A DNA stretch of 64,000 bases from Tichowtungia aerotolerans. GTDB lineage: Bacteria; Verrucomicrobiota; Kiritimatiellia; Kiritimatiellales; Tichowtungiaceae. The stretch spans positions 2,360,900 through 2,424,899 of the forward strand of contig NZ_CP047593.1 in the NCBI RefSeq assembly GCF_009905215.1, in the 5' to 3' direction. Under the pieces are notes generated by a model. That model did not search any database. It was not told the DNA's origin and saw nothing but the letters and a program-made list of their open reading frames with translations. The translations under genes and the position numbers were made by a program. Numbering within the stretch: position 1 is the stretch's first letter; each line of letters begins with the position of its first letter. Of the stretch, positions 1 through 64,000 are shown piece by piece.

Positions 1-2
1 GG

Positions 3-1277
3 GACTTCACCATCGATCAGGCCAATGAAATTGTGGACTATTTCTCGTCGCAGAATCTTTATCTGATCGGTGGCGTCAACTGGTACTGGCAGAATAAAAG
101 TGACTGGTATGACCATTACCGGCGCTACGACCAGCTGCTCGGCTGGATGGAATCCGACCGCAGCCGTCTGAGCAGCCAGAAGCAGCAGCTCGAAAACTGG
201 GGCATGAAAATTCTCCCGCATGCCTGGCCCGGATTTTCCTGGTGTAACCTGAAAATGCTGCAGCCGGGAACGCAGTACACGCCGCGCAGCGGCGGGCAGT
301 TTTATTGGAACCGTCTCTACAACGCCGTTTCCTGCGGGGCCGACCAAATCTTTCTGGGCATGTTCGATGAGTACGATGAGGCGACGGCGATCATGCCGAT
401 GTCCGATGAGCACCCGGCACCGCACACCGCGTGGGGACAGTACATCGACAACGAAGGCCGGGACCCATTTCGCTATCTTCAGCTGAGTGTTGCCGCACGG
501 GAGATGTTGCGCGGTGAGCGTTCGGTCTCGTCATCGCTTCCGTCTCCCGACAGCCTGGTGGATCCGGCATACGGCGGAGCCCATGCAACCGCCTATCTGC
601 GGCAAACCAATTCGGAAAACGGGCTGATGCTTCGGGAGCCGTCCGATGGGCAGACCGTCGCGGCGGTTGTCGGCGGCTATGACTGCCGAGTGAACGGTCC
701 GGATCCTTCTGCAGATTATTATTTTTATTTTGATATCGATGACTCGCTTTGCTTCAGCAATCAGGCCGGACAGGCGGTTACGGTTGAAATTGAGTACTAT
801 GATGATGCGGGCACCGCGGGAGCCCGGTTCCGGCTGCAGTACGACGGTCTGTCCGGATCTTACGCGCCACATGCGACCGTTTATACGGCGCCGGGAAGCG
901 GCGGGTGGAAAAACCTGCGCTGGAATATCAACGATGGCCTGTTCGCCGGAAGGCAGCATCTCGACTCGGATTTCCGTATCGCACTGTATTCGGGTGATCA
1001 GGCGGCCCTCCGCCGGGTCAGTGTGTTTTTTCCGGAAGAAGAGGCCGGAACGACCGCTGCGGACGAGGTCGGTCTCCAGTGGCTGGACGGCGAGGTGTCC
1101 TGGTCGACCGCCGCCGGTGCCGTCGGCTGGCAGTTATTCCGGAGCGACTCACTGGACCAGCCGGAGTGGCAGGAGATTCCCGGCACAGTCCGCATTTCGG
1201 ATGAGACGGTTTTTTATCGTCCTGAAGCAACCGCTGAAGCGGGATTCTACCGGCTGGAACGGACCGTCAGGCAATAG
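3..1277 (+). CDS. GH71/99-like secreted glycoside hydrolase, 5'-truncated by the window edge
   Basis: The frame is open from base 3 with no start in view, so about 424 C-terminal residues are visible. The part around residues 75-130 carries the pattern PGFSW, then GGxFYW, then MFDEYDEATAI. I associate this with proteins annotated as GH71/99-like or xylosidase-like in Kiritimatiellota and Bacteroidota; the acidic MFDEYDE stretch is a likely catalytic or substrate-binding loop. A beta-rich region (about 215-345) resembles a carbohydrate-binding module. The last 70 residues (WQLFRSDSL to FYRLERT) resemble the fibronectin-like tail repeated in secreted enzymes of this phylum. Only 10 bases separate it from the next gene, so they are co-transcribed. 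The exact substrate is unknown; the GH71/99 label rests on motif memory. Confidence 0.65.
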   Translation, partial: DFTIDQANEIVDYFSSQNLYLIGGVNWYWQNKSDWYDHYRRYDQLLGWMESDRSRLSSQKQQLENWGMKILPHAWPGFSWCNLKMLQPGTQYTPRSGGQFYWNRLYNAVSCGADQIFLGMFDEYDEATAIMPMSDEHPAPHTAWGQYIDNEGRDPFRYLQLSVAAREMLRGERSVSSSLPSPDSLVDPAYGGAHATAYLRQTNSENGLMLREPSDGQTVAAVVGGYDCRVNGPDPSADYYFYFDIDDSLCFSNQAGQAVTVEIEYYDDAGTAGARFRLQYDGLSGSYAPHATVYTAPGSGGWKNLRWNINDGLFAGRQHLDSDFRIALYSGDQAALRRVSVFFPEEEAGTTAADEVGLQWLDGEVSWSTAAGAVGWQLFRSDSLDQPEWQEIPGTVRISDETVFYRPEATAEAGFYRLERTVRQ

Positions 1278-1287
1278 GGGGAATGAG

Positions 1288-4200
1288 ATGAGGCAGGTGA
1301 AGTTTTTTATACTTTTTCTCGTGGTGCTTTCCAGTATGGGGCGGGCCGATCGAGTGATCAACGGCAGTTTTGAAACCGGAACGCCCGGAGTGCTGGTTCC
1401 GCCGAGTCCGTCTGTAGATGTGGTGGTCGGCTGGCGGGCTTTTGATACGTCGGGAGCGTTTGTGACGTATGAACTGATTTCTGATCCGAAGGAGGCGTTC
1501 GACGGAAACAACTATATCCGTATTACCTCCACAGCAAGTGAGGGCGTCGTGGATTCCGGACTGGACATCACCTGGGGCAGAGCCGGGGCCTTTACGGTTT
1601 CGACTGGTGTGACCTATACCGTTTCGTTTGCTGCCAAACGAATTGACGGTACAGACAATTCCCTGTTCGTGGGAATCAAGACCTTTGACGGAAACGTTGC
1701 GCTGGAATCATTGGTCAGCGAGGGAATGTCGCTGACGGATACCTGGGCCGTGTACTCGTATGACATTACCCCGACATTATCGACCTCCAGCGGGGACGAT
1801 CCGGTTCTGTACATTGGATTCCGCCCCAAAAGCACCCGTTTGCTGGATGAGACCATCTGTCTGGATGCTGTCCGCTGCCGCGGCCGGACCGCTTTTGCGG
1901 AGGTCGGGCAGATGGCATTGGGCGAGGCCGACGTGCGCCTGACGGTTTTCGGTGCCGATCGCACCGCTTACAGCCTGCAGTCTACGACCAATCTGGCGTC
2001 CTCGCCGATTGTCTGGTCGCAGCATGAATCGGTGCAGGGCAGCGGTGTTCCGCTGGAACTGGCCACTGCGGTGACCGCGGATCCGGTCAGGTTCTTCCGG
2101 GTGGAAACCGAAGAGGTGCTCTCCGGAACCCCGGCGATTTCTGCGGTGCAGTATGCGCAAGACGATCTGCCGCTGATTGCCGGCAGTGTGACGGAGTACG
2201 GTGCGGATCCTTCCGGTTTGTCCGATTCTACGACCGCGTTCACTTCCGCACTGAATGCCTGTGCCTCGCAGGGCGGCGGGACGGTTTTTGTTCCCGCCGG
2301 GGAGTATCGGATTGATGGGACGCTCCGCATCCCCTCCGGCGTGACGCTGCGCGGAGACTGGTGCCTGCCGGAAGACGGGACGCGTTCCGAAATCGGAACC
2401 CTGCTGAAGGCCTATGCGGGGCGGGGCGATCCGGACGGAACCCCATTCATTCAGCTGGGGGGTGTCGGTGGTCTGAAAAACATGGCCATTTGGTATCCGG
2501 AGCAGGCGTATGACCAGATCGTTGCATATCCATGGACCATCAAGCAGAGCGGTATCGAGGGCATGACGGTGGAGAATGTCACCCTGTTCAATGCCTATCA
2601 GGGAATCAAAATCGGCCCGGAGGTCAACGAACTGCATCTCTTGCGAAATATTTACGGAACCCCGTTGCGATACGGTTTGTTCCGTGACCGGACGACGGAT
2701 GTCGGACGAGCGCAGCAGGTTTGTTTCTCTCCCGATTACTGGGCGGAATCCGGACTGCCGGGGGCCCCGGCTGCCGAAGCGCAAGAAGCTCTTCTGAGGG
2801 AATGGATGCAGGCCAACGGCGAGGCGTTTGTGATCCATTTTCCTAACTGGATCTTTATGTGCGATATTGTTGTCGATGGGTACCGGACCGGTATTTCCAC
2901 ATGGCCGTCCATCGCCGTGGATGACCGGGTGGGGCCGAACGGCGGTGTGTACGGTTTGACGATTACCAACTGCATGACCGGGATTCAGCTGGGGAACAAC
3001 AATGAGCACGGTTTTCTGGTCACCAAAGGGAATATCCATACTGAGGAAGCGGCGGTTTTGGCCACGTCGGAGTTTGCCAGTCTGGCGCAGTTCAATGCGG
3101 TATCGATTTCCGGTGCTGTCAGCAATCAGGGGAGCGGCCTGCTGAGTTTTGTTAATTCTGAATTTGTACAGTGGCCGGCGGGGCAATTTGCGATCCATGT
3201 GCAGCAGGGCGGGCTGGCTGTTCTGCAGTCCGCATTTCGACAGAACAGCAAGCAGATTTATCTTGGCGCGCAGGTGCGCGGGGCTCTGATTGTCGGCAAC
3301 TCGTTTCCCGACACCGTATCCGGCGGGCCGGTGCAGCCGTATATCGAAAATCATGCATTCGGCGCTGACGTCGACATTTCGCATGAAGCGTTGAACCTCT
3401 CTGTTATTGACACAGATTACGAACACATTGCGCCGGTGCGCCGCCCGCAGAGTCGACTGCTGTATGATGCGAAGAGCTACGGCGCGCAGGGTGACGGGGC
3501 AAACGATGATTCCCTCGCGATTCAGGCCGCGTTGCGAGCGGCCCGTCAAACCGGGGGAACCGTTTATCTTCCGCCGGGGAAGTATTTGCTGGCCGATGAG
3601 CTTATGGTGCCCACCGGCGTGGAACTGCGCGGTTCGTTCGATACGCCGCACCATACGCTGTTCGACGGTGGATCTCCGGGACCTAAAGGCGCCCAGTTGA
3701 TCGTGAATACGGGACAGAATGAACCCGAGGGTGCGCCGCTGATCCGGCTGGAAGCCGGTGCCGGTGTGCGGGGAATCACGGTGTATTATCCCGACCAGAC
3801 CGTGGACAGTACCGATTATATCCCGTATCCGTGGACCATTCAGGGACTCGGTTCCAATGTGTGGGTCCGGGATGTCACATTGGTGAATCCGTATCAGGGC
3901 ATTGATTTCGGAACATACGACACGACCGGACATGTCATTGACTATGTGGCCGGCTCTCCGTTGGTGACCGGCGCATTTGTCGGCCGAAGCGCTGAGGGCT
4001 GGGTGCAGAATGTGCAGTTTATTCCGCATTACTGGACACGGTCCGATTATGCGAATCAGCCGGTTGACGGACCGACTCTGCGCGGGTTTACACAGCAGAC
4101 ACTGGACGGAATGATTTTTGGAGCCTGTGAAAATGAACATGTGCTGAATACCTTTGTTTACGGGGCGCGGCGGGGCCTGAGGTTGATCGAACAGAACGGA

Positions 4201-4668
4201 ACCGCCTGCAGCGGAACCTTTATTGCGCACGGAACCGACGGCAGCGGCACGGCGCTGCAGATCGATGCGGCCGGTTCTGTCGATTTCATGAACACACAGC
4301 TGGTGGCCATGGAAACGACGGCGACTCGACGGAATATTTATGTGACTGGCGGTCTCAGCGGAACCGTTCGTTTTTTCAATACAATCTGCTGGGGACAGCC
4401 GGATAAGAACATTGAAATCAACAGCGGGAAGATTGAGCTGCAGCAGGCCGGGTTTTCCCGCGCGGCGCCGGTGGAGCTGCGTGGAGGCCAGACAAAAGTC
4501 AATGGGGCATACTTCCAGCGTGATGCGGAAAATATAGTGATTCGCTCCGGCATTGTGTCGGCACAGATCGTCGGCAATGTCAGGATCGGAAACGGCGCGG
4601 AGTCGGAAAACTTCATCAACGAGGCCGGATCGGCCGCGATATTCGAGCATAATATCCGGATGCCCTGA
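1288..4668 (+). CDS. Secreted double pectate-lyase-3 beta-helix protein with N-terminal CBM-like domain
   Basis: The gene encodes 1126 residues. I chose ATG 1288 because it gives a clear signal peptide (MRQVKFFILFLVVLSSMGRA) behind an AGGGGG ribosome site; the open frame extends upstream only as a shadow of the previous gene. Residues about 22-180 look like a CBM4/9-type module (NGSFETGTPG). Two tandem pectate-lyase-3 / GH28-like right-handed beta-helices follow. Each opens with the family signature: YGADPSGLSDSTTAF with GGGTVFVPAGEY, then YGAQGDGANDDSLAI with GGTVYLPPGKY. The two halves look like an internal duplication. Such proteins depolymerise or bind acidic polysaccharides outside the cell. 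No catalytic residues can be assigned, so lyase, hydrolase and binding roles all remain possible. Confidence 0.8.
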   Translation: MRQVKFFILFLVVLSSMGRADRVINGSFETGTPGVLVPPSPSVDVVVGWRAFDTSGAFVTYELISDPKEAFDGNNYIRITSTASEGVVDSGLDITWGRAGAFTVSTGVTYTVSFAAKRIDGTDNSLFVGIKTFDGNVALESLVSEGMSLTDTWAVYSYDITPTLSTSSGDDPVLYIGFRPKSTRLLDETICLDAVRCRGRTAFAEVGQMALGEADVRLTVFGADRTAYSLQSTTNLASSPIVWSQHESVQGSGVPLELATAVTADPVRFFRVETEEVLSGTPAISAVQYAQDDLPLIAGSVTEYGADPSGLSDSTTAFTSALNACASQGGGTVFVPAGEYRIDGTLRIPSGVTLRGDWCLPEDGTRSEIGTLLKAYAGRGDPDGTPFIQLGGVGGLKNMAIWYPEQAYDQIVAYPWTIKQSGIEGMTVENVTLFNAYQGIKIGPEVNELHLLRNIYGTPLRYGLFRDRTTDVGRAQQVCFSPDYWAESGLPGAPAAEAQEALLREWMQANGEAFVIHFPNWIFMCDIVVDGYRTGISTWPSIAVDDRVGPNGGVYGLTITNCMTGIQLGNNNEHGFLVTKGNIHTEEAAVLATSEFASLAQFNAVSISGAVSNQGSGLLSFVNSEFVQWPAGQFAIHVQQGGLAVLQSAFRQNSKQIYLGAQVRGALIVGNSFPDTVSGGPVQPYIENHAFGADVDISHEALNLSVIDTDYEHIAPVRRPQSRLLYDAKSYGAQGDGANDDSLAIQAALRAARQTGGTVYLPPGKYLLADELMVPTGVELRGSFDTPHHTLFDGGSPGPKGAQLIVNTGQNEPEGAPLIRLEAGAGVRGITVYYPDQTVDSTDYIPYPWTIQGLGSNVWVRDVTLVNPYQGIDFGTYDTTGHVIDYVAGSPLVTGAFVGRSAEGWVQNVQFIPHYWTRSDYANQPVDGPTLRGFTQQTLDGMIFGACENEHVLNTFVYGARRGLRLIEQNGTACSGTFIAHGTDGSGTALQIDAAGSVDFMNTQLVAMETTATRRNIYVTGGLSGTVRFFNTICWGQPDKNIEINSGKIELQQAGFSRAAPVELRGGQTKVNGAYFQRDAENIVIRSGIVSAQIVGNVRIGNGAESENFINEAGSAAIFEHNIRMP

Positions 4669-4732
4669 ATTCCACTGAATCCCCGGAAAGAAACGGGTTT
4701 CGATATTTGAGGGGATGGTATCATTTTTAATG

Positions 4733-4744
4733 AAACGTTTATTC
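4733..4744 (+). promoter_or_regulatory. LacI-type operator-like site (AAACGTTTATTC), copy 1
   Basis: AAACGTTTATTC is repeated exactly at 5089 and nearly at 6963. The AACGTT core is the usual centre of LacI/CcpA-type operators. This copy lies ahead of the decayed duplicate at 4795-5068. Confidence 0.45.
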
Positions 4745-4794
4745 GTTCCCTGATGGAGTGGGTAATTCATCTGGAGAATACACCGTAGAAACAG

Positions 4795-5068
4795 GTGGAT
4801 TACGATTGCGTTGCTGGGAATCGTTGAGATAACGGGGATGGTGCAGATGTTGTCCCGGTTTGAAATCACTGGAGTTGCCGCGAGTCGGATTGGTTTTATG
4901 GATGTTTTAGAGGGGGTTCTTGAAGACCTGGTTATGCCGGAACGAATCACTGATTCGTTTGCCAACAGGAACGATGAGGATAATTTTATGGCGAACAGCA
5001 TAGGAGATAAGCTTCGTTCTTCCTCTTCGATCTTTAATGTTTTTATTGCAGACGAAATTGACCCTTGA
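4795..5068 (+). pseudogene. Decayed 5' duplicate of the secreted repeat protein gene at 5135
   Basis: Bases from about 4797 to 4862 align with the first codons of the gene at 5135. Both contain a TGG codon, the run CTGGGAATCGTTG, a GGGGxxGxxGCAGA stretch and CGGTTTxAA. The start codon and ribosome site are lost. An 85-residue frame (4811-5068) remains but shows no repeats or recognisable domain beyond the first 20 residues. The upstream AAACGTTTATTC site is duplicated as well (4733 and 5089), so the copy included the promoter. I read this as a partial tandem duplication in decay. Confidence 0.5.
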
Positions 5069-5103
5069 CGATTTTTGACAAAATGGTAAAACGTTTATTC
5101 AAT
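5065..5103 (+). promoter_or_regulatory. Putative promoter with overlapping LacI-type operator, copy 2
   Basis: TTGACG (5065) and TTGACA (5075) are good -35 boxes. The second has a weak -10 (TTCAAT, 5098) at 17-base spacing. The operator-like AAACGTTTATTC (5089-5100) covers the spacer and -10, the position expected for repression. It sits directly before the ribosome site of the 5135 gene. Confidence 0.45.
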
Positions 5104-5134
5104 CTGATAGTGGGGTAGAAATAAGGAGGAAGCA

Positions 5135-6796
5135 ATGAGGAATAAGTGGATGATAATCGCACTGCTGGGAATCGTTGGAATAAAGGGGGAGGCGCAGACT
5201 CAGTATCGGTTTAAAGCCATCGGTCCGGGAACCGATAATCAGTGGACCAATGAACTGAACTGGATTGAAGCGGGCACGACGGCCGCTGTTATTCCCGGCA
5301 CGAATGATATTGCGATTATCAGTAAGGATGGGGAGCTGAATACCACAGCAATTTTAAATACTCTGGCTGTTGCGACGGAGGGGCAGAACAATAACGTGAC
5401 CTTTGATATCAATGATGGAGATTCTCTGAAGACATCTATCATGCGAATTGCCAGTTACAACGGTACAAACAACACCGGTACCGTGAATGTGAACAGTGGC
5501 GGAACACTCCACACGACAAGCGGAGAATTCAGAATGGGCGGAGTGGTGGCTACAGCGACGGGTAATCAGGATTATCTGAATGTGAACAGCGGCGGAACCG
5601 CTACAATCGAAGGTATGATGTACATTGGATATCGAGATTCAAACGAGGCAGTGATTACGGTTGGTGGAGTACTGAATACCCAAGGTAAAATTAATATGGG
5701 GCAGGGCGTTGGAACGACCGGTAGAATCGATATTTTGGATGGCGGTGTCATGAACGCCAATGGTACCGCGGAGTTTGATATCGGGCTTGGGGATATTGGG
5801 TTCGGTTCGGGAGAGGTAAATGTGGCCGGTACACTCAACACATCCGCATCCTATTTTGATATCGCTGTGGGCGTGGCAGGCAAGGATACCTCGGGCAGTC
5901 TGACCGTTACTGAAACTGGAGTGTTGAGTGGGGCCGGCGGAGCGATTCGGTTGGCAACTGGTGCTGGCAATGCCTGTTCAGCTACGATGACTGTAATGGG
6001 GGTGGTCAGTAATTCCGATGTCATTCAAGTTGGATCTTCGAGTGCAACCAGCACTGCAGCGTTGAAAATAAGCGGTCCCAAAGCATTGGTTCAGGTGTCT
6101 GGGTTTAACTTTAATGAGACCATAGGCGGTGAGACCGCGATGGTTGTGTCGAACGGAGCACAGTTCGTTTCTGAAGGCTGGATGAATTGCGCCGGCAATT
6201 CCAGCGGGGAAATCTTGATTGCCGATGGCGGCAGTTTTTCTGTAGCAAAAATCAATACACTGAACGATACGATTTTTACACTGAGCGGAACCAATGCAAC
6301 GCTGACGGTTGGAAACATCAATCCGATTGGTGGTGTCAACGGCGGATACATCGACCTGCAGGACGCGGACGGAACATCCTCTAGTCGGATTGTCTTTACA
6401 GGTGCGGAGGAAAGCACCATTACCAATCTGGTTGCTGCCGGAACCATCACAAACTCCCTCTGGTCCGGTCAGGAAGATTGGTATCAGGTTGCCGCGAACG
6501 GCAATGGTGATCTTGTTCTTTCAGCGATTCAGCCTGTCACAGAAATTAAAGCGCTTGAAATGGTCGGAGAGAGTCTGTTGAAAATAACGATCAATTCAAC
6601 CGACCAATGGGGGCAGCTGAAGTTGGTCGGAACGTCAGACCTTCTCAAGGACGAGTGGGATTATGTTGCCCATTCGGATAACGGAAGTAATGCGTTTGTG
6701 GTAACAAACCTGTTGTATTCAACGCAAGAAGATGCAGCAACCTGTTCGGTTTACGTGCAGGCAACAAATTCTGCGGTATTTTTCGGCATTGAGTAA
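5135..6796 (+). CDS. Secreted autotransporter-like beta-strand repeat protein
   Basis: The product is 553 residues. The start at 5135 follows a strong AAGGAGGA site and opens a signal peptide ending near GEAQ. The body (about 60-450) is built of short G/N/T-rich beta-strand repeats such as VNSGGTLHT and VNSGGTATI, typical of autotransporter-associated beta-strand or PEP-CTERM-type surface proteins. The last 90 residues (EIKALEMVGES to AVFFGIE) form a separate tail like those of neighbouring secreted enzymes. No PEP-CTERM anchor or outer-membrane barrel is seen, so release or binding to the substrate is likely. It has no recognisable catalytic site. Its promoter carries the LacI-type site, which points to co-regulation with the hydrolases. 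Confidence 0.75.
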   Translation: MRNKWMIIALLGIVGIKGEAQTQYRFKAIGPGTDNQWTNELNWIEAGTTAAVIPGTNDIAIISKDGELNTTAILNTLAVATEGQNNNVTFDINDGDSLKTSIMRIASYNGTNNTGTVNVNSGGTLHTTSGEFRMGGVVATATGNQDYLNVNSGGTATIEGMMYIGYRDSNEAVITVGGVLNTQGKINMGQGVGTTGRIDILDGGVMNANGTAEFDIGLGDIGFGSGEVNVAGTLNTSASYFDIAVGVAGKDTSGSLTVTETGVLSGAGGAIRLATGAGNACSATMTVMGVVSNSDVIQVGSSSATSTAALKISGPKALVQVSGFNFNETIGGETAMVVSNGAQFVSEGWMNCAGNSSGEILIADGGSFSVAKINTLNDTIFTLSGTNATLTVGNINPIGGVNGGYIDLQDADGTSSSRIVFTGAEESTITNLVAAGTITNSLWSGQEDWYQVAANGNGDLVLSAIQPVTEIKALEMVGESLLKITINSTDQWGQLKLVGTSDLLKDEWDYVAHSDNGSNAFVVTNLLYSTQEDAATCSVYVQATNSAVFFGIE

Positions 6797-6854
6797 ATGA
6801 TGATCCCTGGTCGTGATTGATGTCGAAATATTCCAGCTGAAACTCTGCGCACTG

Positions 6855-6881
6855 GACCGCTCAGGGTTTCGGTCTTTTTTT
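6855..6881 (+). terminator. Rho-independent terminator after the repeat protein
   Basis: A GACCG / CGGTC stem with a 10-base loop is followed by a run of seven T, about 60 bases after the stop codon. Confidence 0.6.
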
Positions 6882-6962
6882 AGAGAATTTACTGTGGTGT
6901 TTGCAGTCATTTTTTCCGATCCAGTTTTCGGACGGCCCCGTGGTTCATTTTTTTAGAAGGTT

Positions 6963-6974
6963 AAACGTTATTTG
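6963..6974 (+). promoter_or_regulatory. LacI-type operator-like site, copy 3
   Basis: AAACGTTATTTG, preceded by TT, is a one-base-deleted version of the sites at 4733 and 5089. It lies 53 bases before the GH38-like start codon, as expected for control of the GH38-sulfatase unit. Confidence 0.4.
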
Positions 6975-7026
6975 CTGTTCAAAGCCCTTGCGGTGTTTTG
7001 TTCAGGTTGAAGAGAGGGCTTAGTTG

Positions 7027-9852
7027 ATGGAGTCAAAGAAGACAGCCATTGTTGTCGCGCATACGCATTGGGATCGGGAGTGGCGATATCCGATCTGGAA
7101 GAACCGGTCGCTGCTGATTGAGTTTATGGATTGGCTGTTGGATATTCTCGAAACCGATCCGGAGTACGGCGGTTTTCTGCTCGACGGCCAGACCGTATGT
7201 ATCGCGGACTATCTGGAGATGCGTCCGGAGAAACGCGAGCGGATTGCCGCACAGGTCAAGGCCGGTAAACTGGCGATTGGGCCTTGGTATACGCTGCCGG
7301 ATCTCTTTCCGATTGCGGGGGAATGCCTGGTGAGGAACCTGCTGAAAGGCATCCGTTTTGCAGAAGAGCTTGGTGGATACAATCCGATTGCCTATCACAC
7401 GTTCGGTTGGGGGCAGACCGCCCAGTTCCCGCAGATTTATCAGGATATAGGCATTCACTATGCCGTGGCGGCCAAAAAAGTGTCGCATGAGCGTGCGCCG
7501 CACTGTGAGTTCCTGTGGACTGCTCCGGACGGATCACAGCTGCTGACATCGCGCCTCGGTGTGTTCACCCGTCAGAACGGTTATTTTTATCTTCATTTTC
7601 CGGTTCGACTGAACAATATCTATGATGAGAACCAGTATGCCTGGAAGTGGGGTGAAAGCGGAATCTGTTACCATCGGGCCGATGAGGAACTGCATGAGAA
7701 CGACTATTTTCGAATTGATCACGAGGACGGATATTACAAAGAAAATGTAAAGAATGCAGCCCAGCGCACTTGGGACAATATGGACGAAACGCTGGTTGGA
7801 GACTGGCGGATTCTGATGTGCGGCTGCGATTTTTCTACGCCGAATCCTTACCTGCCGCAAATGATTAAAGATTGCAACGAAGTACTGCCGGACATTGACT
7901 TCCGGATGGGCTCGCTTCAGGAATATTTTCAAGGATTGGAAAAACGAATTGATCGGGCCGAGATTCCGGCAGTTAACGGCGAACTGCGCGACGGGGAACC
8001 CTGCGGGGCATCTGCCAATGCATTGGCGACGAGGATTCACATTAAGCAGCTGAATAAAAAAGTGGAAAACGTGATGATCCGCCGCACGGAACCGTTGGCG
8101 GCATCGCTGATGATGCTGGGCGACGTGTATCCGACGGCATTCCTGGCCAGGGGCTGGGACTATCTCCTGAAAGCTCATCCGCACGATTCGATCAATGGAG
8201 TCACACAGGACAAAACAGTCGAAGACAACCTGTACCGCCTCAATCAGGCGCTGGAAATCGGGGAAACTGTTTATGAAGATTGCGTGGCCGGACTGCTGAA
8301 ACGGATTGATTTCTCAGCTTATGATAAACAGGACACCCTGCTTCTGCTGCACAATTCGCAGCCGCGTGCGATTCACGAAATTCTTCCGGTGGTGATCGAT
8401 ACGCCCCAGGAGGAAAATGTTTGGGCGGTCGGCGTTGAGGACATCGACGGAGCACCGCTGGCGGTGCAGGCGATTTCCCGCGACGAGCACAAACAGCCGG
8501 TGCACGACATTGAGGCGCGTCCGTGGCCATTCTATGTTGATCGACATCATCTCTATCTGGATACCGGGGATATTCCGGCTGGCGGTTACAAAGTGGTCCG
8601 GGTTGTCGCCGAAAGGACATTCTGGCGCGATGAAGAATGGTGGCCGGCGATGCGCAAGAGCGCGGGAAAGGATATCGGACAGGGAACCCGCTCGCTTGAA
8701 AATGAATTTCTGAAAGTAACCGTGAATGCCGACGGAACATTCGACCTGACCGACAAGTCGACGGATCGAGTGATTCCTGGAATGCATTATTTTGAAGACG
8801 ATGGTGATACGGGAGACTACTGGGCCTATTATCCGCCGTACGGCAATCAGGTGATTTCCAGCCGAGGATTCAATTCCCGGATCTGGATGGAAGACAACGG
8901 CCCGCTCAGCGCGACGATCGGGATAGAAACCTGCATGCAGATTCCGGCCCGCGCCGAATACGGCACGGCGAAGATTCAGGGATATGGCAGGCGGAGCGAC
9001 GAACTGGTGGACCTGAAAATCGTTTCCCGCATCACGCTGAATCGGGGCTGCCGCCACCTGAAGGTGAAGACCTCCATTGACAACCGGGCGCGGGACCATC
9101 GCGTGCGCCTGATGATTCCGACCGATATCCGGACGGACTTTTCGGATGCAGCGGGCCACTTTATCGTTGATCGGCGCGGTGCGGTTCACGAGTGCGACGC
9201 CGATGGTACATTCTATCCCGAGATGGCGCTGCGGCCGCAGGGCATCTTCGCCAGTGTCAGCGACGGCGACATCGGGCTGTCGGTGCTCAACAACTGCCTG
9301 ACGGAATTCCAGTTGATGACGGATGACCGCGGGACGATTGCGCTGACTCTGCTGCGTGCCATCCGGAACCGGATCTGTACCGAATCCCGGATTTCTTCGG
9401 AGTTTCCGAATAAGCTCGGCAGTCAGATGCTGCAGACCGTGGACTATGAATATGCCGTGTACCCGCACCGGGGCGACTGGCAGCAGGCAAACGTGTTTGC
9501 GGAAGCCGACGCGCTGAATGCCAAACCGGCAGCGGTTCAGGTTTCCAACAGCGGCGGCGGAGACCTGTCGCCATCCGCCGGTTTCTATTCGATTGAGAAC
9601 GAAACGCTGGTCCTGTCTAGTGTGAAGAAAGCCGAGGACCGGAACTCGCTGGTCCTCCGACTTTATAATCCAACGAAAGAGCTGCAGACTGGCGCGGTAA
9701 CATTCGGTTTTCCGCTGGAGCGCGTGTGGAAGATCAACCTGAACGAAGTTCGCGGGAACGAACTTCCCGTGAAGGCCGGGACGGTTTCGCTGTCTGTTCC
9801 CTCCGGAAAAATTGTTACGCTTGAAGTGGAATCGAAAGGGAGTGCGCAGTGA
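7027..9852 (+). CDS. GH38-like alpha-mannosidase family protein lacking the usual nucleophile
   Basis: The product has 941 residues. ATG 7027 is preferred over the in-frame TTG at 7024; GAGAGGG lies upstream. The N-terminal (beta/alpha)7 domain shows the zinc motif AHTHWDREW (H12, H14, D16) and the LLDGQT loop. The family's WxxDxFG nucleophile segment reads here AYHTFGWGQTAQFPQI, with His124 where Asp is expected. The middle and C-terminal beta domains follow to the end, and no signal peptide is seen, so it acts in the cytoplasm on imported oligosaccharides. The GTG start of the sulfatase overlaps its stop codon. This may be a divergent GH38 branch with another nucleophile. One imperfect TTTCCAA palindrome at 7926 encodes FQGLEK. 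Confidence 0.75.
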   Translation: MESKKTAIVVAHTHWDREWRYPIWKNRSLLIEFMDWLLDILETDPEYGGFLLDGQTVCIADYLEMRPEKRERIAAQVKAGKLAIGPWYTLPDLFPIAGECLVRNLLKGIRFAEELGGYNPIAYHTFGWGQTAQFPQIYQDIGIHYAVAAKKVSHERAPHCEFLWTAPDGSQLLTSRLGVFTRQNGYFYLHFPVRLNNIYDENQYAWKWGESGICYHRADEELHENDYFRIDHEDGYYKENVKNAAQRTWDNMDETLVGDWRILMCGCDFSTPNPYLPQMIKDCNEVLPDIDFRMGSLQEYFQGLEKRIDRAEIPAVNGELRDGEPCGASANALATRIHIKQLNKKVENVMIRRTEPLAASLMMLGDVYPTAFLARGWDYLLKAHPHDSINGVTQDKTVEDNLYRLNQALEIGETVYEDCVAGLLKRIDFSAYDKQDTLLLLHNSQPRAIHEILPVVIDTPQEENVWAVGVEDIDGAPLAVQAISRDEHKQPVHDIEARPWPFYVDRHHLYLDTGDIPAGGYKVVRVVAERTFWRDEEWWPAMRKSAGKDIGQGTRSLENEFLKVTVNADGTFDLTDKSTDRVIPGMHYFEDDGDTGDYWAYYPPYGNQVISSRGFNSRIWMEDNGPLSATIGIETCMQIPARAEYGTAKIQGYGRRSDELVDLKIVSRITLNRGCRHLKVKTSIDNRARDHRVRLMIPTDIRTDFSDAAGHFIVDRRGAVHECDADGTFYPEMALRPQGIFASVSDGDIGLSVLNNCLTEFQLMTDDRGTIALTLLRAIRNRICTESRISSEFPNKLGSQMLQTVDYEYAVYPHRGDWQQANVFAEADALNAKPAAVQVSNSGGGDLSPSAGFYSIENETLVLSSVKKAEDRNSLVLRLYNPTKELQTGAVTFGFPLERVWKINLNEVRGNELPVKAGTVSLSVPSGKIVTLEVESKGSAQ
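7926..7942. repeat. HIP-like 17-bp palindrome (TTTTCAA-GGA-TTGGAAA)
   Basis: One mismatch from the TTTCCAA-N3-TTGGAAA consensus. It is the only copy in the first 16 kb, inside the GH38-like gene. Confidence 0.6.
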
Positions 9853-11295
9853 AAAACATATTCGGGGAACTGATGTTTACATCGGGCCTGCTGGTGACGG
9901 GGACGGCGTTGGCGAATGATTCGAGTTCCCTTAAACCTAATGTGCTCCTAATTGTGGCCGATGATTTTGGCAGTGGTTCGCACGCCGCACCTGAACCGGC
10001 TGGCTGAACAGGGCATGCGCTTTACCAATGCCAATACGCCTGCATCGGTCTGCTCTCCGACACGGTATGCATTGCTGACCGGCCGTTATGCTTGGCGCGG
10101 ACCGCTGCCGTTCGGGGTGGTCGGCATCAACGATCCTCTGACCATTGAACCGGATCGTCCAACCGTTGGCGGTCTGATGAAACGATCCGGATATCGTACG
10201 GCACAGATCGGAAAATGGCATCTGGGATATGGAGACCGCATGCTGTCGAACCCTGCGGAGCGTATCGACCATCTTTCTCCGGGACCCAACGATCTCGGTT
10301 TCGACTATCATTTCGGCCTGCCGCAGAATCTGGACGACCCGTTGCGGGTCTGGATTGAAAACGACGGAATTTACGGTCTTCGCTCGCTAAAGATCAGTCA
10401 GTATGCTCATTCTTTTTATGGCGGAACCTATGCGGGGTTTGATGCGCCGCAGCGCAGCCGGGAAGAGGCGACGGAGTTCCTGACGGAACGGGCGTCCGAC
10501 TGGATTCGGAAAGTGCACCGGGACAAGCCGGATCAGCCGTTCTTTCTCTACTTTGCTCCGCCGGCGGTTCATCATCCGATTGTGCCGTCAGAAACCATGC
10601 GCGGCACAAGTGATTGCGGAGCATACGGTGACTTTATTCAGGATCTGGACCTGTCGGTCGGTCGGCTGATCGGCACGCTGGCTTACGAAGGAATTCTGGA
10701 TGACACGCTGGTTATCTTCACGGCGGACAACGGGGCCGACCTTCCCGATTCGCCCAATCAGCCTGAAATACGGGCCCGGCAGGCGGGGCTGCTGGCGAAC
10801 GGTCCGCTGCGCGGAGACAAGCACCGGATTTACGAAGGCGGCATGCGCGTTCCGCTGATTGTCCGCTGGCCGGGGCGGGTGCCGGCGGGGTCGGTGGCCG
10901 ACCACATGGTGAATATTGTTGATATTTATGCAACCTTGGCGAATGTCCTCAGCGACCGGCTGAAGGACGGTGAGGCTCCCGACAGCTTCAGCTTCCTGCC
11001 GACCCTGCTGGGCGAAGAGCAACCGGATCGACGTTCGATGGTAAGCGACAGCGAGGCTGGAATTCTCGCGCTGCGCTCCGGGACGTGGAAATACATTGAA
11101 GGGAAATTCCCGGACTCCATGTCGGCGAACCATAAAATGCGCGCCGGTTATTTCCGCGGGGAAGATGAGCGGGCACTGTACGACCTGGTCGCCGATCCTG
11201 GGGAGCAGCACAACCTGATCGGCGAATATCCGGAGGTTGCTGAACAGATGCAGAAGACGCTGGATGCGTATCGGAAAAATGGGAAATCCCGCTGA
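9849..11295 (+). pseudogene. S1-family sulfatase with an N-terminal frame-disrupting deletion
   Basis: GTG 9849 overlaps the GH38 stop and opens a signal peptide followed by KPNVLLIVADDFG, the normal N-terminus with the metal-binding DD pair. After Gly (9969-9971) this frame runs only to a stop near 10002. The family sequence resumes in another frame at about 9973 with VRTPHLNRLAEQG. About 10-13 residues usually found between DDFG and the TPxLxRLA helix are missing, so a deletion not divisible by three explains the break. Everything downstream is intact: CSPTR with formylglycine Cys (10051-10053), the HxPxxPS region, TADNGAD and GGMRVPLIVRWPG. It is a recent pseudogene, a phase-variable allele or an assembly error. 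Confidence 0.75.
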
Positions 11296-11354
11296 TTTTT
11301 ATGAAGTAAAGAACAGCGTTTTTCGGGCACGAAACGTGGATGAAAAGGAATGGA

Positions 11355-11737
11355 ATGAAGAAAAAAGCAGGGTGTATCGCGACGATCATCTGTACCGTAT
11401 GCTGGGCAGCATCGGCGGATGTGACCGTGAATTTTGAGAACGCGATTGGTCCGGGGCGCGATGAAAAAAGCGTGGGGTCGATGACGCTGAATTTTTCCGT
11501 GGACGATTCCGGGCGGGTTACGCTGGATACGGTGTCCCTGGCCCGTCCGACGGAGGTTTCAACAGAAGCTGTGAAAACCTGGCTCGGTCCAGTGGGAACG
11601 GTGGACTGGAAGGGCGCCCGCGGAACGGAATTTTCAATCACGCTGGATGGCCGAAAGGCCGGCAATAAAACGGTGAACATTCTGCGGTTGAGCCGACCCG
11701 CTAATTCCTGGGGTACGCTGGGGGGGGCGGCGGAAAC
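11355..11737 (+). pseudogene. Secreted protein of unknown function, 3' end cut off by the IS element
   Basis: ATG 11355 gives a signal peptide (MKKKAGCIATIICTVCWAASA). About 105 mature residues follow, rich in T, S and V with DVTVNFENAIG near the start, and I do not recognise a family. The reading frame enters the left terminal repeat of the IS3 element at 11738 and stops at 11768 after about 10 foreign residues. Bases 13059-13137 beyond the insertion may hold its original 3' end but show no convincing continuation. It lies 60 bases after the sulfatase, so it probably belonged to the same operon. Confidence 0.55.
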
Positions 11738-11813
11738 TGACGTTCACCCCGAAAACTGGACCAGTTGATACTTTAGGATTCGGCTTCGTTTAACCTCATG
11801 ATAAGGAGGACGA

Positions 11814-12080
11814 ATGAAGCGGAAGAGATACACAGAGGAACAGATCGTATATGCCCTGAAGCAGGCGGAGAACGGCGAGAAGATAGCCGAACTATGCCGG
11901 TCGATGGGAGTCAGTGAGGCCACGTTTTACAACTGGCGCAAGAAGTACAAGGGGCTTGGAGTAAGCGAGGTGCGGGAGTTACGCATGTTACGTGATGAAA
12001 ACCGCAAGTTGAAGCAGCTCGTAGCCGACCTGAGTCTGGACAAGCACATCTTGCAGGAGGTCATTGCAAAAAAGCTCTGA
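11814..12080 (+). CDS. IS3-family transposase OrfA (HTH_Tnp_1)
   Basis: The product is 88 residues behind AAGGAGG. The N-terminal helix-turn-helix ([16 protein letters not shown] to [13 protein letters not shown]) is followed by a leucine-zipper-like segment ([20 protein letters not shown]). It binds the terminal repeats and regulates transposition. Near its end, A6G at 12068-12074 is read as A AAA AAG in its frame, the classic slippery heptamer for -1 frameshifting into OrfB. Confidence 0.9.
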
Positions 12081-12973
12081 AGCCTGCACGGAAGCGCGAA
12101 CTGGCCGAGGGGGCATGTGATGCATACGGACTCTCGGGCCGCCGGGCGTGCGGGCTTTTTGAGTTAAGCCGGACCACCTTTTTCTACAAAGCGAAGCCTC
12201 GGGACGATGAGGCGCTTCGTCTGCGGATTAAGGAACTGGCCGCTAAACGTGTCCGGTTCGGTTACCGGCGCATTCATGTTCTGTTGCGCCGGGAAGGATG
12301 GGAGATTAATCACAAAAGAGTCTATCGGGTCTACATGGAGGAAAACCTTGCCGTTCGCACGAAACCCCGTAAAAAGTTGGCGAACCGGCCTCGTGTTCCT
12401 CTTGAGCAGGCTGCCGGGCCCAACGAGCAATGGAGTATGGACTTTGTGATGGATCGCACCGAGGACGGGCGTCACTTCAGGATACTGACGGTAGTCGATA
12501 ACTTTAGTCGGGAATGCCTGGCGCTATATGCTGACCGATCCATCACCGGTGAAAAGGTCGCGTCTTGTCTGAACGGAGTGGCTAATCAACGCGGTTATCC
12601 CAAAAGCATTCGTGTGGACAACGGAAGCGAGTTTTACTCCAGGTCGATGGATGCCTGGACATATCATCATGAGGTCGCCATGGAGTTTATCCGACCGGGT
12701 AAGCCGACCGAAAATGGATACATCGAAAGCTTCAACGGAAAGTTGAGGGATGAATGTTTGAATGTGGAGCTTTTCTTCGGAGTGGACGATGCCCGTGATA
12801 AACTCGCAGCATGGAAAAAAGATTACAATGAGCAGCGACCGCATAAGTCGCTTGATAACAAGACTCCGACGGAATATATAGGTGCGTGGATGGAGGCGTC
12901 CGCGCTTCCCACCCTCCTCCGGAGGAGGGAGGGAACCCAGAGAACACAGCAACTATTAGAAGCCGTATTTTAG
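12074..12973 (+). CDS. IS3-family transposase OrfB (DDE integrase), made as an OrfAB -1 frameshift fusion
   Basis: The -1 frame is open from the slippery A6G through 12973, about 300 residues, with no suitable independent start near its beginning. The fusion is therefore the likely route. HTH_21 ([20 protein letters not shown] to [14 protein letters not shown]) precedes the rve core. The DDE triad is visible: D in WSMDFVMD, D in RVDNGSEF and E in [16 protein letters not shown]. The reading frame is undamaged, so the element is probably active. Confidence 0.9.
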
Positions 12974-13199
12974 AGGCTCAGTGGTCCAATCGACGGGGGC
13001 AGGTCAATACCCGTGCTGGACTCTCATTAGAACCTGTCCAGTCCATGGGGGCAGGTCAAATACGCTATCGTTTATATCGCCGATTCGGACGTTTAGATTT
13101 GGTCCAATGGAAACCATTCGGTGAGTTGTGCAGTTAAGTCGGGTTTGTCTAATTTTGGTGGCTTTTTTCAACGGGTTTGTATCAACCGTTATTGATTTT

Positions 13200-14240
13200 T
13201 TAAACATTAAAACAGTTTCGAACCGACTGTCGCTCGATCAATTGGAACGGAATAATTAATTTGCTGAGAGGAGCATCGGGGGTATTGATCCTCTGCAACA
13301 TGATTTTGGCTCCCTCTTCTCCCATTCGCTTTCGATCAATACGAATAGTGGTGAGCATCGGGTCAGATTTAATCGCGAAGTCAGTATCATCATATCCCGT
13401 TATACTGATCTGTTCCGGAATATTGACGCCGGCTTCCTGTAATCCTTTCATGATGTGGAATGCTTGATCATCATTAATGGTGACGACAGCTGTTGCTGAA
13501 ATTTTCTGTTTCAGGTTTTGTAAAATAATATTTACTGCATCTTCATCTGTATCAACGGCGATCACCTTGCAGGCTTCCTCGCTTAGGCCTAATTGACGAA
13601 TCTGAGCTTCAAACCCCATGCAACGGGCAGTTTCATTGAAATTAGTGAACTTGTGACGGAACATGATGATGCGTCGATGTCCCTGATTATAGAGATAAGA
13701 AGTCAGTTCCATTATGGCGCGAAAGCCGTCGGATGTGACTGAATCCAGGGAGACGCCGGCGATATCGGTATCGAGCATGAGAAAAGGAATTGAAGTGTGG
13801 TTTAGTTTTTCCTTAAAATCATCTGAATAGCCTCCCATGAGAATGGTGCCGTCCACATAGCCTTCCCGAATGAATTTTGGTAGGTCATCATGCTGGGTAG
13901 AGAGATCGTATCCTGCGAGCAGGAGGTTGTAGTTTGCTTTGGTCAGGGTCTCTTCCAAGCCTTCCATGACTTCAGAGTAAAAAATATTCCCGAAAATCTC
14001 AGTGCAGGAGGGGTAAAAGAGAATGCCTATAGTTTCCGTTGTTCTAGTGCGGAGATTTTTTCCAGCAGCACTGGGGTAATACCCAATTTTCTTGCAGGTT
14101 TCCAGGACTCTTTTTTTTGTGGCCTTTCCGATTCGGCCCTGATTGTTCAGGACGCAGGAGACCGTGGCGATGGAGCAGTTAGCAACCCGTGCCACATCCT
14201 TGATTGTCGGGTTTTTTAAATTTGTGGATATTTTGTTCAT
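13200..14240 (-). CDS. LacI-family transcriptional regulator
   Basis: The product is 346 residues. The N-terminal helix-turn-helix (PTIKDVARVANCSIATVSCVLN) and hinge (RVLETCKKIGYYPSAAGKNLRT) are typical of LacI/GalR, and the rest is a periplasmic-binding-protein-like effector domain ending with GYDDTDFAIKSDPMLTTI. It is convergent with the carbohydrate cluster and separated from it only by the IS element. AAACGTT sites at 4733, 5089 and 6963 are plausible targets, so I infer it represses or activates the hydrolase units in response to a released sugar. No such site is seen before its own start, so autoregulation is not supported. Confidence 0.85.
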   Translation of the reverse strand: MNKISTNLKNPTIKDVARVANCSIATVSCVLNNQGRIGKATKKRVLETCKKIGYYPSAAGKNLRTRTTETIGILFYPSCTEIFGNIFYSEVMEGLEETLTKANYNLLLAGYDLSTQHDDLPKFIREGYVDGTILMGGYSDDFKEKLNHTSIPFLMLDTDIAGVSLDSVTSDGFRAIMELTSYLYNQGHRRIIMFRHKFTNFNETARCMGFEAQIRQLGLSEEACKVIAVDTDEDAVNIILQNLKQKISATAVVTINDDQAFHIMKGLQEAGVNIPEQISITGYDDTDFAIKSDPMLTTIRIDRKRMGEEGAKIMLQRINTPDAPLSKLIIPFQLIERQSVRNCFNV

Positions 14241-14518
14241 GAAGGAAATATTTCGCCTACCGAATTTGTCTACGCCTTATTCTTAATTATTGCACGACTT
14301 TTTCGGAAAAATAGACTGTAAGATTATTCCTGACTGTTCGCATCGTAAGGTCGCCGGATTGCAGTACAATGAGTTTTCATTATTGAGATAGTGGGTGGCA
14401 TTCATTTTTGAAATGAAATCGCTCCAAAGGCCGAGAAGTATGAAAATGAACAAGGAGTTTGACTGGATTTATACGTGCTGCGCAAAAGCATGTGAACCCT
14501 GTTGTGGGAGCAACTTGA

Positions 14519-14566
14519 GAGAGGCTTCAAAAGCTAATGCGCCATAGTGATATTACACTGACAACC
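14519..14566 (+). pseudogene. Possible C-terminal scrap of a tyrosine recombinase
   Basis: The translation ERLQKLMRHSDITLTT resembles the segment just before the catalytic Tyr in phage-type integrases (LxxLMRHSDIxLT). A stop codon immediately precedes it and the following residues do not match, so only about 16 codons remain. Its position about 215 bases from a tRNA gene fits an old integration site. The match is short and could be chance. Confidence 0.35.
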
Positions 14567-14718
14567 GGAAGGAAGCTATGCAGGCACGAGCCAGCTTCCA
14601 ATGAAGCAGGCGTTGGACGGGGTGTTTGCTCTATAGAGCGTCTGAAAGTGTCAGATCTTTCTTCTGCTCTAGATTCGGCATTTAAGGGGGGGGCAATCGC
14701 TCGAAGGCGATATACAAC

Positions 14719-14743
14719 GAAAGCCCCTGTTAATGGGGCTTTC
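14719..14743 (-). terminator. Hairpin downstream of tRNA-Ser
   Basis: GAAAGCCCC / GGGGCTTTC forms a perfect 9-bp stem with a 7-base loop, about 40 bases past the tRNA 3' end. The T tail on the minus strand is weak (GTTGTAT). Confidence 0.55.
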
Positions 14744-14777
14744 AGTCGTTGTCTGGTCCAGAGTATCCCGGATAAAA

Positions 14778-14873
<96 letters not shown>

Positions 14874-14927
14874 GCAGGAACGGTTTATGTATGATATTCC
14901 CGATCAAAGCGCAACGGGAAAAGGCAA

Positions 14928-16139
14928 CTATCTGTTCTTTCGCTGCTCATCCCACCAAATCAGCTCTTTTTCGTGGCGTCCGGTGGTGCGGGCTGCAAAC
15001 TTGAAATAAAGAAATGCATCCAGAAAATCGCGGTGGCGCAGCATGCGATTGGTGTTTTTTCCGCTCATTTTCAGGAAACGCGGCTGAGCGGCCATGATGG
15101 AGGCAATATGGGCGGTGACTGCTTTGGGAATCCGGATGCGGTCGCACAGCTGGCCGATATGGCGGTGAGTTGCTTCGGTGAGCGCCTCGGCATGCGAGAG
15201 GTTTTCGCTTTTCATCAGGTGTTCGGCGACCCATTCGTGGTATTCGCCGAAAAACAGGGCGAAGAGCAGAGCGGGGTTGATATCGATGCCGGCGTGTCGC
15301 CAGCGATCAATCTGCTTAAAGGTCTTTTGCATCCAATGGGTTTTCCCCTCGCCATCCGGAGCTTTGAGCCACGCTCCGATTTCCGGAAAGAGGTGTTCGA
15401 ACACCTGCAGTTCGCAGCTGAGCATAAAGACCTGTTCTGCTTTTCCGCAGTGCATCAGTTTGAGGATTTCTTCATAAAGCCGGGAGGAGGAGCATCCTTC
15501 GAGCCGCTCAGCCTGTTCACGGGCTGCTTTTTTTGCTGCGGGCTCAATATCAAAGCCCAGTGTGGCAGCAAACCGCAAGGCGCGCAGGATGCGGACGGGA
15601 TCTTCGGTAAAGCGAACGTCGGGGTCGCCGATGACGCGGATGATTTTCTGCTGCAGGTCTTTGAGTCCGTCGGCGTAGTCGATGATGGAAAAGTCGGCAA
15701 TGTTGTAGAAGAGCGCATTAATCGTGAAGTCGCGGCGCAGAGCGTCTTCTTCTGGGGTGCCGAAAACATTGTCGCGCAGTACCAGGCCCTCCTCGGATAC
15801 ACAATGGCAGTTTTCTCCACAGGTTTCGGGTTCAGGGGAAGGCGCGCGGAATGTAGCCACTTCGATGATTTCATTTCGGAAATAGACATGGGCGAGCCGA
15901 AAACGACGCCCAATGAGCCTGCAGTTTCGGAACGTTTTTTTGACTTCTTCGGGGGTGGCGTTGGTTGCTACGTCGAAGTCTTTCGGGTTGCGTTTCAAAA
16001 GCAGATCGCGTACACCGCCGCCTGCGAGATAGGCGGTGTATCCGGCATCTTTCAGGCCGTAAAGCACTTTAAGGGCTGCGGAGCTGATCTGCTTGCGGCT
16101 GACGACGTGATCGGGGCGGGCTATAATGTTTGGGTCCAT
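14928..16139 (-). CDS. pcnB: Poly(A) polymerase / CCA-adding-type nucleotidyltransferase
   Basis: The product is 403 residues. The class II nucleotidyltransferase core is clear: LAGGGVRDLLLKRNPKDFDVAT carries the GG motif and catalytic DxD. Further along come the RRDFTINAL motif, DPVRILRALRFAATLGF and the ERLEGCSSSRLYEE neck. GRRFRLAHVYF is the feature that usually separates PcnB from CCA transferases, so I call PcnB. It adds 3' A tails to RNA, or CCA if the call is wrong. The start codon has no strong ribosome site. A pair of palindromes follows in the spacer toward the DUF4186 gene. Confidence 0.75.
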   Translation of the reverse strand: MDPNIIARPDHVVSRKQISSAALKVLYGLKDAGYTAYLAGGGVRDLLLKRNPKDFDVATNATPEEVKKTFRNCRLIGRRFRLAHVYFRNEIIEVATFRAPSPEPETCGENCHCVSEEGLVLRDNVFGTPEEDALRRDFTINALFYNIADFSIIDYADGLKDLQQKIIRVIGDPDVRFTEDPVRILRALRFAATLGFDIEPAAKKAAREQAERLEGCSSSRLYEEILKLMHCGKAEQVFMLSCELQVFEHLFPEIGAWLKAPDGEGKTHWMQKTFKQIDRWRHAGIDINPALLFALFFGEYHEWVAEHLMKSENLSHAEALTEATHRHIGQLCDRIRIPKAVTAHIASIMAAQPRFLKMSGKNTNRMLRHRDFLDAFLYFKFAARTTGRHEKELIWWDEQRKNR

Positions 16140-16153
16140 AAAAACAATTCAAT

Positions 16154-16170
16154 TTTCCAAATGTTGGAAA
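16154..16170. repeat. HIP-like palindrome, perfect arms (ATG spacer)
   Basis: TTTCCAA-ATG-TTGGAAA in the spacer just upstream of pcnB. First of three copies here at offsets of 52 and 31 bases. Confidence 0.85.
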
Positions 16171-16205
16171 AATGTAAGCCCAGAGAGGAGCCTGTGAAAG
16201 GCTTT

Positions 16206-16222
16206 TTTACAAACCTTGGAAA
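16206..16222. repeat. HIP-like palindrome (TTTACAA-ACC-TTGGAAA)
   Basis: One arm mismatch. Second copy in the pcnB-DUF4186 spacer. Confidence 0.7.
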
Positions 16223-16236
16223 TTTTTCGGTCGATT

Positions 16237-16253
16237 TTTCCAGGGATTGGACA
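16237..16253. repeat. HIP-like palindrome, degenerate (TTTCCAG-GGA-TTGGACA)
   Basis: Two arm mismatches. It abuts the stop codon of the DUF4186 gene. Confidence 0.5.
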
Positions 16254-16254
16254 G

Positions 16255-16635
16255 TCAGGCCGGTTCGCCGGCGGTCTGTTCTTCAATCCACCGGATGATG
16301 ACATCGACGATATAGGAAATCTCTTTTTCTTCCAGTTCGGTGCCTTTTTCGATGCCGTGGAACTTGGCCAGTTTGTCGCGATCGCTGGTTCCGGTGGCGT
16401 GCTGTGCGATAAAAACGGGGTGTCCTTTCAGGGGCGTTTGGCGGCCGTCGTTTTTTGGTTCGGCCGGAGCGAGGCGTTTGCGAACGAAGTCTGTTGCATG
16501 CAGCTGCAGGATGTCAACGCCTCGTGAGAGGACGTATTCTTTCTCGGGTTCGCCCATGTCCAGCTTTTCGATTTGCTTGGAGCGGGCCAGTTTCGCTTTG
16601 AGTGTATTCCAGCTTTTTTCGTCTAGTTTCTGCAC
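16255..16635 (-). CDS. DUF4186 family protein
   Basis: The product is 126 residues from GTG 16635. This start follows AGAGGAAGG and removes an unsupported 32-residue extension. The family core is obvious: RLAPAEPKNDGRQTPLKGHPVFIAQHATGT, then KFHGIEKGTEL and YIVDVIIRWIEEQ. Most DUF4186 members I recall carry a Cys pair after QHAT; here the segment reads GTSDRDKL with no Cys, so any metal or redox role of that pair is absent. Function is unknown. Confidence 0.75.
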   Translation of the reverse strand: MQKLDEKSWNTLKAKLARSKQIEKLDMGEPEKEYVLSRGVDILQLHATDFVRKRLAPAEPKNDGRQTPLKGHPVFIAQHATGTSDRDKLAKFHGIEKGTELEEKEISYIVDVIIRWIEEQTAGEPA

Positions 16636-16785
16636 GGTTTTGCGCCTTCCTCTCTGCTGAACGCTTGTTCCAGCACAAGCTACAGTATAGGGATAGAAGG
16701 GTCGTGAGGCAAGGGTGGAAAGAAAAATCATCCGGAAGCGTTGACTTTATAAAAAGTTCCTGTTTAATTACGCGCTTTCCTGGAT

Positions 16786-16872
16786 GCACCTGTGGTGGAA
16801 CTGGCAGACACGCAAGATTCAGGTTCTTGTGCCCGCAAGGGCGTGGAGGTTCGAATCCTCTCAGGTGCACCA
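16786..16872 (+). tRNA. tRNA-Leu (CAG)
   Basis: An 87-base class II tRNA. The acceptor stem is GCACCTG / CAGGTGC, with discriminator A and encoded CCA. The anticodon stem-loop CAAGA-TTCAGGT-TCTTG gives CAG, the variable arm is GCCCGCAAGGGCG, and the T arm is GAGGTTCGAATCCTC. It decodes CUG. Confidence 0.95.
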
Positions 16873-16881
16873 ACTTTTCTT

Positions 16882-16916
16882 AAGGCGGACTCAGCTCGAG
16901 TTCGCCTTTTGTTTTT
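16882..16916 (+). terminator. Terminator of tRNA-Leu
   Basis: AAGGCGGACTC / GAGTTCGCCTT stem with a 5-base loop, then TTGTTTTTT. Confidence 0.8.
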
Positions 16917-17596
16917 TATCCCCTTTTTAACCAGTAAATGGCGTTTTTTTGCATTCTTCCATTGTGCGGATGCCCGCAGTTTCCGGCAACCGCGGCAATG
17001 GGCGACACCGAACATCATCCGGATCGATCGTCTTCCAAAATCATCTACGCGATGTGCAGGATCTGATACGTTCGGTGTATTAGCTGGTCGGAGTCGTAAT
17101 CTATCTTTTCGATCGGTTCAGATGGTGCGGTCCGCTGTTGACCCGTTATGACACTGATGTTTCAAGTGTGAAATAGTTTCTGAAGGCAGTCCTTGATTTA
17201 GCCGGTGGCATCCACCCACGTTCACTGAGCGGACTTTAGGTATTCGTTGGAAATACAGAGGCAGATGGGTGTGATGGTTGTTTCGGAAATCTGGTTATGG
17301 ACGACATGCGATGGGGGTACGCAGAAGCAGTTGCTTTGCGCGTCGTAAGTTGCCCGTCAATTGTCGTGGCGCTGGTCTCAGCCAGGAAATAGACGGTTTC
17401 GACCGTACGGTGGATGTGATCGGAGATGGCATCACTGCTTTTTGCACATCCATTTCAAATGCGCATCGCAATCTCTCAGGAGCCTGCTCTTAAAAGATAA
17501 ACATTCGGCGTCTATCCTCGGTTGGGACAAACAGGGGCGGCTTGTTTTTAGAAAATGACCGGGGACTGAATCTGAGCCAGCATTCAGCCGGTTACT
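16917..17596. other. Gene-free stretch, possibly decayed coding sequence
   Basis: Short frames of 60-120 residues exist but none has a ribosome site, domain or clear codon bias. The 71-residue frame at 17278-17493 is the least implausible. I see no repeats, no palindrome copies and no RNA gene, and I can assign nothing. Confidence 0.5.
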
Positions 17597-17635
17597 GCAG
17601 GGAAAACAGATAGAGCAAGAATCTGTTTTCCCTGC
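17597..17635 (-). terminator. Strong hairpin at the 3' end of the acidic secreted protein gene
   Basis: GCAGGGAAAACAGAT / ATCTGTTTTCCCTGC is a perfect 15-bp stem with a 9-base loop, 15 bases past the stop codon. There is no T tail, so it may be a barrier or mRNA-stabilising hairpin. Confidence 0.6.
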
Positions 17636-17650
17636 TTTGGTGAGTCGAAT

Positions 17651-18535
17651 CTACTCTGTTGGTAAGGGAACCAGTTCTGCGGCCGGGACATCGTTGGTGG
17701 TGAAGGGGTCGACTTTTTGGGCGGGACTGTTTGTAGACTGTTCCAGTTCCTGAATGATTGTTTCAACGTCCACTTCCGCTTCGGGCTCCGGCGTCTCCAT
17801 TAAGTCGGCAACGGCCTCTTCGTCTTCATTCGGCTGCGTTTCCTGTTCTGCCGGTTCTTCCGCTGGGGCTTCTGCCGGCTCAACCGTTTCCTGAGCGGTC
17901 AGGTCGACCGGTTCAATCGGCTCAGGCAGCGTGATTTCCAGCGGTTCCCACAGATCTCTATCGGTTTCGAAGTCCCGCGCTTTGAAGGCGGGCATGACTT
18001 CGTTGCCGCGATAGTGCCACCAGAAGACATTGTTCAGCGACGGGTTGATTTCTTCCAGCGCGTATTTATAGCGGTCAGCAAACTGAATCCAGTAGCGGTA
18101 TGGGAATTTGAAATGGAGGCCCAACAGGTGGATGATTGCGCGCTCATCCGTAGTGGACAGCCGGAATCCTTTTTTACACCAGGTCCCGTCGGGAATTAAT
18201 AGTTCCGGCGCAGTGTATTTCTCTTGCTCCACGACCACTGCCTGTTGTGGCGGAGTGGTGAAAAAGACGCCGTTTACGTAGTCTTCGGGAGAAACCGATA
18301 CCCAGCCTTCACCGTTCCATGCATGCAGAACCGGGTCTTTTTGCATGGGCTGGTAGCAGACAATCAGTACGGGGTAATATCGCGATATGTCCAGTGCCAG
18401 TTTTACAGCCTGCGGTTCGCGGGGCACCACCAGCATGGTGATGTTGTCCCTCCACGGAATGAGCTCGGGTTCCTGTGCATACAGAGCGAAGGCATTGCAT
18501 AGGAGGATGGCTGCAAGAACGCCTTTTTTAAACAT
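17651..18535 (-). CDS. Secreted protein with acidic Pro/Glu-rich C-terminus, function unknown
   Basis: The product is 294 residues. A signal peptide (MFKKGVLAAILLCNAFALYAQ) leads into a globular part of about 190 residues with many aromatic residues (PYRYWIQFADRYKYAL, NNVFWWHYRG). The last 90 residues are low-complexity E/P/A/T (EPIEPVDLTAQETVEPAEA and similar), probably disordered. I recognise no domain family. It sits 14 bases downstream of ferritin on the same strand and may be co-transcribed with it. Confidence 0.7.
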   Translation of the reverse strand: MFKKGVLAAILLCNAFALYAQEPELIPWRDNITMLVVPREPQAVKLALDISRYYPVLIVCYQPMQKDPVLHAWNGEGWVSVSPEDYVNGVFFTTPPQQAVVVEQEKYTAPELLIPDGTWCKKGFRLSTTDERAIIHLLGLHFKFPYRYWIQFADRYKYALEEINPSLNNVFWWHYRGNEVMPAFKARDFETDRDLWEPLEITLPEPIEPVDLTAQETVEPAEAPAEEPAEQETQPNEDEEAVADLMETPEPEAEVDVETIIQELEQSTNSPAQKVDPFTTNDVPAAELVPLPTE

Positions 18536-18549
18536 AATGGACCTCGGGG

Positions 18550-19062
18550 TTATTGTGCTGTTGCAGGAGTGGGCGGGAGGCGCTGCGAAAGTTTATCGTC
18601 AATCATCATCAATGCTCCGCCGTTTTCGTCGGCCAGCTTGAGACGATTGACGATGTCTTCAACATTTGCTTCTTCTTCAACCTGTTCCGTAATATACCAC
18701 TGCAGGAACACCTGTGATGCATGGTCTTTTTCTTCCACGGCCACGTCAAGAAGCTCATTGATCGATTTGGTCACGAACTGCTCGTGTGCCAGACTCGCCT
18801 GGAAAATCTCCAGAATGGTACCGAATTCGTTCGGCGGCTCATCAATCTGCATCAGGCGGGCGTTGCCTCCATGTTGCATCACGTAGTCGAACATCTTGCT
18901 CATGTGCATGATTTCTTCGTCGTACTGCATCCGGAACCAGTGTTCTGCACCCGGCATGCCGAGGCGATTGCAATAGGCCGACATCGACAGGTAAAGGTAT
19001 GCGGAATAAAATTCTTTATTGATCTGCTCGTTGAGCGCTTCTTCCATTCGTTTTGTTATCAT
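18550..19062 (-). CDS. ftnA: Non-haem ferritin
   Basis: The product is 170 residues. I chose the ATG at 19062 (MITKRMEEALNEQ), which has AGGGAG upstream; a longer frame adds nine unsupported residues. The four-helix ferritin-like fold is clear, with ferroxidase ligands in NKEFYSAYLYLSMSAYC (Glu), YDEEIMHMSKMF (Glu, His) and the EQVEEEANVEDIV stretch (Gln/Glu). It stores iron as ferrihydrite in the cytoplasm. This fits the large Fe-S assembly locus further along, although no Fur box was identified by eye. Confidence 0.9.
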   Translation of the reverse strand: MITKRMEEALNEQINKEFYSAYLYLSMSAYCNRLGMPGAEHWFRMQYDEEIMHMSKMFDYVMQHGGNARLMQIDEPPNEFGTILEIFQASLAHEQFVTKSINELLDVAVEEKDHASQVFLQWYITEQVEEEANVEDIVNRLKLADENGGALMMIDDKLSQRLPPTPATAQ

Positions 19063-19201
19063 CAGATCATTTCTCCCTTGTTTTCCCAATCTTAGACAGA
19101 TTGGCCTTCAGAGGTCAAAGACCGAGATGCCTAAACTATGATTGGCAATGAAGGCCGGATTTCGACTGTTTTGGAAAAAAAGAGATGCCGACATCAAGGA
19201 C

Positions 19202-19218
19202 TTTCCAACCATTGGAAA
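19202..19218. repeat. HIP-like palindrome, perfect arms (CCA spacer)
   Basis: TTTCCAA-CCA-TTGGAAA, 20 bases before the PIN-PhoH start codon in its 5' leader. Confidence 0.85.
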
Positions 19219-19238
19219 AGGTGCGTATAGTGAGTCGC

Positions 19239-20549
19239 ATGAAAAATTTTATTCTTGATACGAACGTTCTGATTCATGATCCCACGGCAATTTATCAGTT
19301 TGATGAGCATGCGGTGATCATTCCCTTGAAAGTGTTGGAGGAAATTGACCGCTTTAAAAAAGAGTTGAGCGAGCGCGGGCGCAATGCCCGGACGGTTTCC
19401 CGGATGCTCGATGAATTGCGGAAAAAGGGCCGGCTTTCCGATGGTGTATCGTTGGGCAGTGGTGGGAGCATTCAGGTGATTTTTGCCGATAAGGATGATC
19501 CGTTTGCCCTGAAGCTTTCAGCGGACGATCTGATTCTGAAGATGGCAATGGACATCAAAAAGAGTCGTCCGGATGAAAAATGCACGGTGGTCAGCAAGGA
19601 TATCAATTTGCGGCTGAAGGCCGATGCGCTTGGCCTGGAGGCCGAGGACTATGAAAACGGAAAGCAGCACGAGCCGGATGAAATGTATTCCGGACAGGTT
19701 GTGCTGGATGCGGATTCTGAAGCGATCGGCTTTTTTGCCCGCGAAGGACATGTTGTGGTTTCCGGAATGGATGAGCTCGATCCGAATCAGTATATCACGC
19801 TGCAGAATCCGCAGGATCCCAAGCAGACCATGCTGGGGCGTTATGATGCCGAAACACATCGGATTGTGAAGCTGCTGGCGATCGATAACAACGCTCCGGT
19901 GACTCCGCGCAACCGAGAGCAGCGGTTTGCCATGGATGCACTGCTGAACGATAAAATCAAGCTGGTGACTCTTTGTGGAAAGGCCGGTACCGGGAAAACC
20001 CTGCTGGCAATTGCTGCCGGTTATCATCAGGTGATGGATACCAAATATTACAATCGACTGCTGGTTTCCCGGCCCATTTTTCCAATGGGCAAGGATCTCG
20101 GGTATTTGCCCGGATCGGTGGAGGAAAAGCTCGATCCGTGGATGCAGCCGATCCATGATGCCCTGTCGCTGGTGGTTCATAATCGAACCGGCAGTTCGAA
20201 TGCTCAAAACAAAAAGGGCGGTGATCTGATTGCCTCGAATCCGCTGATTGATGTGGAGCCGCTGACGTATATTCGCGGGAGGAGCATTCCCAACCAGTTT
20301 ATGATTGTTGATGAGTCTCAGAACCTGACTCCGCTGGAGGTTAAAACGGTCATTACCCGTGTCGGGCATGACACCAAGATTATTTTGACCGGAGACCTTT
20401 ACCAGATCGATAATCCGTATGTGGACAGCATGTCCAGCGGCCTGAGTGCGGTTGTCGAAAAATTCCGCGGCGAAGAACTGAGTGCGCATATGCTGTTTTC
20501 AGAAGGGGTTCGTTCGGATCTGGCCGAAAAAGCCGCGAATCTGCTTTAA
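19239..20549 (+). CDS. PIN-PhoH protein (RNase/ATPase, YlaK-like)
   Basis: The product is 436 residues. ATG 19239 (MKNFILDTNVLIHDP) starts exactly at the PIN domain. An upstream ATG at 19185 would translate the palindrome and add 18 residues unlike the family. The PIN domain (1-130) keeps acidic residues in FILDTNVL, EEIDRFK and KDINLRLKADALGL. The PhoH ATPase domain (from about 225) has Walker A GKAGTGKTLLAIAAG and Walker B FMIVDESQNLTP. Such PhoH2-type fusions are ATP-dependent RNA-unwinding nucleases in other bacteria; the role here is inferred. Confidence 0.9.
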   Translation: MKNFILDTNVLIHDPTAIYQFDEHAVIIPLKVLEEIDRFKKELSERGRNARTVSRMLDELRKKGRLSDGVSLGSGGSIQVIFADKDDPFALKLSADDLILKMAMDIKKSRPDEKCTVVSKDINLRLKADALGLEAEDYENGKQHEPDEMYSGQVVLDADSEAIGFFAREGHVVVSGMDELDPNQYITLQNPQDPKQTMLGRYDAETHRIVKLLAIDNNAPVTPRNREQRFAMDALLNDKIKLVTLCGKAGTGKTLLAIAAGYHQVMDTKYYNRLLVSRPIFPMGKDLGYLPGSVEEKLDPWMQPIHDALSLVVHNRTGSSNAQNKKGGDLIASNPLIDVEPLTYIRGRSIPNQFMIVDESQNLTPLEVKTVITRVGHDTKIILTGDLYQIDNPYVDSMSSGLSAVVEKFRGEELSAHMLFSEGVRSDLAEKAANLL

Positions 20550-20627
20550 ACAGTTTCACGGCTTTACAACGCTGAAGGATTAACTAGCATCTCCTCTTTT
20601 CAGTGAACGAGGAGCAGAGGTGACAGG

Positions 20628-20996
20628 ATGTTTTTTCAGAAAACCATGAGAAAAATTCTTGCAGATCGCGGTTATACGCATTGTGCAGGCGATGAAGACT
20701 TTTCTCGACACGGCGATTATGCCCGCAACATACAGTATGCTTTTTCAAAAGAACATGCAGGGAACGGACAGAAAGTGGTCGATATCGTTTTTCTGGGTGC
20801 GGATATGCACGCTGAACGGATCATTATTGGGTTTTTCCGCGAAAATGTTTCCATTGAAAATGGAGTTCTCGCGAATCAGGATACCAGTATCCCGCTGTCC
20901 AAATTCTCACTGGATGAATTTGAAAAACAGATCGACCGCCTGATTCCTAAGGGATCGCCGGTCGGAAGGCACACTGAAGTCAGTGCAGCTTTTTAA
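20628..20996 (+). CDS. Hypothetical protein, 122 aa
   Basis: No signal peptide or membrane segment is visible. The sequence begins MFFQKTMRKILADRG and includes VVDIVFLGADMHAERIIIGFF and a charged end. An AGAGG-type ribosome site sits about 8 bases upstream. It lies between PIN-PhoH and dapL, 19 bases before the dapL start, so co-transcription with dapL is likely. I do not recognise a family. Confidence 0.6.
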   Translation: MFFQKTMRKILADRGYTHCAGDEDFSRHGDYARNIQYAFSKEHAGNGQKVVDIVFLGADMHAERIIIGFFRENVSIENGVLANQDTSIPLSKFSLDEFEKQIDRLIPKGSPVGRHTEVSAAF

Positions 20997-21015
20997 ATTA
21001 AAGAAGGAGATCAGA

Positions 21016-22236
21016 ATGAATGCAGAAAAGCTTTTTGCGGACCGCATCGGCGGCGAGCAGTTCGGCAAATCCACCGAAATTTATAAATTTGAAAAAATCA
21101 AACGGGCAAAAGCCAAGGCGCGCGAGCTGCATCCCGATCTGGAAATTCTCGATTTTGGAGTGGGGGAGCCGGATCAGATGGCCCCGGCTCCGATTCGGGA
21201 AGCGTTGAAAGTACAGGTCGACCTGCCCGAAAACCGCGGCTATGCCGACAACGGCATTGCTGAATTTAAGCAGGCGGCGGCTGAATACATGAAAAACTTT
21301 TTCGGGGTCGAACTGGATCCGGCTTCGGAAATCAACCACAGCATCGGCACCAAGCCGGCGCTGGCCATGCTTCCTCTTGCCTTTGTGAATCCGGGGGACG
21401 TCATTTTTCAGACGGTTCCCGGCTATCCGGTAATGGCCACGCACACCAAATACCTCGGCGGCGAAGTGGTGGATATTCCGCTGCTCGAAGAAAATGAATT
21501 TCTTCCAAACCTTGAAAGTATTGATCCGGCGCTGGCGGATCGCTGTAAACTGTTCTACATCAACTACCCCAACAATCCGACCGGCGCGGTGGCTACAGAT
21601 GAGTTTTACGACGAACTGATTGCTTTTGCTCAGAAACACAACATCCTGATTATTCAGGACGCTCCGTATGCCACTCTGGTGTATGATGGCGATCGCAAGT
21701 CGATCCTTCAGCGTCCCGGCGCGAAAGAATGCGCGCTCGAACTTCATTCCATGTCCAAGGCGTACAACATGACCGGCTGGCGTTTGGCCTTTTTCTGTGG
21801 AGCAGCCTGGGCTGTCGAAGCGCTGGCGACTGTAAAAGACAACTGCGACAGCGGTCAGTTCAAGGCCATTCAGCACGCTGCCTGTGCGGGCATTGCGGAT
21901 GAGAGCCTCGCGGAAGGCATCCGCGTTCACTACGAAAAACGCCTGCGCAAAATGGTCAACGTTCTGAAAGACGTTGGTTTTGATGCCCAGATGCCGGGCG
22001 GGACTTTTTATCTTTACATTAAAGCCCCCAAAGGAGCAGGAGATGTGGAATTTTCCAATGCCGAGGAGGCTTCGCTTTATCTGATCGAAAACTTCGGCAT
22101 TTCCACTGTTCCGTGGGATAACACCGGGCCGTTTATCCGCTTCGGCGCAGTCTTCGAATCTGCCGGCGAAGAAGATGATGAGCGCGTGCTCAACGAACTC
22201 GCCGCGCGCCTGGCCAAGGCGGAGTTGAAGTTCTAA
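21016..22236 (+). CDS. dapL: LL-diaminopimelate aminotransferase
   Basis: The product is 406 residues. ATG 21016 follows AAGAAGGAGAT. Fold-type I PLP aminotransferase landmarks are YINYPNNPTGAVA, IIQDAPYATLVYDG and SMSKAYNMTGWRLAF with PLP Lys248. The N-terminal FGVGEPDQMAP and RGYADNGIAEFK segments are characteristic of DapL. It converts tetrahydrodipicolinate directly to LL-diaminopimelate with glutamate, for peptidoglycan and lysine. DapL is the route used by chlamydiae and other PVC bacteria, which supports the taxonomic guess. A degenerate palindrome at 21502 encodes LPNLES. Confidence 0.9.
   Translation: MNAEKLFADRIGGEQFGKSTEIYKFEKIKRAKAKARELHPDLEILDFGVGEPDQMAPAPIREALKVQVDLPENRGYADNGIAEFKQAAAEYMKNFFGVELDPASEINHSIGTKPALAMLPLAFVNPGDVIFQTVPGYPVMATHTKYLGGEVVDIPLLEENEFLPNLESIDPALADRCKLFYINYPNNPTGAVATDEFYDELIAFAQKHNILIIQDAPYATLVYDGDRKSILQRPGAKECALELHSMSKAYNMTGWRLAFFCGAAWAVEALATVKDNCDSGQFKAIQHAACAGIADESLAEGIRVHYEKRLRKMVNVLKDVGFDAQMPGGTFYLYIKAPKGAGDVEFSNAEEASLYLIENFGISTVPWDNTGPFIRFGAVFESAGEEDDERVLNELAARLAKAELKF
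21502..21518. repeat. HIP-like palindrome, degenerate (CTTCCAA-ACC-TTGAAAG)
   Basis: Three arm mismatches. Inside dapL. Confidence 0.45.
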
Positions 22237-22263
22237 GCGTTTTATTACCTGATGGATGCGAGA

Positions 22264-22300
22264 CAGGCTTTCTTCTAATCAGTCGAAAGCCTGATTTTTT
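22264..22300 (+). terminator. Terminator of dapL
   Basis: CAGGCTTTC / GAAAGCCTG, a perfect 9-bp stem with a 12-base loop, then ATTTTTT. Confidence 0.85.
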
Positions 22301-22404
22301 AAAAATGTGATCCGGACAGATTCGTTTGTTTGCCTATGCAGGTATATCTACTTCATTTGTCGAGGAGGGAATGCCGCGGATCGCCGGCTTGCTGATTCGT
22401 CGAA

Positions 22405-22965
22405 TCAGTGATCTTCATCACTGAAGGTGATGCGGTCGAGAACCCTGTTGGCATTGTCCGGCAGGGTTCCTTCGTTGTAGAAACGGCGGATAAGTTCCAG
22501 GGCCAGAAAACTCTCATCGAACTGTTTTTGGAGGCGTTGGAAAGCCAGTTCCTCCAGTTGATCGGCCTGCATGATTTCCACCAGATGGGTTTCGCCGGTC
22601 GCGTTGCGTCCGGCGTGGGCCACGAGTGCGCCGAGGGTGCGAAGCACCTTCGCATGCGTTTCATCCGGCTGGTGGTAGAGTTGGTCGTCGCAAAAATATT
22701 CAAGACAGACCGGCGGGCGCCCGGCAGGCAGAGAACATCCGGTTTCACAAAGGAATCCGTAGCGGTCACTGTCCAGAACCTCCCGCTGGTGGAGCAGTCG
22801 AAGAAATGGACTTTCAATGGCTTCTTCGCAAATATCCGCCCGACAGCAGACCTGTGTGCAGTACGAGCACAGCGTGCAGCATTGCTCGTTTACCAGCTCC
22901 TGTGCGGCGCTTTCCAGTTCCGAATACTGGGTTAATAAGTTTTCAAGTTTAGGATTCATCAGCAT
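22405..22965 (-). CDS. YkgJ-like Cys-rich putative metal-chelating protein
   Basis: The product is 186 residues. The N-terminal third is packed with cysteine: CCTLCSYCTQVCCRADIC near residues 29-46, then CETGCSLPAGRPPVCLEYFC near 74-93. The latter resembles the GCxLxxxRPxxC core of the YkgJ (zinc/iron-chelating) family. The C-terminal half is helical and Cys-free. An in-frame ATG two codons in is an alternative start; neither has a good ribosome site. Function is unknown. The family name is a motif-level guess. Confidence 0.6.
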   Translation of the reverse strand: MLMNPKLENLLTQYSELESAAQELVNEQCCTLCSYCTQVCCRADICEEAIESPFLRLLHQREVLDSDRYGFLCETGCSLPAGRPPVCLEYFCDDQLYHQPDETHAKVLRTLGALVAHAGRNATGETHLVEIMQADQLEELAFQRLQKQFDESFLALELIRRFYNEGTLPDNANRVLDRITFSDEDH

Positions 22966-23157
22966 TGGAATCTAAGCATGGACGGGCGGACTTTGCGCTT
23001 CTTTTATTCGTGTTTTCCGAAAAACAGCCTTATTTAGTGACAATTCGTACGCATTTATCTTTTTATTTTATTTAACTGATCTTTCGAAAAAAGATTGATG
23101 TCTTCCGATGTCGTGGCAAAATGACCCCCATCAAAAGGTCCGGAAGGAGATGCAAAA

Positions 23158-23868
23158 ATGAAACTCAAATGGATAATTGCCAGCATTGTGCTGACGGGAG
23201 CCTTGTGCGCTAGAGCGGATGTCATTCTGTGGGATCTTAACTACGATGAAAACGCGATTTATATGGCAACCGTGGATGATTTTGTGGCTCTGGGGGTGGC
23301 TGGAAATTTGTCGGGGGCTGCGGTTTCACAGGTGGTAGCTTCTTCGACCAATTCCATGTCAGATGGAACCATTACGTTGTCTTATTCAGCTGGGCTTGCG
23401 CAGAGTGTGTCTGGGCCGGACGGGATTGTTACAAACGTGGACAATGGGGTGCTGTGCGATTACCTTTATCTTGCGGCAGGTGGCAATGAGGGGCCGGTGA
23501 CGATGCAGATCGCGGGTTTGAGTTCTTCTCTTTTGTCAGATACGCAATACTATCTGTATCTGATCGGAGCCGGGGACAATACGAATCAGGGGACAAGTTT
23601 CACTTTTGACAGTGCTACACTGGATACCGTCAGTGGAACAGGGACTCCCTCTGATGCGGTTGCCACGTTTACCTTTACGACAGGCTCAACGGTTAACGAT
23701 ACACTTGAGTTTACATGGGATCGAATCGGCTCCAATGATTATAGCGGATTCAACGGATTTGCAATTGTTGCGGTTCCGGAACCGGCTACCATTGGCTTGG
23801 TCGGGATTTCCGGAGTTCTCCTGTTCTGGGGACACCGCCGTTCTTCTGCAAAGAAAGCAACGGCATAA
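23158..23868 (+). CDS. PEP-CTERM sorting domain protein
   Basis: The product is 236 residues behind AAGGAG. A signal peptide (MKLKWIIASIVLTGALCARA) is followed by about 190 residues of T/S/G-rich beta sequence. The C-terminus is a textbook PEP-CTERM: VPEPATIGL, a hydrophobic helix (VGISGVLLFW) and a basic tail (HRRSSAKK). In bacteria with exosortase this tail directs cell-envelope sorting linked to exopolysaccharide. The passenger domain is unrecognised. It is a single-gene unit with its own terminator. Confidence 0.9.
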   Translation: MKLKWIIASIVLTGALCARADVILWDLNYDENAIYMATVDDFVALGVAGNLSGAAVSQVVASSTNSMSDGTITLSYSAGLAQSVSGPDGIVTNVDNGVLCDYLYLAAGGNEGPVTMQIAGLSSSLLSDTQYYLYLIGAGDNTNQGTSFTFDSATLDTVSGTGTPSDAVATFTFTTGSTVNDTLEFTWDRIGSNDYSGFNGFAIVAVPEPATIGLVGISGVLLFWGHRRSSAKKATA

Positions 23869-23898
23869 GGTTTTTCATTTTTTAGTAAGCTTGATTTT

Positions 23899-23930
23899 CG
23901 GGGTTGCCTCAGCGGCAACCCCGTTTTTTT
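23899..23930 (+). terminator. Terminator of the PEP-CTERM gene
   Basis: CGGGGTTGCC / GGCAACCCCG, a 10-bp stem with a 5-base loop followed by T7-8. The T run touches the stop codon of convergent mfd. Confidence 0.9.
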
Positions 23931-26900
23931 TATGATGTGAAGCTTTTGAGAAGAGCCAGTACTTCCTTCAGGCGGGCCGAGGTGCTGTTTGGGTTCAGGC
24001 GTGGATAATGTCCATTCACCATGATCGGTTCTCCATTGCGGATCAGCATGATTCGATCATCATTAACTCGGATTGTTTTAATTCCCGCCTGAGCCGCGGC
24101 AATCCTCATGCGGGCAATTTCGAACAGATTCTGCATTGCCGGGGGCAGGCGTCCGAACCGATCGGAAAATTCTCTTTTTAATTCCCGAACTTCGCTCTCT
24201 TTGGCGAGCGAAGAGATTCTCCCGTACAGCTTAACGCGCAGATTTTCATCGTCCACATAGCTGTATGGGATGAAGGCCGCAGCAGTTTGCTCTCCGGAGG
24301 CCGGGGAACGTTCGATAAAATCGAGATCAACAGAGGCCTCGATGATCGGAGGAACTTTTTTACCCTGCAGGCGTGCAATGCTGCGTTTGAGCAGTTGGCA
24401 GTAAAGATCAAACCCAATGGCCGCGATGTGTCCGCTTTGCTGGGCTCCAAGCAGATTCCCTGCGCCGCGGATCTCCAGATCGCGCATGGCAATGCGAAAT
24501 CCGGTTCCGTGTCCGGTATATTTTTTAAGTGCTTCAATTCGCTGTCGTGCATCACTGGTCAATACGCCGTGCGCTGGAATCAGCAGAAAAGCGAAGGCTT
24601 TTCGCCGGGCGCGCCCGACGCGCCCGCGCAGCTGATAAAGATCTGCCAGTCCGAATCGGTCGGCTCGATCTACCAGAATTGTATTGCAGTTCGGAATATC
24701 GACGCCGTTTTCTACAATAGTGGTGCAGATGAGCACATCGAACAGGCCCCGCACAAAGCGGTGCATGATATCCGAAAGCTGCTTTTCACTCATCTGCCCA
24801 TGGGCATACTCAATTCGCGCTTCCGGAACCAGTTCCTGAACCCGTTCTGCCATTTTATCAATCGTCTGCACGCGATTGTGCAGATAAAACACCTGTCCGT
24901 CGCGGGCCAGCTCATGGCGGATGGCTTCTGTAATGATTTCGTCGTGTTCTTCGAGTACGAACGTCTCGACCGGCTGGCGTTCCTGCGGCGGGGTGGAGAT
25001 GGTGCTCATGTCGCGCGCGCCGGTCAGCCCCATGTAAAGCGTGCGCGGAATCGGTGTGGCGCTGAGCGTCAGTACGTCCACTTCTTTGCGAAGCTGTTTG
25101 AGATGCTCTTTGGCGCGCACGCCGAAGCGTTGTTCCTCGTCAATCACCACCAGTCCCAGATTGCTGAATCGTACGTCTTTGGAAACCAGCCGATGCGTGC
25201 CGATTACAATATTCACGGATCCTTCGCGCAGCCTATGGATGGTTTCGTTCTGCTCGGCTTTGGTGCGAAAACGACTGAGCATCCCGATGCTGACGGGGAA
25301 GGCCGCCATGCGTTCTGTGAAGGTGTCAAAGTGCTGCTGGGCCAGAATCGTGGTGGGAACCAGTACCGCGACCTGGCGGCCTTCCATCACCATTTTGAAA
25401 GCCGCCCGCATGGCGACCTCGGTTTTCCCATACCCCGCATCGCCGCAGATCAGCCGGTCTGCGGGGAGGGCAGATTCCAGATCCCCTTTGACCGCTTGAA
25501 TGGCCGCCAGCTGATCCGGTGTTTCCATGTACGGGAAGGAATTTTCGAACTCACTCTGAAGATGAGTGTCCGGCCCGCAGGGGCGGCCCTTCTGCAGTGC
25601 GCGCGTTGCCTGTGTTTCGAGGAGGCGGGCTGCAAGGTCTTCGATGGCGGCCTCTGCTGAAGCGCGGTCATTCTGCCAGCGTTTTCCTTTCAGTGAATGA
25701 AGCGCCGGCGCGGCGTTGCCCATGCCGGTGTAGCGCGTAAGCAGATGGGTTTGTCCGGTCGGCAGATAAATGCGTGCGCCTTCCGCATACTCGATCAGCA
25801 GCATTTCCTGCTTCCGGCCGGCCATCTCGATTTCCATGACGCCCATGTATCTGCCGATGCCGTGGTCGGCGTGCACGACCAGCTCACCGGGTTGAATGTC
25901 GTTCCATTCCGCAACGCGTTCGCCCTGCTGTGCAGACGTCGCTTTTCCTTTTTTGCGCGCATGGGCGGTTTTGGCTGCGTAGCCGTAGATATCGGCTTCG
26001 GTGAGTACGAGGTGTTTGGCCTGTTTGCAGACAAAACTTCCGTGGAGAAGGCCCGTATGAAGGTTTCCGCTGGTTCCATAGACCTCTTTGATGCGGTCGC
26101 GGGAGCCTTCTGTTTCCATGTAGATCTCGATGTTCCAATCTTTGGAAATCATTTCTTCCAGAGTTTGGAAAAACAGCTTCCGCTGCTGTTCTGCAGCATC
26201 GGCCGGATGCTTATCGCTGACCGGTTTGAGGTTGGTTTCGTAAGCGGCCAGATCGATATCGACCGTATCGGTGGTAACGCAACCGATCTGGATCGACTGT
26301 GATGGGGGCATCGCGTCCACATTCGAGTAAACATGCAGGGTGTTTTCCGGCAGCAGTTTGTCGAGTGTGGTTTCACCTTCTGCATTCAGCGGAAAGATTT
26401 CGAGCGTTTTGATTTTTTCAACGGAGCGCTGGGTCAGCATGTCGAAGGTGCGCAAGCTGTCGATCTCATCGCCGAAAAACTCAATGCGGACGGGATGTTC
26501 TGCGGTGGGCGGCCAGAGGTCGACAATGCCGCCGCGGCGCGCGGCGGTCCCTTTTTCATACACTTCGACGTCCAGCGCGTAACCCTGAGTTTCCAGGGTT
26601 TGGAAAAGCTCGTCGGGATTGATGCTGTCGCCGGGCTTCAAGGCCAGCGGTTTTCCGAGGGTTGGAAGCTTTTCTTCCAATGTTTGGAATGTCGTTAGCA
26701 ACACAAACGTAGACGCGGTGTCTTTACCGCATTGAAGCTGATTGAGCGCTTTGAGTCGTTCCCCCTGAAGTTCCATGTCGGAGGAGTCATTGGGCGGGAG
26801 AAGGAGCAGTGTTTTTTCCGGACATAATGTCCGGAAACAGTCGGCCAGTTTTTCCAATGTTTGGAAATGATCGACCACCCAGAGTTGGGGCTGTTCCAGC

Positions 26901-26998
26901 CCGCCGCCCAGAAACGCCTGTGCGGACGGAGGCAGCGGCGGCAGTTTACAGGTGCTGCTTTTCAGTGCTTTCAGAATGGATGACAGCTCAAGTTTCAC
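23930..26998 (-). CDS. mfd: Transcription-repair coupling factor Mfd
   Basis: The product is 1022 residues from GTG 26998; no strong ribosome site is seen. The UvrB-like N-terminal part (1-300) is followed by the RNA-polymerase-interacting domain ([29 protein letters not shown]). Then come RecG-like helicase motifs (Walker [39 protein letters not shown]) and the TRCF C-terminus. It removes stalled RNA polymerase and recruits UvrA. It is somewhat shorter than E. coli Mfd. Six copies of the 17-bp palindrome lie in its first 300 codons and are translated in all three frames ([17 protein letters not shown]). It is divergent from murD. Confidence 0.95.
26132..26148. repeat. HIP-like palindrome (GTTCCAA-TCT-TTGGAAA)
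   Basis: One mismatch. In mfd, read as SKDWN; 23 bases from the next copy. Confidence 0.7.
26155..26171. repeat. HIP-like palindrome (CTTCCAG-AGT-TTGGAAA)
   Basis: Two mismatches. In mfd, read as FQTLEE. Confidence 0.65.
26590..26606. repeat. HIP-like palindrome (TTTCCAG-GGT-TTGGAAA)
   Basis: One mismatch. In mfd, read as FQTLET. Confidence 0.75.
26652..26668. repeat. HIP-like palindrome, degenerate (TTTCCGA-GGG-TTGGAAG)
   Basis: Two mismatches. In mfd, read as LPTLGK; 22 bases from the next copy. Confidence 0.55.
26674..26690. repeat. HIP-like palindrome (CTTCCAA-TGT-TTGGAAT)
   Basis: Mismatches only at the outermost base of each arm. In mfd, read as FQTLEE. Confidence 0.65.
26851..26867. 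repeat. HIP-like palindrome, perfect arms (TGT spacer)
   Basis: TTTCCAA-TGT-TTGGAAA in mfd, read as FQTLEK. Confidence 0.85.
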
Positions 26999-27064
26999 AC
27001 GGACAATCTAGCACGGGTTGAAAAAAATAGACAGGACGGGAAGATTGTTTATGATCTCCGGTTC

Positions 27065-28351
27065 ATGCACAGATATGGTACAGCACTGGTTTTGGGGCGA
27101 GGTCGCAGCGGACGGGCCGCGGAGGCTCTGCTCCGCAGTGAGGGAACGGTTGTTTATACGGTTTGTGAGGATTTAACGCCGGATTACCGCTATGAGAACC
27201 TGCATTTTGATCCGGATGTGGCGATCGTCAGCCCGGGATTTTCGCTGGAACATCCGTGGGTGAAGGATCTGGTCGAGCACGGTGTGCCGCTGCGCTCTGA
27301 GTTAGAGTTGGGATGGTCTCGTCGTCATTGTCCGGCCATTGCGGTGACCGGATCGAACGGAAAGAGTTCGGTGGTTAAGTGGCTGGCGGATGCTCTGACT
27401 GAATCCGGATATGCGGCGGTGCCGTGCGGCAACTACGGACTGCCGGTATGCGCGGCGGTGATGCTGCCGGATGTGCCGGACTGGCTGGTGATGGAAGTCA
27501 GTTCGTTTCAACTGGAAACGGTTCACGAGTTTTATCCGGATATCGGTGTTTTTCTGAACATTCTGCCGAATCATCTGGATCGTCACCGCGATCTGAAAAC
27601 CTATTGCGATGTCAAACTTCGTCTGTTTGCTCAGATGCGCGAAGCCGGAACGGCGGTGATCCCGCTTGATCTTTTCCAAACACTGGAAGAAAGCTGTGCT
27701 GCGGCGCATGTCTGCAAAACGTTTGGACTGCAGGAAGGTGCGGACTACCGGTTTGAGGCCGGTCGGGTTGGTGAGTTTGATTTGCGGGGCACCTATTTTG
27801 ATAATGAAGTTCTCGGTGCTGCCGCCGCGGCGGTTGCGGCGGTTTGGGATTCCTGCGGGTTGCCTCGGGAAGCGCTGGAGGAGGCGACTCGCCGTTTTGA
27901 ACCTTTATCGCATCGTATGCAGCTGGTTGCCGAGATTGACGGAGTGCGCTATGTGGACGATTCCAAGGCAACCAATATGGCAGCAATGTGCGCGGCCCTG
28001 CGAATGACTCGCGGACGGGTGCATTTGATTGCGGGAGGCCGCCCGAAAGAAAGCGACTGGAGTTTTGCGAAAGATTTACTGGCACAGCGGGTTTCGCGCC
28101 TATATCTTATCGGAGAAGCGTGCGATGCGATGCAGGCGGCATGGGAAGATGTTACAGACTGTGCGGCCTGCGAAACGCTGGAACGAGCTGTTGCTGCTGC
28201 GAGGGAATCCGCTGAACCGGGGGATACGGTTTTGCTGTCCCCTGCATGTACCAGTTTTGACCAGTTCAGCAGCTTCGCTGAGCGGGGAGAAGTGTTTGTT
28301 CGCGAAGTGACCCGTTTGACGGATTGTGTTGCGCGCAGGCGTAAGGATTAA
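27065..28351 (+). CDS. murD: UDP-N-acetylmuramoylalanine--D-glutamate ligase
   Basis: The product is 428 residues. The N-terminal Rossmann-type domain (ALVLGRGRSGRAAEALL) is followed by the ATP-binding loop AVTGSNGKSSVVKWL, the MEVSSFQLE segment and ILPNHLDRH. The C-terminal ligase domain has YVDDSKATN and LIAGGRPKESDW. It adds D-Glu to UDP-MurNAc-L-Ala in the cytoplasm. It begins the murD-LysM-ftsW unit, an order I recall from Chlamydia. A palindrome at 27673 encodes FQTLEE in a variable loop. Confidence 0.95.
   Translation: MHRYGTALVLGRGRSGRAAEALLRSEGTVVYTVCEDLTPDYRYENLHFDPDVAIVSPGFSLEHPWVKDLVEHGVPLRSELELGWSRRHCPAIAVTGSNGKSSVVKWLADALTESGYAAVPCGNYGLPVCAAVMLPDVPDWLVMEVSSFQLETVHEFYPDIGVFLNILPNHLDRHRDLKTYCDVKLRLFAQMREAGTAVIPLDLFQTLEESCAAAHVCKTFGLQEGADYRFEAGRVGEFDLRGTYFDNEVLGAAAAAVAAVWDSCGLPREALEEATRRFEPLSHRMQLVAEIDGVRYVDDSKATNMAAMCAALRMTRGRVHLIAGGRPKESDWSFAKDLLAQRVSRLYLIGEACDAMQAAWEDVTDCAACETLERAVAAARESAEPGDTVLLSPACTSFDQFSSFAERGEVFVREVTRLTDCVARRRKD
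27673..27689. repeat. HIP-like palindrome (TTTCCAA-ACA-CTGGAAG)
   Basis: Two mismatches. In murD, read as FQTLEE. Confidence 0.65.
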
Positions 28352-28377
28352 ACAGAAGGAAGAGAGAGGGAGTTGTC

Positions 28378-29340
28378 ATGAAAATGAAACGGAACCTGTT
28401 GGTTGCGGCTTCGCACGTTCTGGTGCTTGCCGGTTTTTCATTGTTGCAGGGATGTGCCACCGGAGAATGCCCGGTTTGCTGGCTGAACTGGCCTTATAAT
28501 ACTCCGACAGAAGAGCCGTTGATTGTTCCTGCAGACAACTCCGGTGTCGGTTATATTGAGGAAGATATCTTCCTTCCACCGGCGGCTCCGGTTGATATGC
28601 CCCCGATTTCTTATCCTGAACCTGTGATTCAGGAACCTGCTGTGGCAGATCACATTTACACGGTCCAGAAAGGGGATACACTTTCCGGAATTGCTTCCAT
28701 GTATGGAACTTCATGGAAAAACCTGTCAGACTACAACGGGCTGAGTAACCCCAACAAACTGGTGGTCGGTCAGGAGATTCGGGTTCCGGGAACGCTGAGC
28801 GCTTCGGCTCCGGTTGTCCGTTCGTCGAGTCCGGCTCCAAAGACATCGTCTTCGACCGGTTCTTCCAGTCGCGGATCGATTGCTCAAGGATCTTCATATG
28901 TGATTCAGAAGGGCGATACGCTTTCCGGAATCGCAAAACGCGCCGGCCTTAGTGTTGCGGAAATCAAAGCCGCCAATGCGCTGGATAACTCTGTGATTGT
29001 TGCGGGAAAAAGTCTGAGTATTCCGAAAAAAGGTGAAGTGAATGTTTCGTCTTCCTACAGTGCGCCGGTAACCGCTCCCAAGCCGGCTCCGATGGTTGAG
29101 GTCGCGGCGCCGGTTGCTGGTTCTGCTCCGGAGCCGGCTCCGATGGCAGAAGATATTGCTCCGGTTGAATCCGCTGCGTCCGCTCCGGTTTACGAACATG
29201 TTCTGTATCCGGGAGAAACCCTCGAAGATGTTGCCCGCCAGTATGGTACCACTCAGGATGAGATCATTATGCTGAATGGATTGACCAGCCCGGATGATCT
29301 GAAGCCCGGCACCAAGCTGCTGGTTCCGATTCCGGAATAA
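28378..29340 (+). CDS. Lipoprotein with three LysM domains (NlpD-position gene)
   Basis: The product is 320 residues. A lipoprotein signal with lipobox LLQGC (Cys26) is followed by three LysM peptidoglycan-binding domains near 92-136, 172-216 and 272-316 (YTVQKGDTLSGIA, YVIQKGDTLSGIA, HVLYPGETLEDVA). Pro/Ala/Ser-rich linkers separate them. No M23 peptidase or other catalytic domain is present. It sits between murD and ftsW, where chlamydial genomes carry nlpD, so it probably recruits or tethers division or peptidoglycan factors in the periplasm. It is 26 bases after murD and ends in a strong terminator. Confidence 0.85.
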   Translation: MKMKRNLLVAASHVLVLAGFSLLQGCATGECPVCWLNWPYNTPTEEPLIVPADNSGVGYIEEDIFLPPAAPVDMPPISYPEPVIQEPAVADHIYTVQKGDTLSGIASMYGTSWKNLSDYNGLSNPNKLVVGQEIRVPGTLSASAPVVRSSSPAPKTSSSTGSSSRGSIAQGSSYVIQKGDTLSGIAKRAGLSVAEIKAANALDNSVIVAGKSLSIPKKGEVNVSSSYSAPVTAPKPAPMVEVAAPVAGSAPEPAPMAEDIAPVESAASAPVYEHVLYPGETLEDVARQYGTTQDEIIMLNGLTSPDDLKPGTKLLVPIPE

Positions 29341-29358
29341 AAGTCTTCTGTTTAATCG

Positions 29359-29390
29359 AAAAGGGGACGTTTCTGTGACGTCCCCTTTTT
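29359..29390 (+). terminator. Terminator between the LysM gene and ftsW
   Basis: GGGGACGT / ACGTCCCC stem with a 7-base loop, flanked by AAAA before and TTTTT after. It ends only 13 bases before the ftsW start codon. Confidence 0.85.
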
Positions 29391-29403
29391 ACTGTTTTTT
29401 GCT

Positions 29404-30531
29404 ATGCAGCGAACCATTACAGTGTTGATTGCCGCAGTGCTGATGCTGGCAACAGTAGGACTGGTGATGTTGTTCAGCGCCAGCATGATGCGCAGTGAAA
29501 ACAGTGGGTATTTTGTGCTGCATCAGTCTGTGTGGATGACGATCGCGCTGGTCGCAGCCATTGTGTGCACCCGCCTTGATATCCAGTTTTTCCAGAAAAC
29601 AGCAATTCCTTTGGCCGCAGTCTGCGTGTTGGCATTAATTTGTGTGAGGATTCCCGGAATCGGGCATGAAGTGAAGGGGAGCTGGCGCTGGATTCAGATT
29701 GGTTCGCTGACAATTCAGCCCTCTGAATTTGCCAAAATCGGCATGATTTTCTCTGCGGCCTGGTGGATTTCCCGCCGCCGGCGCTACATGCACACCTTTC
29801 GGCGCGGCATCCTGGTTCCAATGATGGGGCTGGGCCTGTTTGCCGGCCTGCTTCTGGTAGAACCGGACTTCGGCAGCACGGTTCTTACTGGGCTGGTCAT
29901 TGTGACGATGCTTTATGTCGGCGGGGCCAATGTTGCGCATTTGGCCGGGTTCGGAGCTGTTGGAGCCTTGGGGTTTGCTATTCTTCTGATTCACAACCCG
30001 AACCGGATGGGCCGTATTGCTGCTTTTCTGAATCCGGAAAAACATGCACAAGGCGAGGCGTGGCAGTTGATTAATGCTTTGAACGCATTTGCTGCCGGCG
30101 GCCTGAAAGGATCAGGGTTGGGGAACAGTATCCAGAAGTACTACTATCTTCCCGAGGCTCATACCGACTTTATTTTTCCGATTCTCGGCGAAGAACTGGG
30201 GCTGATTGCCAGCCTGGCAATTCTCCTTCTTTTTCTGGTGATTTTTGTTTGCGGCCTGCTGATTGCTGCGCGCGCCAACGATGATTTCGGCCGATTTGCG
30301 GCGCTGGGCTGCACGTTGATGATCAGTCTTCAGGCGTTGATCAATTTTGCAGTGGTAACCGGATCGATGCCGACCAAGGGGCTGGCTCTTCCGTTTCTCA
30401 GTTACGGGGGATCGAGCCTGCTGGTCTGTTCATGTATGGTCGGGATTCTGGTGAATGTGGCGCATACCGCCCGCAGTCCGACAGCAAAAAAACGGACTGC
30501 TCTTTTTAAGGACAAAAAGCGCCGAGCTTAG
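29404..30531 (+). CDS. ftsW: Peptidoglycan glycosyltransferase FtsW (SEDS family)
   Basis: The product is 375 residues with about nine to ten membrane helices. SEDS signatures are visible: VKGSWRWIQIGSLTIQPSEFAKIG, LLLVEPDFGSTVL, EAHTDFIFPILGEELGLIAS and GLALPFLSYGGSS. Together with murD upstream this favours FtsW over RodA. It polymerises lipid II at the septum with a cognate class B PBP. The start codon lies 13 bases after a terminator hairpin and has no recognisable ribosome site, so expression may depend on readthrough or a very short leader. Its stop codon overlaps that of the convergent nuclease gene (TTAG). Confidence 0.9.
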   Translation: MQRTITVLIAAVLMLATVGLVMLFSASMMRSENSGYFVLHQSVWMTIALVAAIVCTRLDIQFFQKTAIPLAAVCVLALICVRIPGIGHEVKGSWRWIQIGSLTIQPSEFAKIGMIFSAAWWISRRRRYMHTFRRGILVPMMGLGLFAGLLLVEPDFGSTVLTGLVIVTMLYVGGANVAHLAGFGAVGALGFAILLIHNPNRMGRIAAFLNPEKHAQGEAWQLINALNAFAAGGLKGSGLGNSIQKYYYLPEAHTDFIFPILGEELGLIASLAILLLFLVIFVCGLLIAARANDDFGRFAALGCTLMISLQALINFAVVTGSMPTKGLALPFLSYGGSSLLVCSCMVGILVNVAHTARSPTAKKRTALFKDKKRRA

Positions 30532-31472
30532 GCTTCCAGTTCCGGTTTGCATAATTCGTAGAATTTACACATCCGGCAGGAATCGGGGTCGGCGGCCAGT
30601 TCCCACTCTTCTTTGGGGAGGGGCTCGTTTTTTTTGCGGTCGAAGTCCACCAGATATTCGCTCATTTCCGCTACGGAAGCTTCAATGCGCGCTTTCTGTT
30701 CGTCGAATTCATCCATTGTCAGCTGGAAGGGAAGTACCTGGCCTTCATTGAGGTACTCGACGTACAGAAAAATATCATCAATCGGCACATTGTATTTCAC
30801 CTCGGCCCACAGGGCATAGCCTGCCAGCTGATCACGGTGGGATTCTTTGATTTTTCCCGCTTTCCAGTCGTGAATGTGCATCTGGTTTCCAATCCGGTAC
30901 GCGTAGTCGGGAATAACGTACATTTTTACACCATTCCATGTGATGTTTTCCGGGTCGCCGCCCATGTCCGGCGTCTGGATCTTCATTTCCTGCTCAAACG
31001 TAATGTTTCCAAGCCTTGGAAGAACCAGTTCGATGAAATTCTGCGTACAGTTTATCACCTGCTCACGGATGGCTCCGATCGCGGCTTTTTCATCATCCAT
31101 GGTTTGGTAATAGTGCCCGTGCAGGCAGCAGAACTGTTTCGGATTCTGTTTCCACGCTTTGTCGCGTGATTCCTTCCAGCAGCGGATCAAAAACGGCCGG
31201 GCGACCGTTTCGTAGGCTTCCTCTGCGGAGACCGGATGGTCCGCCTGATGCTGACGCAGCACGCGCATAATTGTATTTTCGGTGGCCACGCCCATGATGC
31301 CCCAGCGATTGGTCATTTTGTTAAGACGGTATGCGGTTTTTGTTTCTGCATCTGCGTTGCGGTCCCAGCCGCCCCACATGCCGTATTTACTCCAGTAGCG
31401 CCGTCGCCGGCACTCTTCAAAATCGGCCGCCGCGCTGAACGACCACGAAAAGGTGTTTTTTAACATTGCCAT
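30528..31472 (-). CDS. Stand-alone RecB/Cas4-like PD-(D/E)XK nuclease, probable Fe-S protein
   Basis: The product is 314 residues. The nuclease core has a D in VIPDYAYRIG and DWK in MHIHDWKAGK, matching the motif II/III arrangement of PDDEXK_1 proteins. A Cys near residue 20 (FEECRRRRYW) plus a C-terminal CRMCKFYELC cluster matches the AddB/Cas4 layout that binds [4Fe-4S]. There is no helicase domain and no CRISPR array or cas gene in the window, so it is probably a DNA repair or exonuclease protein. A near-perfect palindrome at 31006 lies within it. Confidence 0.75.
   Translation of the reverse strand: MAMLKNTFSWSFSAAADFEECRRRRYWSKYGMWGGWDRNADAETKTAYRLNKMTNRWGIMGVATENTIMRVLRQHQADHPVSAEEAYETVARPFLIRCWKESRDKAWKQNPKQFCCLHGHYYQTMDDEKAAIGAIREQVINCTQNFIELVLPRLGNITFEQEMKIQTPDMGGDPENITWNGVKMYVIPDYAYRIGNQMHIHDWKAGKIKESHRDQLAGYALWAEVKYNVPIDDIFLYVEYLNEGQVLPFQLTMDEFDEQKARIEASVAEMSEYLVDFDRKKNEPLPKEEWELAADPDSCRMCKFYELCKPELEA
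31006..31022. repeat. HIP-like palindrome (TTTCCAA-GCC-TTGGAAG)
   Basis: One mismatch. Inside the PD-(D/E)XK nuclease gene. Confidence 0.75.
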
Positions 31473-31668
31473 AATTTTTTCAGATTACCTGTCTGTCATC
31501 GCAAATGCACGTGCGAGTTTCCAATGTTGTTGAACGTCAGGATGAGTGCAGTATACAACGCCACCATTCTGCTTTCAGTGTTTCAACCGGAAACACAACC
31601 GAGAAAGGGACGATAATTAAATGAAACCGGAGATTATAGCTGTAAATGCAAGGAATGGACAGAGCGCT

Positions 31669-32745
<1,077 letters not shown>

Positions 32746-32759
32746 GGTTTTCTCCTGTT

Positions 32760-33458
32760 TCAGGGTGAGGTGTAGAGCATGTAAAGTCCGCCGATCAGGA
32801 CGAGGATGCCGCAGATTTTTTTGAGCCGGACGGCTCCTTTGGATCGGTCGTTCCACTCTTTGTAGCGCTGGACCAGTCCGGTGCAGACGCCGGCCAGTGT
32901 GATGACGCCGCAGTGGCCGATGCCGTACATCACAAGCAGGCTTCCGGCGTAGATCGGCTGTTCCGAGCCCAGCTTGAATGTGATGCCGAGCAGCGGCGCC
33001 ATAAAAGCAAAGGAACAGGGGCCCAGCGCGATGCCGAAGATCAGTCCGAGCAGAAATGCTCCGCCCATCCCTTTGTGTCTGCGGTTTGCCTGATCCGGTT
33101 TGTTCCACCCCAGAGGAATGACGCCGAGCAGGTGCAGGCCAACGATAAAAAAGATGAGCGCGACGAAATAATTTCCATAGCGGCCGATGTCACCCATCAT
33201 TCGGCCCAGCGCAGATGTAAGCACGCCGATCAGCGCGATGGTGAACAGCATGCCCGTTGCAAACAGAAGGGAAATGGCAAAGGCACGGCGGGGAGTGGAA
33301 TCTTTCTGTTCGTCAATCAGGCCGACGATCAGCGGAATGCTGGCCAGATGGCACGGGCTCAGCAGAATGCTTAGAATTCCCCAGAGCAGCGCAGCGCTCA
33401 GAGCGATCAGCGGCGTGCTTCCTACGGCATGGGTCAGAGATGTGAACAGCTCTTCCAT
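32760..33458 (-). CDS. ccdA: CcdA/DsbD-type transmembrane thiol transporter
   Basis: The product is 232 residues with six membrane helices. The two redox cysteines sit in the usual places, LLSPCHLASIPL and LGPCSFAFMAPLLG. It moves reducing equivalents from cytoplasmic thioredoxin to periplasmic thiol proteins. The thioredoxin gene is 3 bases upstream and is membrane-tethered, so it is the probable partner. Related CcdA-like permeases in arsenic clusters are sometimes named ArsG; I keep the general name. Confidence 0.85.
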   Translation of the reverse strand: MEELFTSLTHAVGSTPLIALSAALLWGILSILLSPCHLASIPLIVGLIDEQKDSTPRRAFAISLLFATGMLFTIALIGVLTSALGRMMGDIGRYGNYFVALIFFIVGLHLLGVIPLGWNKPDQANRRHKGMGGAFLLGLIFGIALGPCSFAFMAPLLGITFKLGSEQPIYAGSLLVMYGIGHCGVITLAGVCTGLVQRYKEWNDRSKGAVRLKKICGILVLIGGLYMLYTSP

Positions 33459-33461
33459 TGA

Positions 33462-33860
33462 TCAGTCTTCCTTAAATACGTATCCAAGATCCTGCCATTT
33501 CGCCAGCATGTCTTCGCGGGCGAAAAATCCTTCATGACGGAATAGTTCATTGCCGTCCGAATCAAAAAAGATCTGAGTCGGGATGACGCGCAGGTCGTAC
33601 TGTTCGCTGATACCTTTGTGCTGCCACACGTCGATAAAATCGACGAGAAGCTGCTCGTCAAAGGTTTCTTTCATTTCATCGAGAATAGGAGCCATCATTT
33701 TGCACGGAACGCATTTGAGGGAGCCGAGTTCGAGCAGTCGGGGCAGCGGCAGGGAAGCCGATGCGGTTTCCTCTGTCGGAGCCGGTTTGTATTTCTTGAT
33801 CTCAAGGACCGCGGCAATCGCAATGATCAGCAGTCCGACGATGAGTATGTTTTTTTTCAT
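33462..33860 (-). CDS. Membrane-anchored thioredoxin-like protein
   Basis: The product is 132 residues. One N-terminal membrane helix (ILIVGLLIIAIAAVLEI) is followed by a thioredoxin fold with active site KCVPCKMM. The cis-proline segment DLRVIPTQIFF and the GxxxREDMLAKW end are intact. The basic N-terminus suggests the redox domain faces the periplasm. It lies between the ArsP-type permease and ccdA and may pass electrons to a periplasmic client; whether that client relates to arsenic is unknown. Confidence 0.85.
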   Translation of the reverse strand: MKKNILIVGLLIIAIAAVLEIKKYKPAPTEETASASLPLPRLLELGSLKCVPCKMMAPILDEMKETFDEQLLVDFIDVWQHKGISEQYDLRVIPTQIFFDSDGNELFRHEGFFAREDMLAKWQDLGYVFKED

Positions 33861-33869
33861 GACGAGTCT

Positions 33870-34826
33870 TTAGAACAGAAGGTTAAACAGGAGTCCGACC
33901 AGAATGATGCCGATCGTGGCAGTGGCGATAAACACGGCAATCAGGCGCGGTTTCATGACTTTGCGCAGCAGTACCATTTCCGGGAAGGAAAGGGCGGTGA
34001 CGGCCATCATAAAGGCAAGTGCGGTGCCGAGTCCGACGCCTTTTCCGATCAGCGCCTCGGCGATCGGAATCGTGCCTAGAGCGTTGGCATAGAGCGGAAC
34101 GCCGCAGAGTACGGCGATCAGGACGCTGAGCGGTTTGTCGTCACCGGCGTAGCGGGCCAGGATGTCTTCCGGCGCCCAGCCGTGGATGAGCGCGCCGACG
34201 CCGATGCCGATCAGCAGGTAGATCCAGATGCGCTTCACAATGCTTTTTGTCTGGTCCGCCGCATAAGCGATCCGCTCTTTTTGCGTCATGTCCGGCCGGA
34301 TTTTGTTGAACGCTTCGCCGCTGAACGCTTTCGGTTCCAGATGGGCTTCAGGATTGAGTCGTCCGATGATCAGGCCGCTGCTTACGCCGATGATGACTCC
34401 GGCGGTGACATAGGTGAACGCCACTTTCCAGCCGAATGCGGCCAGCAGAATAGCGAATGCCGCTTCGTTGACGATCGGGGAGGTGATCAGGAACGAAAAG
34501 GTGATGCCGAGCGGAATGCCTGCTTCTACAAAGCCGATGAAGATCGGCACTGATGAGCAGGAACAGAACGGCGTGACGATGCCGAGCAGCGACGCGGCCA
34601 GGTTGGCTTTCGGTCCCTTCACGTGAGTCAGCATTTCCTTGGTTTTCTGCGGTTGAAACCAGCTGCGCAGCCAGGAGATGACAAAAATCATCAGCGAAAG
34701 CAGAATCAGGATTTTGATCGTGTCGTAGAAAAAGAAATGCAGACTGCCGCCCAGCTTGGATTCGACCGGTATTTTAAAAACACCTTCAACGAGGTGGGTA
34801 ATCAGATTTTCCAACCATTGGAACAT
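33870..34826 (-). CDS. arsP: ArsP-type permease (DUF318 / PF03773 family)
   Basis: The product is 318 residues with about eight membrane helices and a hydrophilic loop near 150-195. The diagnostic motif TPFCSCSSVPIFIGF is present, as is VPLYANALGTIPIAEALI. ArsP proteins export trivalent organoarsenicals; other PF03773 permeases are uncharacterised, so the substrate is inferred from the neighbours. The palindrome at 34808 overlaps the first codons (MFQWLEN), two bases inside the ATG. Confidence 0.75.
   Translation of the reverse strand: MFQWLENLITHLVEGVFKIPVESKLGGSLHFFFYDTIKILILLSLMIFVISWLRSWFQPQKTKEMLTHVKGPKANLAASLLGIVTPFCSCSSVPIFIGFVEAGIPLGITFSFLITSPIVNEAAFAILLAAFGWKVAFTYVTAGVIIGVSSGLIIGRLNPEAHLEPKAFSGEAFNKIRPDMTQKERIAYAADQTKSIVKRIWIYLLIGIGVGALIHGWAPEDILARYAGDDKPLSVLIAVLCGVPLYANALGTIPIAEALIGKGVGLGTALAFMMAVTALSFPEMVLLRKVMKPRLIAVFIATATIGIILVGLLFNLLF
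34808..34824. repeat. HIP-like palindrome (TTTCCAA-CCA-TTGGAAC)
   Basis: One mismatch. It overlaps codons 1-7 of arsP. Confidence 0.75.
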
Positions 34827-34912
34827 GATGCACTCCAGATCTGTTCTGTTTTATTTTTCGCGGAGTTTGCCGAAAGGTTCCGGCGCTTTTTGTGTCTTTG
34901 CGAGAGAAGGAT

Positions 34913-35365
34913 TCATGATGCGTTTTCTTCCAGGTTTTCGGGCAGCTGTTCGACAAAGGTTTTGATTTGATCGCGCACTCGGCGGTAGGCGTCGAGCTGA
35001 TCTTCTTCGGATGCCCCTTTCTCCGCCAGCTCACGGGCCAGTTTCGGAGGGTCGTCGAAGCCGACGTGCACCACACGGGCGTCGGCAGGAAAGACCGGGC
35101 AGGTCTCGTGAGCGTGTCCGCAGACGGTGACGACCACATCCAGATCGATATGCATCAGATCTTTGATGTTTTCCGACTTTTGACCGGAGATATCGACGCC
35201 GGCCTCGGCCATTACTTTGACCGCGTTGGGATTGAGTCCGTGGGTTTCGATGCCGGCGGAATAAGGTTCAAGCACATCGCTTTTCAGTGCGTGCGCCCAG
35301 CCCTCGGCCATCTGGCTGCGGCAGGAATTTCCGGTGCAGAGGAAGAGTATTTTCAGTTTACTCAT
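34913..35365 (-). CDS. arsC: Arsenate reductase, thioredoxin-coupled (LMW-PTP fold)
   Basis: The product is 150 residues. ATG 35365 (MSKLKILFLCTGNSCRSQMAEGW) is chosen because AAGGAA precedes it. The P-loop CTGNSCRS and the second Cys region VVTVCGHAHETCPVFP (relay cysteines) mark the Staphylococcus-type thioredoxin-dependent ArsC. It reduces As(V) to As(III) in the cytoplasm for export by Acr3. It overlaps the end of the small Cys protein gene by 8 bases. Confidence 0.93.
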   Translation of the reverse strand: MSKLKILFLCTGNSCRSQMAEGWAHALKSDVLEPYSAGIETHGLNPNAVKVMAEAGVDISGQKSENIKDLMHIDLDVVVTVCGHAHETCPVFPADARVVHVGFDDPPKLARELAEKGASEEDQLDAYRRVRDQIKTFVEQLPENLEENAS

Positions 35366-35594
35366 GTTCAATTCCTTCATTGGGTTGGTTCGTTGTCACA
35401 TCTTTCGGAATAATTTCATCCGGGAAAGGGTCGATATACAGTCCGTGACCGGTTGGAAGAGGACAGACTCCATCTTCACAGGGAGTTGCCTGGCGCTTCA
35501 TATATTTATTGAATTCAACCAGCATAACCATCGCTGCGGCCAAGCTCAGCCAGGCAAACAGCCGTCTTTTCCATTTGGATTTTAATGGGGACAT
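35358..35594 (-). CDS. Small membrane-anchored CxxxxC protein in the arsenic operon
   Basis: The product is 78 residues. A basic start (MSPLKSKWKRRLF) and one membrane helix (AWLSLAAAMVMLV) lead to a short outward-facing tail with ATPCEDGVCPLP. The gene overlaps arsR (13 bases) and arsC (8 bases), which argues strongly that it is real and translationally coupled. The Cys pair could bind As(III) or be reduced by the nearby thioredoxin/CcdA pair. I recognise no named family. Confidence 0.7.
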   Translation of the reverse strand: MSPLKSKWKRRLFAWLSLAAAMVMLVEFNKYMKRQATPCEDGVCPLPTGHGLYIDPFPDEIIPKDVTTNQPNEGIEHE

Positions 35595-35893
35595 TCGGCC
35601 TCTCCCGTAATGCGCCCCACGCAGGCCAGAAAGTCGCCGATACAGGGGCAGGTCAGATGATAGTAGACATAAAGGCCGCGTTTTTCTTCGCGAAGCAGCC
35701 CTGCGTTTTTTAGAACCGACAGGTGGCGCGATACCGTCGGAAGGGTCTGATCGAGCAATTCGCGCAGTTCACAGACACACAGTTCATGCTCCATCAACGC
35801 ATAGACAATCAGCAGACGCGATGGATGCGCCAGCGCCTTCATCACGGTCGCCTGTCCCTGATAATCCTTCTGTTTTACATCATAACGCTCCAT
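35582..35893 (-). CDS. arsR: ArsR-family arsenic-responsive repressor
   Basis: The product is 103 residues. ATG 35893 follows AAGGGG; a longer frame would run through the operator. The winged helix (HPSRLLIVYALMEHELCVCELRELL to LPTVSRHLSVLKNAGLL) includes ELCVCEL, the As(III)-binding Cys-x-Cys of the recognition-helix region. More Cys occur near the end (CPCIGDFLAC). As(III) binding releases it from the inverted repeat upstream and de-represses the seven-gene operon. Confidence 0.93.
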   Translation of the reverse strand: MERYDVKQKDYQGQATVMKALAHPSRLLIVYALMEHELCVCELRELLDQTLPTVSRHLSVLKNAGLLREEKRGLYVYYHLTCPCIGDFLACVGRITGEAECPH

Positions 35894-35916
35894 AAGTGAG
35901 CCCCTTATTTTGTTAA

Positions 35917-35932
35917 TTAGCAAAATAGCTAA
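35917..35932. promoter_or_regulatory. ArsR operator (TTAGC-N6-GCTAA)
   Basis: A perfect 5-bp inverted repeat with an A/T-rich core, 24 bases before the arsR start codon. It fits the usual short dyad bound by ArsR dimers. Confidence 0.65.
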
Positions 35933-36004
35933 ATAGTGTTGGTGATGCAATTCTAAAAATAATCTGATTTGCATGTGGTGGATCGAGCCCTCCGGGCGCG
36001 TTTT

Positions 36005-36027
36005 GAACCGGCACGGAGATCCGGTTC
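36005..36027 (-). other. Inverted repeat downstream of nth
   Basis: GAACCGG / CCGGTTC stem with a 9-base loop between arsR and nth. No T tail follows on either strand, so termination is uncertain. Confidence 0.4.
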
Positions 36028-36038
36028 CACTAAACAGT

Positions 36039-36692
36039 CTACTTCTTGGTGATGACCGGCTTGGTGCGGTTTGGGAACAGTTCGCGGCACATCGGACATT
36101 GGGTGCCGTCGCATCCGCGGGCCGTGCAGTGCTGCCGCCCGTAGGTAATAAACTGCAGGTGGCGCAGTTCCCACTCTTTCGACGGGAACAGTTTTTTCAG
36201 GTCAGCCTCGGTCTGCTCCACATTTTTTCCGTTCGTCAGCTTCCAGCGCTGGGCGAGGCGATGGATATGGGTATCGACCGGAAACGCCGGCACGCCGAAC
36301 TGATGAACCATCACTACGCTGGCGGTTTTATGGCCGACGCCCGGCAGTTTTTCCAAATCCTGGAAACTGTCCGGCACCTCGCCGCCGTGTTTGGCAATCA
36401 GGATTTTTGACATCTCATAAATAGACTTGGATTTACTGTTGGCCAGCCCGCAGGTGGCGATCAGTTCTTTGATGCGCAGCTGTCCGAGCCTGACCATTTT
36501 TTCCGGTGTATCGGCGTCAGCGAACAGGGCGGGAGTGACCTCATTGACCCGTTTGTCGGTGCACTGCGCCGAAAGAATCACTGCCACCAAAAGCGTATAG
36601 GCATCTTTGTGGTCCAGCGGGATGTCGATATGCGGATACAATTCATCCAGCCGCTGCCCAATCAGATCCGCCCGTTCCTGTTTTGTACTCAT
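36039..36692 (-). CDS. nth: Endonuclease III
   Basis: The product is 217 residues from ATG 36692 (MSTKQERADL); the extra 17 upstream codons lack support. The helix-hairpin-helix LPGVGHKTASVVM carries the catalytic Lys and PVDTHIHRLAQR the catalytic Asp. A C-terminal cysteine cluster (HCTARGCDGTQCPMC) binds [4Fe-4S]. It excises oxidised pyrimidines and cleaves abasic sites. A palindrome at 36350 encodes FQDLEK immediately before the HhH. Confidence 0.93.
   Translation of the reverse strand: MSTKQERADLIGQRLDELYPHIDIPLDHKDAYTLLVAVILSAQCTDKRVNEVTPALFADADTPEKMVRLGQLRIKELIATCGLANSKSKSIYEMSKILIAKHGGEVPDSFQDLEKLPGVGHKTASVVMVHQFGVPAFPVDTHIHRLAQRWKLTNGKNVEQTEADLKKLFPSKEWELRHLQFITYGRQHCTARGCDGTQCPMCRELFPNRTKPVITKK
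36350..36366. repeat. HIP-like palindrome (TTTCCAA-ATC-CTGGAAA)
   Basis: One mismatch. In nth, read as FQDLEK. Confidence 0.75.
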
Positions 36693-36824
36693 AATGGGAG
36701 ATTCTAGACAGGATCGCGGGATAAACAAGATTTGAAGAAGCACTGGAACCCCTGAGAATATATACTGTTATTAAGATAAATGGTTTGTTACATCTTAAAT
36801 GTCTTTTTGTTAAAAGGGGTTGCC

Positions 36825-38417
36825 ATGAATAAGTTGTGTTTTACTGGGTGTGTTTGCTGGTTGTTTTGTACGGTTATTTCACAGGCAGATGATCTATTTG
36901 TGGATGTGAATAATTCAACTCCGGGGTTTCCTTACGCCAGTTGGGCGCTTGCGGCTACCAATATTCAGTCGGCTCTTGATCAGGCTTCGGCAGGAGACAC
37001 CATTTGGGTGAAGCCCGGGACCTATAGATTGACGAATGAGATTTCAATCAGCACACCTGTGACTCTTAAAAGTGTCAATGGGCCTGACGAGACAATCATT
37101 GATGCGCAGTGGTATTCCCGTTGTTTGAATTTGAGCGCTGACGGCATTTCGATTGAAGGGTTCACTCTGTGTAACGGCTGGGCCGGTTTCGAGGAAGGAG
37201 GCGCAATATATTGCGATGCTGATAGCTCGATCAGCAATTGCATCATTCGCGATAATGTTGCTTTTGGCTATGGTGGAGGGATCTGTGGGGACTACTCTTT
37301 AGACGTATCTATTGAAGACTGTATTTTGCGTAATAATGAATCTTTGCTTTATCAAGGAGGGGGCGCTTATCGGGTTACCTCTGTTCAAAACTGTGTGTTT
37401 GACGGGAACCGCGCAGCTGCTGATGGCGGCGGTCTTTGTGTTGCATATGTTGTCTCCGGATGCACGTTTAAGGATAATGTTGCGGGAGAGAACGGTGGTG
37501 GTGCGGTAGCTGTGGATAAAGCAATTAACTGCCACTTTGAGGGTAATTCTGCAGCTGGTGACGGAGGAGGTATGTGGTTAGGTGGTGCTTTTGGATGTCT
37601 TTTTGTCAGCAATTCGGCTGGGGGAAATGGCGGCGGTGGGGCGAGTTGTGTTTCAGCAAACTGTACCGTTGTTGAGAACCATGCGGGCATATCCGGTGGT
37701 GGAATTTATGGTGTTGGTCGTCATCCTGATGAAGGATTTGAGGGATTGTTTAACTCGGTTGTTTATGACAATACACCGGATAATGCTGCCGATGTAACAA
37801 ACCGGTGGGTCTTTTACTCATGTTCGCCCGACTTCATTCATGGAGATTCAGGAAATATTACAAATGCACCAGCATTTGTGGATGCAGATGCCGGGGATTA
37901 TCGTCTCAGTGCTTCTTCGCCCTGTGTTGATCTGGGGATTAATGCGTATTCTCCGGGGACGGCTGATTTGGATAATAATCCACGTGTCATTAATTCCCGG
38001 GTCGATTTGGGCGCTTATGAATATCAGGAGTCGGTTGCGGATGCAGATGGGGACGGGATCGGTGATTTTGCAGAAAGTCAGTATGGAACTGATCCCAATA
38101 ACCCGGACTCGGATGGCGATGGATTTGATGATGGGTGGGAAATTTCCAAGGGTTGGAATCCACGCCAGTATGATTCTTCCGTGTCTTCCTACATTGCTTC
38201 AAATCAGTCTGTGTTCGGCTACTACACCGAAGATTCTATTGGAGATCTTTCCATGGGAAAAGCGATGTTGGGTGTGAGCAATGGAATGGCAAGCTTGCAA
38301 ATGCAATTGATGACATCCGAAAATTTGGTGAACTGGACCAATGTTGGAGGTTCCGTGCATTGGTCTGTTCCTGTGACGAATGACAAGGCCTATTTCCGTA
38401 TACATACCGATCCTTGA
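36825..38417 (+). CDS. Secreted beta-helix protein with calcium-binding thrombospondin-3-type repeats
   Basis: The product is 530 residues. ATG 36825 follows AAAAGGGG and starts a signal peptide (MNKLCFTGCVCWLFCTVISQA). Residues about 25-390 form a right-handed parallel beta-helix of the choice-of-anchor-Q / DUF1565 type, with glycine-rich turns (GGGICG, DGGGLC, GNGGGG). DADGDGIGD and DSDGDGFDDGWE (near 415-445) are thrombospondin type 3 calcium motifs. A C-terminal domain like those of the 1-5 kb secreted proteins ends the chain. It is a probable surface or released polysaccharide-binding protein; no catalytic assignment is possible. A palindrome at 38143 encodes SKGWN. Confidence 0.75.
   Translation: MNKLCFTGCVCWLFCTVISQADDLFVDVNNSTPGFPYASWALAATNIQSALDQASAGDTIWVKPGTYRLTNEISISTPVTLKSVNGPDETIIDAQWYSRCLNLSADGISIEGFTLCNGWAGFEEGGAIYCDADSSISNCIIRDNVAFGYGGGICGDYSLDVSIEDCILRNNESLLYQGGGAYRVTSVQNCVFDGNRAAADGGGLCVAYVVSGCTFKDNVAGENGGGAVAVDKAINCHFEGNSAAGDGGGMWLGGAFGCLFVSNSAGGNGGGGASCVSANCTVVENHAGISGGGIYGVGRHPDEGFEGLFNSVVYDNTPDNAADVTNRWVFYSCSPDFIHGDSGNITNAPAFVDADAGDYRLSASSPCVDLGINAYSPGTADLDNNPRVINSRVDLGAYEYQESVADADGDGIGDFAESQYGTDPNNPDSDGDGFDDGWEISKGWNPRQYDSSVSSYIASNQSVFGYYTEDSIGDLSMGKAMLGVSNGMASLQMQLMTSENLVNWTNVGGSVHWSVPVTNDKAYFRIHTDP
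38143..38159. repeat. HIP-like palindrome (TTTCCAA-GGG-TTGGAAT)
   Basis: One mismatch. In the beta-helix gene. Confidence 0.75.
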
Positions 38418-38497
38418 AGTTTTATGCTTTCACCTCCTTAACCTCTGGTCAGAGCAATAGATCCGGACTAGAATGACGATGAAGAATCAGGGAGGGA

Positions 38498-39520
38498 ATG
38501 ATGACGCGCCAGAAATTTGTCGATAATCTGCTGCAGCGAACAAAAGGAGCCGCTGGGACCCGCGGCGAAGCGTTTGCGCCGGCCAATATCGCGCTGTGTA
38601 AATACTGGGGAAAACGCAACGAAGAGCTCAATCTTCCGGTGAACTCCAGCCTGTCGGTTTCTCTCGGGAAGCTCGGTACGCGCACGATTGTCAAGTTTGC
38701 CAAAAATGCGGATCGCATTTACCTGAACGGAAAACCGGCGCCCGAATATTTTGCTTCGCGTACGTCCGCCTATCTCGACTTGTTCCGCCCGGAAGGCGTC
38801 TTTTTTGAGGTACGTACCAAAAACAACATTCCGACCGGAGCCGGGCTGGCGTCATCAGCTTCCGGCTTTGCCGCTCTGGTGAAGGCGCTTGATCAGCTGT
38901 TCGACTGGCGCTTCAACCCGCGCGAGCTTTCCATGCTGGCACGTCTCGGAAGCGGCAGCGCGACGCGTTCGCTTTACGGCGGTTTTGCCGTTTGGCATGC
39001 CGGACAGCGGGCCGATGGCATGGACAGTTATGCCGAGTGCGTTTATGAGGATTTGAAAGACAAAAAGATTCCTGCTCAGCCTTCCTGCAAGGTTTGGAAA
39101 AACCTGTGCGTTGGAATTCTCGAAGTTTCCAAGGCTCGGAAACCGGTTGGGTCAACCGATGGTATGAACCGTACGCGGGAGACTTCTGAACTGTACAATT
39201 CTTGGCCGCATCAGGCCGCGTGTGACTATGACGAACTGCGTACGGCCATCGCGGCCGAAGATTTTCCAATGCTTGGAAAAACCGCTGAAAACAACGCGCT
39301 GGCGATGCATTCCACGATGATGGCCGCATGGCCGCCGCTGTGCTACTGGAAGCCGCAGACTGTCTCTCTGATGAACAAGGTGTGGAAAGCACGCGAGGAC
39401 GGGCTGGAGCTGTTTTTCACCATTGACGCCGGACCGAACCTGAAACTTCTTTTTCTAAAGAAAAATCAGGCAGCGGTGAAAAAACTTTTCCCGAAAGTAC
39501 AGATTGTCAGTCCCTTTTGA
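38498..39520 (+). CDS. mvaD: Diphosphomevalonate decarboxylase (GHMP family)
   Basis: The product is 340 residues. The start at 38498 follows GGGAGGG; an ATG one codon later is equally possible. GHMP landmarks are APANIALCKYWGKRNEELNLPVNSS and the ATP loop PTGAGLASSASGFAALVKAL, with LGSGSATRSLYGGFAVW following. It makes isopentenyl diphosphate with release of CO2, which implies a mevalonate pathway. It carries two clear palindromes (39126, 39263) and a half-match at 39084, encoding VWKN, EVSKARK and FPMLGK. Confidence 0.88.
   Translation: MMTRQKFVDNLLQRTKGAAGTRGEAFAPANIALCKYWGKRNEELNLPVNSSLSVSLGKLGTRTIVKFAKNADRIYLNGKPAPEYFASRTSAYLDLFRPEGVFFEVRTKNNIPTGAGLASSASGFAALVKALDQLFDWRFNPRELSMLARLGSGSATRSLYGGFAVWHAGQRADGMDSYAECVYEDLKDKKIPAQPSCKVWKNLCVGILEVSKARKPVGSTDGMNRTRETSELYNSWPHQAACDYDELRTAIAAEDFPMLGKTAENNALAMHSTMMAAWPPLCYWKPQTVSLMNKVWKAREDGLELFFTIDAGPNLKLLFLKKNQAAVKKLFPKVQIVSPF
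39084..39100. repeat. HIP-like palindrome, one good arm (right arm TTGGAAA)
   Basis: The left arm CCTGCAA has three mismatches. It lies exactly 42 bases before the next copy, in mvaD. Confidence 0.35.
39126..39142. repeat. HIP-like palindrome (TTTCCAA-GGC-TCGGAAA)
   Basis: One mismatch. In mvaD. Confidence 0.7.
39263..39279. repeat. HIP-like palindrome, perfect arms (TGC spacer)
   Basis: TTTCCAA-TGC-TTGGAAA in mvaD, read as FPMLGK. Confidence 0.85.
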
Positions 39521-39528
39521 GCGAAATT

Positions 39529-40542
39529 ATGAAGAATAAATCAGCGATTTTAATTGTTTGTGGACTGGCAGCTGTTGGTTTTGCTCAGTCTCGGAGTGTG
39601 GTTCGGAAGATCGAACTGAACGATCCCGTATCTGCGGATCCGCGTGTCTGTAAGGTGGTTCAGACGTTTGACAGTCAGGGGGTGCTGTCCGGTTATCACA
39701 TGAAGCTGTTGACTGATGTGTGTGAAGATAAGGTGTGTAAAATCCTGAATGTCACGCTGTACTGGGATGCGATGGGACGCTATGTGCAGATCAAAACTCC
39801 GCCGGGATTCCCGTTGACGAAGCAGGATCACGTCGAGTTTTCTATGGATGATTTGTGGCAGTTGGATGAAATCCTTAAAAACAGGAGTTCAGTTCTGCAT
39901 CATTACTCCTATGAGGATATTGACGGCAGTAACAATCAGGAACTGGATGCGGTCAGCGGCGCGACTCCCACAGAGGTTCATAATGCAGTTGTCAAAGGAG
40001 CTGCTTATACCACCTGGGTTCTCTGGCGCTGGGTCAATGGAGACATCACGGACAAGCTGATTCGGATGACCGAAGAGAACTCTTCCCCGGCGTTTGTTCG
40101 TCACTGCCTGCAGTCCCGGGATCAGAGGCAGATTGAATATGCGTTGGAATATATCGGGTCGGATCCGCAGTTTTTGGAGTCGGTTTATGAGGCGCTGGAC
40201 CAGATGGACTACGGCAACATCGTGCTTGCCGTTCAGTATCTGAGTCAGGCGGATGACGTCCGGCTTGCTGGATTGGTTGGCCAGACCCCGCAGCGGGTCA
40301 GCGAACAGATCGTGAAGCATTTTTCGAAACAGGCCGGAACGTTGAGTTCGGACGTTCTTCATGAGCTGGTTTCGAGGCTGCCGCAGATGAGCTATTATGA
40401 GTTGTATACTTCTTTGGATCTTTTTGATGACAGCAGTTTTTCTTCCGAAAAAATTCAATGGAATGTCTCTGTCCTGACAAACAGCCCCAATCCGTTTATT
40501 GCGCGGCGGGCAAAAGAATATTTTCAGACAAGCGGTCGCTGA
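39529..40542 (+). CDS. Exported protein with FMN-binding-like SGAT motif and repeat-rich C-terminus
   Basis: The product is 337 residues from ATG 39529. A signal peptide (MKNKSAILIVCGLAAVGFAQ) is followed by a domain of about 130 residues ending DAVSGATPTEVHNAVVKGAAY. The D-x-x-SGATxT pattern is how RnfG/NqrC-type FMN-binding domains attach FMN covalently to Thr, here through PTEV. The last 170 residues are helical and look HEAT-like (SRDQRQIEYALEYIGSDPQFLESVYEAL). Flavinylation would need an ApbE transferase, which is not in this window. It lies 8 bases after mvaD and directly before mutM. Confidence 0.6.
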   Translation: MKNKSAILIVCGLAAVGFAQSRSVVRKIELNDPVSADPRVCKVVQTFDSQGVLSGYHMKLLTDVCEDKVCKILNVTLYWDAMGRYVQIKTPPGFPLTKQDHVEFSMDDLWQLDEILKNRSSVLHHYSYEDIDGSNNQELDAVSGATPTEVHNAVVKGAAYTTWVLWRWVNGDITDKLIRMTEENSSPAFVRHCLQSRDQRQIEYALEYIGSDPQFLESVYEALDQMDYGNIVLAVQYLSQADDVRLAGLVGQTPQRVSEQIVKHFSKQAGTLSSDVLHELVSRLPQMSYYELYTSLDLFDDSSFSSEKIQWNVSVLTNSPNPFIARRAKEYFQTSGR

Positions 40543-40544
40543 TT

Positions 40545-41354
40545 ATGCCAGAACTTCCCGAAGTCGAAACCATTCGTCGCCAGCTCTGCGCGGCCGGTAT
40601 TTGCGGTCGTATTATTGAACGGATTTCAATCGGCTGGCCGCGAACGGTCGAGCCCATGGCGCCCGCGGCATTTCGAAAAAAAGTAACAGGACAAACGATC
40701 GGCGCCGTTTCCCGCCACGGAAAGTGGCTGATCTTTGAGTTGGATGATATCGACAATCTGCTGGTGCATCTGCGGATGACCGGAGGGTTTTATTTTTCGG
40801 AAGGTGACCTGAAAAAAGGCCCCTATGATCGGCTGGTTTTTCAGCTGAGCGACGGAATGAATCTGCACTTTCGCGATCCGCGGAAATTCGGACGCGTGCG
40901 TCTCGGGATTTTCCCTTTGGGGCTTGGACCGGATGCGATGGAGATCACGCCGCGCCCGTTTTTCCAAACCCTGGAAAAATCGAACCGGCAGCTCAAACCG
41001 CTGCTGCTCGACCAGTCTTTCGTGGCCGGCATCGGAAATATTTATGCCGACGAAGCGCTGTTTGCTGCTCGTCTGCGCCCGGATCGTCGATCCGGCACAC
41101 TTTCAGAAGATGAAAAACAGGCCTTGTATTATGGAATCACCAATGTGATCCGTGCCGCGGTTGAGAACGGGGGAACCTCGCTTGGAGACGGGCAGGGAAA
41201 TTATGTCGACCTCAACGGAAACTCCGGCGGACATCAGGATAAAGCCAACGTGTACGGCCGCGCAGGGAAGCCTTGCGTTGAATGCGGCAGACCGCTCGAA
41301 AAAACGACGCTAGCCCAGCGCACCACCGTGTTCTGTCCTCACTGTCAGAAGTAA
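40545..41354 (+). CDS. mutM: Formamidopyrimidine-DNA glycosylase
   Basis: The product is 269 residues. ATG 40545 places the catalytic Pro at residue 2 (MPELPEVETIRRQL, with Glu3). The H2TH region LLDQSFVAGIGNIYADEALFAARLRP and the C-terminal zinc finger (CVECGRPLEKTTLAQRTTVFCPHC) are complete. It removes 8-oxoguanine. The previous stop codon lies two bases upstream, so the two genes are coupled. A palindrome at 40961 encodes FQTLEK just before the H2TH region. Confidence 0.95.
   Translation: MPELPEVETIRRQLCAAGICGRIIERISIGWPRTVEPMAPAAFRKKVTGQTIGAVSRHGKWLIFELDDIDNLLVHLRMTGGFYFSEGDLKKGPYDRLVFQLSDGMNLHFRDPRKFGRVRLGIFPLGLGPDAMEITPRPFFQTLEKSNRQLKPLLLDQSFVAGIGNIYADEALFAARLRPDRRSGTLSEDEKQALYYGITNVIRAAVENGGTSLGDGQGNYVDLNGNSGGHQDKANVYGRAGKPCVECGRPLEKTTLAQRTTVFCPHCQK
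40961..40977. repeat. HIP-like palindrome (TTTCCAA-ACC-CTGGAAA)
   Basis: One mismatch. In mutM, read as FQTLEK. Confidence 0.75.
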
Positions 41355-41355
41355 A

Positions 41356-41850
41356 TTATTCAGCAGAGTCGCGCGCTGCTTTTTTCTCGGCGCGGCGTTG
41401 CCTGAAAAATCCCTGAAGCAGTGCTTTGCATTCTTCGTGCAGCACGCCGGTTTCGATCTCGGGGCGATGATTCAGATCGGCATCGTTCAGGATTGTGAAT
41501 TTGGAGCGCGCGCCGCCGCGTTTGGGGTCGTCGACGGCCCACACCACTTTTTTGAGTCTCGCGAGCACGATTGCTCCGGCGCACATTGGGCAGGGCTCTT
41601 TGGTGACGTACATGACAGCATCAGTCAGTCGCCAGTTTTCGAGCTCCGCTGCGGCCTGGGTGATGGCCAGTATTTCCGCGTGCGCGGTTGGGTCTTTGAG
41701 CGTTTCGGTCTGGTTATGGGCTTTGCCGATAATGCGGTCGTCTTTCACAATGATCGCCCCGCAGGGCACTTCGCCCGCTTCGGCGGCACGCTCCGCTTCG
41801 CGCAGGGCCATGCCCATATACATCTGATCCACTGAAAATTCTTCGTTCAT
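41356..41850 (-). CDS. tadA: tRNA adenosine(34) deaminase
   Basis: The product is 164 residues from ATG 41850 (MNEEFSVDQMYMGMALREA). AAGGA lies about 11 bases upstream and falls within the palindrome at 41854, so the repeat appears to supply the ribosome site. The zinc deaminase motifs HAEILAI and EPCPMCAGAIVLARL are intact. It converts A34 to inosine in tRNA-Arg. It is convergent with mutM, one base between stops. Confidence 0.92.
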   Translation of the reverse strand: MNEEFSVDQMYMGMALREAERAAEAGEVPCGAIIVKDDRIIGKAHNQTETLKDPTAHAEILAITQAAAELENWRLTDAVMYVTKEPCPMCAGAIVLARLKKVVWAVDDPKRGGARSKFTILNDADLNHRPEIETGVLHEECKALLQGFFRQRRAEKKAARDSAE

Positions 41851-41853
41851 ATT

Positions 41854-41870
41854 TTTCAAATCCTTGGAAA
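41854..41870. repeat. HIP-like palindrome (TTTCAAA-TCC-TTGGAAA)
   Basis: One mismatch. In the tadA leader; on the minus strand it contains the AAGGA ribosome site. Confidence 0.65.
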
Positions 41871-41885
41871 ATCACTGTATCTGTT

Positions 41886-41902
41886 TTTCCGACCTCTGGA
41901 AA
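41886..41902. repeat. HIP-like palindrome, degenerate (TTTCCGA-CCT-CTGGAAA)
   Basis: Two mismatches. 32 bases from the previous copy in the tadA-HAD spacer. Confidence 0.6.
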
Positions 41903-41918
41903 AGAAAACTGTGCGCGT

Positions 41919-42554
41919 CTATGCAATAGACCGCACGCCGGACAGGGAGTTGAAAACCGGAACGCCGCAGGCTTCAAGGCGCGGACGGCTGTTGTGGCCG
42001 TTGGCGACAAGTGCGCACTGCACGCCCATGGCGTCGGCAACTTCAAAGTCGTGCACGGTATCGCCGACGAACAGAACTTCGGACGGATTCAGGTTTGAAT
42101 TGGCGATATACTGCTTTCCATTTTCGACTTTCCCGTTGGCGTAGATATCGTTGAGTCCGATGATTTCGTCGAAGAATCCGGTCAGCTCAAAATAATCTGT
42201 GGATTCAAGAAGAGCCTTCTGTTCATAAGCCGATAGCACGGATTGCAGAGTTCCCTGGGTTTGGAAAAACTGAATCAGTTCGCGGACTTCCGGGTGCAGA
42301 TCGCATTCGAAGCGGCGCTGTTCATATTCGGCAATAAACTCTTCGGCGAGCCGGGGGTACGGATCGACTTCGTAGTCGAATCCGAGCTGGCAGTAATAGT
42401 CTGTGACCGGAAAGCAGAGTTTGGCACGGTATGTTTCCGGCTGGATCAACGGCAGTCCGCGCCGTTCCAGCATGTGGTTGTTGATTTCAACGCACAGCCA
42501 GGTGTCATTCCACAGCGTTCCGTTCCAGTCCCAGATAATCTGTTTGTATTTCAT
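41919..42554 (-). CDS. HAD-family hydrolase (phosphoglycolate-phosphatase-like)
   Basis: The product is 211 residues from ATG 42554 (MKYKQIIWDWNGTLWNDTW). The DxNGT nucleophile motif, the Ser/Thr motif (LSAYEQ region), the Lys motif (YANGKVENGKQYI) and GDTVHDFEVADAMGVQCALVANG form the complete HAD set. The cap domain is of the small helical type. The substrate is a phosphorylated small molecule, not predictable further. A partial palindrome at 42251 encodes FQTQGT. Confidence 0.8.
   Translation of the reverse strand: MKYKQIIWDWNGTLWNDTWLCVEINNHMLERRGLPLIQPETYRAKLCFPVTDYYCQLGFDYEVDPYPRLAEEFIAEYEQRRFECDLHPEVRELIQFFQTQGTLQSVLSAYEQKALLESTDYFELTGFFDEIIGLNDIYANGKVENGKQYIANSNLNPSEVLFVGDTVHDFEVADAMGVQCALVANGHNSRPRLEACGVPVFNSLSGVRSIA
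42251..42267. repeat. HIP-like palindrome, one good arm (TTCCCTG-GGT-TTGGAAA)
   Basis: The left arm is degenerate and the right arm perfect. In the HAD gene. Confidence 0.4.
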
Positions 42555-42622
42555 GCCGTTTCCAGTTGCCAAAGTCCGAAAATAGCAGGGCGGCCCAGAG
42601 GCGGGAAGCATTTTGGAGGAGG

Positions 42623-42639
42623 TTTCCAGGGGTCGGAAG
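42623..42639. repeat. HIP-like palindrome, degenerate (TTTCCAG-GGG-TCGGAAG)
   Basis: Three mismatches. In the short spacer between lipA and the HAD gene. Confidence 0.45.
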
Positions 42640-42653
42640 AAGTGGGGCGGTGC

Positions 42654-43553
42654 CTATCGTTCTTCTGTGGCTGTTCGGTAGAGCTCTCCGGCGCGGTAGG
42701 AGGAGCGGATGAATGGTCCGGAGGCGACGGCACGGAACCCGAGTTCGAGCGCGAGGGTTTTCCAGCTCTCAAACTGTTCCGGAGGCGGGAAGGAGAGAAC
42801 AGGGTAATGAGTTGGTGTTGGCGCGAGGTATTGCCCGATGGTCAGCAGGTCGACACCGGCTTTACGAAGCGCCCGCAGGGCGTGTTCAACATCGGCTTGT
42901 GTTTCGCCGAGTCCGACCATGAGGCTCGATTTTGTCAGCAGGTCGGGTCGCAGTTCTTTGGCGGCTTCCAGAATGCGGAGGCTGACGGCAAAGGATGCTT
43001 TTGGGTCGCGTATGTTCGGGGTGAGCCGCTCGACGGTTTCGATGTTATGAGCAAAGACTTTGAGCGGTGCGCCGTCGAGCAGGGATGCCAGTGCGGTTTC
43101 GTCGCCGGCGAGGTCGCTTCCGAGCAGTTCCAGTCCGGTGGCGGGGGACAGTCGGTGAACGGCTTCGAGGCAGGCGCGGTAATGGGATGCGCCGCCGTCA
43201 AAAAGATCATCGCGATTGACGACCGTGATAACGGCGTAGTCCAGTTTGAGTGCGGAGATGGCCGAGGCCAGCTGGAGCGGCTCGCCGGGATCGGGCGGGG
43301 GCGGGGCATGTTGGTGATCAACGGAACAGAAACGGCAGTTGCGCGTACAGGATTTGCCGGCGACCATGAACGTCGCTGTTCCCTGACTCCAGCAGGTGGT
43401 GCGGTTGGGACACTTGGCTTCTTCGCAGACGGTGTGCAGGGACCGGGCTGATGTTGTCGTGTGTATTAGTGTTTGTGTTTCCGAGCCGGCTTCCGGAAGC
43501 CGGGTTTTAAACCAGCCCGGAAGCGGTGGGCGTTTGCGCTGGAGTGTGGGCAT
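42654..43553 (-). CDS. lipA: Lipoyl synthase
   Basis: The product is 299 residues. Both Fe-S clusters are visible: the auxiliary cluster CEEAKCPNRTTC and the radical-SAM motif CTRNCRFC. The C-terminal RSSY segment is also present. It inserts two sulfur atoms into octanoyl groups of E2 and H proteins and is itself a major Fe-S client. It lies on the same strand as the A-type carrier gene, 75 bases after the small gene at 43629, which fits an Fe-S supply context. Confidence 0.95.
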   Translation of the reverse strand: MPTLQRKRPPLPGWFKTRLPEAGSETQTLIHTTTSARSLHTVCEEAKCPNRTTCWSQGTATFMVAGKSCTRNCRFCSVDHQHAPPPPDPGEPLQLASAISALKLDYAVITVVNRDDLFDGGASHYRACLEAVHRLSPATGLELLGSDLAGDETALASLLDGAPLKVFAHNIETVERLTPNIRDPKASFAVSLRILEAAKELRPDLLTKSSLMVGLGETQADVEHALRALRKAGVDLLTIGQYLAPTPTHYPVLSFPPPEQFESWKTLALELGFRAVASGPFIRSSYRAGELYRTATEER

Positions 43554-43628
43554 AGGGACTCATCGGATAGGTTGCGATTATGGTTTGTTAATGAATTCAG
43601 AGTGGATGTCTTCACTTTGATCATTTAC

Positions 43629-43844
43629 TTAATCCGTTTTTGTACGAAGCCGCTCGATCAGGGTAAAGGCGAAGGCGGCCCGCTCGTTGCGGGTGCACTC
43701 GGCCTCAACCTTGGCCAGCAGTCGCTGGAGTTTCGGTGCAGACTCCGGATCATTTTCGGTCAGCCGCACCGATTCAGACAACTGTGCCTGATTGATGCAG
43801 TAGACGGATTCTCCGCCAAGAATAGATGTAGGTGGTACAGGCAT
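43629..43844 (-). CDS. Small hypothetical protein coupled to the A-type Fe-S carrier
   Basis: The product is 71 residues from ATG 43844 (MPVPPTSILGGESVYCINQ). The ATG overlaps the stop of the carrier gene (TAATG) and GGAGG lies 12 bases upstream, so it is translationally coupled. A Pro-rich start is followed by one helical segment (APKLQRLLAKVEAECTRNERAAFAFTLIERL). No family is recognised. A role next to Fe-S delivery or lipoylation is suggested only by position. Confidence 0.6.
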   Translation of the reverse strand: MPVPPTSILGGESVYCINQAQLSESVRLTENDPESAPKLQRLLAKVEAECTRNERAAFAFTLIERLRTKTD

Positions 43845-44206
43845 TATCGGCAATTTCCTCCGCAAGGGGTGACTTCATCGGTTTCGCGCTCCTTAAAGCT
43901 GGCTCCGCAGCCGCAGGAGTGCTGGGCATTCGGATTCTTCAGGATAAAACCCGGTTGAATCAGATCGTCGGAAAAGTCGATGCTCAGTCCGTCGATCAGG
44001 TGAAGGTATCTGTGGTCTGCTGCAATGCGCAGTCCGTCCTCATCATAAATAACGGCATCCATTTCTGTGAGAATGTCATCTGCGTAGGCAGAGTATGACA
44101 TGCCGGCACATCCGCCCGGCTGTACGCCAAGCCGCAGGAAGGTCTCTCCGCCGATTCCGCCTTCGAGCAGTTTGTTAATCGCCTGGTCACTGACTGTGAT
44201 TTCCAT
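43844..44206 (-). CDS. A-type iron-sulfur carrier (HesB/IscA/ErpA family)
   Basis: The product is 120 residues from ATG 44206, behind GAGAGG. The three family cysteines are present: one in GGCAGMSY and two in HSCGCGASF. It receives clusters from the scaffold and passes them to apo-proteins. It diverges from rrf2 across a 144-base shared promoter region and leads the small unit carrier - 71-aa protein - lipA. An extra C-terminal CGGNC is unusual for the family. Confidence 0.9.
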   Translation of the reverse strand: MEITVSDQAINKLLEGGIGGETFLRLGVQPGGCAGMSYSAYADDILTEMDAVIYDEDGLRIAADHRYLHLIDGLSIDFSDDLIQPGFILKNPNAQHSCGCGASFKERETDEVTPCGGNCR

Positions 44207-44287
44207 GGTGTTCCTCTCTGGTTGCGTCTCAAATGTGACCGCATTAGTCGCATTTGGCGCGCGGCCTGTCAATTAAATAAGATAAAT

Positions 44288-44301
44288 AAAAACCTAGTTA
44301 T
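44288..44301. promoter_or_regulatory. Candidate Rrf2 site in the carrier/rrf2 divergent promoter
   Basis: AAAAACCTAGTTAT lies midway between the divergent starts. The core AAAAACCTA recurs inverted at 44806-44814 before sufB. Binding by the local Rrf2 regulator is a guess from position. Confidence 0.3.
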
Positions 44302-44350
44302 TGATTGTTGCTGTCAGTGCGCTATAGTGGAGCTCTCTCAAGGAGAATCT

Positions 44351-44785
44351 ATGATTGTTGGAACTGTACCGAAACAGGTGGAATATGCGCTGATGGCCCT
44401 GACGGAAATGCAGGAGGCCAATCCCGGAAAACTTTTTCCTGTCCGGGAACTGTGCGATCGGCACCAGGTGCCGTTTGATGTGATGTCCAAAACCATGCAG
44501 CGCATGGTGCGGGTCGGTCTGTTGCGCTCTGTACAGGGTGCCAGCGGGGGCTATCAGCTTATACGCGATCTGGAAACGGTGAGTCTGCTTGACCTGATGG
44601 AGGCGGTGAGTGGTCCGGTTGCCGCGGTGAACTGTTTGAAACAGTGCGGATGTGCCCGTTCCGGCCAATGCATAATTTCAAGTTCCATGCGCCGTTTGAA
44701 TGAAAAGATGAGTGCGGTGTATGCGGAGCTGACCGTGGCGGAGCTGGTTGCTGAGGATGATCCGGTAGAACGCGCCGCCAGTTAA
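44351..44785 (+). CDS. Rrf2-family Fe-S-sensing regulator (IscR/SufR-like)
   Basis: The product is 144 residues from ATG 44351 behind AAGGAGAA. The winged helix (QVEYALMALTEMQEANPGKLF to MQRMVRVGLLRSVQGASGGYQL) is typical of Rrf2, and the Cys cluster CLKQCGCARSGQC would hold an [Fe-S] centre. It heads the suf operon and presumably adjusts it to Fe-S demand. Confidence 0.9.
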   Translation: MIVGTVPKQVEYALMALTEMQEANPGKLFPVRELCDRHQVPFDVMSKTMQRMVRVGLLRSVQGASGGYQLIRDLETVSLLDLMEAVSGPVAAVNCLKQCGCARSGQCIISSSMRRLNEKMSAVYAELTVAELVAEDDPVERAAS

Positions 44786-44805
44786 AATCGTTTTTTAAAC
44801 GCAAA

Positions 44806-44814
44806 TAGGTTTTT
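44806..44814. promoter_or_regulatory. Inverted candidate Rrf2 site before sufB
   Basis: TAGGTTTTT is the reverse complement of the core at 44288, within an A/T-rich stretch 72 bases before sufB. Confidence 0.25.
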
Positions 44815-44885
44815 TTATAACTTATATCTTGAATCGTGACCGTTTTGATCGTATTTGTCTTCACATCTTAAGTCGAGAGAAAATT

Positions 44886-46325
44886 ATGGACCAGAAACAG
44901 ACAGTGCAGGCGGGAAACCGGGAATATAAGTATGGGTTCGAGACCGATATTGAGATCGAAACTGTTCCCAAGGGGATCAATGAGGATATCATTCGTTTGA
45001 TTTCCTCTAAAAAGGAGGAGCCGGAGTTTTTGCTCGATTTCCGTCTGAAAGCGTATCGCTGGTGGAAGGAGCAGCGCGAACCCACCTGGGCTCACCTCGA
45101 CTATCCACCGATTGACTTCCAGAACATCCGTTATTTTGCGGCCCCGAAAAAGGGTGCGCAATATGACAGCCTTGATGATGTAGAGCCGGAAGTCCTTCGT
45201 ACTTTCGAACGGCTGGGGATTCCGCTGGATGAGCAGGAACGGCTGGCCGGGGTTGCGGTCGATGCGGTGTTCGACAGCGTTTCCGTGCGAACCACTCACC
45301 AGAGCATGCTGGCGCAGTACGGGGTCATTTTCTGTTCTTTTTCGGAAGCGGCCCGCAAATATCCCGAGCTCATCAAAAAATATCTCGGCAGCGTGGTTCC
45401 TTCCAGGGATAACTTTTACGCCGGACTGAACTCCGCGGTGTTTACAGACGGCTCCTTTGTCTACATCCCGCCCGGAGTTCACTGTCCGGTGGACCTTTCC
45501 ACCTATTTCCGTATCAACGCCAAAGAGACCGGACAGTTTGAGCGGACCCTGATTGTGGCCGATAAAGGAAGCCGGGTTTCTTATGTCGAAGGCTGTACGG
45601 CACCGATGCGCGATGAAAACCAGCTGCATGCCGCAATTGTCGAGCTGGTGGCACTGGATGATGCAGAAATCAAATATTCGACGGTGCAGAACTGGTATCC
45701 CGGTGACAAAAACGGCAAGGGGGGAATCTATAATTTTGTGGTCAAACGCGGTCTCTGCAAGGGCGTTAACTCCAAGATTTCCTGGACGCAGGTCGAGGCC
45801 GGCTCGGCGATTACGTGGAAATATCCGAGTGTGATGCTCAAGGGCGACAATTCCGTCGGCGAGTTTTATTCGGTCGCACTGACCAACAATAAAATGCAGG
45901 CGGATACCGGCACCAAAATGATTCACATGGGAAAAAACACCAGCAGCACGATTATCTCCAAAGGGATTTCCTGCGAACAGTCCACCAACAGCTATCGCGG
46001 TCTCGTGCGCATGTCGCCCGGTGCGGAAAATTCACGCAACTATTCGCAGTGCGACTCCATGCTGGTTGGTGACGAGTGCTTTGCCAACACGTTTCCGTAC
46101 ATCGAGGTTAACAACGACAGCTCGACAGTCGAGCACGAGGCCACCACCTCGCGACTCAGTGCCGACCAGCTGTTCTATCTGCAGAGTCGCGGGCTGGATA
46201 TGGAAGCCGCGGTCTCGCTGCTGGTGAATGGATTTTGTGAAGAGGTGTTTCGGACGCTTCCGCTCGAATTTTCGGTTGAAGCTGTCCGCCTGCTGGAAAT
46301 GAAGCTGGAGGACAGCGTTGGCTGA
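44886..46325 (+). CDS. sufB: Fe-S cluster assembly protein SufB
   Basis: The product is 479 residues from ATG 44886. It shows the full SufB pattern: [78 protein letters not shown] and the C-terminal [28 protein letters not shown] with the conserved Cys. It is the scaffold subunit of SufBC2D where clusters form. No palindrome falls within it. Confidence 0.97.
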
Positions 46326-46349
46326 ATGATGAATTATAAAGGAAATGCT

Positions 46350-47114
46350 ATGTTGAAAATAGAACAGCTGAAAGCTCGCGTGAAAGACGGCCCGCCGATT
46401 CTGAAGGGAATTGATCTGGAAATTCTTCCAGGAGAAATGCATGCGGTGATGGGACCGAACGGCTCAGGCAAGAGTACGCTGTCCCGTGTGATTGCCGGGC
46501 ATCCCGACTATGAAGTGACCGGCGGGAGCGTGACGCTTCAGACGCCGGACGGTTCGATTGATCTTCTGGATGCAGAACCGCACGAGCGCGCCCGTGCCGG
46601 GCTGTTTCTCGGCTTCCAGTATCCGATGGAAGTGCCGGGCGTCAGTAACCGCACATTCCTGCGCGCGGCGTTTAACACAATCCATCGCGCCCGCGGACGC
46701 ATGCCACTCGATCCGCTTGAATTCGATCGCATTCTGCAGGACAAACTGGAGCTGCTGGGTATCAGCCGGGAATTTATCCAGCGTCCGGTCAATGTCGATT
46801 TTTCCGGCGGTGAGAAAAAACGCAATGAAATCCTGCAGATGGCACTGCTGGAACCGCGGCTGGCACTGCTGGATGAAATAGACTCCGGCCTGGATGTGGA
46901 CGCGCTGAAGGCGGTTGCCGAAGGCGTCAGCAAACTGCGTACACCGGACAACGCGGTAGTGCTGATTACGCATTACCAGCGTCTGCTCGACTACCTGACC
47001 CCGGACCATGTTCACATCATGTCCGATGGCGTTTTCATTCGTTCCGGCGGAAGCGACCTGGCACTTGAAATTGAGGAGAGGGGCTATGACTGGATCCTTA
47101 ACAGCGCAGCGTAG
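46350..47114 (+). CDS. sufC: Fe-S cluster assembly ATPase SufC
   Basis: The product is 254 residues from ATG 46350, with AAAGGAA upstream. It is an ABC ATPase: Walker A GPNGSGKSTL, signature FSGGEKKRNEILQM (the SufC variant of LSGGQ), Walker B LALLDEIDSGLD, and the H-loop LITHYQRLL. It powers the SufBC2D scaffold. It overlaps sufD by 29 bases. Confidence 0.97.
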   Translation: MLKIEQLKARVKDGPPILKGIDLEILPGEMHAVMGPNGSGKSTLSRVIAGHPDYEVTGGSVTLQTPDGSIDLLDAEPHERARAGLFLGFQYPMEVPGVSNRTFLRAAFNTIHRARGRMPLDPLEFDRILQDKLELLGISREFIQRPVNVDFSGGEKKRNEILQMALLEPRLALLDEIDSGLDVDALKAVAEGVSKLRTPDNAVVLITHYQRLLDYLTPDHVHIMSDGVFIRSGGSDLALEIEERGYDWILNSAA

Positions 47115-48252
47115 CGACCCGCTGGCCGTTTTTGAAAAGCTGCTGCCCGAATCATTTGAGGAAGGCTTCAGCCGCGAAGAGCGTCTTTCCGCATTCGAGG
47201 CCCTGCGCGACTGCGGTCTTCCGCATCGCAAGGTCGAGGCGTGGAAATACACTGATCCATCCGGCGCGGTGACCGGACCGTTCGATCGTCCGCACCACTG
47301 CGGGTACGGATTGACGTCCCCGGACTCTGTTCGGATCGGAATGCTTCGCACGTTTCCAGACATTGGAAAAAATCATCCATTCGCACTGCTCAGTCATGCG
47401 CTTTCTCACGGCGGCCTCGAACTGGTCGTTCCCGCCCATACAGTTGTTGACGAGCCGGTGCAGATCCGGCTGCCGGTTGTACAACCGGGTTCTCTGCTCT
47501 GTCCGGCGCTTAAGATAAAAGTCGGAACCGGAAGTAAGGTGGACTTTATCGTGCGTTCGGAAGAGCAGGGGGCGGACTCTTTGGTCAGTCAGGTAACGCA
47601 GATGACCGTCGCAGAAAACGCGAATGTGTCATTTACGCGGCTGCGTTCCGGGCAAGGGGCTCATTTTCATCTGCTGCTCACACAGCAGGCAGCCGACAGT
47701 CGACTGACTCTGTTCGACAGTACGGTCGGCGGCGCATTGACCCGTAACGACCTGCATGCGGAGTTGAAGGGCAGAAATGCAGAGATTGATCTGTACGGAC
47801 TCTACCTTCTGGACGGTACCGGGCACGCTGACAACCACACCACGGTCAGCCATTCGGTTCCGTACACGTACAGCCGACAGCTCTACAAAGGCATTCTTGA
47901 TGACCATGCCTGCGGTGTGTTTAACGGGCGGGTTGTCGTTCAGCCGGGCGCCTGCGGAAGCGATGCCCTGCAAATGAACCGCAACCTGCTCAGTGGAAAA
48001 GCCAAGGTCGACACCAAGCCGCAGCTGGAAATCGGAAACGACGATGTGCGCTGTTCGCACGGCGCCACGATCGGGCGCCTCGACGAAGCGCAGATTTTCT
48101 ATCTGCGCAGTCGCGGTCTCGACCGTTCTGCCGCCGAAGCGCTGCTGGCGCGCGGCTTCGCCGGCGAGGTGATCGATCTTGCTCCCGCCGGGGCTCAGGA
48201 CGTTTTAAACGCCCAGATCGAAGAATTCTTTGAACGGGAGGCCGAAGGATGA
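47086..48252 (+). CDS. sufD: Fe-S cluster assembly protein SufD
   Basis: The product is 388 residues from ATG 47086 (MTGSLTAQRSDPLAVFEKLL), behind GAGGAGAGGGG inside sufC. The SufBD core is seen in HADNHTTVSHSVPYTYSRQLYKGILDDHACGVFNGRVVVQPGA and the C-terminal CSHGATIGRLDEAQIFYLRSRGL. It pairs with SufB in the scaffold. A palindrome at 47353 encodes FPDIGK in the variable N-terminal part. Confidence 0.95.
   Translation: MTGSLTAQRSDPLAVFEKLLPESFEEGFSREERLSAFEALRDCGLPHRKVEAWKYTDPSGAVTGPFDRPHHCGYGLTSPDSVRIGMLRTFPDIGKNHPFALLSHALSHGGLELVVPAHTVVDEPVQIRLPVVQPGSLLCPALKIKVGTGSKVDFIVRSEEQGADSLVSQVTQMTVAENANVSFTRLRSGQGAHFHLLLTQQAADSRLTLFDSTVGGALTRNDLHAELKGRNAEIDLYGLYLLDGTGHADNHTTVSHSVPYTYSRQLYKGILDDHACGVFNGRVVVQPGACGSDALQMNRNLLSGKAKVDTKPQLEIGNDDVRCSHGATIGRLDEAQIFYLRSRGLDRSAAEALLARGFAGEVIDLAPAGAQDVLNAQIEEFFEREAEG
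47353..47369. repeat. HIP-like palindrome (TTTCCAG-ACA-TTGGAAA)
   Basis: One mismatch. In sufD, read as FPDIGK. Confidence 0.75.
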
Positions 48253-49469
48253 GTTCGCTGCCGGACAAAGTCCGTTCGGATTTTCCAATCCTTGGAAAAA
48301 CGGTGAACGGTCATCCGCTGGTCTATCTCGACACGGCCGCCACGGCGTTGAAGCCGCGGTCTGTGATAGATGCGGTCGAGCAGGTCTACGGGCAGTTTCC
48401 GGCCAACGTGCATCGCGGCGTTCATACACTCAGTCGCGAGGCGACCGCCGCTTATGAGGGCGCGCGCGGAACGGTGCGTTCGTTTCTGAACGCGGCTCGC
48501 TCCGAGGAGATCGTTTTTACATCCGGCACAACCGGCGCCATCAATCTGGTCGCGCATTCCTGGGGCGCTTTAGAACTGGAGCCGGGCGATGAAGTTATTC
48601 TGTCGCACATGGAGCACCACTCCAACATTGTGCCGTGGAAAATGCTCTGCGACGCAAAGGGACTGCACTTAAAGATTATTCCGGTGGCCGACAACGGCGA
48701 ACTGTTTCTGGAAGCGTTTAGGGCGCTGCTTGGCCCGCGTACAAAACTGGTATCCATCGTTCATGCCTCCAACATGCTTGGGACGGTGAATCCGATTGAA
48801 GATATAATTCGTGAATCACATGCGCATGGAGCAAAAGTGCTGGTGGATGCGGCGCAGTCCGCGCCCTGCCTGCCGCTCGATGTCCAGGCGCTGGACTGTG
48901 ACTTCCTCGCCTTTTCCGGACACAAACTTTTTGGGCCGACCGGCATTGGGGTGCTGTACGCCAAAGCGGATCTGCTCGAAATGATGCCGCCGTTCATGGG
49001 TGGCGGCGATATGATCCTGTCGGTCTCCTTTGATGAAATCTGCTACAACAAGCCTCCCTACCGCTTTGAAGCCGGCACTCCCAATATTGCCGGGGCAGTT
49101 GGGCTGGGTCGCGCGATCGAATACGTGCTGGATATCGGGTTTGACGCAATCTGGCAACACGAACAGGATCTGTTGGAAGCGGCAAGGGCTGCTTTGGAGG
49201 AAATCGACGGAGTGCGCATCATTGGCACGGCGCCGGAAAAAGTTGCCATTTTATCGTTTGTGATCGAAGGGGTTCATCCGCACGACACCGGATCCATTCT
49301 CGATTCGTGCGGAGTGGCGATTCGTGCGGGGCACCACTGCACGCAGCCGCTGATGGCTCGGTTCGGAGTGCCTGCGACCGCCCGCGCCGCTTTTTCAATT
49401 TATAACACGATGGAGGACGTTAAGCGGCTGGCTTCCGCGGTCCGCAAAGTACAGGAGATTATGCTGTGA
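48249..49469 (+). CDS. sufS: Cysteine desulfurase SufS
   Basis: The product is 406 residues. Its ATG overlaps the sufD stop (ATGA). It is a group II desulfurase: PLP Lys226 in FSGHKLFGPTG, catalytic Cys364 in RAGHHCTQPLM, and the SGTTGAINL and MEHHSNIVPW motifs. It delivers persulfide sulfur to SufU or SufB. A perfect palindrome at 48282 encodes FPILGK close to the N-terminus, where homologues read similarly (FPIL). Confidence 0.97.
   Translation: MSSLPDKVRSDFPILGKTVNGHPLVYLDTAATALKPRSVIDAVEQVYGQFPANVHRGVHTLSREATAAYEGARGTVRSFLNAARSEEIVFTSGTTGAINLVAHSWGALELEPGDEVILSHMEHHSNIVPWKMLCDAKGLHLKIIPVADNGELFLEAFRALLGPRTKLVSIVHASNMLGTVNPIEDIIRESHAHGAKVLVDAAQSAPCLPLDVQALDCDFLAFSGHKLFGPTGIGVLYAKADLLEMMPPFMGGGDMILSVSFDEICYNKPPYRFEAGTPNIAGAVGLGRAIEYVLDIGFDAIWQHEQDLLEAARAALEEIDGVRIIGTAPEKVAILSFVIEGVHPHDTGSILDSCGVAIRAGHHCTQPLMARFGVPATARAAFSIYNTMEDVKRLASAVRKVQEIML
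48282..48298. repeat. HIP-like palindrome, perfect arms (TCC spacer)
   Basis: TTTCCAA-TCC-TTGGAAA in sufS, read as FPILGK. Confidence 0.85.
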
Positions 49470-49906
49470 ACATTTCTGACGAGCTCTATCGGGCCACCAT
49501 TCTGGAATACAACCGGGAACCGCGGAATTTCCGAACCCTGGAAAATGCCACGCACGTTGCGCACGGCCTGAATCCGTTGTGCGGTGATGATTATCACGTT
49601 TATCTGCGCGTGGAAGACGGCGTTGTTCAGGAGGCATCGTTTGATGGACATGGCTGTGCCATTTCGAAGGCGTCTGCCTCCATGATGACACTGGAGCTGA
49701 AGGGCAAGACGATTGCCGAAGCCAAAGCGCTGTTTGCGAGGTTTCACGGAATGTTGACGGAGAAGGCCGATCTGTCCGATGATCTCGGGCGGTTGAACGT
49801 GTTTTCCGGAGTTTGGAAATATCCGGAGCGCGTCAAGTGCGCTTCCCTCGCGTGGCATGCAATGGACAGCGCGCTTCAGGGGAAAGAGACTGCATCAACG
49901 GAGTAG
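49466..49906 (+). CDS. sufU: Sulfur-transfer/scaffold protein SufU
   Basis: The product is 146 residues from GTG 49466, which overlaps the sufS stop. The zinc/sulfur-acceptor residues are in place: NPLCGDDYH, GHGCAISKASASMM and RVKCASLAWH. The SufU-type spacing between the second and third Cys is kept. It takes sulfur from SufS. Two palindromes (49528, 49803) encode NFRTLEN and FSGVWK, the latter just before the third Cys. Confidence 0.93.
   Translation: MNISDELYRATILEYNREPRNFRTLENATHVAHGLNPLCGDDYHVYLRVEDGVVQEASFDGHGCAISKASASMMTLELKGKTIAEAKALFARFHGMLTEKADLSDDLGRLNVFSGVWKYPERVKCASLAWHAMDSALQGKETASTE
49528..49544. repeat. HIP-like palindrome, degenerate (TTTCCGA-ACC-CTGGAAA)
   Basis: Two mismatches. 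In sufU, read as NFRTLEN. Confidence 0.6.
49803..49819. repeat. HIP-like palindrome (TTTCCGG-AGT-TTGGAAA)
   Basis: Two mismatches. In sufU, read as SGVWK. Confidence 0.65.
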
Positions 49907-49908
49907 GT

Positions 49909-51186
49909 ATGGTTTCAGAAAAAGAAATTCTCGGAGTGCTGAGTCAGATCATCGATCCCGATTTTCAGCGCGATATTGTTTCGCTTGGGTTTGTTCAGAA
50001 CCTGAAGATCGACGAAGGAACCGTTTCGTTTGAGATTGAGCTGACGACGCCGGCCTGTCCGCTGAGTCCGCAGTTTAAAAAACAGGCCGAAGGTCTGGTG
50101 GGTGCGCTTCCAGGGGTTGGAAACGTCAACGTGACCATGACCGCCCGCAAACGTGCGCCGCATTTCGAGCAGGCGGAAAGCGGATTAGGCCGCGTGAAAA
50201 ACATTATTGCGGTCAGTTCCTGCAAAGGCGGAGTCGGCAAGTCGACCGTCGCCGCGCTGATTGCCCGTACGCTGGCCGGGCGCGGGATCAAAACCGGTCT
50301 GCTCGATGCAGATATTTACGGCCCGTCGCTTCCGACGCTGTTTAACCTGCACCACCCCAAGGTCTATTCGAATCAGCAGCAGCGGATCCTGCCGGTGGAG
50401 GCGGACGGACTGAAGCTGATGAGTTTTGCGTTTCTGACCGGCGATGGGCCGACGGTTCTGCGCGGCCCGCTTGTGTCTCAGTACATCCAGCAGCTTCTGC
50501 ACAATGTGGAGTGGGGCGGGCTGGACGTGCTGGTGCTCGATCTTCCGCCGGGAACCGGAGATATTCAGCTGACCATTTCGCAGTCGATCCGGATCGATGG
50601 TGCTGTGATTGTGACCACACCGCATCAGCTGTCACTGACGGATGTGCGCAAGGGCATCCAGATGTTTGAGAAGGTGAACGTGCCGGTGCTCGGCGTGGTG
50701 GAGAATATGGCGTGGTTCGCCTGCGATGAGTGCTCAAAAAAGCATTATCCGTTCGGAACCGCCGGCGCGAAAAGCCTCGAAGAAAAATTCGGGCTCGAAA
50801 CGCTGGCCGAACTGCCGATTTCTCCGAACCTGCAACTGGAATACGCGGAAGAAACGGCGGATGCAGTCATCCGGGCGCTGGGGCGGCAAACGCTGGAAAA
50901 CCAAGCGGTGCCTGAGGTATCGTTTGATGCAACCCATATTACGCTGCGCTGGCCGGACGAAACCGTGCGGGTTGAAAATACGGTGCTTCGCAAAGCCTGC
51001 AGCTGCGCGCTTTGTATCGATGAAATGACGCAGAAGCCGATCCTTGATCCAGCGGATGTTCCGGATGATATTCATGCAGAGAAAGTCGGGACGATTGGCA
51101 ATTATGCAATCACCGTCGATTGGTCCGACGGACACAACACCGGCTTTTTCCCGTACAAAACGATCCGGGAGCTTTCAATATCATGA
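49909..51186 (+). CDS. Mrp/ApbC-type Fe-S carrier with MIP18 and DUF971 domains
   Basis: The product is 425 residues from ATG 49909; the longer open frame overlaps sufU without support. There are three domains. An N-terminal MIP18/DUF59 domain (IIDPDFQRDIVSLGFVQNL) is followed by a Mrp-type P-loop NTPase (SSCKGGVGKSTVAALIA, DADIYGPSLPTL, LDLPPGTGDIQLTI). A C-terminal DUF971 domain (LRWPDETVR to SDGHNTGFFPYKTIREL) includes CSCALC. The Mrp CxxC reads CDEC, near the AWFACDECSKKHYPFG segment. It probably moves Fe-S clusters from Suf to targets such as NadA next door. A palindrome at 50107 encodes LPGVGN. Confidence 0.92.
   Translation: MVSEKEILGVLSQIIDPDFQRDIVSLGFVQNLKIDEGTVSFEIELTTPACPLSPQFKKQAEGLVGALPGVGNVNVTMTARKRAPHFEQAESGLGRVKNIIAVSSCKGGVGKSTVAALIARTLAGRGIKTGLLDADIYGPSLPTLFNLHHPKVYSNQQQRILPVEADGLKLMSFAFLTGDGPTVLRGPLVSQYIQQLLHNVEWGGLDVLVLDLPPGTGDIQLTISQSIRIDGAVIVTTPHQLSLTDVRKGIQMFEKVNVPVLGVVENMAWFACDECSKKHYPFGTAGAKSLEEKFGLETLAELPISPNLQLEYAEETADAVIRALGRQTLENQAVPEVSFDATHITLRWPDETVRVENTVLRKACSCALCIDEMTQKPILDPADVPDDIHAEKVGTIGNYAITVDWSDGHNTGFFPYKTIRELSIS
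50107..50123. repeat. HIP-like palindrome (CTTCCAG-GGG-TTGGAAA)
   Basis: Two mismatches. In the Mrp gene, read as LPGVGN. Confidence 0.65.
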
Positions 51187-52202
51187 CCACTGCAGAAAAA
51201 CTTTATGAAACGTTGAAGGATGTTGAAGCCGGAACCTCCGGACCCTATCCGTATGCGCGGTGCGAACAGTTCGCGCCGTTTATCGACGAAATCAATCGGC
51301 TGAAAAAGGAAAAGAACGCGGTGATCCTGGCGCACTCCTATGTGCACCCGGAAATCATCTACGGTGTGGCCGATTTCACCGGCGACTCCTATAAACTTTC
51401 GAAAGACGCCAAAGCGGCCGATGCGGACCTGATTATTTTTGTGGCGGTGCGCTTCATGGCCGAAACCGCCAAAGCGTTGAATCCAGGCAAGAAAGTGCTT
51501 ATCCCGAGTCGCCTGAACGGCTGTTCGCTGGCCGATTCAATCACCGATGACGATGTGCGCCGCCTGAAGGTCGGGAACCCGGACTTTACCTTTGTCTGCT
51601 ACATTAACACTTCGGCCGCCGTAAAGGCCGAGTGTGATGTCTGTGTCACCAGCTCCAATGTGTACGACATTGTCGAGCGGATTCCGTCGGACAAAATATT
51701 TTTTCTGCCGGACAAGCTGATGGGTGAAAATCTGCAGGACGAAATGAAAAAGCGCGGAGTCGACAAGGAGATCAAACTCTACGACGGGAACTGCTATGTC
51801 CACGCCGAGTACGATGCGGACCGGATCGTCCGCCTGCGTAACCAGTATCCAAAACTTCAGGTGCTTTCGCATCCGGAGTGCAGTCGCGATATCGTGCAGA
51901 AATCCGATGTGGTTGCCAGCACCTCCGGCATGATGGACTTTATGCGCGAGGATCGGGCGGGCGATTCGTATTTGCTGCTGACAGAATGCGGTCTTGCTGG
52001 ACGCGCGCAGGCCGAGATGCCCGGCAAAACCTTTATCGGTCCCTGTCTGGAATGCAAATACATGAAATCAAACTCTCTTGAGGATATCCGGCGCGTGCTG
52101 GTTGAGCCGGAAGCCGAAGATGTGGTGGAAATCAGTGATCAGGTTCGGGCCGGTGCGCTGGAATGCATCGACAACATGTTTAAATACGCGGAGGCAGGCT
52201 GA
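51183..52202 (+). CDS. nadA: Quinolinate synthase
   Basis: The product is 339 residues from ATG 51183, overlapping the Mrp stop (ATGA). The three cluster-binding cysteines appear in PSRLNGCSLADS, TECGLAGRAQ and GPCLECKYMK. VILAHSYVHPEIIYGVADFTGDS marks the first of the three repeated domains. It makes quinolinate from iminoaspartate and DHAP with a [4Fe-4S] Lewis-acid cluster. A cluster-dependent enzyme as last gene of the suf operon is a direct client arrangement. Confidence 0.95.
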   Translation: MTTAEKLYETLKDVEAGTSGPYPYARCEQFAPFIDEINRLKKEKNAVILAHSYVHPEIIYGVADFTGDSYKLSKDAKAADADLIIFVAVRFMAETAKALNPGKKVLIPSRLNGCSLADSITDDDVRRLKVGNPDFTFVCYINTSAAVKAECDVCVTSSNVYDIVERIPSDKIFFLPDKLMGENLQDEMKKRGVDKEIKLYDGNCYVHAEYDADRIVRLRNQYPKLQVLSHPECSRDIVQKSDVVASTSGMMDFMREDRAGDSYLLLTECGLAGRAQAEMPGKTFIGPCLECKYMKSNSLEDIRRVLVEPEAEDVVEISDQVRAGALECIDNMFKYAEAG

Positions 52203-52218
52203 GCCGGCACCCGCCTGT

Positions 52219-52235
52219 TTTCCAGACATTGGAAA
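52219..52235. repeat. HIP-like palindrome (TTTCCAG-ACA-TTGGAAA)
   Basis: One mismatch. In the nadA-FGE spacer, 42 bases from the next copy. Confidence 0.75.
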
Positions 52236-52260
52236 ACGAACTGGGTAGCGGAGCTGTCGG

Positions 52261-52277
52261 CTTCCAATCATTGGAAA
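52261..52277. repeat. HIP-like palindrome (CTTCCAA-TCA-TTGGAAA)
   Basis: One mismatch. It ends 16 bases before the FGE start codon. Confidence 0.75.
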
Positions 52278-52293
52278 AATTCAGGAGAGCGTT

Positions 52294-53250
52294 ATGGGAG
52301 AACACGGAAGCTGCTGCACCCCCGGAGAAAAACGGTGCTCCTGTCCGGAGAACCCGGTTGAATTTCAACGCGTCTCGTCCGGATCTCCCGAAGGTATGGT
52401 CCGCCTCGACGGCGGCGCATTTTTGATGGGCACGGATGATGAGGTCGGATTCTTTGCAGACGGGGAGGGGCCGATTCGCGAAGTAACGGTTGATCCGTTT
52501 TATATGGATAAAACCAGCGTTACCAATCAGCAGTTTAAAAAGTTCATCAAGGCCACCGACTACAGGACCGACGCGCAGAAATTCGGATGGTCGTTTGTGT
52601 TTCATTTGTTCCTGAGCGATGACGTGAAGCAGAGCCTGTATCGGGCGGGACGCTGCCTGCCGGGACTGGAATGGTGGTTTGCGGTTGATGGCGCGGACTG
52701 GGCGCACCCTGAAGGGCCGGAATCTTCCATTGCGGATCGCATGGACCATCCGGCGATTCATGTATCGTGGCGCGATGCACAGGCTTACTGCGAATGGGCC
52801 GGCAAGCGGCTCCCCACCGAGGCCGAGTTTGAATATGCCGCGCGCGGCGGACTGGTGCAGAAACGGTATGTGTGGGGCGACGAGCTGACGCCCGGCGGAA
52901 AACACATGTGCAACATCTGGCAGGGCGATTTCCCGCGGGTTAACACTGCAGAAGACGGGTATGTCGGTACTGCTCCAGCCAAATTCTTTGAGCCCAACAG
53001 CTACGGGCTTTATCACATGGCCGGCAATATCTGGGAATGGATCTTTGACCGCTGGAGCCCTGATTTCCATGTGAACGGCCCTCGCAACAATCCGGTCGGT
53101 CCGCCGACCGGGGATCGGCGCGTTACGCGCGGCGGCTCCTATCTGTGTCATGATTCCTACTGCAACCGCTACCGTGTCGCCGCCCGCACCTCCAATACGC
53201 CCGATTCGTCGACCGGCAACACCGGTTTCCGCTGTGTCCGCGATATCTGA
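52294..53250 (+). CDS. Formylglycine-generating enzyme (sulfatase-activating)
   Basis: The product is 318 residues from ATG 52294 behind AGGAGAG. The FGE-sulfatase fold runs from MVRLDGGAFLMGTDDE to the end. The copper-binding catalytic pair is present as GGSYLCHDSYCNRYR (Cys285 and Cys290), followed by SSTGNTGFRCVRD. It oxidises the Cys of CxPxR in sulfatases to formylglycine, so it is the maturase for the CSPTR sulfatase at 10 kb and others elsewhere. The N-terminus is oddly Cys-rich (SCCTPGEKRCSCPE) with no clear signal peptide. Confidence 0.9.
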   Translation: MGEHGSCCTPGEKRCSCPENPVEFQRVSSGSPEGMVRLDGGAFLMGTDDEVGFFADGEGPIREVTVDPFYMDKTSVTNQQFKKFIKATDYRTDAQKFGWSFVFHLFLSDDVKQSLYRAGRCLPGLEWWFAVDGADWAHPEGPESSIADRMDHPAIHVSWRDAQAYCEWAGKRLPTEAEFEYAARGGLVQKRYVWGDELTPGGKHMCNIWQGDFPRVNTAEDGYVGTAPAKFFEPNSYGLYHMAGNIWEWIFDRWSPDFHVNGPRNNPVGPPTGDRRVTRGGSYLCHDSYCNRYRVAARTSNTPDSSTGNTGFRCVRDI

Positions 53251-53271
53251 CGCTGTTGCATAGAGGCGCAC

Positions 53272-53293
53272 CGGTTTTTCACTTTGAAAACCG
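53272..53293 (+). terminator. Possible weak terminator after FGE
   Basis: CGGTTTT / AAAACCG stem with an 8-base loop, 22 bases after the stop. No T tail follows. Confidence 0.3.
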
Positions 53294-53369
53294 AAGGGCT
53301 GGCATGATTGGGCCGGGGCGTGTATGTTTGTTTTTTTAATCAGAACCCCGTTGAGTTGAGGATTTTTGT

Positions 53370-54470
53370 ATGTCATTTGAAAGCGGCTCCGTAAGCCTTC
53401 GTATGTTTTATGTTCCCAAAGAGCTTCCGGACGATGTGCTCGACCGGTTTGCCGAGCACGCAATCGGTTCGGTCGATACACTGCGCGACGAGGAAATTCA
53501 CGGATGGGTCGGTCCGCGCCATCTGCTCGACCGCGATATTTCGGAAGAAACCGCCATGCCGGGCGGGTACCTGCGCCTGACGCTGGCGCAGGCCCAGCGC
53601 AAGATCCCGACCGCACTGCTGCGCGCGGAATGTCGGATCGAGGAAATGGTCTGGATGGCCGCTGAGGGCCGCGACTATGTGAACCGCCAGACCCGCAGCG
53701 AGATTAAAAAAGAAGTGACCGAGAAGCTCCTGCCGCAGATGCCGCCGACGCTCAAGGGAACTGATTTCGTCTACGACCGGCCGCACGGACTGCTCTACTG
53801 CACTGCGATGTCCGAAAAACAGCTCGACGCGTTTCTGATCAACTTCAGCGCCGTAACCGGCGTGCAGCTGGTACTTGCCGATCCGGCGGCAATGGCATTT
53901 CAGCTGGCGCAGAGCCGTACGGACAACTGGAACTCGCTCGGCTTTGCCGCTGATCAGTGGGCCGACTGTGCCCCGGGGCGTGAATTTTTGATGTGGCTCT
54001 GGTTTATGTCCGAAGCCAAAGGCGGCGAGCTGACCCTGCCGGAGAGCGGGCCGATGGCCATTCTGGTGGAAGGACCGCTTCAGTTCGACCAGGAGGAACA
54101 GGGCGAAACCGTTATCCGCAAGGGCGAACCGATGGTCAGCGCCGAGACGCGCGCCGCGCTGCTCAGCGGCAAAAAGCTGCGTCGCGCCAAGCTGACGCTG
54201 GCGCGTGGCGAGGAAATCTGGAACTGCACGCTCGATACCGACGAATTTATCTTCCGTGGGCTCAAGCTGCCGAAAACCGAGGCCTATGACGTACTCGGAA
54301 AATTCACCGAACGCATGGAGTTCCTTGAAGTCTTCCGGGTTGCTTTCGGCGAGCTCTATAAGCAGTTCGTGGAAATTCGCGATGATGCCGCCGCGCTCGA
54401 AACCCTGCGCGAAGAAATGCGCGAGTGGATCCGCTCCCGCCCCGCCCGTAAGTTGGAAGAAAATGTGTAG
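53370..54470 (+). CDS. rdgC: RdgC-like recombination-associated protein
   Basis: The product is 366 residues. Similarity to RdgC is by pattern: a GWVGP segment early, a KxEIKKEVTEKLLPQMPPT stretch in the middle, then PHGLLYCTAMSEKQLDAFLINF and a C-terminal IWNCTLDTDEFIFRGLKLP. RdgC forms a ring on DNA and restrains RecA. Length and domain order fit, but sequence conservation is low, so an RdgC-fold protein of another role is possible. It is a single gene with a 119-base leader. Confidence 0.6.
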   Translation: MSFESGSVSLRMFYVPKELPDDVLDRFAEHAIGSVDTLRDEEIHGWVGPRHLLDRDISEETAMPGGYLRLTLAQAQRKIPTALLRAECRIEEMVWMAAEGRDYVNRQTRSEIKKEVTEKLLPQMPPTLKGTDFVYDRPHGLLYCTAMSEKQLDAFLINFSAVTGVQLVLADPAAMAFQLAQSRTDNWNSLGFAADQWADCAPGREFLMWLWFMSEAKGGELTLPESGPMAILVEGPLQFDQEEQGETVIRKGEPMVSAETRAALLSGKKLRRAKLTLARGEEIWNCTLDTDEFIFRGLKLPKTEAYDVLGKFTERMEFLEVFRVAFGELYKQFVEIRDDAAALETLREEMREWIRSRPARKLEENV

Positions 54471-54507
54471 TCTTTGCGCCGCGAAGCGCTGAAAAGCAAC
54501 GAAGTTG

Positions 54508-54524
54508 CTTCCAATCATTGGAAC
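54508..54524. repeat. HIP-like palindrome (CTTCCAA-TCA-TTGGAAC)
   Basis: Mismatches only at the outer base of each arm. In the rdgC-hisI spacer. Confidence 0.65.
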
Positions 54525-54563
54525 ATTCCGTAGGATGCGGGATTTTAAGTCAGGAGAAAAACT

Positions 54564-54977
54564 ATGAGCAAAGAACTTGAAGAGGGGCTGAAACTCGAGC
54601 TGGATTGGAATAAGCTGGAAAAAGCGGTTGAAGGTACCAAGGGAATTATTCCGGTGGCGGTGCAGAATGCCGATACCAAGGAAGTGATTCTGGTGGCTTA
54701 CATCAACCAGCTGGCTTTCGAAGAATCGCTGAAACGTAAAATGCTGGTGCTGTGGAGCTCCTCCCGTCAGGAGCTGTGGGTGAAAGGCCTTACTTCCGGC
54801 GAAACCTTTGAGCTGATCGAAGCGCGTGTAAACTGCGAACAGAACTCCCTGCTGTTTGTGGTGCGTCCGAACCGCGGCGGCATTTGCCACACCAAAAACG
54901 AATGCGGAGAGCCGCGCAACTGCTATTACCGCAAGATCAATCTGGAAACGCAGGAACTCGAAAACCTCGATCCGTAA
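54564..54977 (+). CDS. hisI: Phosphoribosyl-AMP cyclohydrolase
   Basis: The product is 137 residues from ATG 54564. Key residues are ILVAYINQLAFEESL, LWSSSRQELWVKGLTSG, VNCEQNSLLFVVRP and CHTKNE-CGEPRNCYYR. Zinc-binding Cys are present in VNCEQ and later, although VNCEQNS replaces the usual VDCDxDA. It opens the purine ring in histidine biosynthesis, step 3. It is not fused to HisE and no other his gene is in the window. Confidence 0.85.
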   Translation: MSKELEEGLKLELDWNKLEKAVEGTKGIIPVAVQNADTKEVILVAYINQLAFEESLKRKMLVLWSSSRQELWVKGLTSGETFELIEARVNCEQNSLLFVVRPNRGGICHTKNECGEPRNCYYRKINLETQELENLDP

Positions 54978-55009
54978 GAGTTCTCGCCAAGGCGCAGAGA
55001 ACGCAGAAG

Positions 55010-55039
55010 AACCCGCATTCGAAAAAGTGCGGGTTTTTT
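55010..55039 (+). terminator. Terminator of hisI
   Basis: AACCCGCA / TGCGGGTT stem with a 10-base loop, then T4. Confidence 0.85.
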
Positions 55040-55185
55040 AGTCCCTGCAGCGTCGGATTTGAGGTCCGGCGTCGACCGCAGTCTGTTTCTGCCTTTGCTT
55101 ATTGCGGCGGTACGTTCTTAGTTCTGCCGGAAGACGATATTGTCACGGTGTTTGAGATCGATTCATTGTGCGCGATTCGTTCTTG

Positions 55186-55223
55186 TTGAAAAACAGGCAG
55201 GGCCGCCGGATCCCGGCGGCCCT
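55186..55223 (-). terminator. Terminator of the YitT-family gene
   Basis: An 11-bp stem AGGGCCGCCGG / CCGGCGGCCCT with a 3-base loop. On the minus strand it is followed by GCCTGTTTTTC, 30 bases past the stop codon. Confidence 0.75.
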
Positions 55224-55253
55224 CCGTCGAGTATGCGATAATGGAAGGACGAA

Positions 55254-56135
55254 TCAGCCGATCGGTGATATATAATATTTTTTCGAGGTCCCCTCGATAT
55301 TGTGGTGATAATAGAAGCAGTCTGGATCTCCTTCTTCGATGGCGTTAATAAGTTTTGGGAGTTCTTCTTTTGTTACCAGTGTGCGTACCATCGAAAATGC
55401 TTCAGTGCTGTGTCCGCCTATGGCGGGTTGTACTGTAAATGTGCGGTGTTCGAACACCTTCTTTATGGATTCCCCGATTCGCTGATGTTCACGGGTGATT
55501 ACCGTGAACATGGTAATTTGGAATTTTCGGTAGAGACTGTTCAGCATCTCTGAAGATGCAAAGATGTAGATGCATGTATACATCAGTGTATTAATAACCT
55601 CCTCGAAATTTCCGTTTTTTAGAAAATCCATGAAGAGGCCGAATGCCGAGGAGCCACCCGCTGCGAATACAGAGATTACGCCAACCGGTTTTAGATATTT
55701 CATTGCAAAATAAGCTCCGAGGATATCCTCATCTCCTGTGGAACCCTGACTTCTAAAGGCCAGAGCCTTCGCCACGCCGGCTAGTAATCCGCCAAACAGA
55801 ACAAGAATGATCCGCTCATTCTGCGGCTCGGGTTGAGCAAAATGGAATTCCGGAAGAACGGTGAGGAAGAGAATAACGGTTCCAACCGTCAATAATGAAC
55901 GCATGGCGAATTTCCGGCTGACTTGAAAGAACGCAAAGATCAACAGGACGAGCTGAAAAATGGAATAAAGGAGAATGAAAATTCTGTAATCGGAAAAGTA
56001 ATACGACAGGGCCGCCGCAATACCTTCAGTTCCGGTTAAGATGACCTTGGAGGGAAGCACGAAATATTTAAGGGCGACTGCGTAGACGAAGCCTCCCGCA
56101 AAAATGAAGATGTAATCTTTTATATTTTTTAACAT
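55254..56135 (-). CDS. YitT-family membrane protein with DUF2179 domain
   Basis: The product is 293 residues from ATG 56135 (MLKNIKDYIFIFAGGF); the 39 codons upstream are unlikely. Five to six membrane helices (about 8-200) include LPSKVILTGTEGIAAALSYYF and LVLFGGLLAGVAKALAFRSQGSTGDEDIL. The cytoplasmic DUF2179 domain (FEHRTFTVQPAIGGHSTEAFSMVRTLVTKEELPKLI) is complete. The transported substrate is unknown in general. The base composition is more AT-rich than the neighbours, which may mean transfer. Confidence 0.88.
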   Translation of the reverse strand: MLKNIKDYIFIFAGGFVYAVALKYFVLPSKVILTGTEGIAAALSYYFSDYRIFILLYSIFQLVLLIFAFFQVSRKFAMRSLLTVGTVILFLTVLPEFHFAQPEPQNERIILVLFGGLLAGVAKALAFRSQGSTGDEDILGAYFAMKYLKPVGVISVFAAGGSSAFGLFMDFLKNGNFEEVINTLMYTCIYIFASSEMLNSLYRKFQITMFTVITREHQRIGESIKKVFEHRTFTVQPAIGGHSTEAFSMVRTLVTKEELPKLINAIEEGDPDCFYYHHNIEGTSKKYYISPIG

Positions 56136-56416
56136 GGCATATACCGTTTTGGTTAAGTGGCGTTGTCCAGCCCCTCTGAGCTGTGACAGGCATAATGATA
56201 GATGCAATAAGTCTGGAGCTGCCCATGGGTGGGCCGACGAAAAAGTATACATACGTGTTGATGATCATAAAGCTGAAAGCGAAATGATGCCTGATTATTC
56301 AGGGGAATTGTGCCGGATGCTCCTGGTCGTCTGTGTCGTGGAAGGCAGCGGTCCTTAGGCTTGTATCCGCAAGACGGCTTTGTTAAACATCCCGCTCATT
56401 TGAACGGGAGAAATTT

Positions 56417-58057
56417 ATGTCGATTCACGAACTGGCCGGGAAACCGGTGCCGAAAGAAAACCTGACGGATGTGGCTGAGCTGATCAGCTGCTATTACGAA
56501 ACGCAGCCCGATGTGACCAATCCGAACCAGAAAGTGGCATTCGGAACATCCGGCCATCGGGGCACATCGCTGAATGCCAGTTTTACTGAAGACCACATCA
56601 TGGCGATTTCGCAGGCCATCTGCGAATACCGCGCCGAGAAGGGGATCACCGGCCCGCTGTTTGTCGGCAAAGACACCCATGCGCTGTCGACGCCGGCCGA
56701 AAAGACCGCCCTGCAGGTGTTCGCCGCCAACGGCGTAACCGTGATGATCGACAAAGACGGCGGCTACACTCCGACGCCGGTGATTTCCCACGCGATTTTG
56801 ACCTATAATGAAGGCCGCAGTGAAGGGTTGGCTGATGGTGTGGTGATTACTCCGTCGCACAATCCGCCCGATAACGGCGGTTTCAAATACAACCCGCCGA
56901 ACGGCGGCCCGGCGGACACCGATGTGACCGGATGGATTGCCGACCGTGCCAACGAACTGCTTGCCGGAGACAACGAAGAAGTGCAGAGCCTCTATCTGGC
57001 CGATGCACTGGCCGCCGACACCACGGTTGCTTATGATTTCATCACTCCGTACGTCGATGATCTCTGCAACGTGATTGATATGGAGGCCATTTCAAAATCC
57101 GGCCTCAAAATCTGCGCCGACGCCATGGGCGGGTCCGGCCTGCGCTACTGGAAGCCGATCGCCGATAAATACGGCATTAATCTGACGGTTCGCAATGACA
57201 CGCCCGATTACACCTTCAGCTTCATGACCGTCGACCGCGACGGTAAAGTCCGCATGGACTGCTCTTCGCCGTACGCGATGGCCAGTCTCGTTGCGCTGAA
57301 AGACGATTTCGATATCGCATTTGGAAATGATCCGGACTACGACCGCCACGGGATCGTCACCAAATCGTCCGGCCTGCTGAACCCGAACCACTATCTGGCC
57401 GTTGCCATCAACTACCTGTTCACCAACCGCAGCGGCTGGCGCAAAGATGCCGCCGTCGGCAAAACACTCGTTTCATCGTCGATGATCGACCGCGTCGCCG
57501 CCGAGCTCGGCCGTGACCTGCAGGAAGTGCCGGTCGGCTTCAAATGGTTTGTCAACGGTCTCGTCGACGGCTCCTACGGCTTCGGCGGCGAAGAGTCCGC
57601 CGGTGCTTCATTCCTCCGCAAAGACGGAAGCGTCTGGAGTACGGACAAAGACGGCATTATCCTATGCCTGCTGGCCTGCGAAATTCTGGCCGTGACCGGC
57701 AAGGACCCGGGCGAGCACTATCAGGACCTCGTCGCCAAATTCGGCAGTCCGGTTTACGACCGTGTCGACGCTCCGGCTTCCCGCGAAGAAAAAGCCAAAC
57801 TGGCGGCTCTTTCGCCGGAACAGGTGACTGCCGAAACGATGGCCGGCGAGCCGATCACCGCGAAGCTCACGCACGCGCCCGCCAACGGCGCCGCGATCGG
57901 CGGACTGAAAGTCTGCACGGAAAACGGCTGGTTTGCGGCTCGTCCGTCCGGCACCGAGGATATTTACAAAATCTACGCCGAAAGCTTTAAAGGCGAAGAT
58001 CACCTCAAACAGATCCAGGCCGAAGCCAAAGAAATTGTTAACGCTGCGCTGGCGTAA
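56417..58057 (+). CDS. pgm: Phosphoglucomutase, alpha-D-glucose-phosphate-specific
   Basis: The product is 546 residues. The N-terminal [15 protein letters not shown], the phosphoserine loop [14 protein letters not shown], the metal-binding [13 protein letters not shown], the sugar loop [11 protein letters not shown] and the C-terminal [17 protein letters not shown] define Pgm. It interconverts glucose-1-P and glucose-6-P for glycogen and exopolysaccharide precursors. It is monocistronic, with two palindromes right after its stop. Confidence 0.95.
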
Positions 58058-58062
58058 GACGT

Positions 58063-58079
58063 TTTCCAAACCCTGGAAA
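58063..58079. repeat. HIP-like palindrome (TTTCCAA-ACC-CTGGAAA)
   Basis: One mismatch. 6 bases after the pgm stop, 42 bases from the next copy. Confidence 0.75.
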
Positions 58080-58104
58080 TCTGTTGCACAGACGAGCATG
58101 GGTT

Positions 58105-58121
58105 TTTCCAGAGTTTGAAAA
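58105..58121. repeat. HIP-like palindrome, degenerate (TTTCCAG-AGT-TTGAAAA)
   Basis: Two mismatches. In the pgm-satP spacer. Confidence 0.6.
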
Positions 58122-58246
58122 ATCATCGGGTGGAGGCTGAGCCTTTGCCCGTTTTTTTTCACAGTCAATGCGACGGAGCTTGGCTTTCAATGCGCATTCC
58201 TCTACAACCGCCCGCTTTATTCTGATCACTTAACAGAGGAAATGAT

Positions 58247-58822
58247 ATGGGCGATGGTAATAAGCTGGCGAATCCGGCTCCGCTGGGGCTGATGGGATTC
58301 GGAATGACGACGGTTCTGCTGAATATTCATAACTCGGGATTCTTCCCGGATGCCGGCAGCATGATTATGGGAATGGGCATCTTTTTCGGCGGGCTGGCGC
58401 AGCTCATCGCCGGCGTGCTCGAATTCCGCAAAGGCAATACCTTCGGGATGACCGCATTTGCTTCCTACGGATCGTTCTGGCTGACGCTGGTCGCTATGTG
58501 GGGTCTTCCGAAAACCGGCTTGGCGGTTGCTCCGCCGCGCGAATTTGTCGGCTGTTACCTCTTTATGTGGGGGCTGTTCACCGCGCTCATGTTTGTGGGA
58601 ACCCTCAAAGCCAACCGTGTACTGCAGTTTATTTTTGCTTCGCTGGCCGTGCTTTTCGTACTGCTGGCGGTTGAACACTGGGTGGCTGAAGAAGCCGCGC
58701 ATGTGATTGGAAAAATTGCCGGGTTTGAAGGGATCATTTGCGGATTCAGCGCAATCTATCTTGCCATGGCCGAAGTCATCAACGAAGCTCACGGGAAAGT
58801 GCTGCTTCCAGTTGGTGAATAA
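58247..58822 (+). CDS. satP: Acetate/succinate transporter (GPR1/FUN34/SatP family)
   Basis: The product is 191 residues with six membrane helices. The family signature NPAPLGLMGFGMTT is near the N-terminus. The other conserved stretches, GMGIFFGGLAQLIAGVLEFRKGNTFGMTAFASYGSFWL and FEGIICGFSAIYLAMAEVINE, are present. It imports or exports acetate with protons. It is followed after 19 bases by a hydroxyacid dehydrogenase, probably in the same unit. Confidence 0.92.
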   Translation: MGDGNKLANPAPLGLMGFGMTTVLLNIHNSGFFPDAGSMIMGMGIFFGGLAQLIAGVLEFRKGNTFGMTAFASYGSFWLTLVAMWGLPKTGLAVAPPREFVGCYLFMWGLFTALMFVGTLKANRVLQFIFASLAVLFVLLAVEHWVAEEAAHVIGKIAGFEGIICGFSAIYLAMAEVINEAHGKVLLPVGE

Positions 58823-58841
58823 AGTAAATTCGGGCCGGATT

Positions 58842-59786
58842 ATGAAGATTGTTGTAACAGACGGATATGCGTTGAACCCCGGCGATTTGTCGTGGGAAGG
58901 GTTGGAGCAGCTCGGTGAAGTGACGGTCTACGACCGCACCCCGCCGGAGCTGGTGGTTGAGCGGCTGCGCGATGCGGATGCAATGATCACCAACAAAGTT
59001 CCGGTCTCTGCGGAGCTGCTCGGGCAGCTCCCGAACCTGAAATATATCGGCGTCACCGCCACCGGCTACAACATCATCGACATCGAAGCTTGCCGCGAGC
59101 GCGGCGTGGTTGTGTCCAATGTGCCCGCCTACAGCACGGCCGCCGTCGTTCAGCTGACCTGGGCGCATATTTTCAACCTGCTCAATCAGGTGGCGCTGCA
59201 CGCCGACAGCGTGCGCTGCGGCGAGTGGAGCCGCTGCAAAGATTTCTGCTATTGGAAAACGCCGCAGCCCGCGCTCGAACAAATGACGCTTGGTCTAATC
59301 GGCTTTGGCAACATCGGGCAGGGCGTCGCCGCTACAGCAAAAGCCTTTGGCGTGAAGGTGCTTGTTTCAACCCGCACGCAGCGCGATGTGCCGGATGTTG
59401 AATTTGTCTCGCGTGAAGCATTGCTGAGCCGAAGCGACATCGTCAGCCTTCACTGTCCGCAGACGCCGGAAACGGAAAAGCTGATTAATGCCGAAAGCAT
59501 TGCTTTAATGAAACCGGGCGCATTTATCATCAACACCTCGCGCGGCGGACTGATCGATGAACCCGCGTTGGCCGAGGCGCTCAACTCCGGCCGTCTCGCC
59601 GGAGCGGGGCTCGACGTGCTCTCCACCGAGCCGCCCGCGGAAGACAATCCGCTCATCAGCGCCAAAAACTGTTTTATCACCCCGCACATTGCCTGGGCCG
59701 GAACCGCCGCCCGAAAAACTCTCATGAACCAGACCGTCGCCAACCTGCGCGCATTTCTGGACGGAGAGCCGGTTAATCGGGTTTAG
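58842..59786 (+). CDS. D-2-hydroxyacid dehydrogenase (glycerate dehydrogenase-like)
   Basis: The product is 314 residues from ATG 58842 (MKIVVTDGYALNPGDLSWEGL). The NAD-binding loop GLIGFGNIGQGVAATAKAFG and the catalytic Arg (INTSRGGLIDE), Glu (AGLDVLSTEPPAEDNPL) and His (FITPHIAWAG) are present. TDGYALNPGDLSWEGL at the start is typical of hydroxypyruvate/glycerate dehydrogenases (HprA type). Substrate specificity is inferred only. Confidence 0.88.
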   Translation: MKIVVTDGYALNPGDLSWEGLEQLGEVTVYDRTPPELVVERLRDADAMITNKVPVSAELLGQLPNLKYIGVTATGYNIIDIEACRERGVVVSNVPAYSTAAVVQLTWAHIFNLLNQVALHADSVRCGEWSRCKDFCYWKTPQPALEQMTLGLIGFGNIGQGVAATAKAFGVKVLVSTRTQRDVPDVEFVSREALLSRSDIVSLHCPQTPETEKLINAESIALMKPGAFIINTSRGGLIDEPALAEALNSGRLAGAGLDVLSTEPPAEDNPLISAKNCFITPHIAWAGTAARKTLMNQTVANLRAFLDGEPVNRV

Positions 59787-59839
59787 GAACGTTTGACAGG
59801 AGCTCGAGGCTTGTGTTTGGCATGGACGCGTGGCGGGTT

Positions 59840-60139
59840 TTACGTAGGCTCTCCTGACTGGTTCTGAGTTGATTTCTCTAATTCTTGAATTCGTTTCTCC
59901 TGCCTCATTATAATTTTTTGGCTTACTGAAGTCTGTATGACTAATAAGGTAATGAGTGCAATCAGTAGCGTAACCGGAATTTCAAATGAATTTGTTGTCG
60001 CTATTCCAAACAGAACAAAGGCCAGAAAGAGGCCGTTGATTATGTCGATTGGGTTGGTTTTGAAGAGAGAGATTCGTTCTTCCATCTCGTTTAGCTTTTT
60101 GACAACCCATTTGCTTAATTTGAACGATTCTTTTTTCAT
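59840..60139 (-). CDS. Small two-helix membrane protein, unknown
   Basis: The product is 99 residues. A charged N-terminal half (MKKESFKLSKWVVKKLNEMEER) is followed by two membrane segments (IINGLFLAFVLFGIATT and IPVTLLIALITLLVIQTSV) and a short coiled tail (RQEKRIQELEKSTQN). It has no strong ribosome site and is AT-rich against its surroundings. It resembles generic low-affinity membrane proteins, with no family recognised. Confidence 0.5.
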   Translation of the reverse strand: MKKESFKLSKWVVKKLNEMEERISLFKTNPIDIINGLFLAFVLFGIATTNSFEIPVTLLIALITLLVIQTSVSQKIIMRQEKRIQELEKSTQNQSGEPT

Positions 60140-60338
60140 ATTTATTTACTCAGAACGTTTAATGAGTGACGGTCGTTTTTCGGGGGAAAGTTTGGCTGTT
60201 CTTGTTGTGTTTGTGGTTAGTGAATACAATGCTATCTATTTTTGGAAGAATTATTCGACATTATGCAGCATAGCCGCGGAGAGCGGTTTTTTTCTCGGAT
60301 GTTTCTCTGATCCTTTCCAGCGAAGCGGGTGGTGAAAA

Positions 60339-60355
60339 TTTCCAGACATTGGAAA
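60339..60355. repeat. HIP-like palindrome (TTTCCAG-ACA-TTGGAAA)
   Basis: One mismatch. In the purB upstream spacer, 32 bases from the next copy. Confidence 0.75.
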
Positions 60356-60370
60356 CATCTGTGCGACAGA

Positions 60371-60387
60371 CTTCCAATGTTCGGAAA
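60371..60387. repeat. HIP-like palindrome (CTTCCAA-TGT-TCGGAAA)
   Basis: Two mismatches. In the purB upstream spacer. Confidence 0.65.
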
Positions 60388-60490
60388 ACGTTGGGTAGGG
60401 CGCGACCGCCGGGCGCGCCTGATTCCAATACATAGGGATCTTTATGGTGGAAGTCTTCGCGGGCGTTATAGCCCGAGTCTGCCGCTGGCC

Positions 60491-60507
60491 AGAGGCTGCA
60501 AGCCTCT
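60491..60507 (+). other. Perfect inverted repeat AGAGGCT-GCA-AGCCTCT
   Basis: A 7-bp stem with a 3-base loop, the same geometry as the palindrome family but a different sequence. It could be a weak terminator. Confidence 0.4.
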
Positions 60508-60512
60508 TCTAC

Positions 60513-60529
60513 TTTTCAAGCATTGGAAA
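60513..60529. repeat. HIP-like palindrome (TTTTCAA-GCA-TTGGAAA)
   Basis: One mismatch. About 80 bases before the purB start. Confidence 0.7.
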
Positions 60530-60562
60530 CGCGGTGTTTTTACGAAAGGCAATGATCTTTGA

Positions 60563-61969
<1,407 letters not shown>

Positions 61970-61982
61970 AACATAAAGGATC

Positions 61983-62058
61983 TCTCGCAAAGCCGCGAGG
62001 GCGCAAAGGTCGCGTAGGACCTGCTTTGTGAATTTGGCGGCTCTGCGCCTTTGCGAGA
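61983..62058 (+). repeat. Inverted repeat of CGCAAAG type in the rlmN leader
   Basis: TCTCGCAAAG (61983-61992) and CTTTGCGAGA (62049-62058) are a perfect 10-bp inverted pair. Between them lie further GCGCAAAGG and GGCGGCTCTGCGCC stretches that can pair. Related fragments occur near 34896 (TCTTTGCGAGAG), 54472 (TCTTTGCGCC) and 54982 (TCTCGCCAAGGCGCAGAG). It sits between the purB stop and the rlmN start, so it may terminate or attenuate. Confidence 0.6.
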
Positions 62059-62066
62059 AAAAGAAA

Positions 62067-63101
62067 ATGAGTGCCAATCCATCCATACACGGCTTGCTTC
62101 CCGAGGAACTCGAGGCGTTCTGCAAAGAGCAGGGGCAGCCGGCTTTTCGCGCGAAGCAGGTTTATGACTGGCTGTACGGCAAGCTGGTCTCTTCTTTCGA
62201 TGAAATGAAGAACCTGCCGGCGGTATTTCGGGAAAAGCTGGCCGATCATTTCAGTTTCCAAACCTTGGAAAAAATGGAGGTGAGCGGCGCATCGGGCGAA
62301 ACGCAGAAACTGCTGTTTAAGCTTTCGGACAGGGAAATGATCGAGACGGTGATCATTCCCGCGCCGAAACGCGGGACCAATACGGTCTGTGTATCGAGCC
62401 AGGTTGGATGTGTTTACGGCTGCGCATTTTGCGCCAGTGGTCAGAAGGGGGTTATCCGCAACCTGACCGCCGGTGAGATTGTGGCCGAGGTGCTGGAAGT
62501 GTCGCGTGAGCTGGGCGAGCGTCCCAATAATGTCGTTTTCATGGGAATCGGCGAACCGTTCGATAACTACGACGAGGTGATGAAGGCGATCCGCATTCTG
62601 AATCATCCGGACGGACTGAACATCGGTGCGCGCAAAATCACGGTCAGTACCTGTGGCGTGGTTCCGGGCATCGAGCGCTTTTCGGAAGAGGGGCTTCAGG
62701 TGGAGTTGTCCGTTTCTCTGCATGCGCCGGATACTGAAACCCGTTCAAGAATTATGCCGGTCAATGAGACCTGGCCCATGGATGAGCTTCTGGACGCCTG
62801 TCGGGAGTATACCCGAAAAACCAACCGGATTATTACGTTTGAGTATACGCTGATCAAAAATATCAATGATGCTCCGGAGCAGGCGCGCGAGCTGGTCAGT
62901 CTGCTGCGCCGTTTCCCGTGCCGGGTGAACCTGATTCCGCTCAGCCCGGTCGAAGAATTCGACGGTGAACGTCCCGACTCTGAATCGATGAAGATTTTTT
63001 TCCAAACCCTGGAAAAAGCCGGAATCAATACCACCTTGCGCGACTCCAAAGGTTCCAAGCTGAAAGCCGCCTGCGGCCAGTTGCGCGCAGGACGGCTCTA
63101 G
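62067..63101 (+). CDS. rlmN: 23S rRNA/tRNA adenine-C2 methyltransferase RlmN
   Basis: The product is 344 residues from ATG 62067 (MSANPSIHGLLPEELEAF); the earlier frame start would translate the inverted repeat. The radical-SAM motif CVYGCAFCASG, the FMGIGEPFDNYDEV segment, VSLHAPD and the C-terminal Cys in KAACGQLRAG (needed for the methyl-carrier mechanism) are present. It methylates A2503 of 23S rRNA and A37 of some tRNAs. Two palindromes (62255, 62999) both encode FQTLEK. Confidence 0.95.
   Translation: MSANPSIHGLLPEELEAFCKEQGQPAFRAKQVYDWLYGKLVSSFDEMKNLPAVFREKLADHFSFQTLEKMEVSGASGETQKLLFKLSDREMIETVIIPAPKRGTNTVCVSSQVGCVYGCAFCASGQKGVIRNLTAGEIVAEVLEVSRELGERPNNVVFMGIGEPFDNYDEVMKAIRILNHPDGLNIGARKITVSTCGVVPGIERFSEEGLQVELSVSLHAPDTETRSRIMPVNETWPMDELLDACREYTRKTNRIITFEYTLIKNINDAPEQARELVSLLRRFPCRVNLIPLSPVEEFDGERPDSESMKIFFQTLEKAGINTTLRDSKGSKLKAACGQLRAGRL
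62255..62271. repeat. HIP-like palindrome, perfect arms (ACC spacer)
   Basis: TTTCCAA-ACC-TTGGAAA in rlmN, read as FQTLEK. Confidence 0.85.
62999..63015. repeat. HIP-like palindrome (TTTCCAA-ACC-CTGGAAA)
   Basis: One mismatch. In rlmN, read as FQTLEK. Confidence 0.75.
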
Positions 63102-63116
63102 TTTTGTCTGTCGGGA

Positions 63117-64000
63117 CTATTGCTTCAGCGCTTTTGCATTGCGGACGAGATCGATGAATTCGCGGCGGTAGCCGAATTCATCTTTGCCTAATGAATCCTG
63201 CGCCCATTCGATCACCTGATCATAGGTCAAGTCGTCTTTGAGTTCCGAATCGCGCAGCATCATTCCGAATCCGGCGACGGCGGTTGCAAAGCGGAAGTCG
63301 TCGTCGGCCTGCTCGAAGGAGCGGTCTTTATCTTTCAGCGGGAACTCAAGCTTGCTGCTGGTGTCGCCGTCTGGCTGCTTGTAGCGCAGTTTAACGGTCA
63401 GCAGGTCGCTGGAATCAACCGGCAGGCTTCCGGTCACCTGATATTTCAGTTCATCGACCGGCGGAACCCCGTTGACGGTCTGTCCGGCCGGGACGATTTC
63501 GTACAGCGCGGTCACCGTATGGCCCGCGCCGATTTCCCCGGCGTCTTTGGTGTCGTCGTTGAAGTCTTCAGCGGCCAGCATGCGGTTCTCATAACCGATC
63601 AGGCGGTAGCCCGCCACGCGTGCCGGGTTGAACTCGACCTGAATTTTTACATCCTTGGCAATCGTCACTAGCGTGCCGCTCATCTGGTCGACCAGCACCT
63701 TGCGCGCTTCGCTGAAGGTGTCGATATAGGCGTAGTTGCCGTTGCCCTTATCGGCAAGGCCTTCGAGCGTGCTGTCTTTGTAATTGCCCATGCCGAAGCC
63801 GAGTACGCTCAGGAAGATTCCGCTCTTGGCTTTGTCTTCAATCAGTCGGTTCAGGTCGCCGCCCTGCGTGACGCCGATGTTGAAGTCGCCGTCCGTGCAG
63901 AGGATGACGCGGTTGACGCCTTCTTTGTGGAAGTTTTCGAGCGCGGTTTTATAGGCCAGTTCAATGCCTTGGCCGCCGTTGGTGCCGCCGCCTGCCTGCA
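63117..64000 (-). CDS. YfbK-like von Willebrand factor A domain protein, 5' end beyond the window
   Basis: The minus-strand frame stays open to the window edge, giving about 293 C-terminal residues; the apparent start at 63791 is internal. The visible VWA part has GGTNGGQGIELAYKTAL (MIDAS Thr region) and RVILCTDGDFNIGV. The rest matches the YfbK/DUF3520 pattern (TIAKDVKIQVEFNPARVAGYRLIGYENRMLAAEDFNDD, then DAGEIGAGHTVTALYEI). Such proteins are exported and of unknown function, often near TonB- or exopolysaccharide-linked genes. It is convergent with rlmN, 15 bases apart. Confidence 0.85.
   Translation of the reverse strand, partial: QAGGGTNGGQGIELAYKTALENFHKEGVNRVILCTDGDFNIGVTQGGDLNRLIEDKAKSGIFLSVLGFGMGNYKDSTLEGLADKGNGNYAYIDTFSEARKVLVDQMSGTLVTIAKDVKIQVEFNPARVAGYRLIGYENRMLAAEDFNDDTKDAGEIGAGHTVTALYEIVPAGQTVNGVPPVDELKYQVTGSLPVDSSDLLTVKLRYKQPDGDTSSKLEFPLKDKDRSFEQADDDFRFATAVAGFGMMLRDSELKDDLTYDQVIEWAQDSLGKDEFGYRREFIDLVRNAKALKQ

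Follow-up and report, generated by a model that had tools for sequence, protein, structure and literature searches.

The nucleophile column of a GH38 protein

The GH38 family is known for retaining mannosidases, which carry an Asp nucleophile that also binds zinc. The window analysed here, a 64,000-nucleotide stretch of Tichowtungia aerotolerans DNA, encodes a GH38 protein for which the original prediction reported His in place of this Asp, raising the question of which residue occupies the nucleophile column and what reaction such a protein might catalyze. Three features define the question:

7027..9852, + strand: Asp-less GH38 gene, 941 aa, ATG start, HTHWD motif from residue 12
7396..7398, + strand: His124, flagged in the original prediction; a variable position in the alignments
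7402..7404, + strand: Phe126, column of the catalytic nucleophile and zinc-ligand Asp (SpGH38 D125); F in 28/32 Asp-less sequences

By sequence and fold, the protein is a member of GH38. A Pfam scan places all four GH38 domains over cut-off (GH38N, middle and C-terminal), the middle domain barely so (32.2 vs 31.1 bits), with no other Pfam domain at E ≤ 0.001; having GH38 domains alone, the protein falls outside the known phosphorylase families GH65, 94, 112, 130, 149, 161 and GT108, as enumerated in a portion of PMC8950772. Its sole NCBIfam match, mannosylglycerate hydrolase, lies far under its cut-off, and no signal peptide was seen by eye in the 941 residues. The full-length predicted structure (pLDDT 89) has SpGH38 (2wyh) as its top match in a PDB fold search (Z 44.5, 2.1 Å, 850 residues aligned), and Foldseek matches it to 5kbp with E 7.1e-71. 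No glycoside phosphorylase appears among the fold matches listed, which says nothing against phosphorolysis.

We aligned relatives with MAFFT in two sets. The first comprised 95 matches above 150 bits, each spanning the query from a start ahead of residue 80 to an end past residue 850; among them is a duplicate of the window gene. The second held 120 rows, the window gene included, from matches starting before profile position 40, ending after 600 and distinct in residues 150-500; these limits removed the paralog from the window's own genome (L118), an ORF without the HTHWD motif. In both alignments, as in HMMER alignments to 3lvt, 5kbp and 2wyh, the canonical GYxPDxFGxxxQxPQ runs ungapped against AYHTFGWGQTAQFPQ. 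The codon at 7396-7398 is indeed CAC, encoding His124, and the nucleophile Asp is indeed absent; the residue named as its replacement was wrong, the register being two residues off. The supposed pairing of H-T-F-G with D-x-F-G does not hold: the canonical F-G aligns with Trp128-Gly129, not with Phe126-Gly127, and therefore the Asp column is Phe126, the counterpart of SpGH38 D125 when counted along the 2wyh alignment. The His124 position varies among Asp-less relatives (H, N, T, E, S, P, V, I), which together with the ungapped alignment rules out His124 as an altered nucleophile. Alignment with characterized GH38 members puts no other Asp of the protein in the nucleophile column, and a look for a nearby compensating acid, as the original prediction advised, gave no Asp within the nucleophile-loop segment.

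The window protein is not alone. In 32 of the 120 aligned sequences another residue stands at the Asp column (28 Phe, 2 Cys, 1 Thr, 1 Ser), in keeping with the earlier suggestion of a catalytically distinct branch. A sequencing or assembly error is ruled out by the presence of the motif in 24 core sequences. Core members occur in records named Verrucomicrobia/Kiritimatiellales, Planctomycetes, Treponema, Hydrogenedentota, Ruminiclostridium, Lachnospiraceae and Paenibacillus.

Kept and changed residues around the site

We then compared the 32 Asp-less with the 88 Asp-bearing sequences, taking residue roles in SpGH38 from PMC2815779:

7066..7074, + strand: His14 and Asp16, predicted zinc ligands (SpGH38 H13, D15), kept in 32/32 Asp-less
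7084..7086, + strand: Arg20, new basic residue adjoining the -1 subsite Trp; R in 30/32 Asp-less vs 1/88 others (79 Tyr)
7408..7416, + strand: Trp128-Gly129-Gln130 (alignment counts); W128 stands in place of the canonical Phe (SpGH38 F127), with W in 27/32 Asp-less and F in 86/88 others; Q130 in 30/32 Asp-less vs 3/88 others
7474..7476, + strand: Lys150, column of SpGH38 R149; K in 26/32 Asp-less (5 R, 1 H), others R 85/88 and K 3/88
7570..7572, + strand: Arg182, new cation in the motif [RK]-x-[NA] after DG; 32/32 Asp-less (31 R, 1 K) vs 0/88 others, counted by this local motif because 2 Asp-less and 85 Asp-bearing rows of the 120-row alignment have a gap at this column
7828..7830, + strand: Asp268, predicted general acid/base (SpGH38 D232), kept in 32/32 Asp-less
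8182..8187, + strand: His386 (predicted zinc ligand, SpGH38 H351) and Asp387, kept in 32/32 Asp-less

As originally predicted for HTHWD, the putative zinc ligands His14 and Asp16 are kept; so is the third, His386, and Asp268 occupies the acid/base position. Judged from the alignments, the site is remodelled rather than decayed, because zinc ligands and acid/base persist in every Asp-less sequence and Arg182 (R or K) marks all of them and none of the others. A tree of 76 of the 120 rows (the 32 Asp-less and every second Asp-bearing) requires just two changes for Asp loss, so these correlated residue changes are not independent of ancestry. Among the changed positions, SpGH38 R149 helps to ionize the nucleophile and SpGH38 Y574 contacts swainsonine, according to the same portion of PMC2815779.

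The binding protein entertained in the original prediction, a pseudo-enzyme with a sugar-binding or regulatory role, is very improbable. Drosophila D204A nucleophile mutants were crystallized with oligosaccharides bound, going by PDB titles, and sugar binding by a GH38 site is thus possible in the absence of the Asp. A pure binding role sits poorly, however, with the retention of the other catalytic residues, with 98 invariant positions across 19 core sequences from several phyla, with further invariants specific to the core clade around the site (24 core sequences), and with a gene that travels with a sugar-phosphate-type HAD.

The Y574 column holds Trp in 29/32 Asp-less sequences vs 16/88 others, and the sugar may therefore differ. 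This would suit a hydrolase working by substrate assistance (through a 2-acetamido group, or through O2 by the 1,2-anhydro route of GH99) or by zinc-bound water, for which a zinc held by three ligands, His-Asp-His, would leave an open position. We consider such a hydrolase quite unlikely, as it leaves the HAD partner described below without a role.

Linkage to a HAD gene

In 12/32 Asp-less vs 0/88 Asp-bearing cases the GH38 locus also contains a beta-phosphoglucomutase-like HAD gene, a comparison that is descriptive given the relatedness of sequences and genomes, and that includes two loci fetched via the HAD match (L157, which the GH38 motif found too, and L181, from a HAD-positive genome only). 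These counts argue against a chance neighbor. Flank lengths differ among loci; where both flanks reach at least 3 kb (20 Asp-less and 51 Asp-bearing rows), the counts are 9/20 vs 0/51. HAD and GH38 genes overlap in 6 of the 12 loci, taking the first start codon. The HAD is not in the locus of Asp-less L123, L182 or L186, and in the window's own genome it lies 0.6 Mb from the GH38 gene.

The link extends to whole genomes. We compared the genomes behind 40 loci, comprising all 15 core loci and 25 selected from the remaining 65; one of the 25 (L038) proved Asp-less (Ser), leaving 24 Asp-bearing control genomes. A HAD at E<1e-100 is present in 10 of the 14 genomes behind core loci (absent in G159, G160, G165 and G166) vs 0 of the 24 controls, which are classed by the chosen Asp-bearing locus, their other GH38 genes having been examined in part. 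The strongest control match is 1.1e-48 (G188), and the genome behind L038 (G183) also lacks the ortholog.

Three genome samples gave the same picture. In the phylum sample (n=145), three genomes carry the HAD at E<1e-100, and the same three carry core GH38. In the order of G161 (n=295), five do: four are the four motif-positive genomes, and the fifth also has an adjoining Asp-less GH38. In the order of G162 (n=344), all eight HAD-carrying genomes have an adjoining Asp-less GH38, of the Ser type in five, a type sought in HAD-positive genomes only. All 16 strong-HAD genomes thus encode an Asp-less GH38, as a neighbor in 13. Each sample includes its own seed genome (G000, G161, G162), so 13 of the 16 are independent of seed choice, two of these (G003, G029) being of the window's genus.

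What is this HAD? It has the C1-capped HAD fold and DxD of beta-phosphoglucomutase (predicted structure pLDDT 89.7), and the best three PDB sequence matches of its profile are named beta-phosphoglucomutase. Among the structure matches listed (Z 18.4-21.0), phosphatases and beta-phosphoglucomutases are mixed, with a putative phosphatase first. It differs from beta-phosphoglucomutase in an extra N-terminal ~75 residues, in the cap motif VSGHSVSEHL and in scoring under the curated cut-offs: all four HAD proteins scanned reach 27.0-35.9 bits against TIGR01990 and TIGR02009 (cut-offs 189.4 and 153.35), and another HAD family scores first in NCBIfam for one of the four. The Arg aligned with the 4gib SR motif, corresponding to R49, is not kept. 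Mutase activity is putative.

Other neighbors are more scattered. Mannose-6-phosphate isomerase (PMI) follows the HAD in L156, and the L157 operon reads HAD-GH38-PMI; with two loci only, PMI was rejected as a general partner. L171 is an importer operon, SBP-permease-permease-HAD-GH38. A rhamnose reading (rhaM in L007, an HpcH/HpaI aldolase in L117) and a methyl-sugar reading (URO-D-like neighbors) rest on too few loci or are too vague. Gfo/Idh/MocA neighbors (L011, L172), URO-D-like neighbors at several loci and the open zinc site would fit a different zinc-dependent sugar chemistry on the GH38 scaffold (that of a lyase, deacylase, transferase or synthase). We think this improbable: the acid/base Asp is kept throughout, and cleavage of a glycosyl bond to give a sugar phosphate would account for the linkage to PMI and HAD.

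PfkB-type kinases flank four core loci, as expected if free sugar is released, and could handle the product of the main rival, an inverting hydrolase in which water would be activated by a relocated acid (e.g. Asp322, or Asp226 within the clade insertion). Core members have gained the acids D226, D322, E410 and D715 (24/24); the D226 column is empty in all 88 Asp-bearing sequences, and D322 is acidic in 6/88 (residue present in 63). GH97 offers a precedent, with inverting and retaining members whose acids stand at different places (part of PMC2670981). An inverting hydrolase nonetheless leaves unexplained both the HAD sugar-phosphate partner and the new cations predicted around the position of the missing carboxylate, and we regard it as unlikely.

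A proposed phosphorylase, and known systems

The presence of the HAD in 12 Asp-less loci and no Asp-bearing ones suggests that the context points to phosphate. Phosphorolysis, one option in the original prediction, is now the best supported by this linkage and the residue changes: Asp-less GH38 proteins are most likely cytoplasmic, zinc-dependent inverting alpha-glycoside (probably alpha-mannoside) phosphorylases, a reading to which we give even confidence. Inverting phosphorylases need one catalytic residue, phosphate supplying the function of the second (PMC8950772), and the site may have such a single-acid pattern, with the nucleophile gone and Asp268 present. Counting against a phosphorylase, the core-specific acids D226, D322, E410 and D715 could serve as base.

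In the proposed reaction, zinc on His14, Asp16 and His386 would position the sugar and Asp268 would protonate the leaving group. Inorganic phosphate would fill the place of the missing carboxylate, possibly contacting the freed zinc position, held by the new or changed cations Arg182, Lys150 and Arg20. Attack from the far side of the anomeric carbon would convert an alpha-mannoside, or related alpha-glycoside, to a beta-sugar-1-phosphate; the dedicated HAD would turn this into sugar-6-phosphate, which mannose-6-phosphate isomerase would pass to glycolysis. More tentatively, and at somewhat short of even confidence, the family may specifically release beta-D-mannose-1-phosphate from alpha-mannosides, with the HAD as a new beta-phosphomannomutase. 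In the literature searched, the term beta-D-mannose 1-phosphate occurs in a paper on another subject, manno-heptose biosynthesis (PMC10948575).

Annotation of these genes as ordinary alpha-mannosidases or mannosylglycerate hydrolases is mistaken, given that their conserved branch of GH38 lacks the nucleophile. If they are phosphorylases, they would have no precedent within GH38 or among phosphorylases acting on alpha-mannosides, so far as literature searches show, and would be useful for alpha-mannoside synthesis from sugar phosphate; together with HAD and PMI they would allow alpha-linked mannosides to be catabolized with one ATP less spent on each sugar.

The window protein shares fold, the three predicted zinc ligands, acid/base Asp and domain order with the retaining alpha-mannosidases SpGH38 (2wyh) and those of Enterococcus (3lvt/5kbp). 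It differs in having Phe126 and no Asp nucleophile, in Asn/Val for the Cys pair of SICGCS, in an insertion around residues 195-240 and, relative to SpGH38, in F127 to Trp, R149 to Lys, Y574 to Trp and the new Arg20 and Arg182. GH65 inverting phosphorylases are paired with beta-phosphoglucomutase, and a HAD-type partner is likewise proposed here. The proposal also shares with GH65 a single catalytic acid, alpha-glycoside substrates and a beta-sugar-1-phosphate product (GH65 properties from part of PMC8950772); the sequence families are unrelated, zinc would be present in Asp-less GH38, and its use of phosphate is predicted. Bacterial mannoside phosphorolysis, if the proposal holds, would be common to GH130, a different family that cleaves beta-mannosides to alpha-Man1P (same portion of PMC8950772), whereas Asp-less GH38 would convert alpha-mannosides to beta-Man1P.

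A GH38 protein without the nucleophile Asp

The window gene belongs to a 3.88 Mb, single-contig genome and lies among the following features:

730-4668, +, 1312-aa ORF with a pectate-lyase/rhamnogalacturonase-like domain
5135-6796, +, 553-aa protein 5' of the GH38 gene
7027-9852, +, GH38 gene, 941 aa
9849-11295, +, sulfatase gene directly 3' of the GH38 gene, frame broken near its start
12284-14240, integrase-core (IS-type) ORF adjoining a LacI-type regulator

Neither Pfam nor NCBIfam matches the 553-aa protein at E<=0.001. One frame of the sulfatase carries its first motif and what resembles a signal peptide, another frame the remainder with an intact CSPTR motif; the break reflects either a pseudogene or an assembly error.

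The GH38 protein carries Glyco_hydro_38N (E 3e-25), Alpha-mann_mid, Glyco_hydro_38C and 38C2 domains above the Pfam cut-offs and, read by eye, no obvious signal peptide. Its AlphaFold2 model (pLDDT 89.2, pTM 0.91) best matches SpGH38 (2wyh; Z 44.5, 2.1 A across 850 residues) among solved structures, and Foldseek matches it to 5kbp (E 7.1e-71). The protein is a GH38 member by sequence and fold that lacks the defining nucleophile of retaining mannosidases. SpGH38 coordinates its metal through H13, D15, D125 and H351; D125 is the nucleophile equivalent, thought to be stabilised by R149 and Y192, and D232 the acid/base equivalent (PMC2815779). A HMMER alignment pairs PIAYHTFGWGQTAQFPQ (residues 120-136) with PLGYFPDTFGNMGQTPQ of 2wyh, with no gap across the nucleophile segment, placing Phe126 opposite the Asp and Trp128-Gly129 opposite the canonical F-G. 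Counting along this alignment, H14, D16, F126, D268, H386 and W599 correspond to H13, D15, D125, D232, H351 and Y574, respectively; K150 falls on R149, two residues beyond the alignment end, in a column that is Arg in 85 of 88 Asp-bearing sequences. The original prediction was right that the catalytic Asp is absent but named the wrong residue in its place: HTFG had been set against DTFG two residues early, and His124 is a variable position in alignments of relatives. No different Asp was found at the nucleophile column, where the alignment puts Phe.

Distribution and remodelling of the Asp-less site

We compared 120 distinct GH38 sequences from GTDB contigs and genome searches. The nucleophile column holds Asp in 88 and another residue in 32 (28 Phe, 2 Cys, 1 Thr, 1 Ser). 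F126, W128, K150 and R182 occur together in a core group of 24 that includes the window gene and many MAG members, with record names spanning Verrucomicrobia, Kiritimatiellales, Planctomycetes, Treponema, Hydrogenedentota, Ruminiclostridium, Eubacteriales, Lachnospiraceae, Oscillospiraceae and Paenibacillus. A quick IQ-TREE tree of 76 of the 120 rows, built with the trait columns removed, gives this group an SH-aLRT of 99 and puts Asp loss at two changes, the root not being established. The genome itself has six GH38N matches, one with a PDxFG form and five without the Asp: the column is Phe in the window gene and at loci L117 and L120, and Thr in two paralogs that also have an Arg near position 182:

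L118:8755-11502, Thr-type paralog
L119:5151-8018, Thr-type paralog

The HTHWD motif is missing from the L118 ORF, whose third downstream gene encodes a truncated, 171-aa HAD protein. Judged by these comparisons, the absent Asp is a family-wide trait.

All 32 Asp-less sequences retain D387, the acid/base D268 and the zinc ligands H14, D16 and H386. Around the missing carboxylate, Asp-less and Asp-bearing sequences differ at R20 (30/32 versus 1/88), Q130 (30/32 versus 3/88), K150, which replaces the Arg that ionises the nucleophile (26/32 versus 3/88), and W599, which replaces Tyr in the SpGH38 Y574 column (29/32 versus 16/88); W128 replaces Phe in 27 of the 32. An [RK]-x-[NA] motif with R182 is found in every Asp-less and no Asp-bearing sequence, 61 of the 88 latter reading Y-x-N at that site. 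Added basic residues (R156, R176, H216, K344, K396, R485, R498, H711 and K928) are each found in 23 or 24 of the 24 core sequences, and added acids (D226, D322, E410 and D715) in all 24. These patterns indicate that the site is remodelled, not decayed, and the exchange of a carboxylate for cations is consistent with, though no proof of, an anion site.

Linkage to a HAD partner gene

Next to or close by seven core loci, a neighbour scan found a HAD (beta-phosphoglucomutase-like) protein, 291-357 aa long. By profile search, HAD shares the locus of 12/32 Asp-less and 0/88 Asp-bearing genes (9/20 versus 0/51 where both flanks are at least 3 kb). Six of the 12 pairs overlap by 4-29 bases, taking the first start codon, five are at most 85 bases apart, and the L012 pair has one gene between:

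L012:7826-10213, 795-aa distant GH38N-type protein between the core GH38 and HAD

At a threshold of E<1e-100, whole-genome searches recovered HAD in 10 of the 14 genomes from which core loci came, versus none of 24 behind chosen Asp-bearing loci, where the best match was 1.1e-48; the genome behind Ser-type L038 gave 1.1e-6 at best. Against the link, the same searches found no HAD in core-GH38 genomes G159, G160, G165 and G166, nor did the profile search at Asp-less loci L123, L182 and L186.

Among 145 genomes of the own-phylum sample, strong HAD matches occur in three (the seed G000, G003 and G029), the only ones with a GH38 match of at least 50% identity to the window gene; the two genes lie apart in all three. 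HAD genes of the genus that stand apart from GH38 lie near a sulfatase (L150:6880-8367) and, in the window's own genome, near sulfite/PAPS reductase genes (L149:3258-7719). The order of G161 (295 genomes) has the core motif in four and HAD in those four plus G411, whose HAD-adjoining GH38 is also Asp-less (GYNVFSFGQ). In the order of G162 (344 genomes), the core motif occurs in three and HAD in eight, adjoining an Asp-less GH38 in all eight (no more than 116 bases between the matched stretches): three of core type and five with Ser at the column and Arg at 182. Because HAD lies beside both core and Ser-type GH38, the link covers different Asp-less types; Ser-type GH38 was looked for only in the HAD-positive genomes, 16 in the three samples with seeds G000, G161 and G162 included.

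A candidate phosphorolytic pathway

The first three PDB chains matched by the HAD profile are named beta-phosphoglucomutase and the fourth glycerol-3-phosphatase. Among NCBIfam models, all far under cut-off, beta-PGM types rank first for three of four HAD proteins and TIGR02253 for the fourth. The predicted structure is a C1-capped HAD (pLDDT 89.7). Phosphatases and beta-PGM both occur among its structural neighbours (Z 18.4-21.0), so that it may be either a mutase or a phosphatase.

Mannose-6-phosphate isomerase (PMI) follows HAD at L156 and completes a HAD-GH38-PMI order at L157; the window's own genome has one PMI match, away from the GH38 gene. Rumen genome G163 has a contig (L014) that stops at the 3' end of its core GH38 gene and another (L156) that starts with HAD followed by PMI; the two may be one operon broken by assembly. 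Gene orders of SBP, permease, permease, HAD, GH38 (L171) and of two permeases, a DUF3502 protein, HAD, GH38 (L009) suggest, by inference, that substrate is imported and then cleaved in the cytosol. PfkB-type kinases beside four core loci (L011, L021, L121 and L122) are also compatible with a free-sugar route. Genes of URO-D-like type (uroporphyrinogen decarboxylase/methyltransferase family) turn up repeatedly close to core GH38 or HAD at L011, L012, L152, L154, L157 and L172, identified by Pfam in four loci and by similarity in two, and may point to methylated sugars.

Because the nucleophile is lost, the acid kept, cations gained and a sugar-phosphate-type HAD, sometimes with PMI, adjoins, the best reading of Asp-less GH38 is an inverting alpha-mannoside phosphorylase. 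It would convert glycoside and Pi to beta-Man1P, which HAD would turn into Man6P and PMI into Fru6P. The main rival is an inverting hydrolase with a relocated base, on the precedent of GH97, one family with both inverting and retaining members (PMC2670981). Searches of open-licence PMC brought up, among the papers listed, none on GH38 or alpha-mannoside phosphorylases, and the word GH38 is absent from PMC8950772, whose coverage runs to November 2021 and whose inverting phosphorylase families are GH65, 94, 112, 130, 149, 161 and GT108. A single catalytic residue suffices in inverting phosphorylases, phosphate filling the other role, and one substitution made a GH84 enzyme a phosphorylase (PMC8950772).
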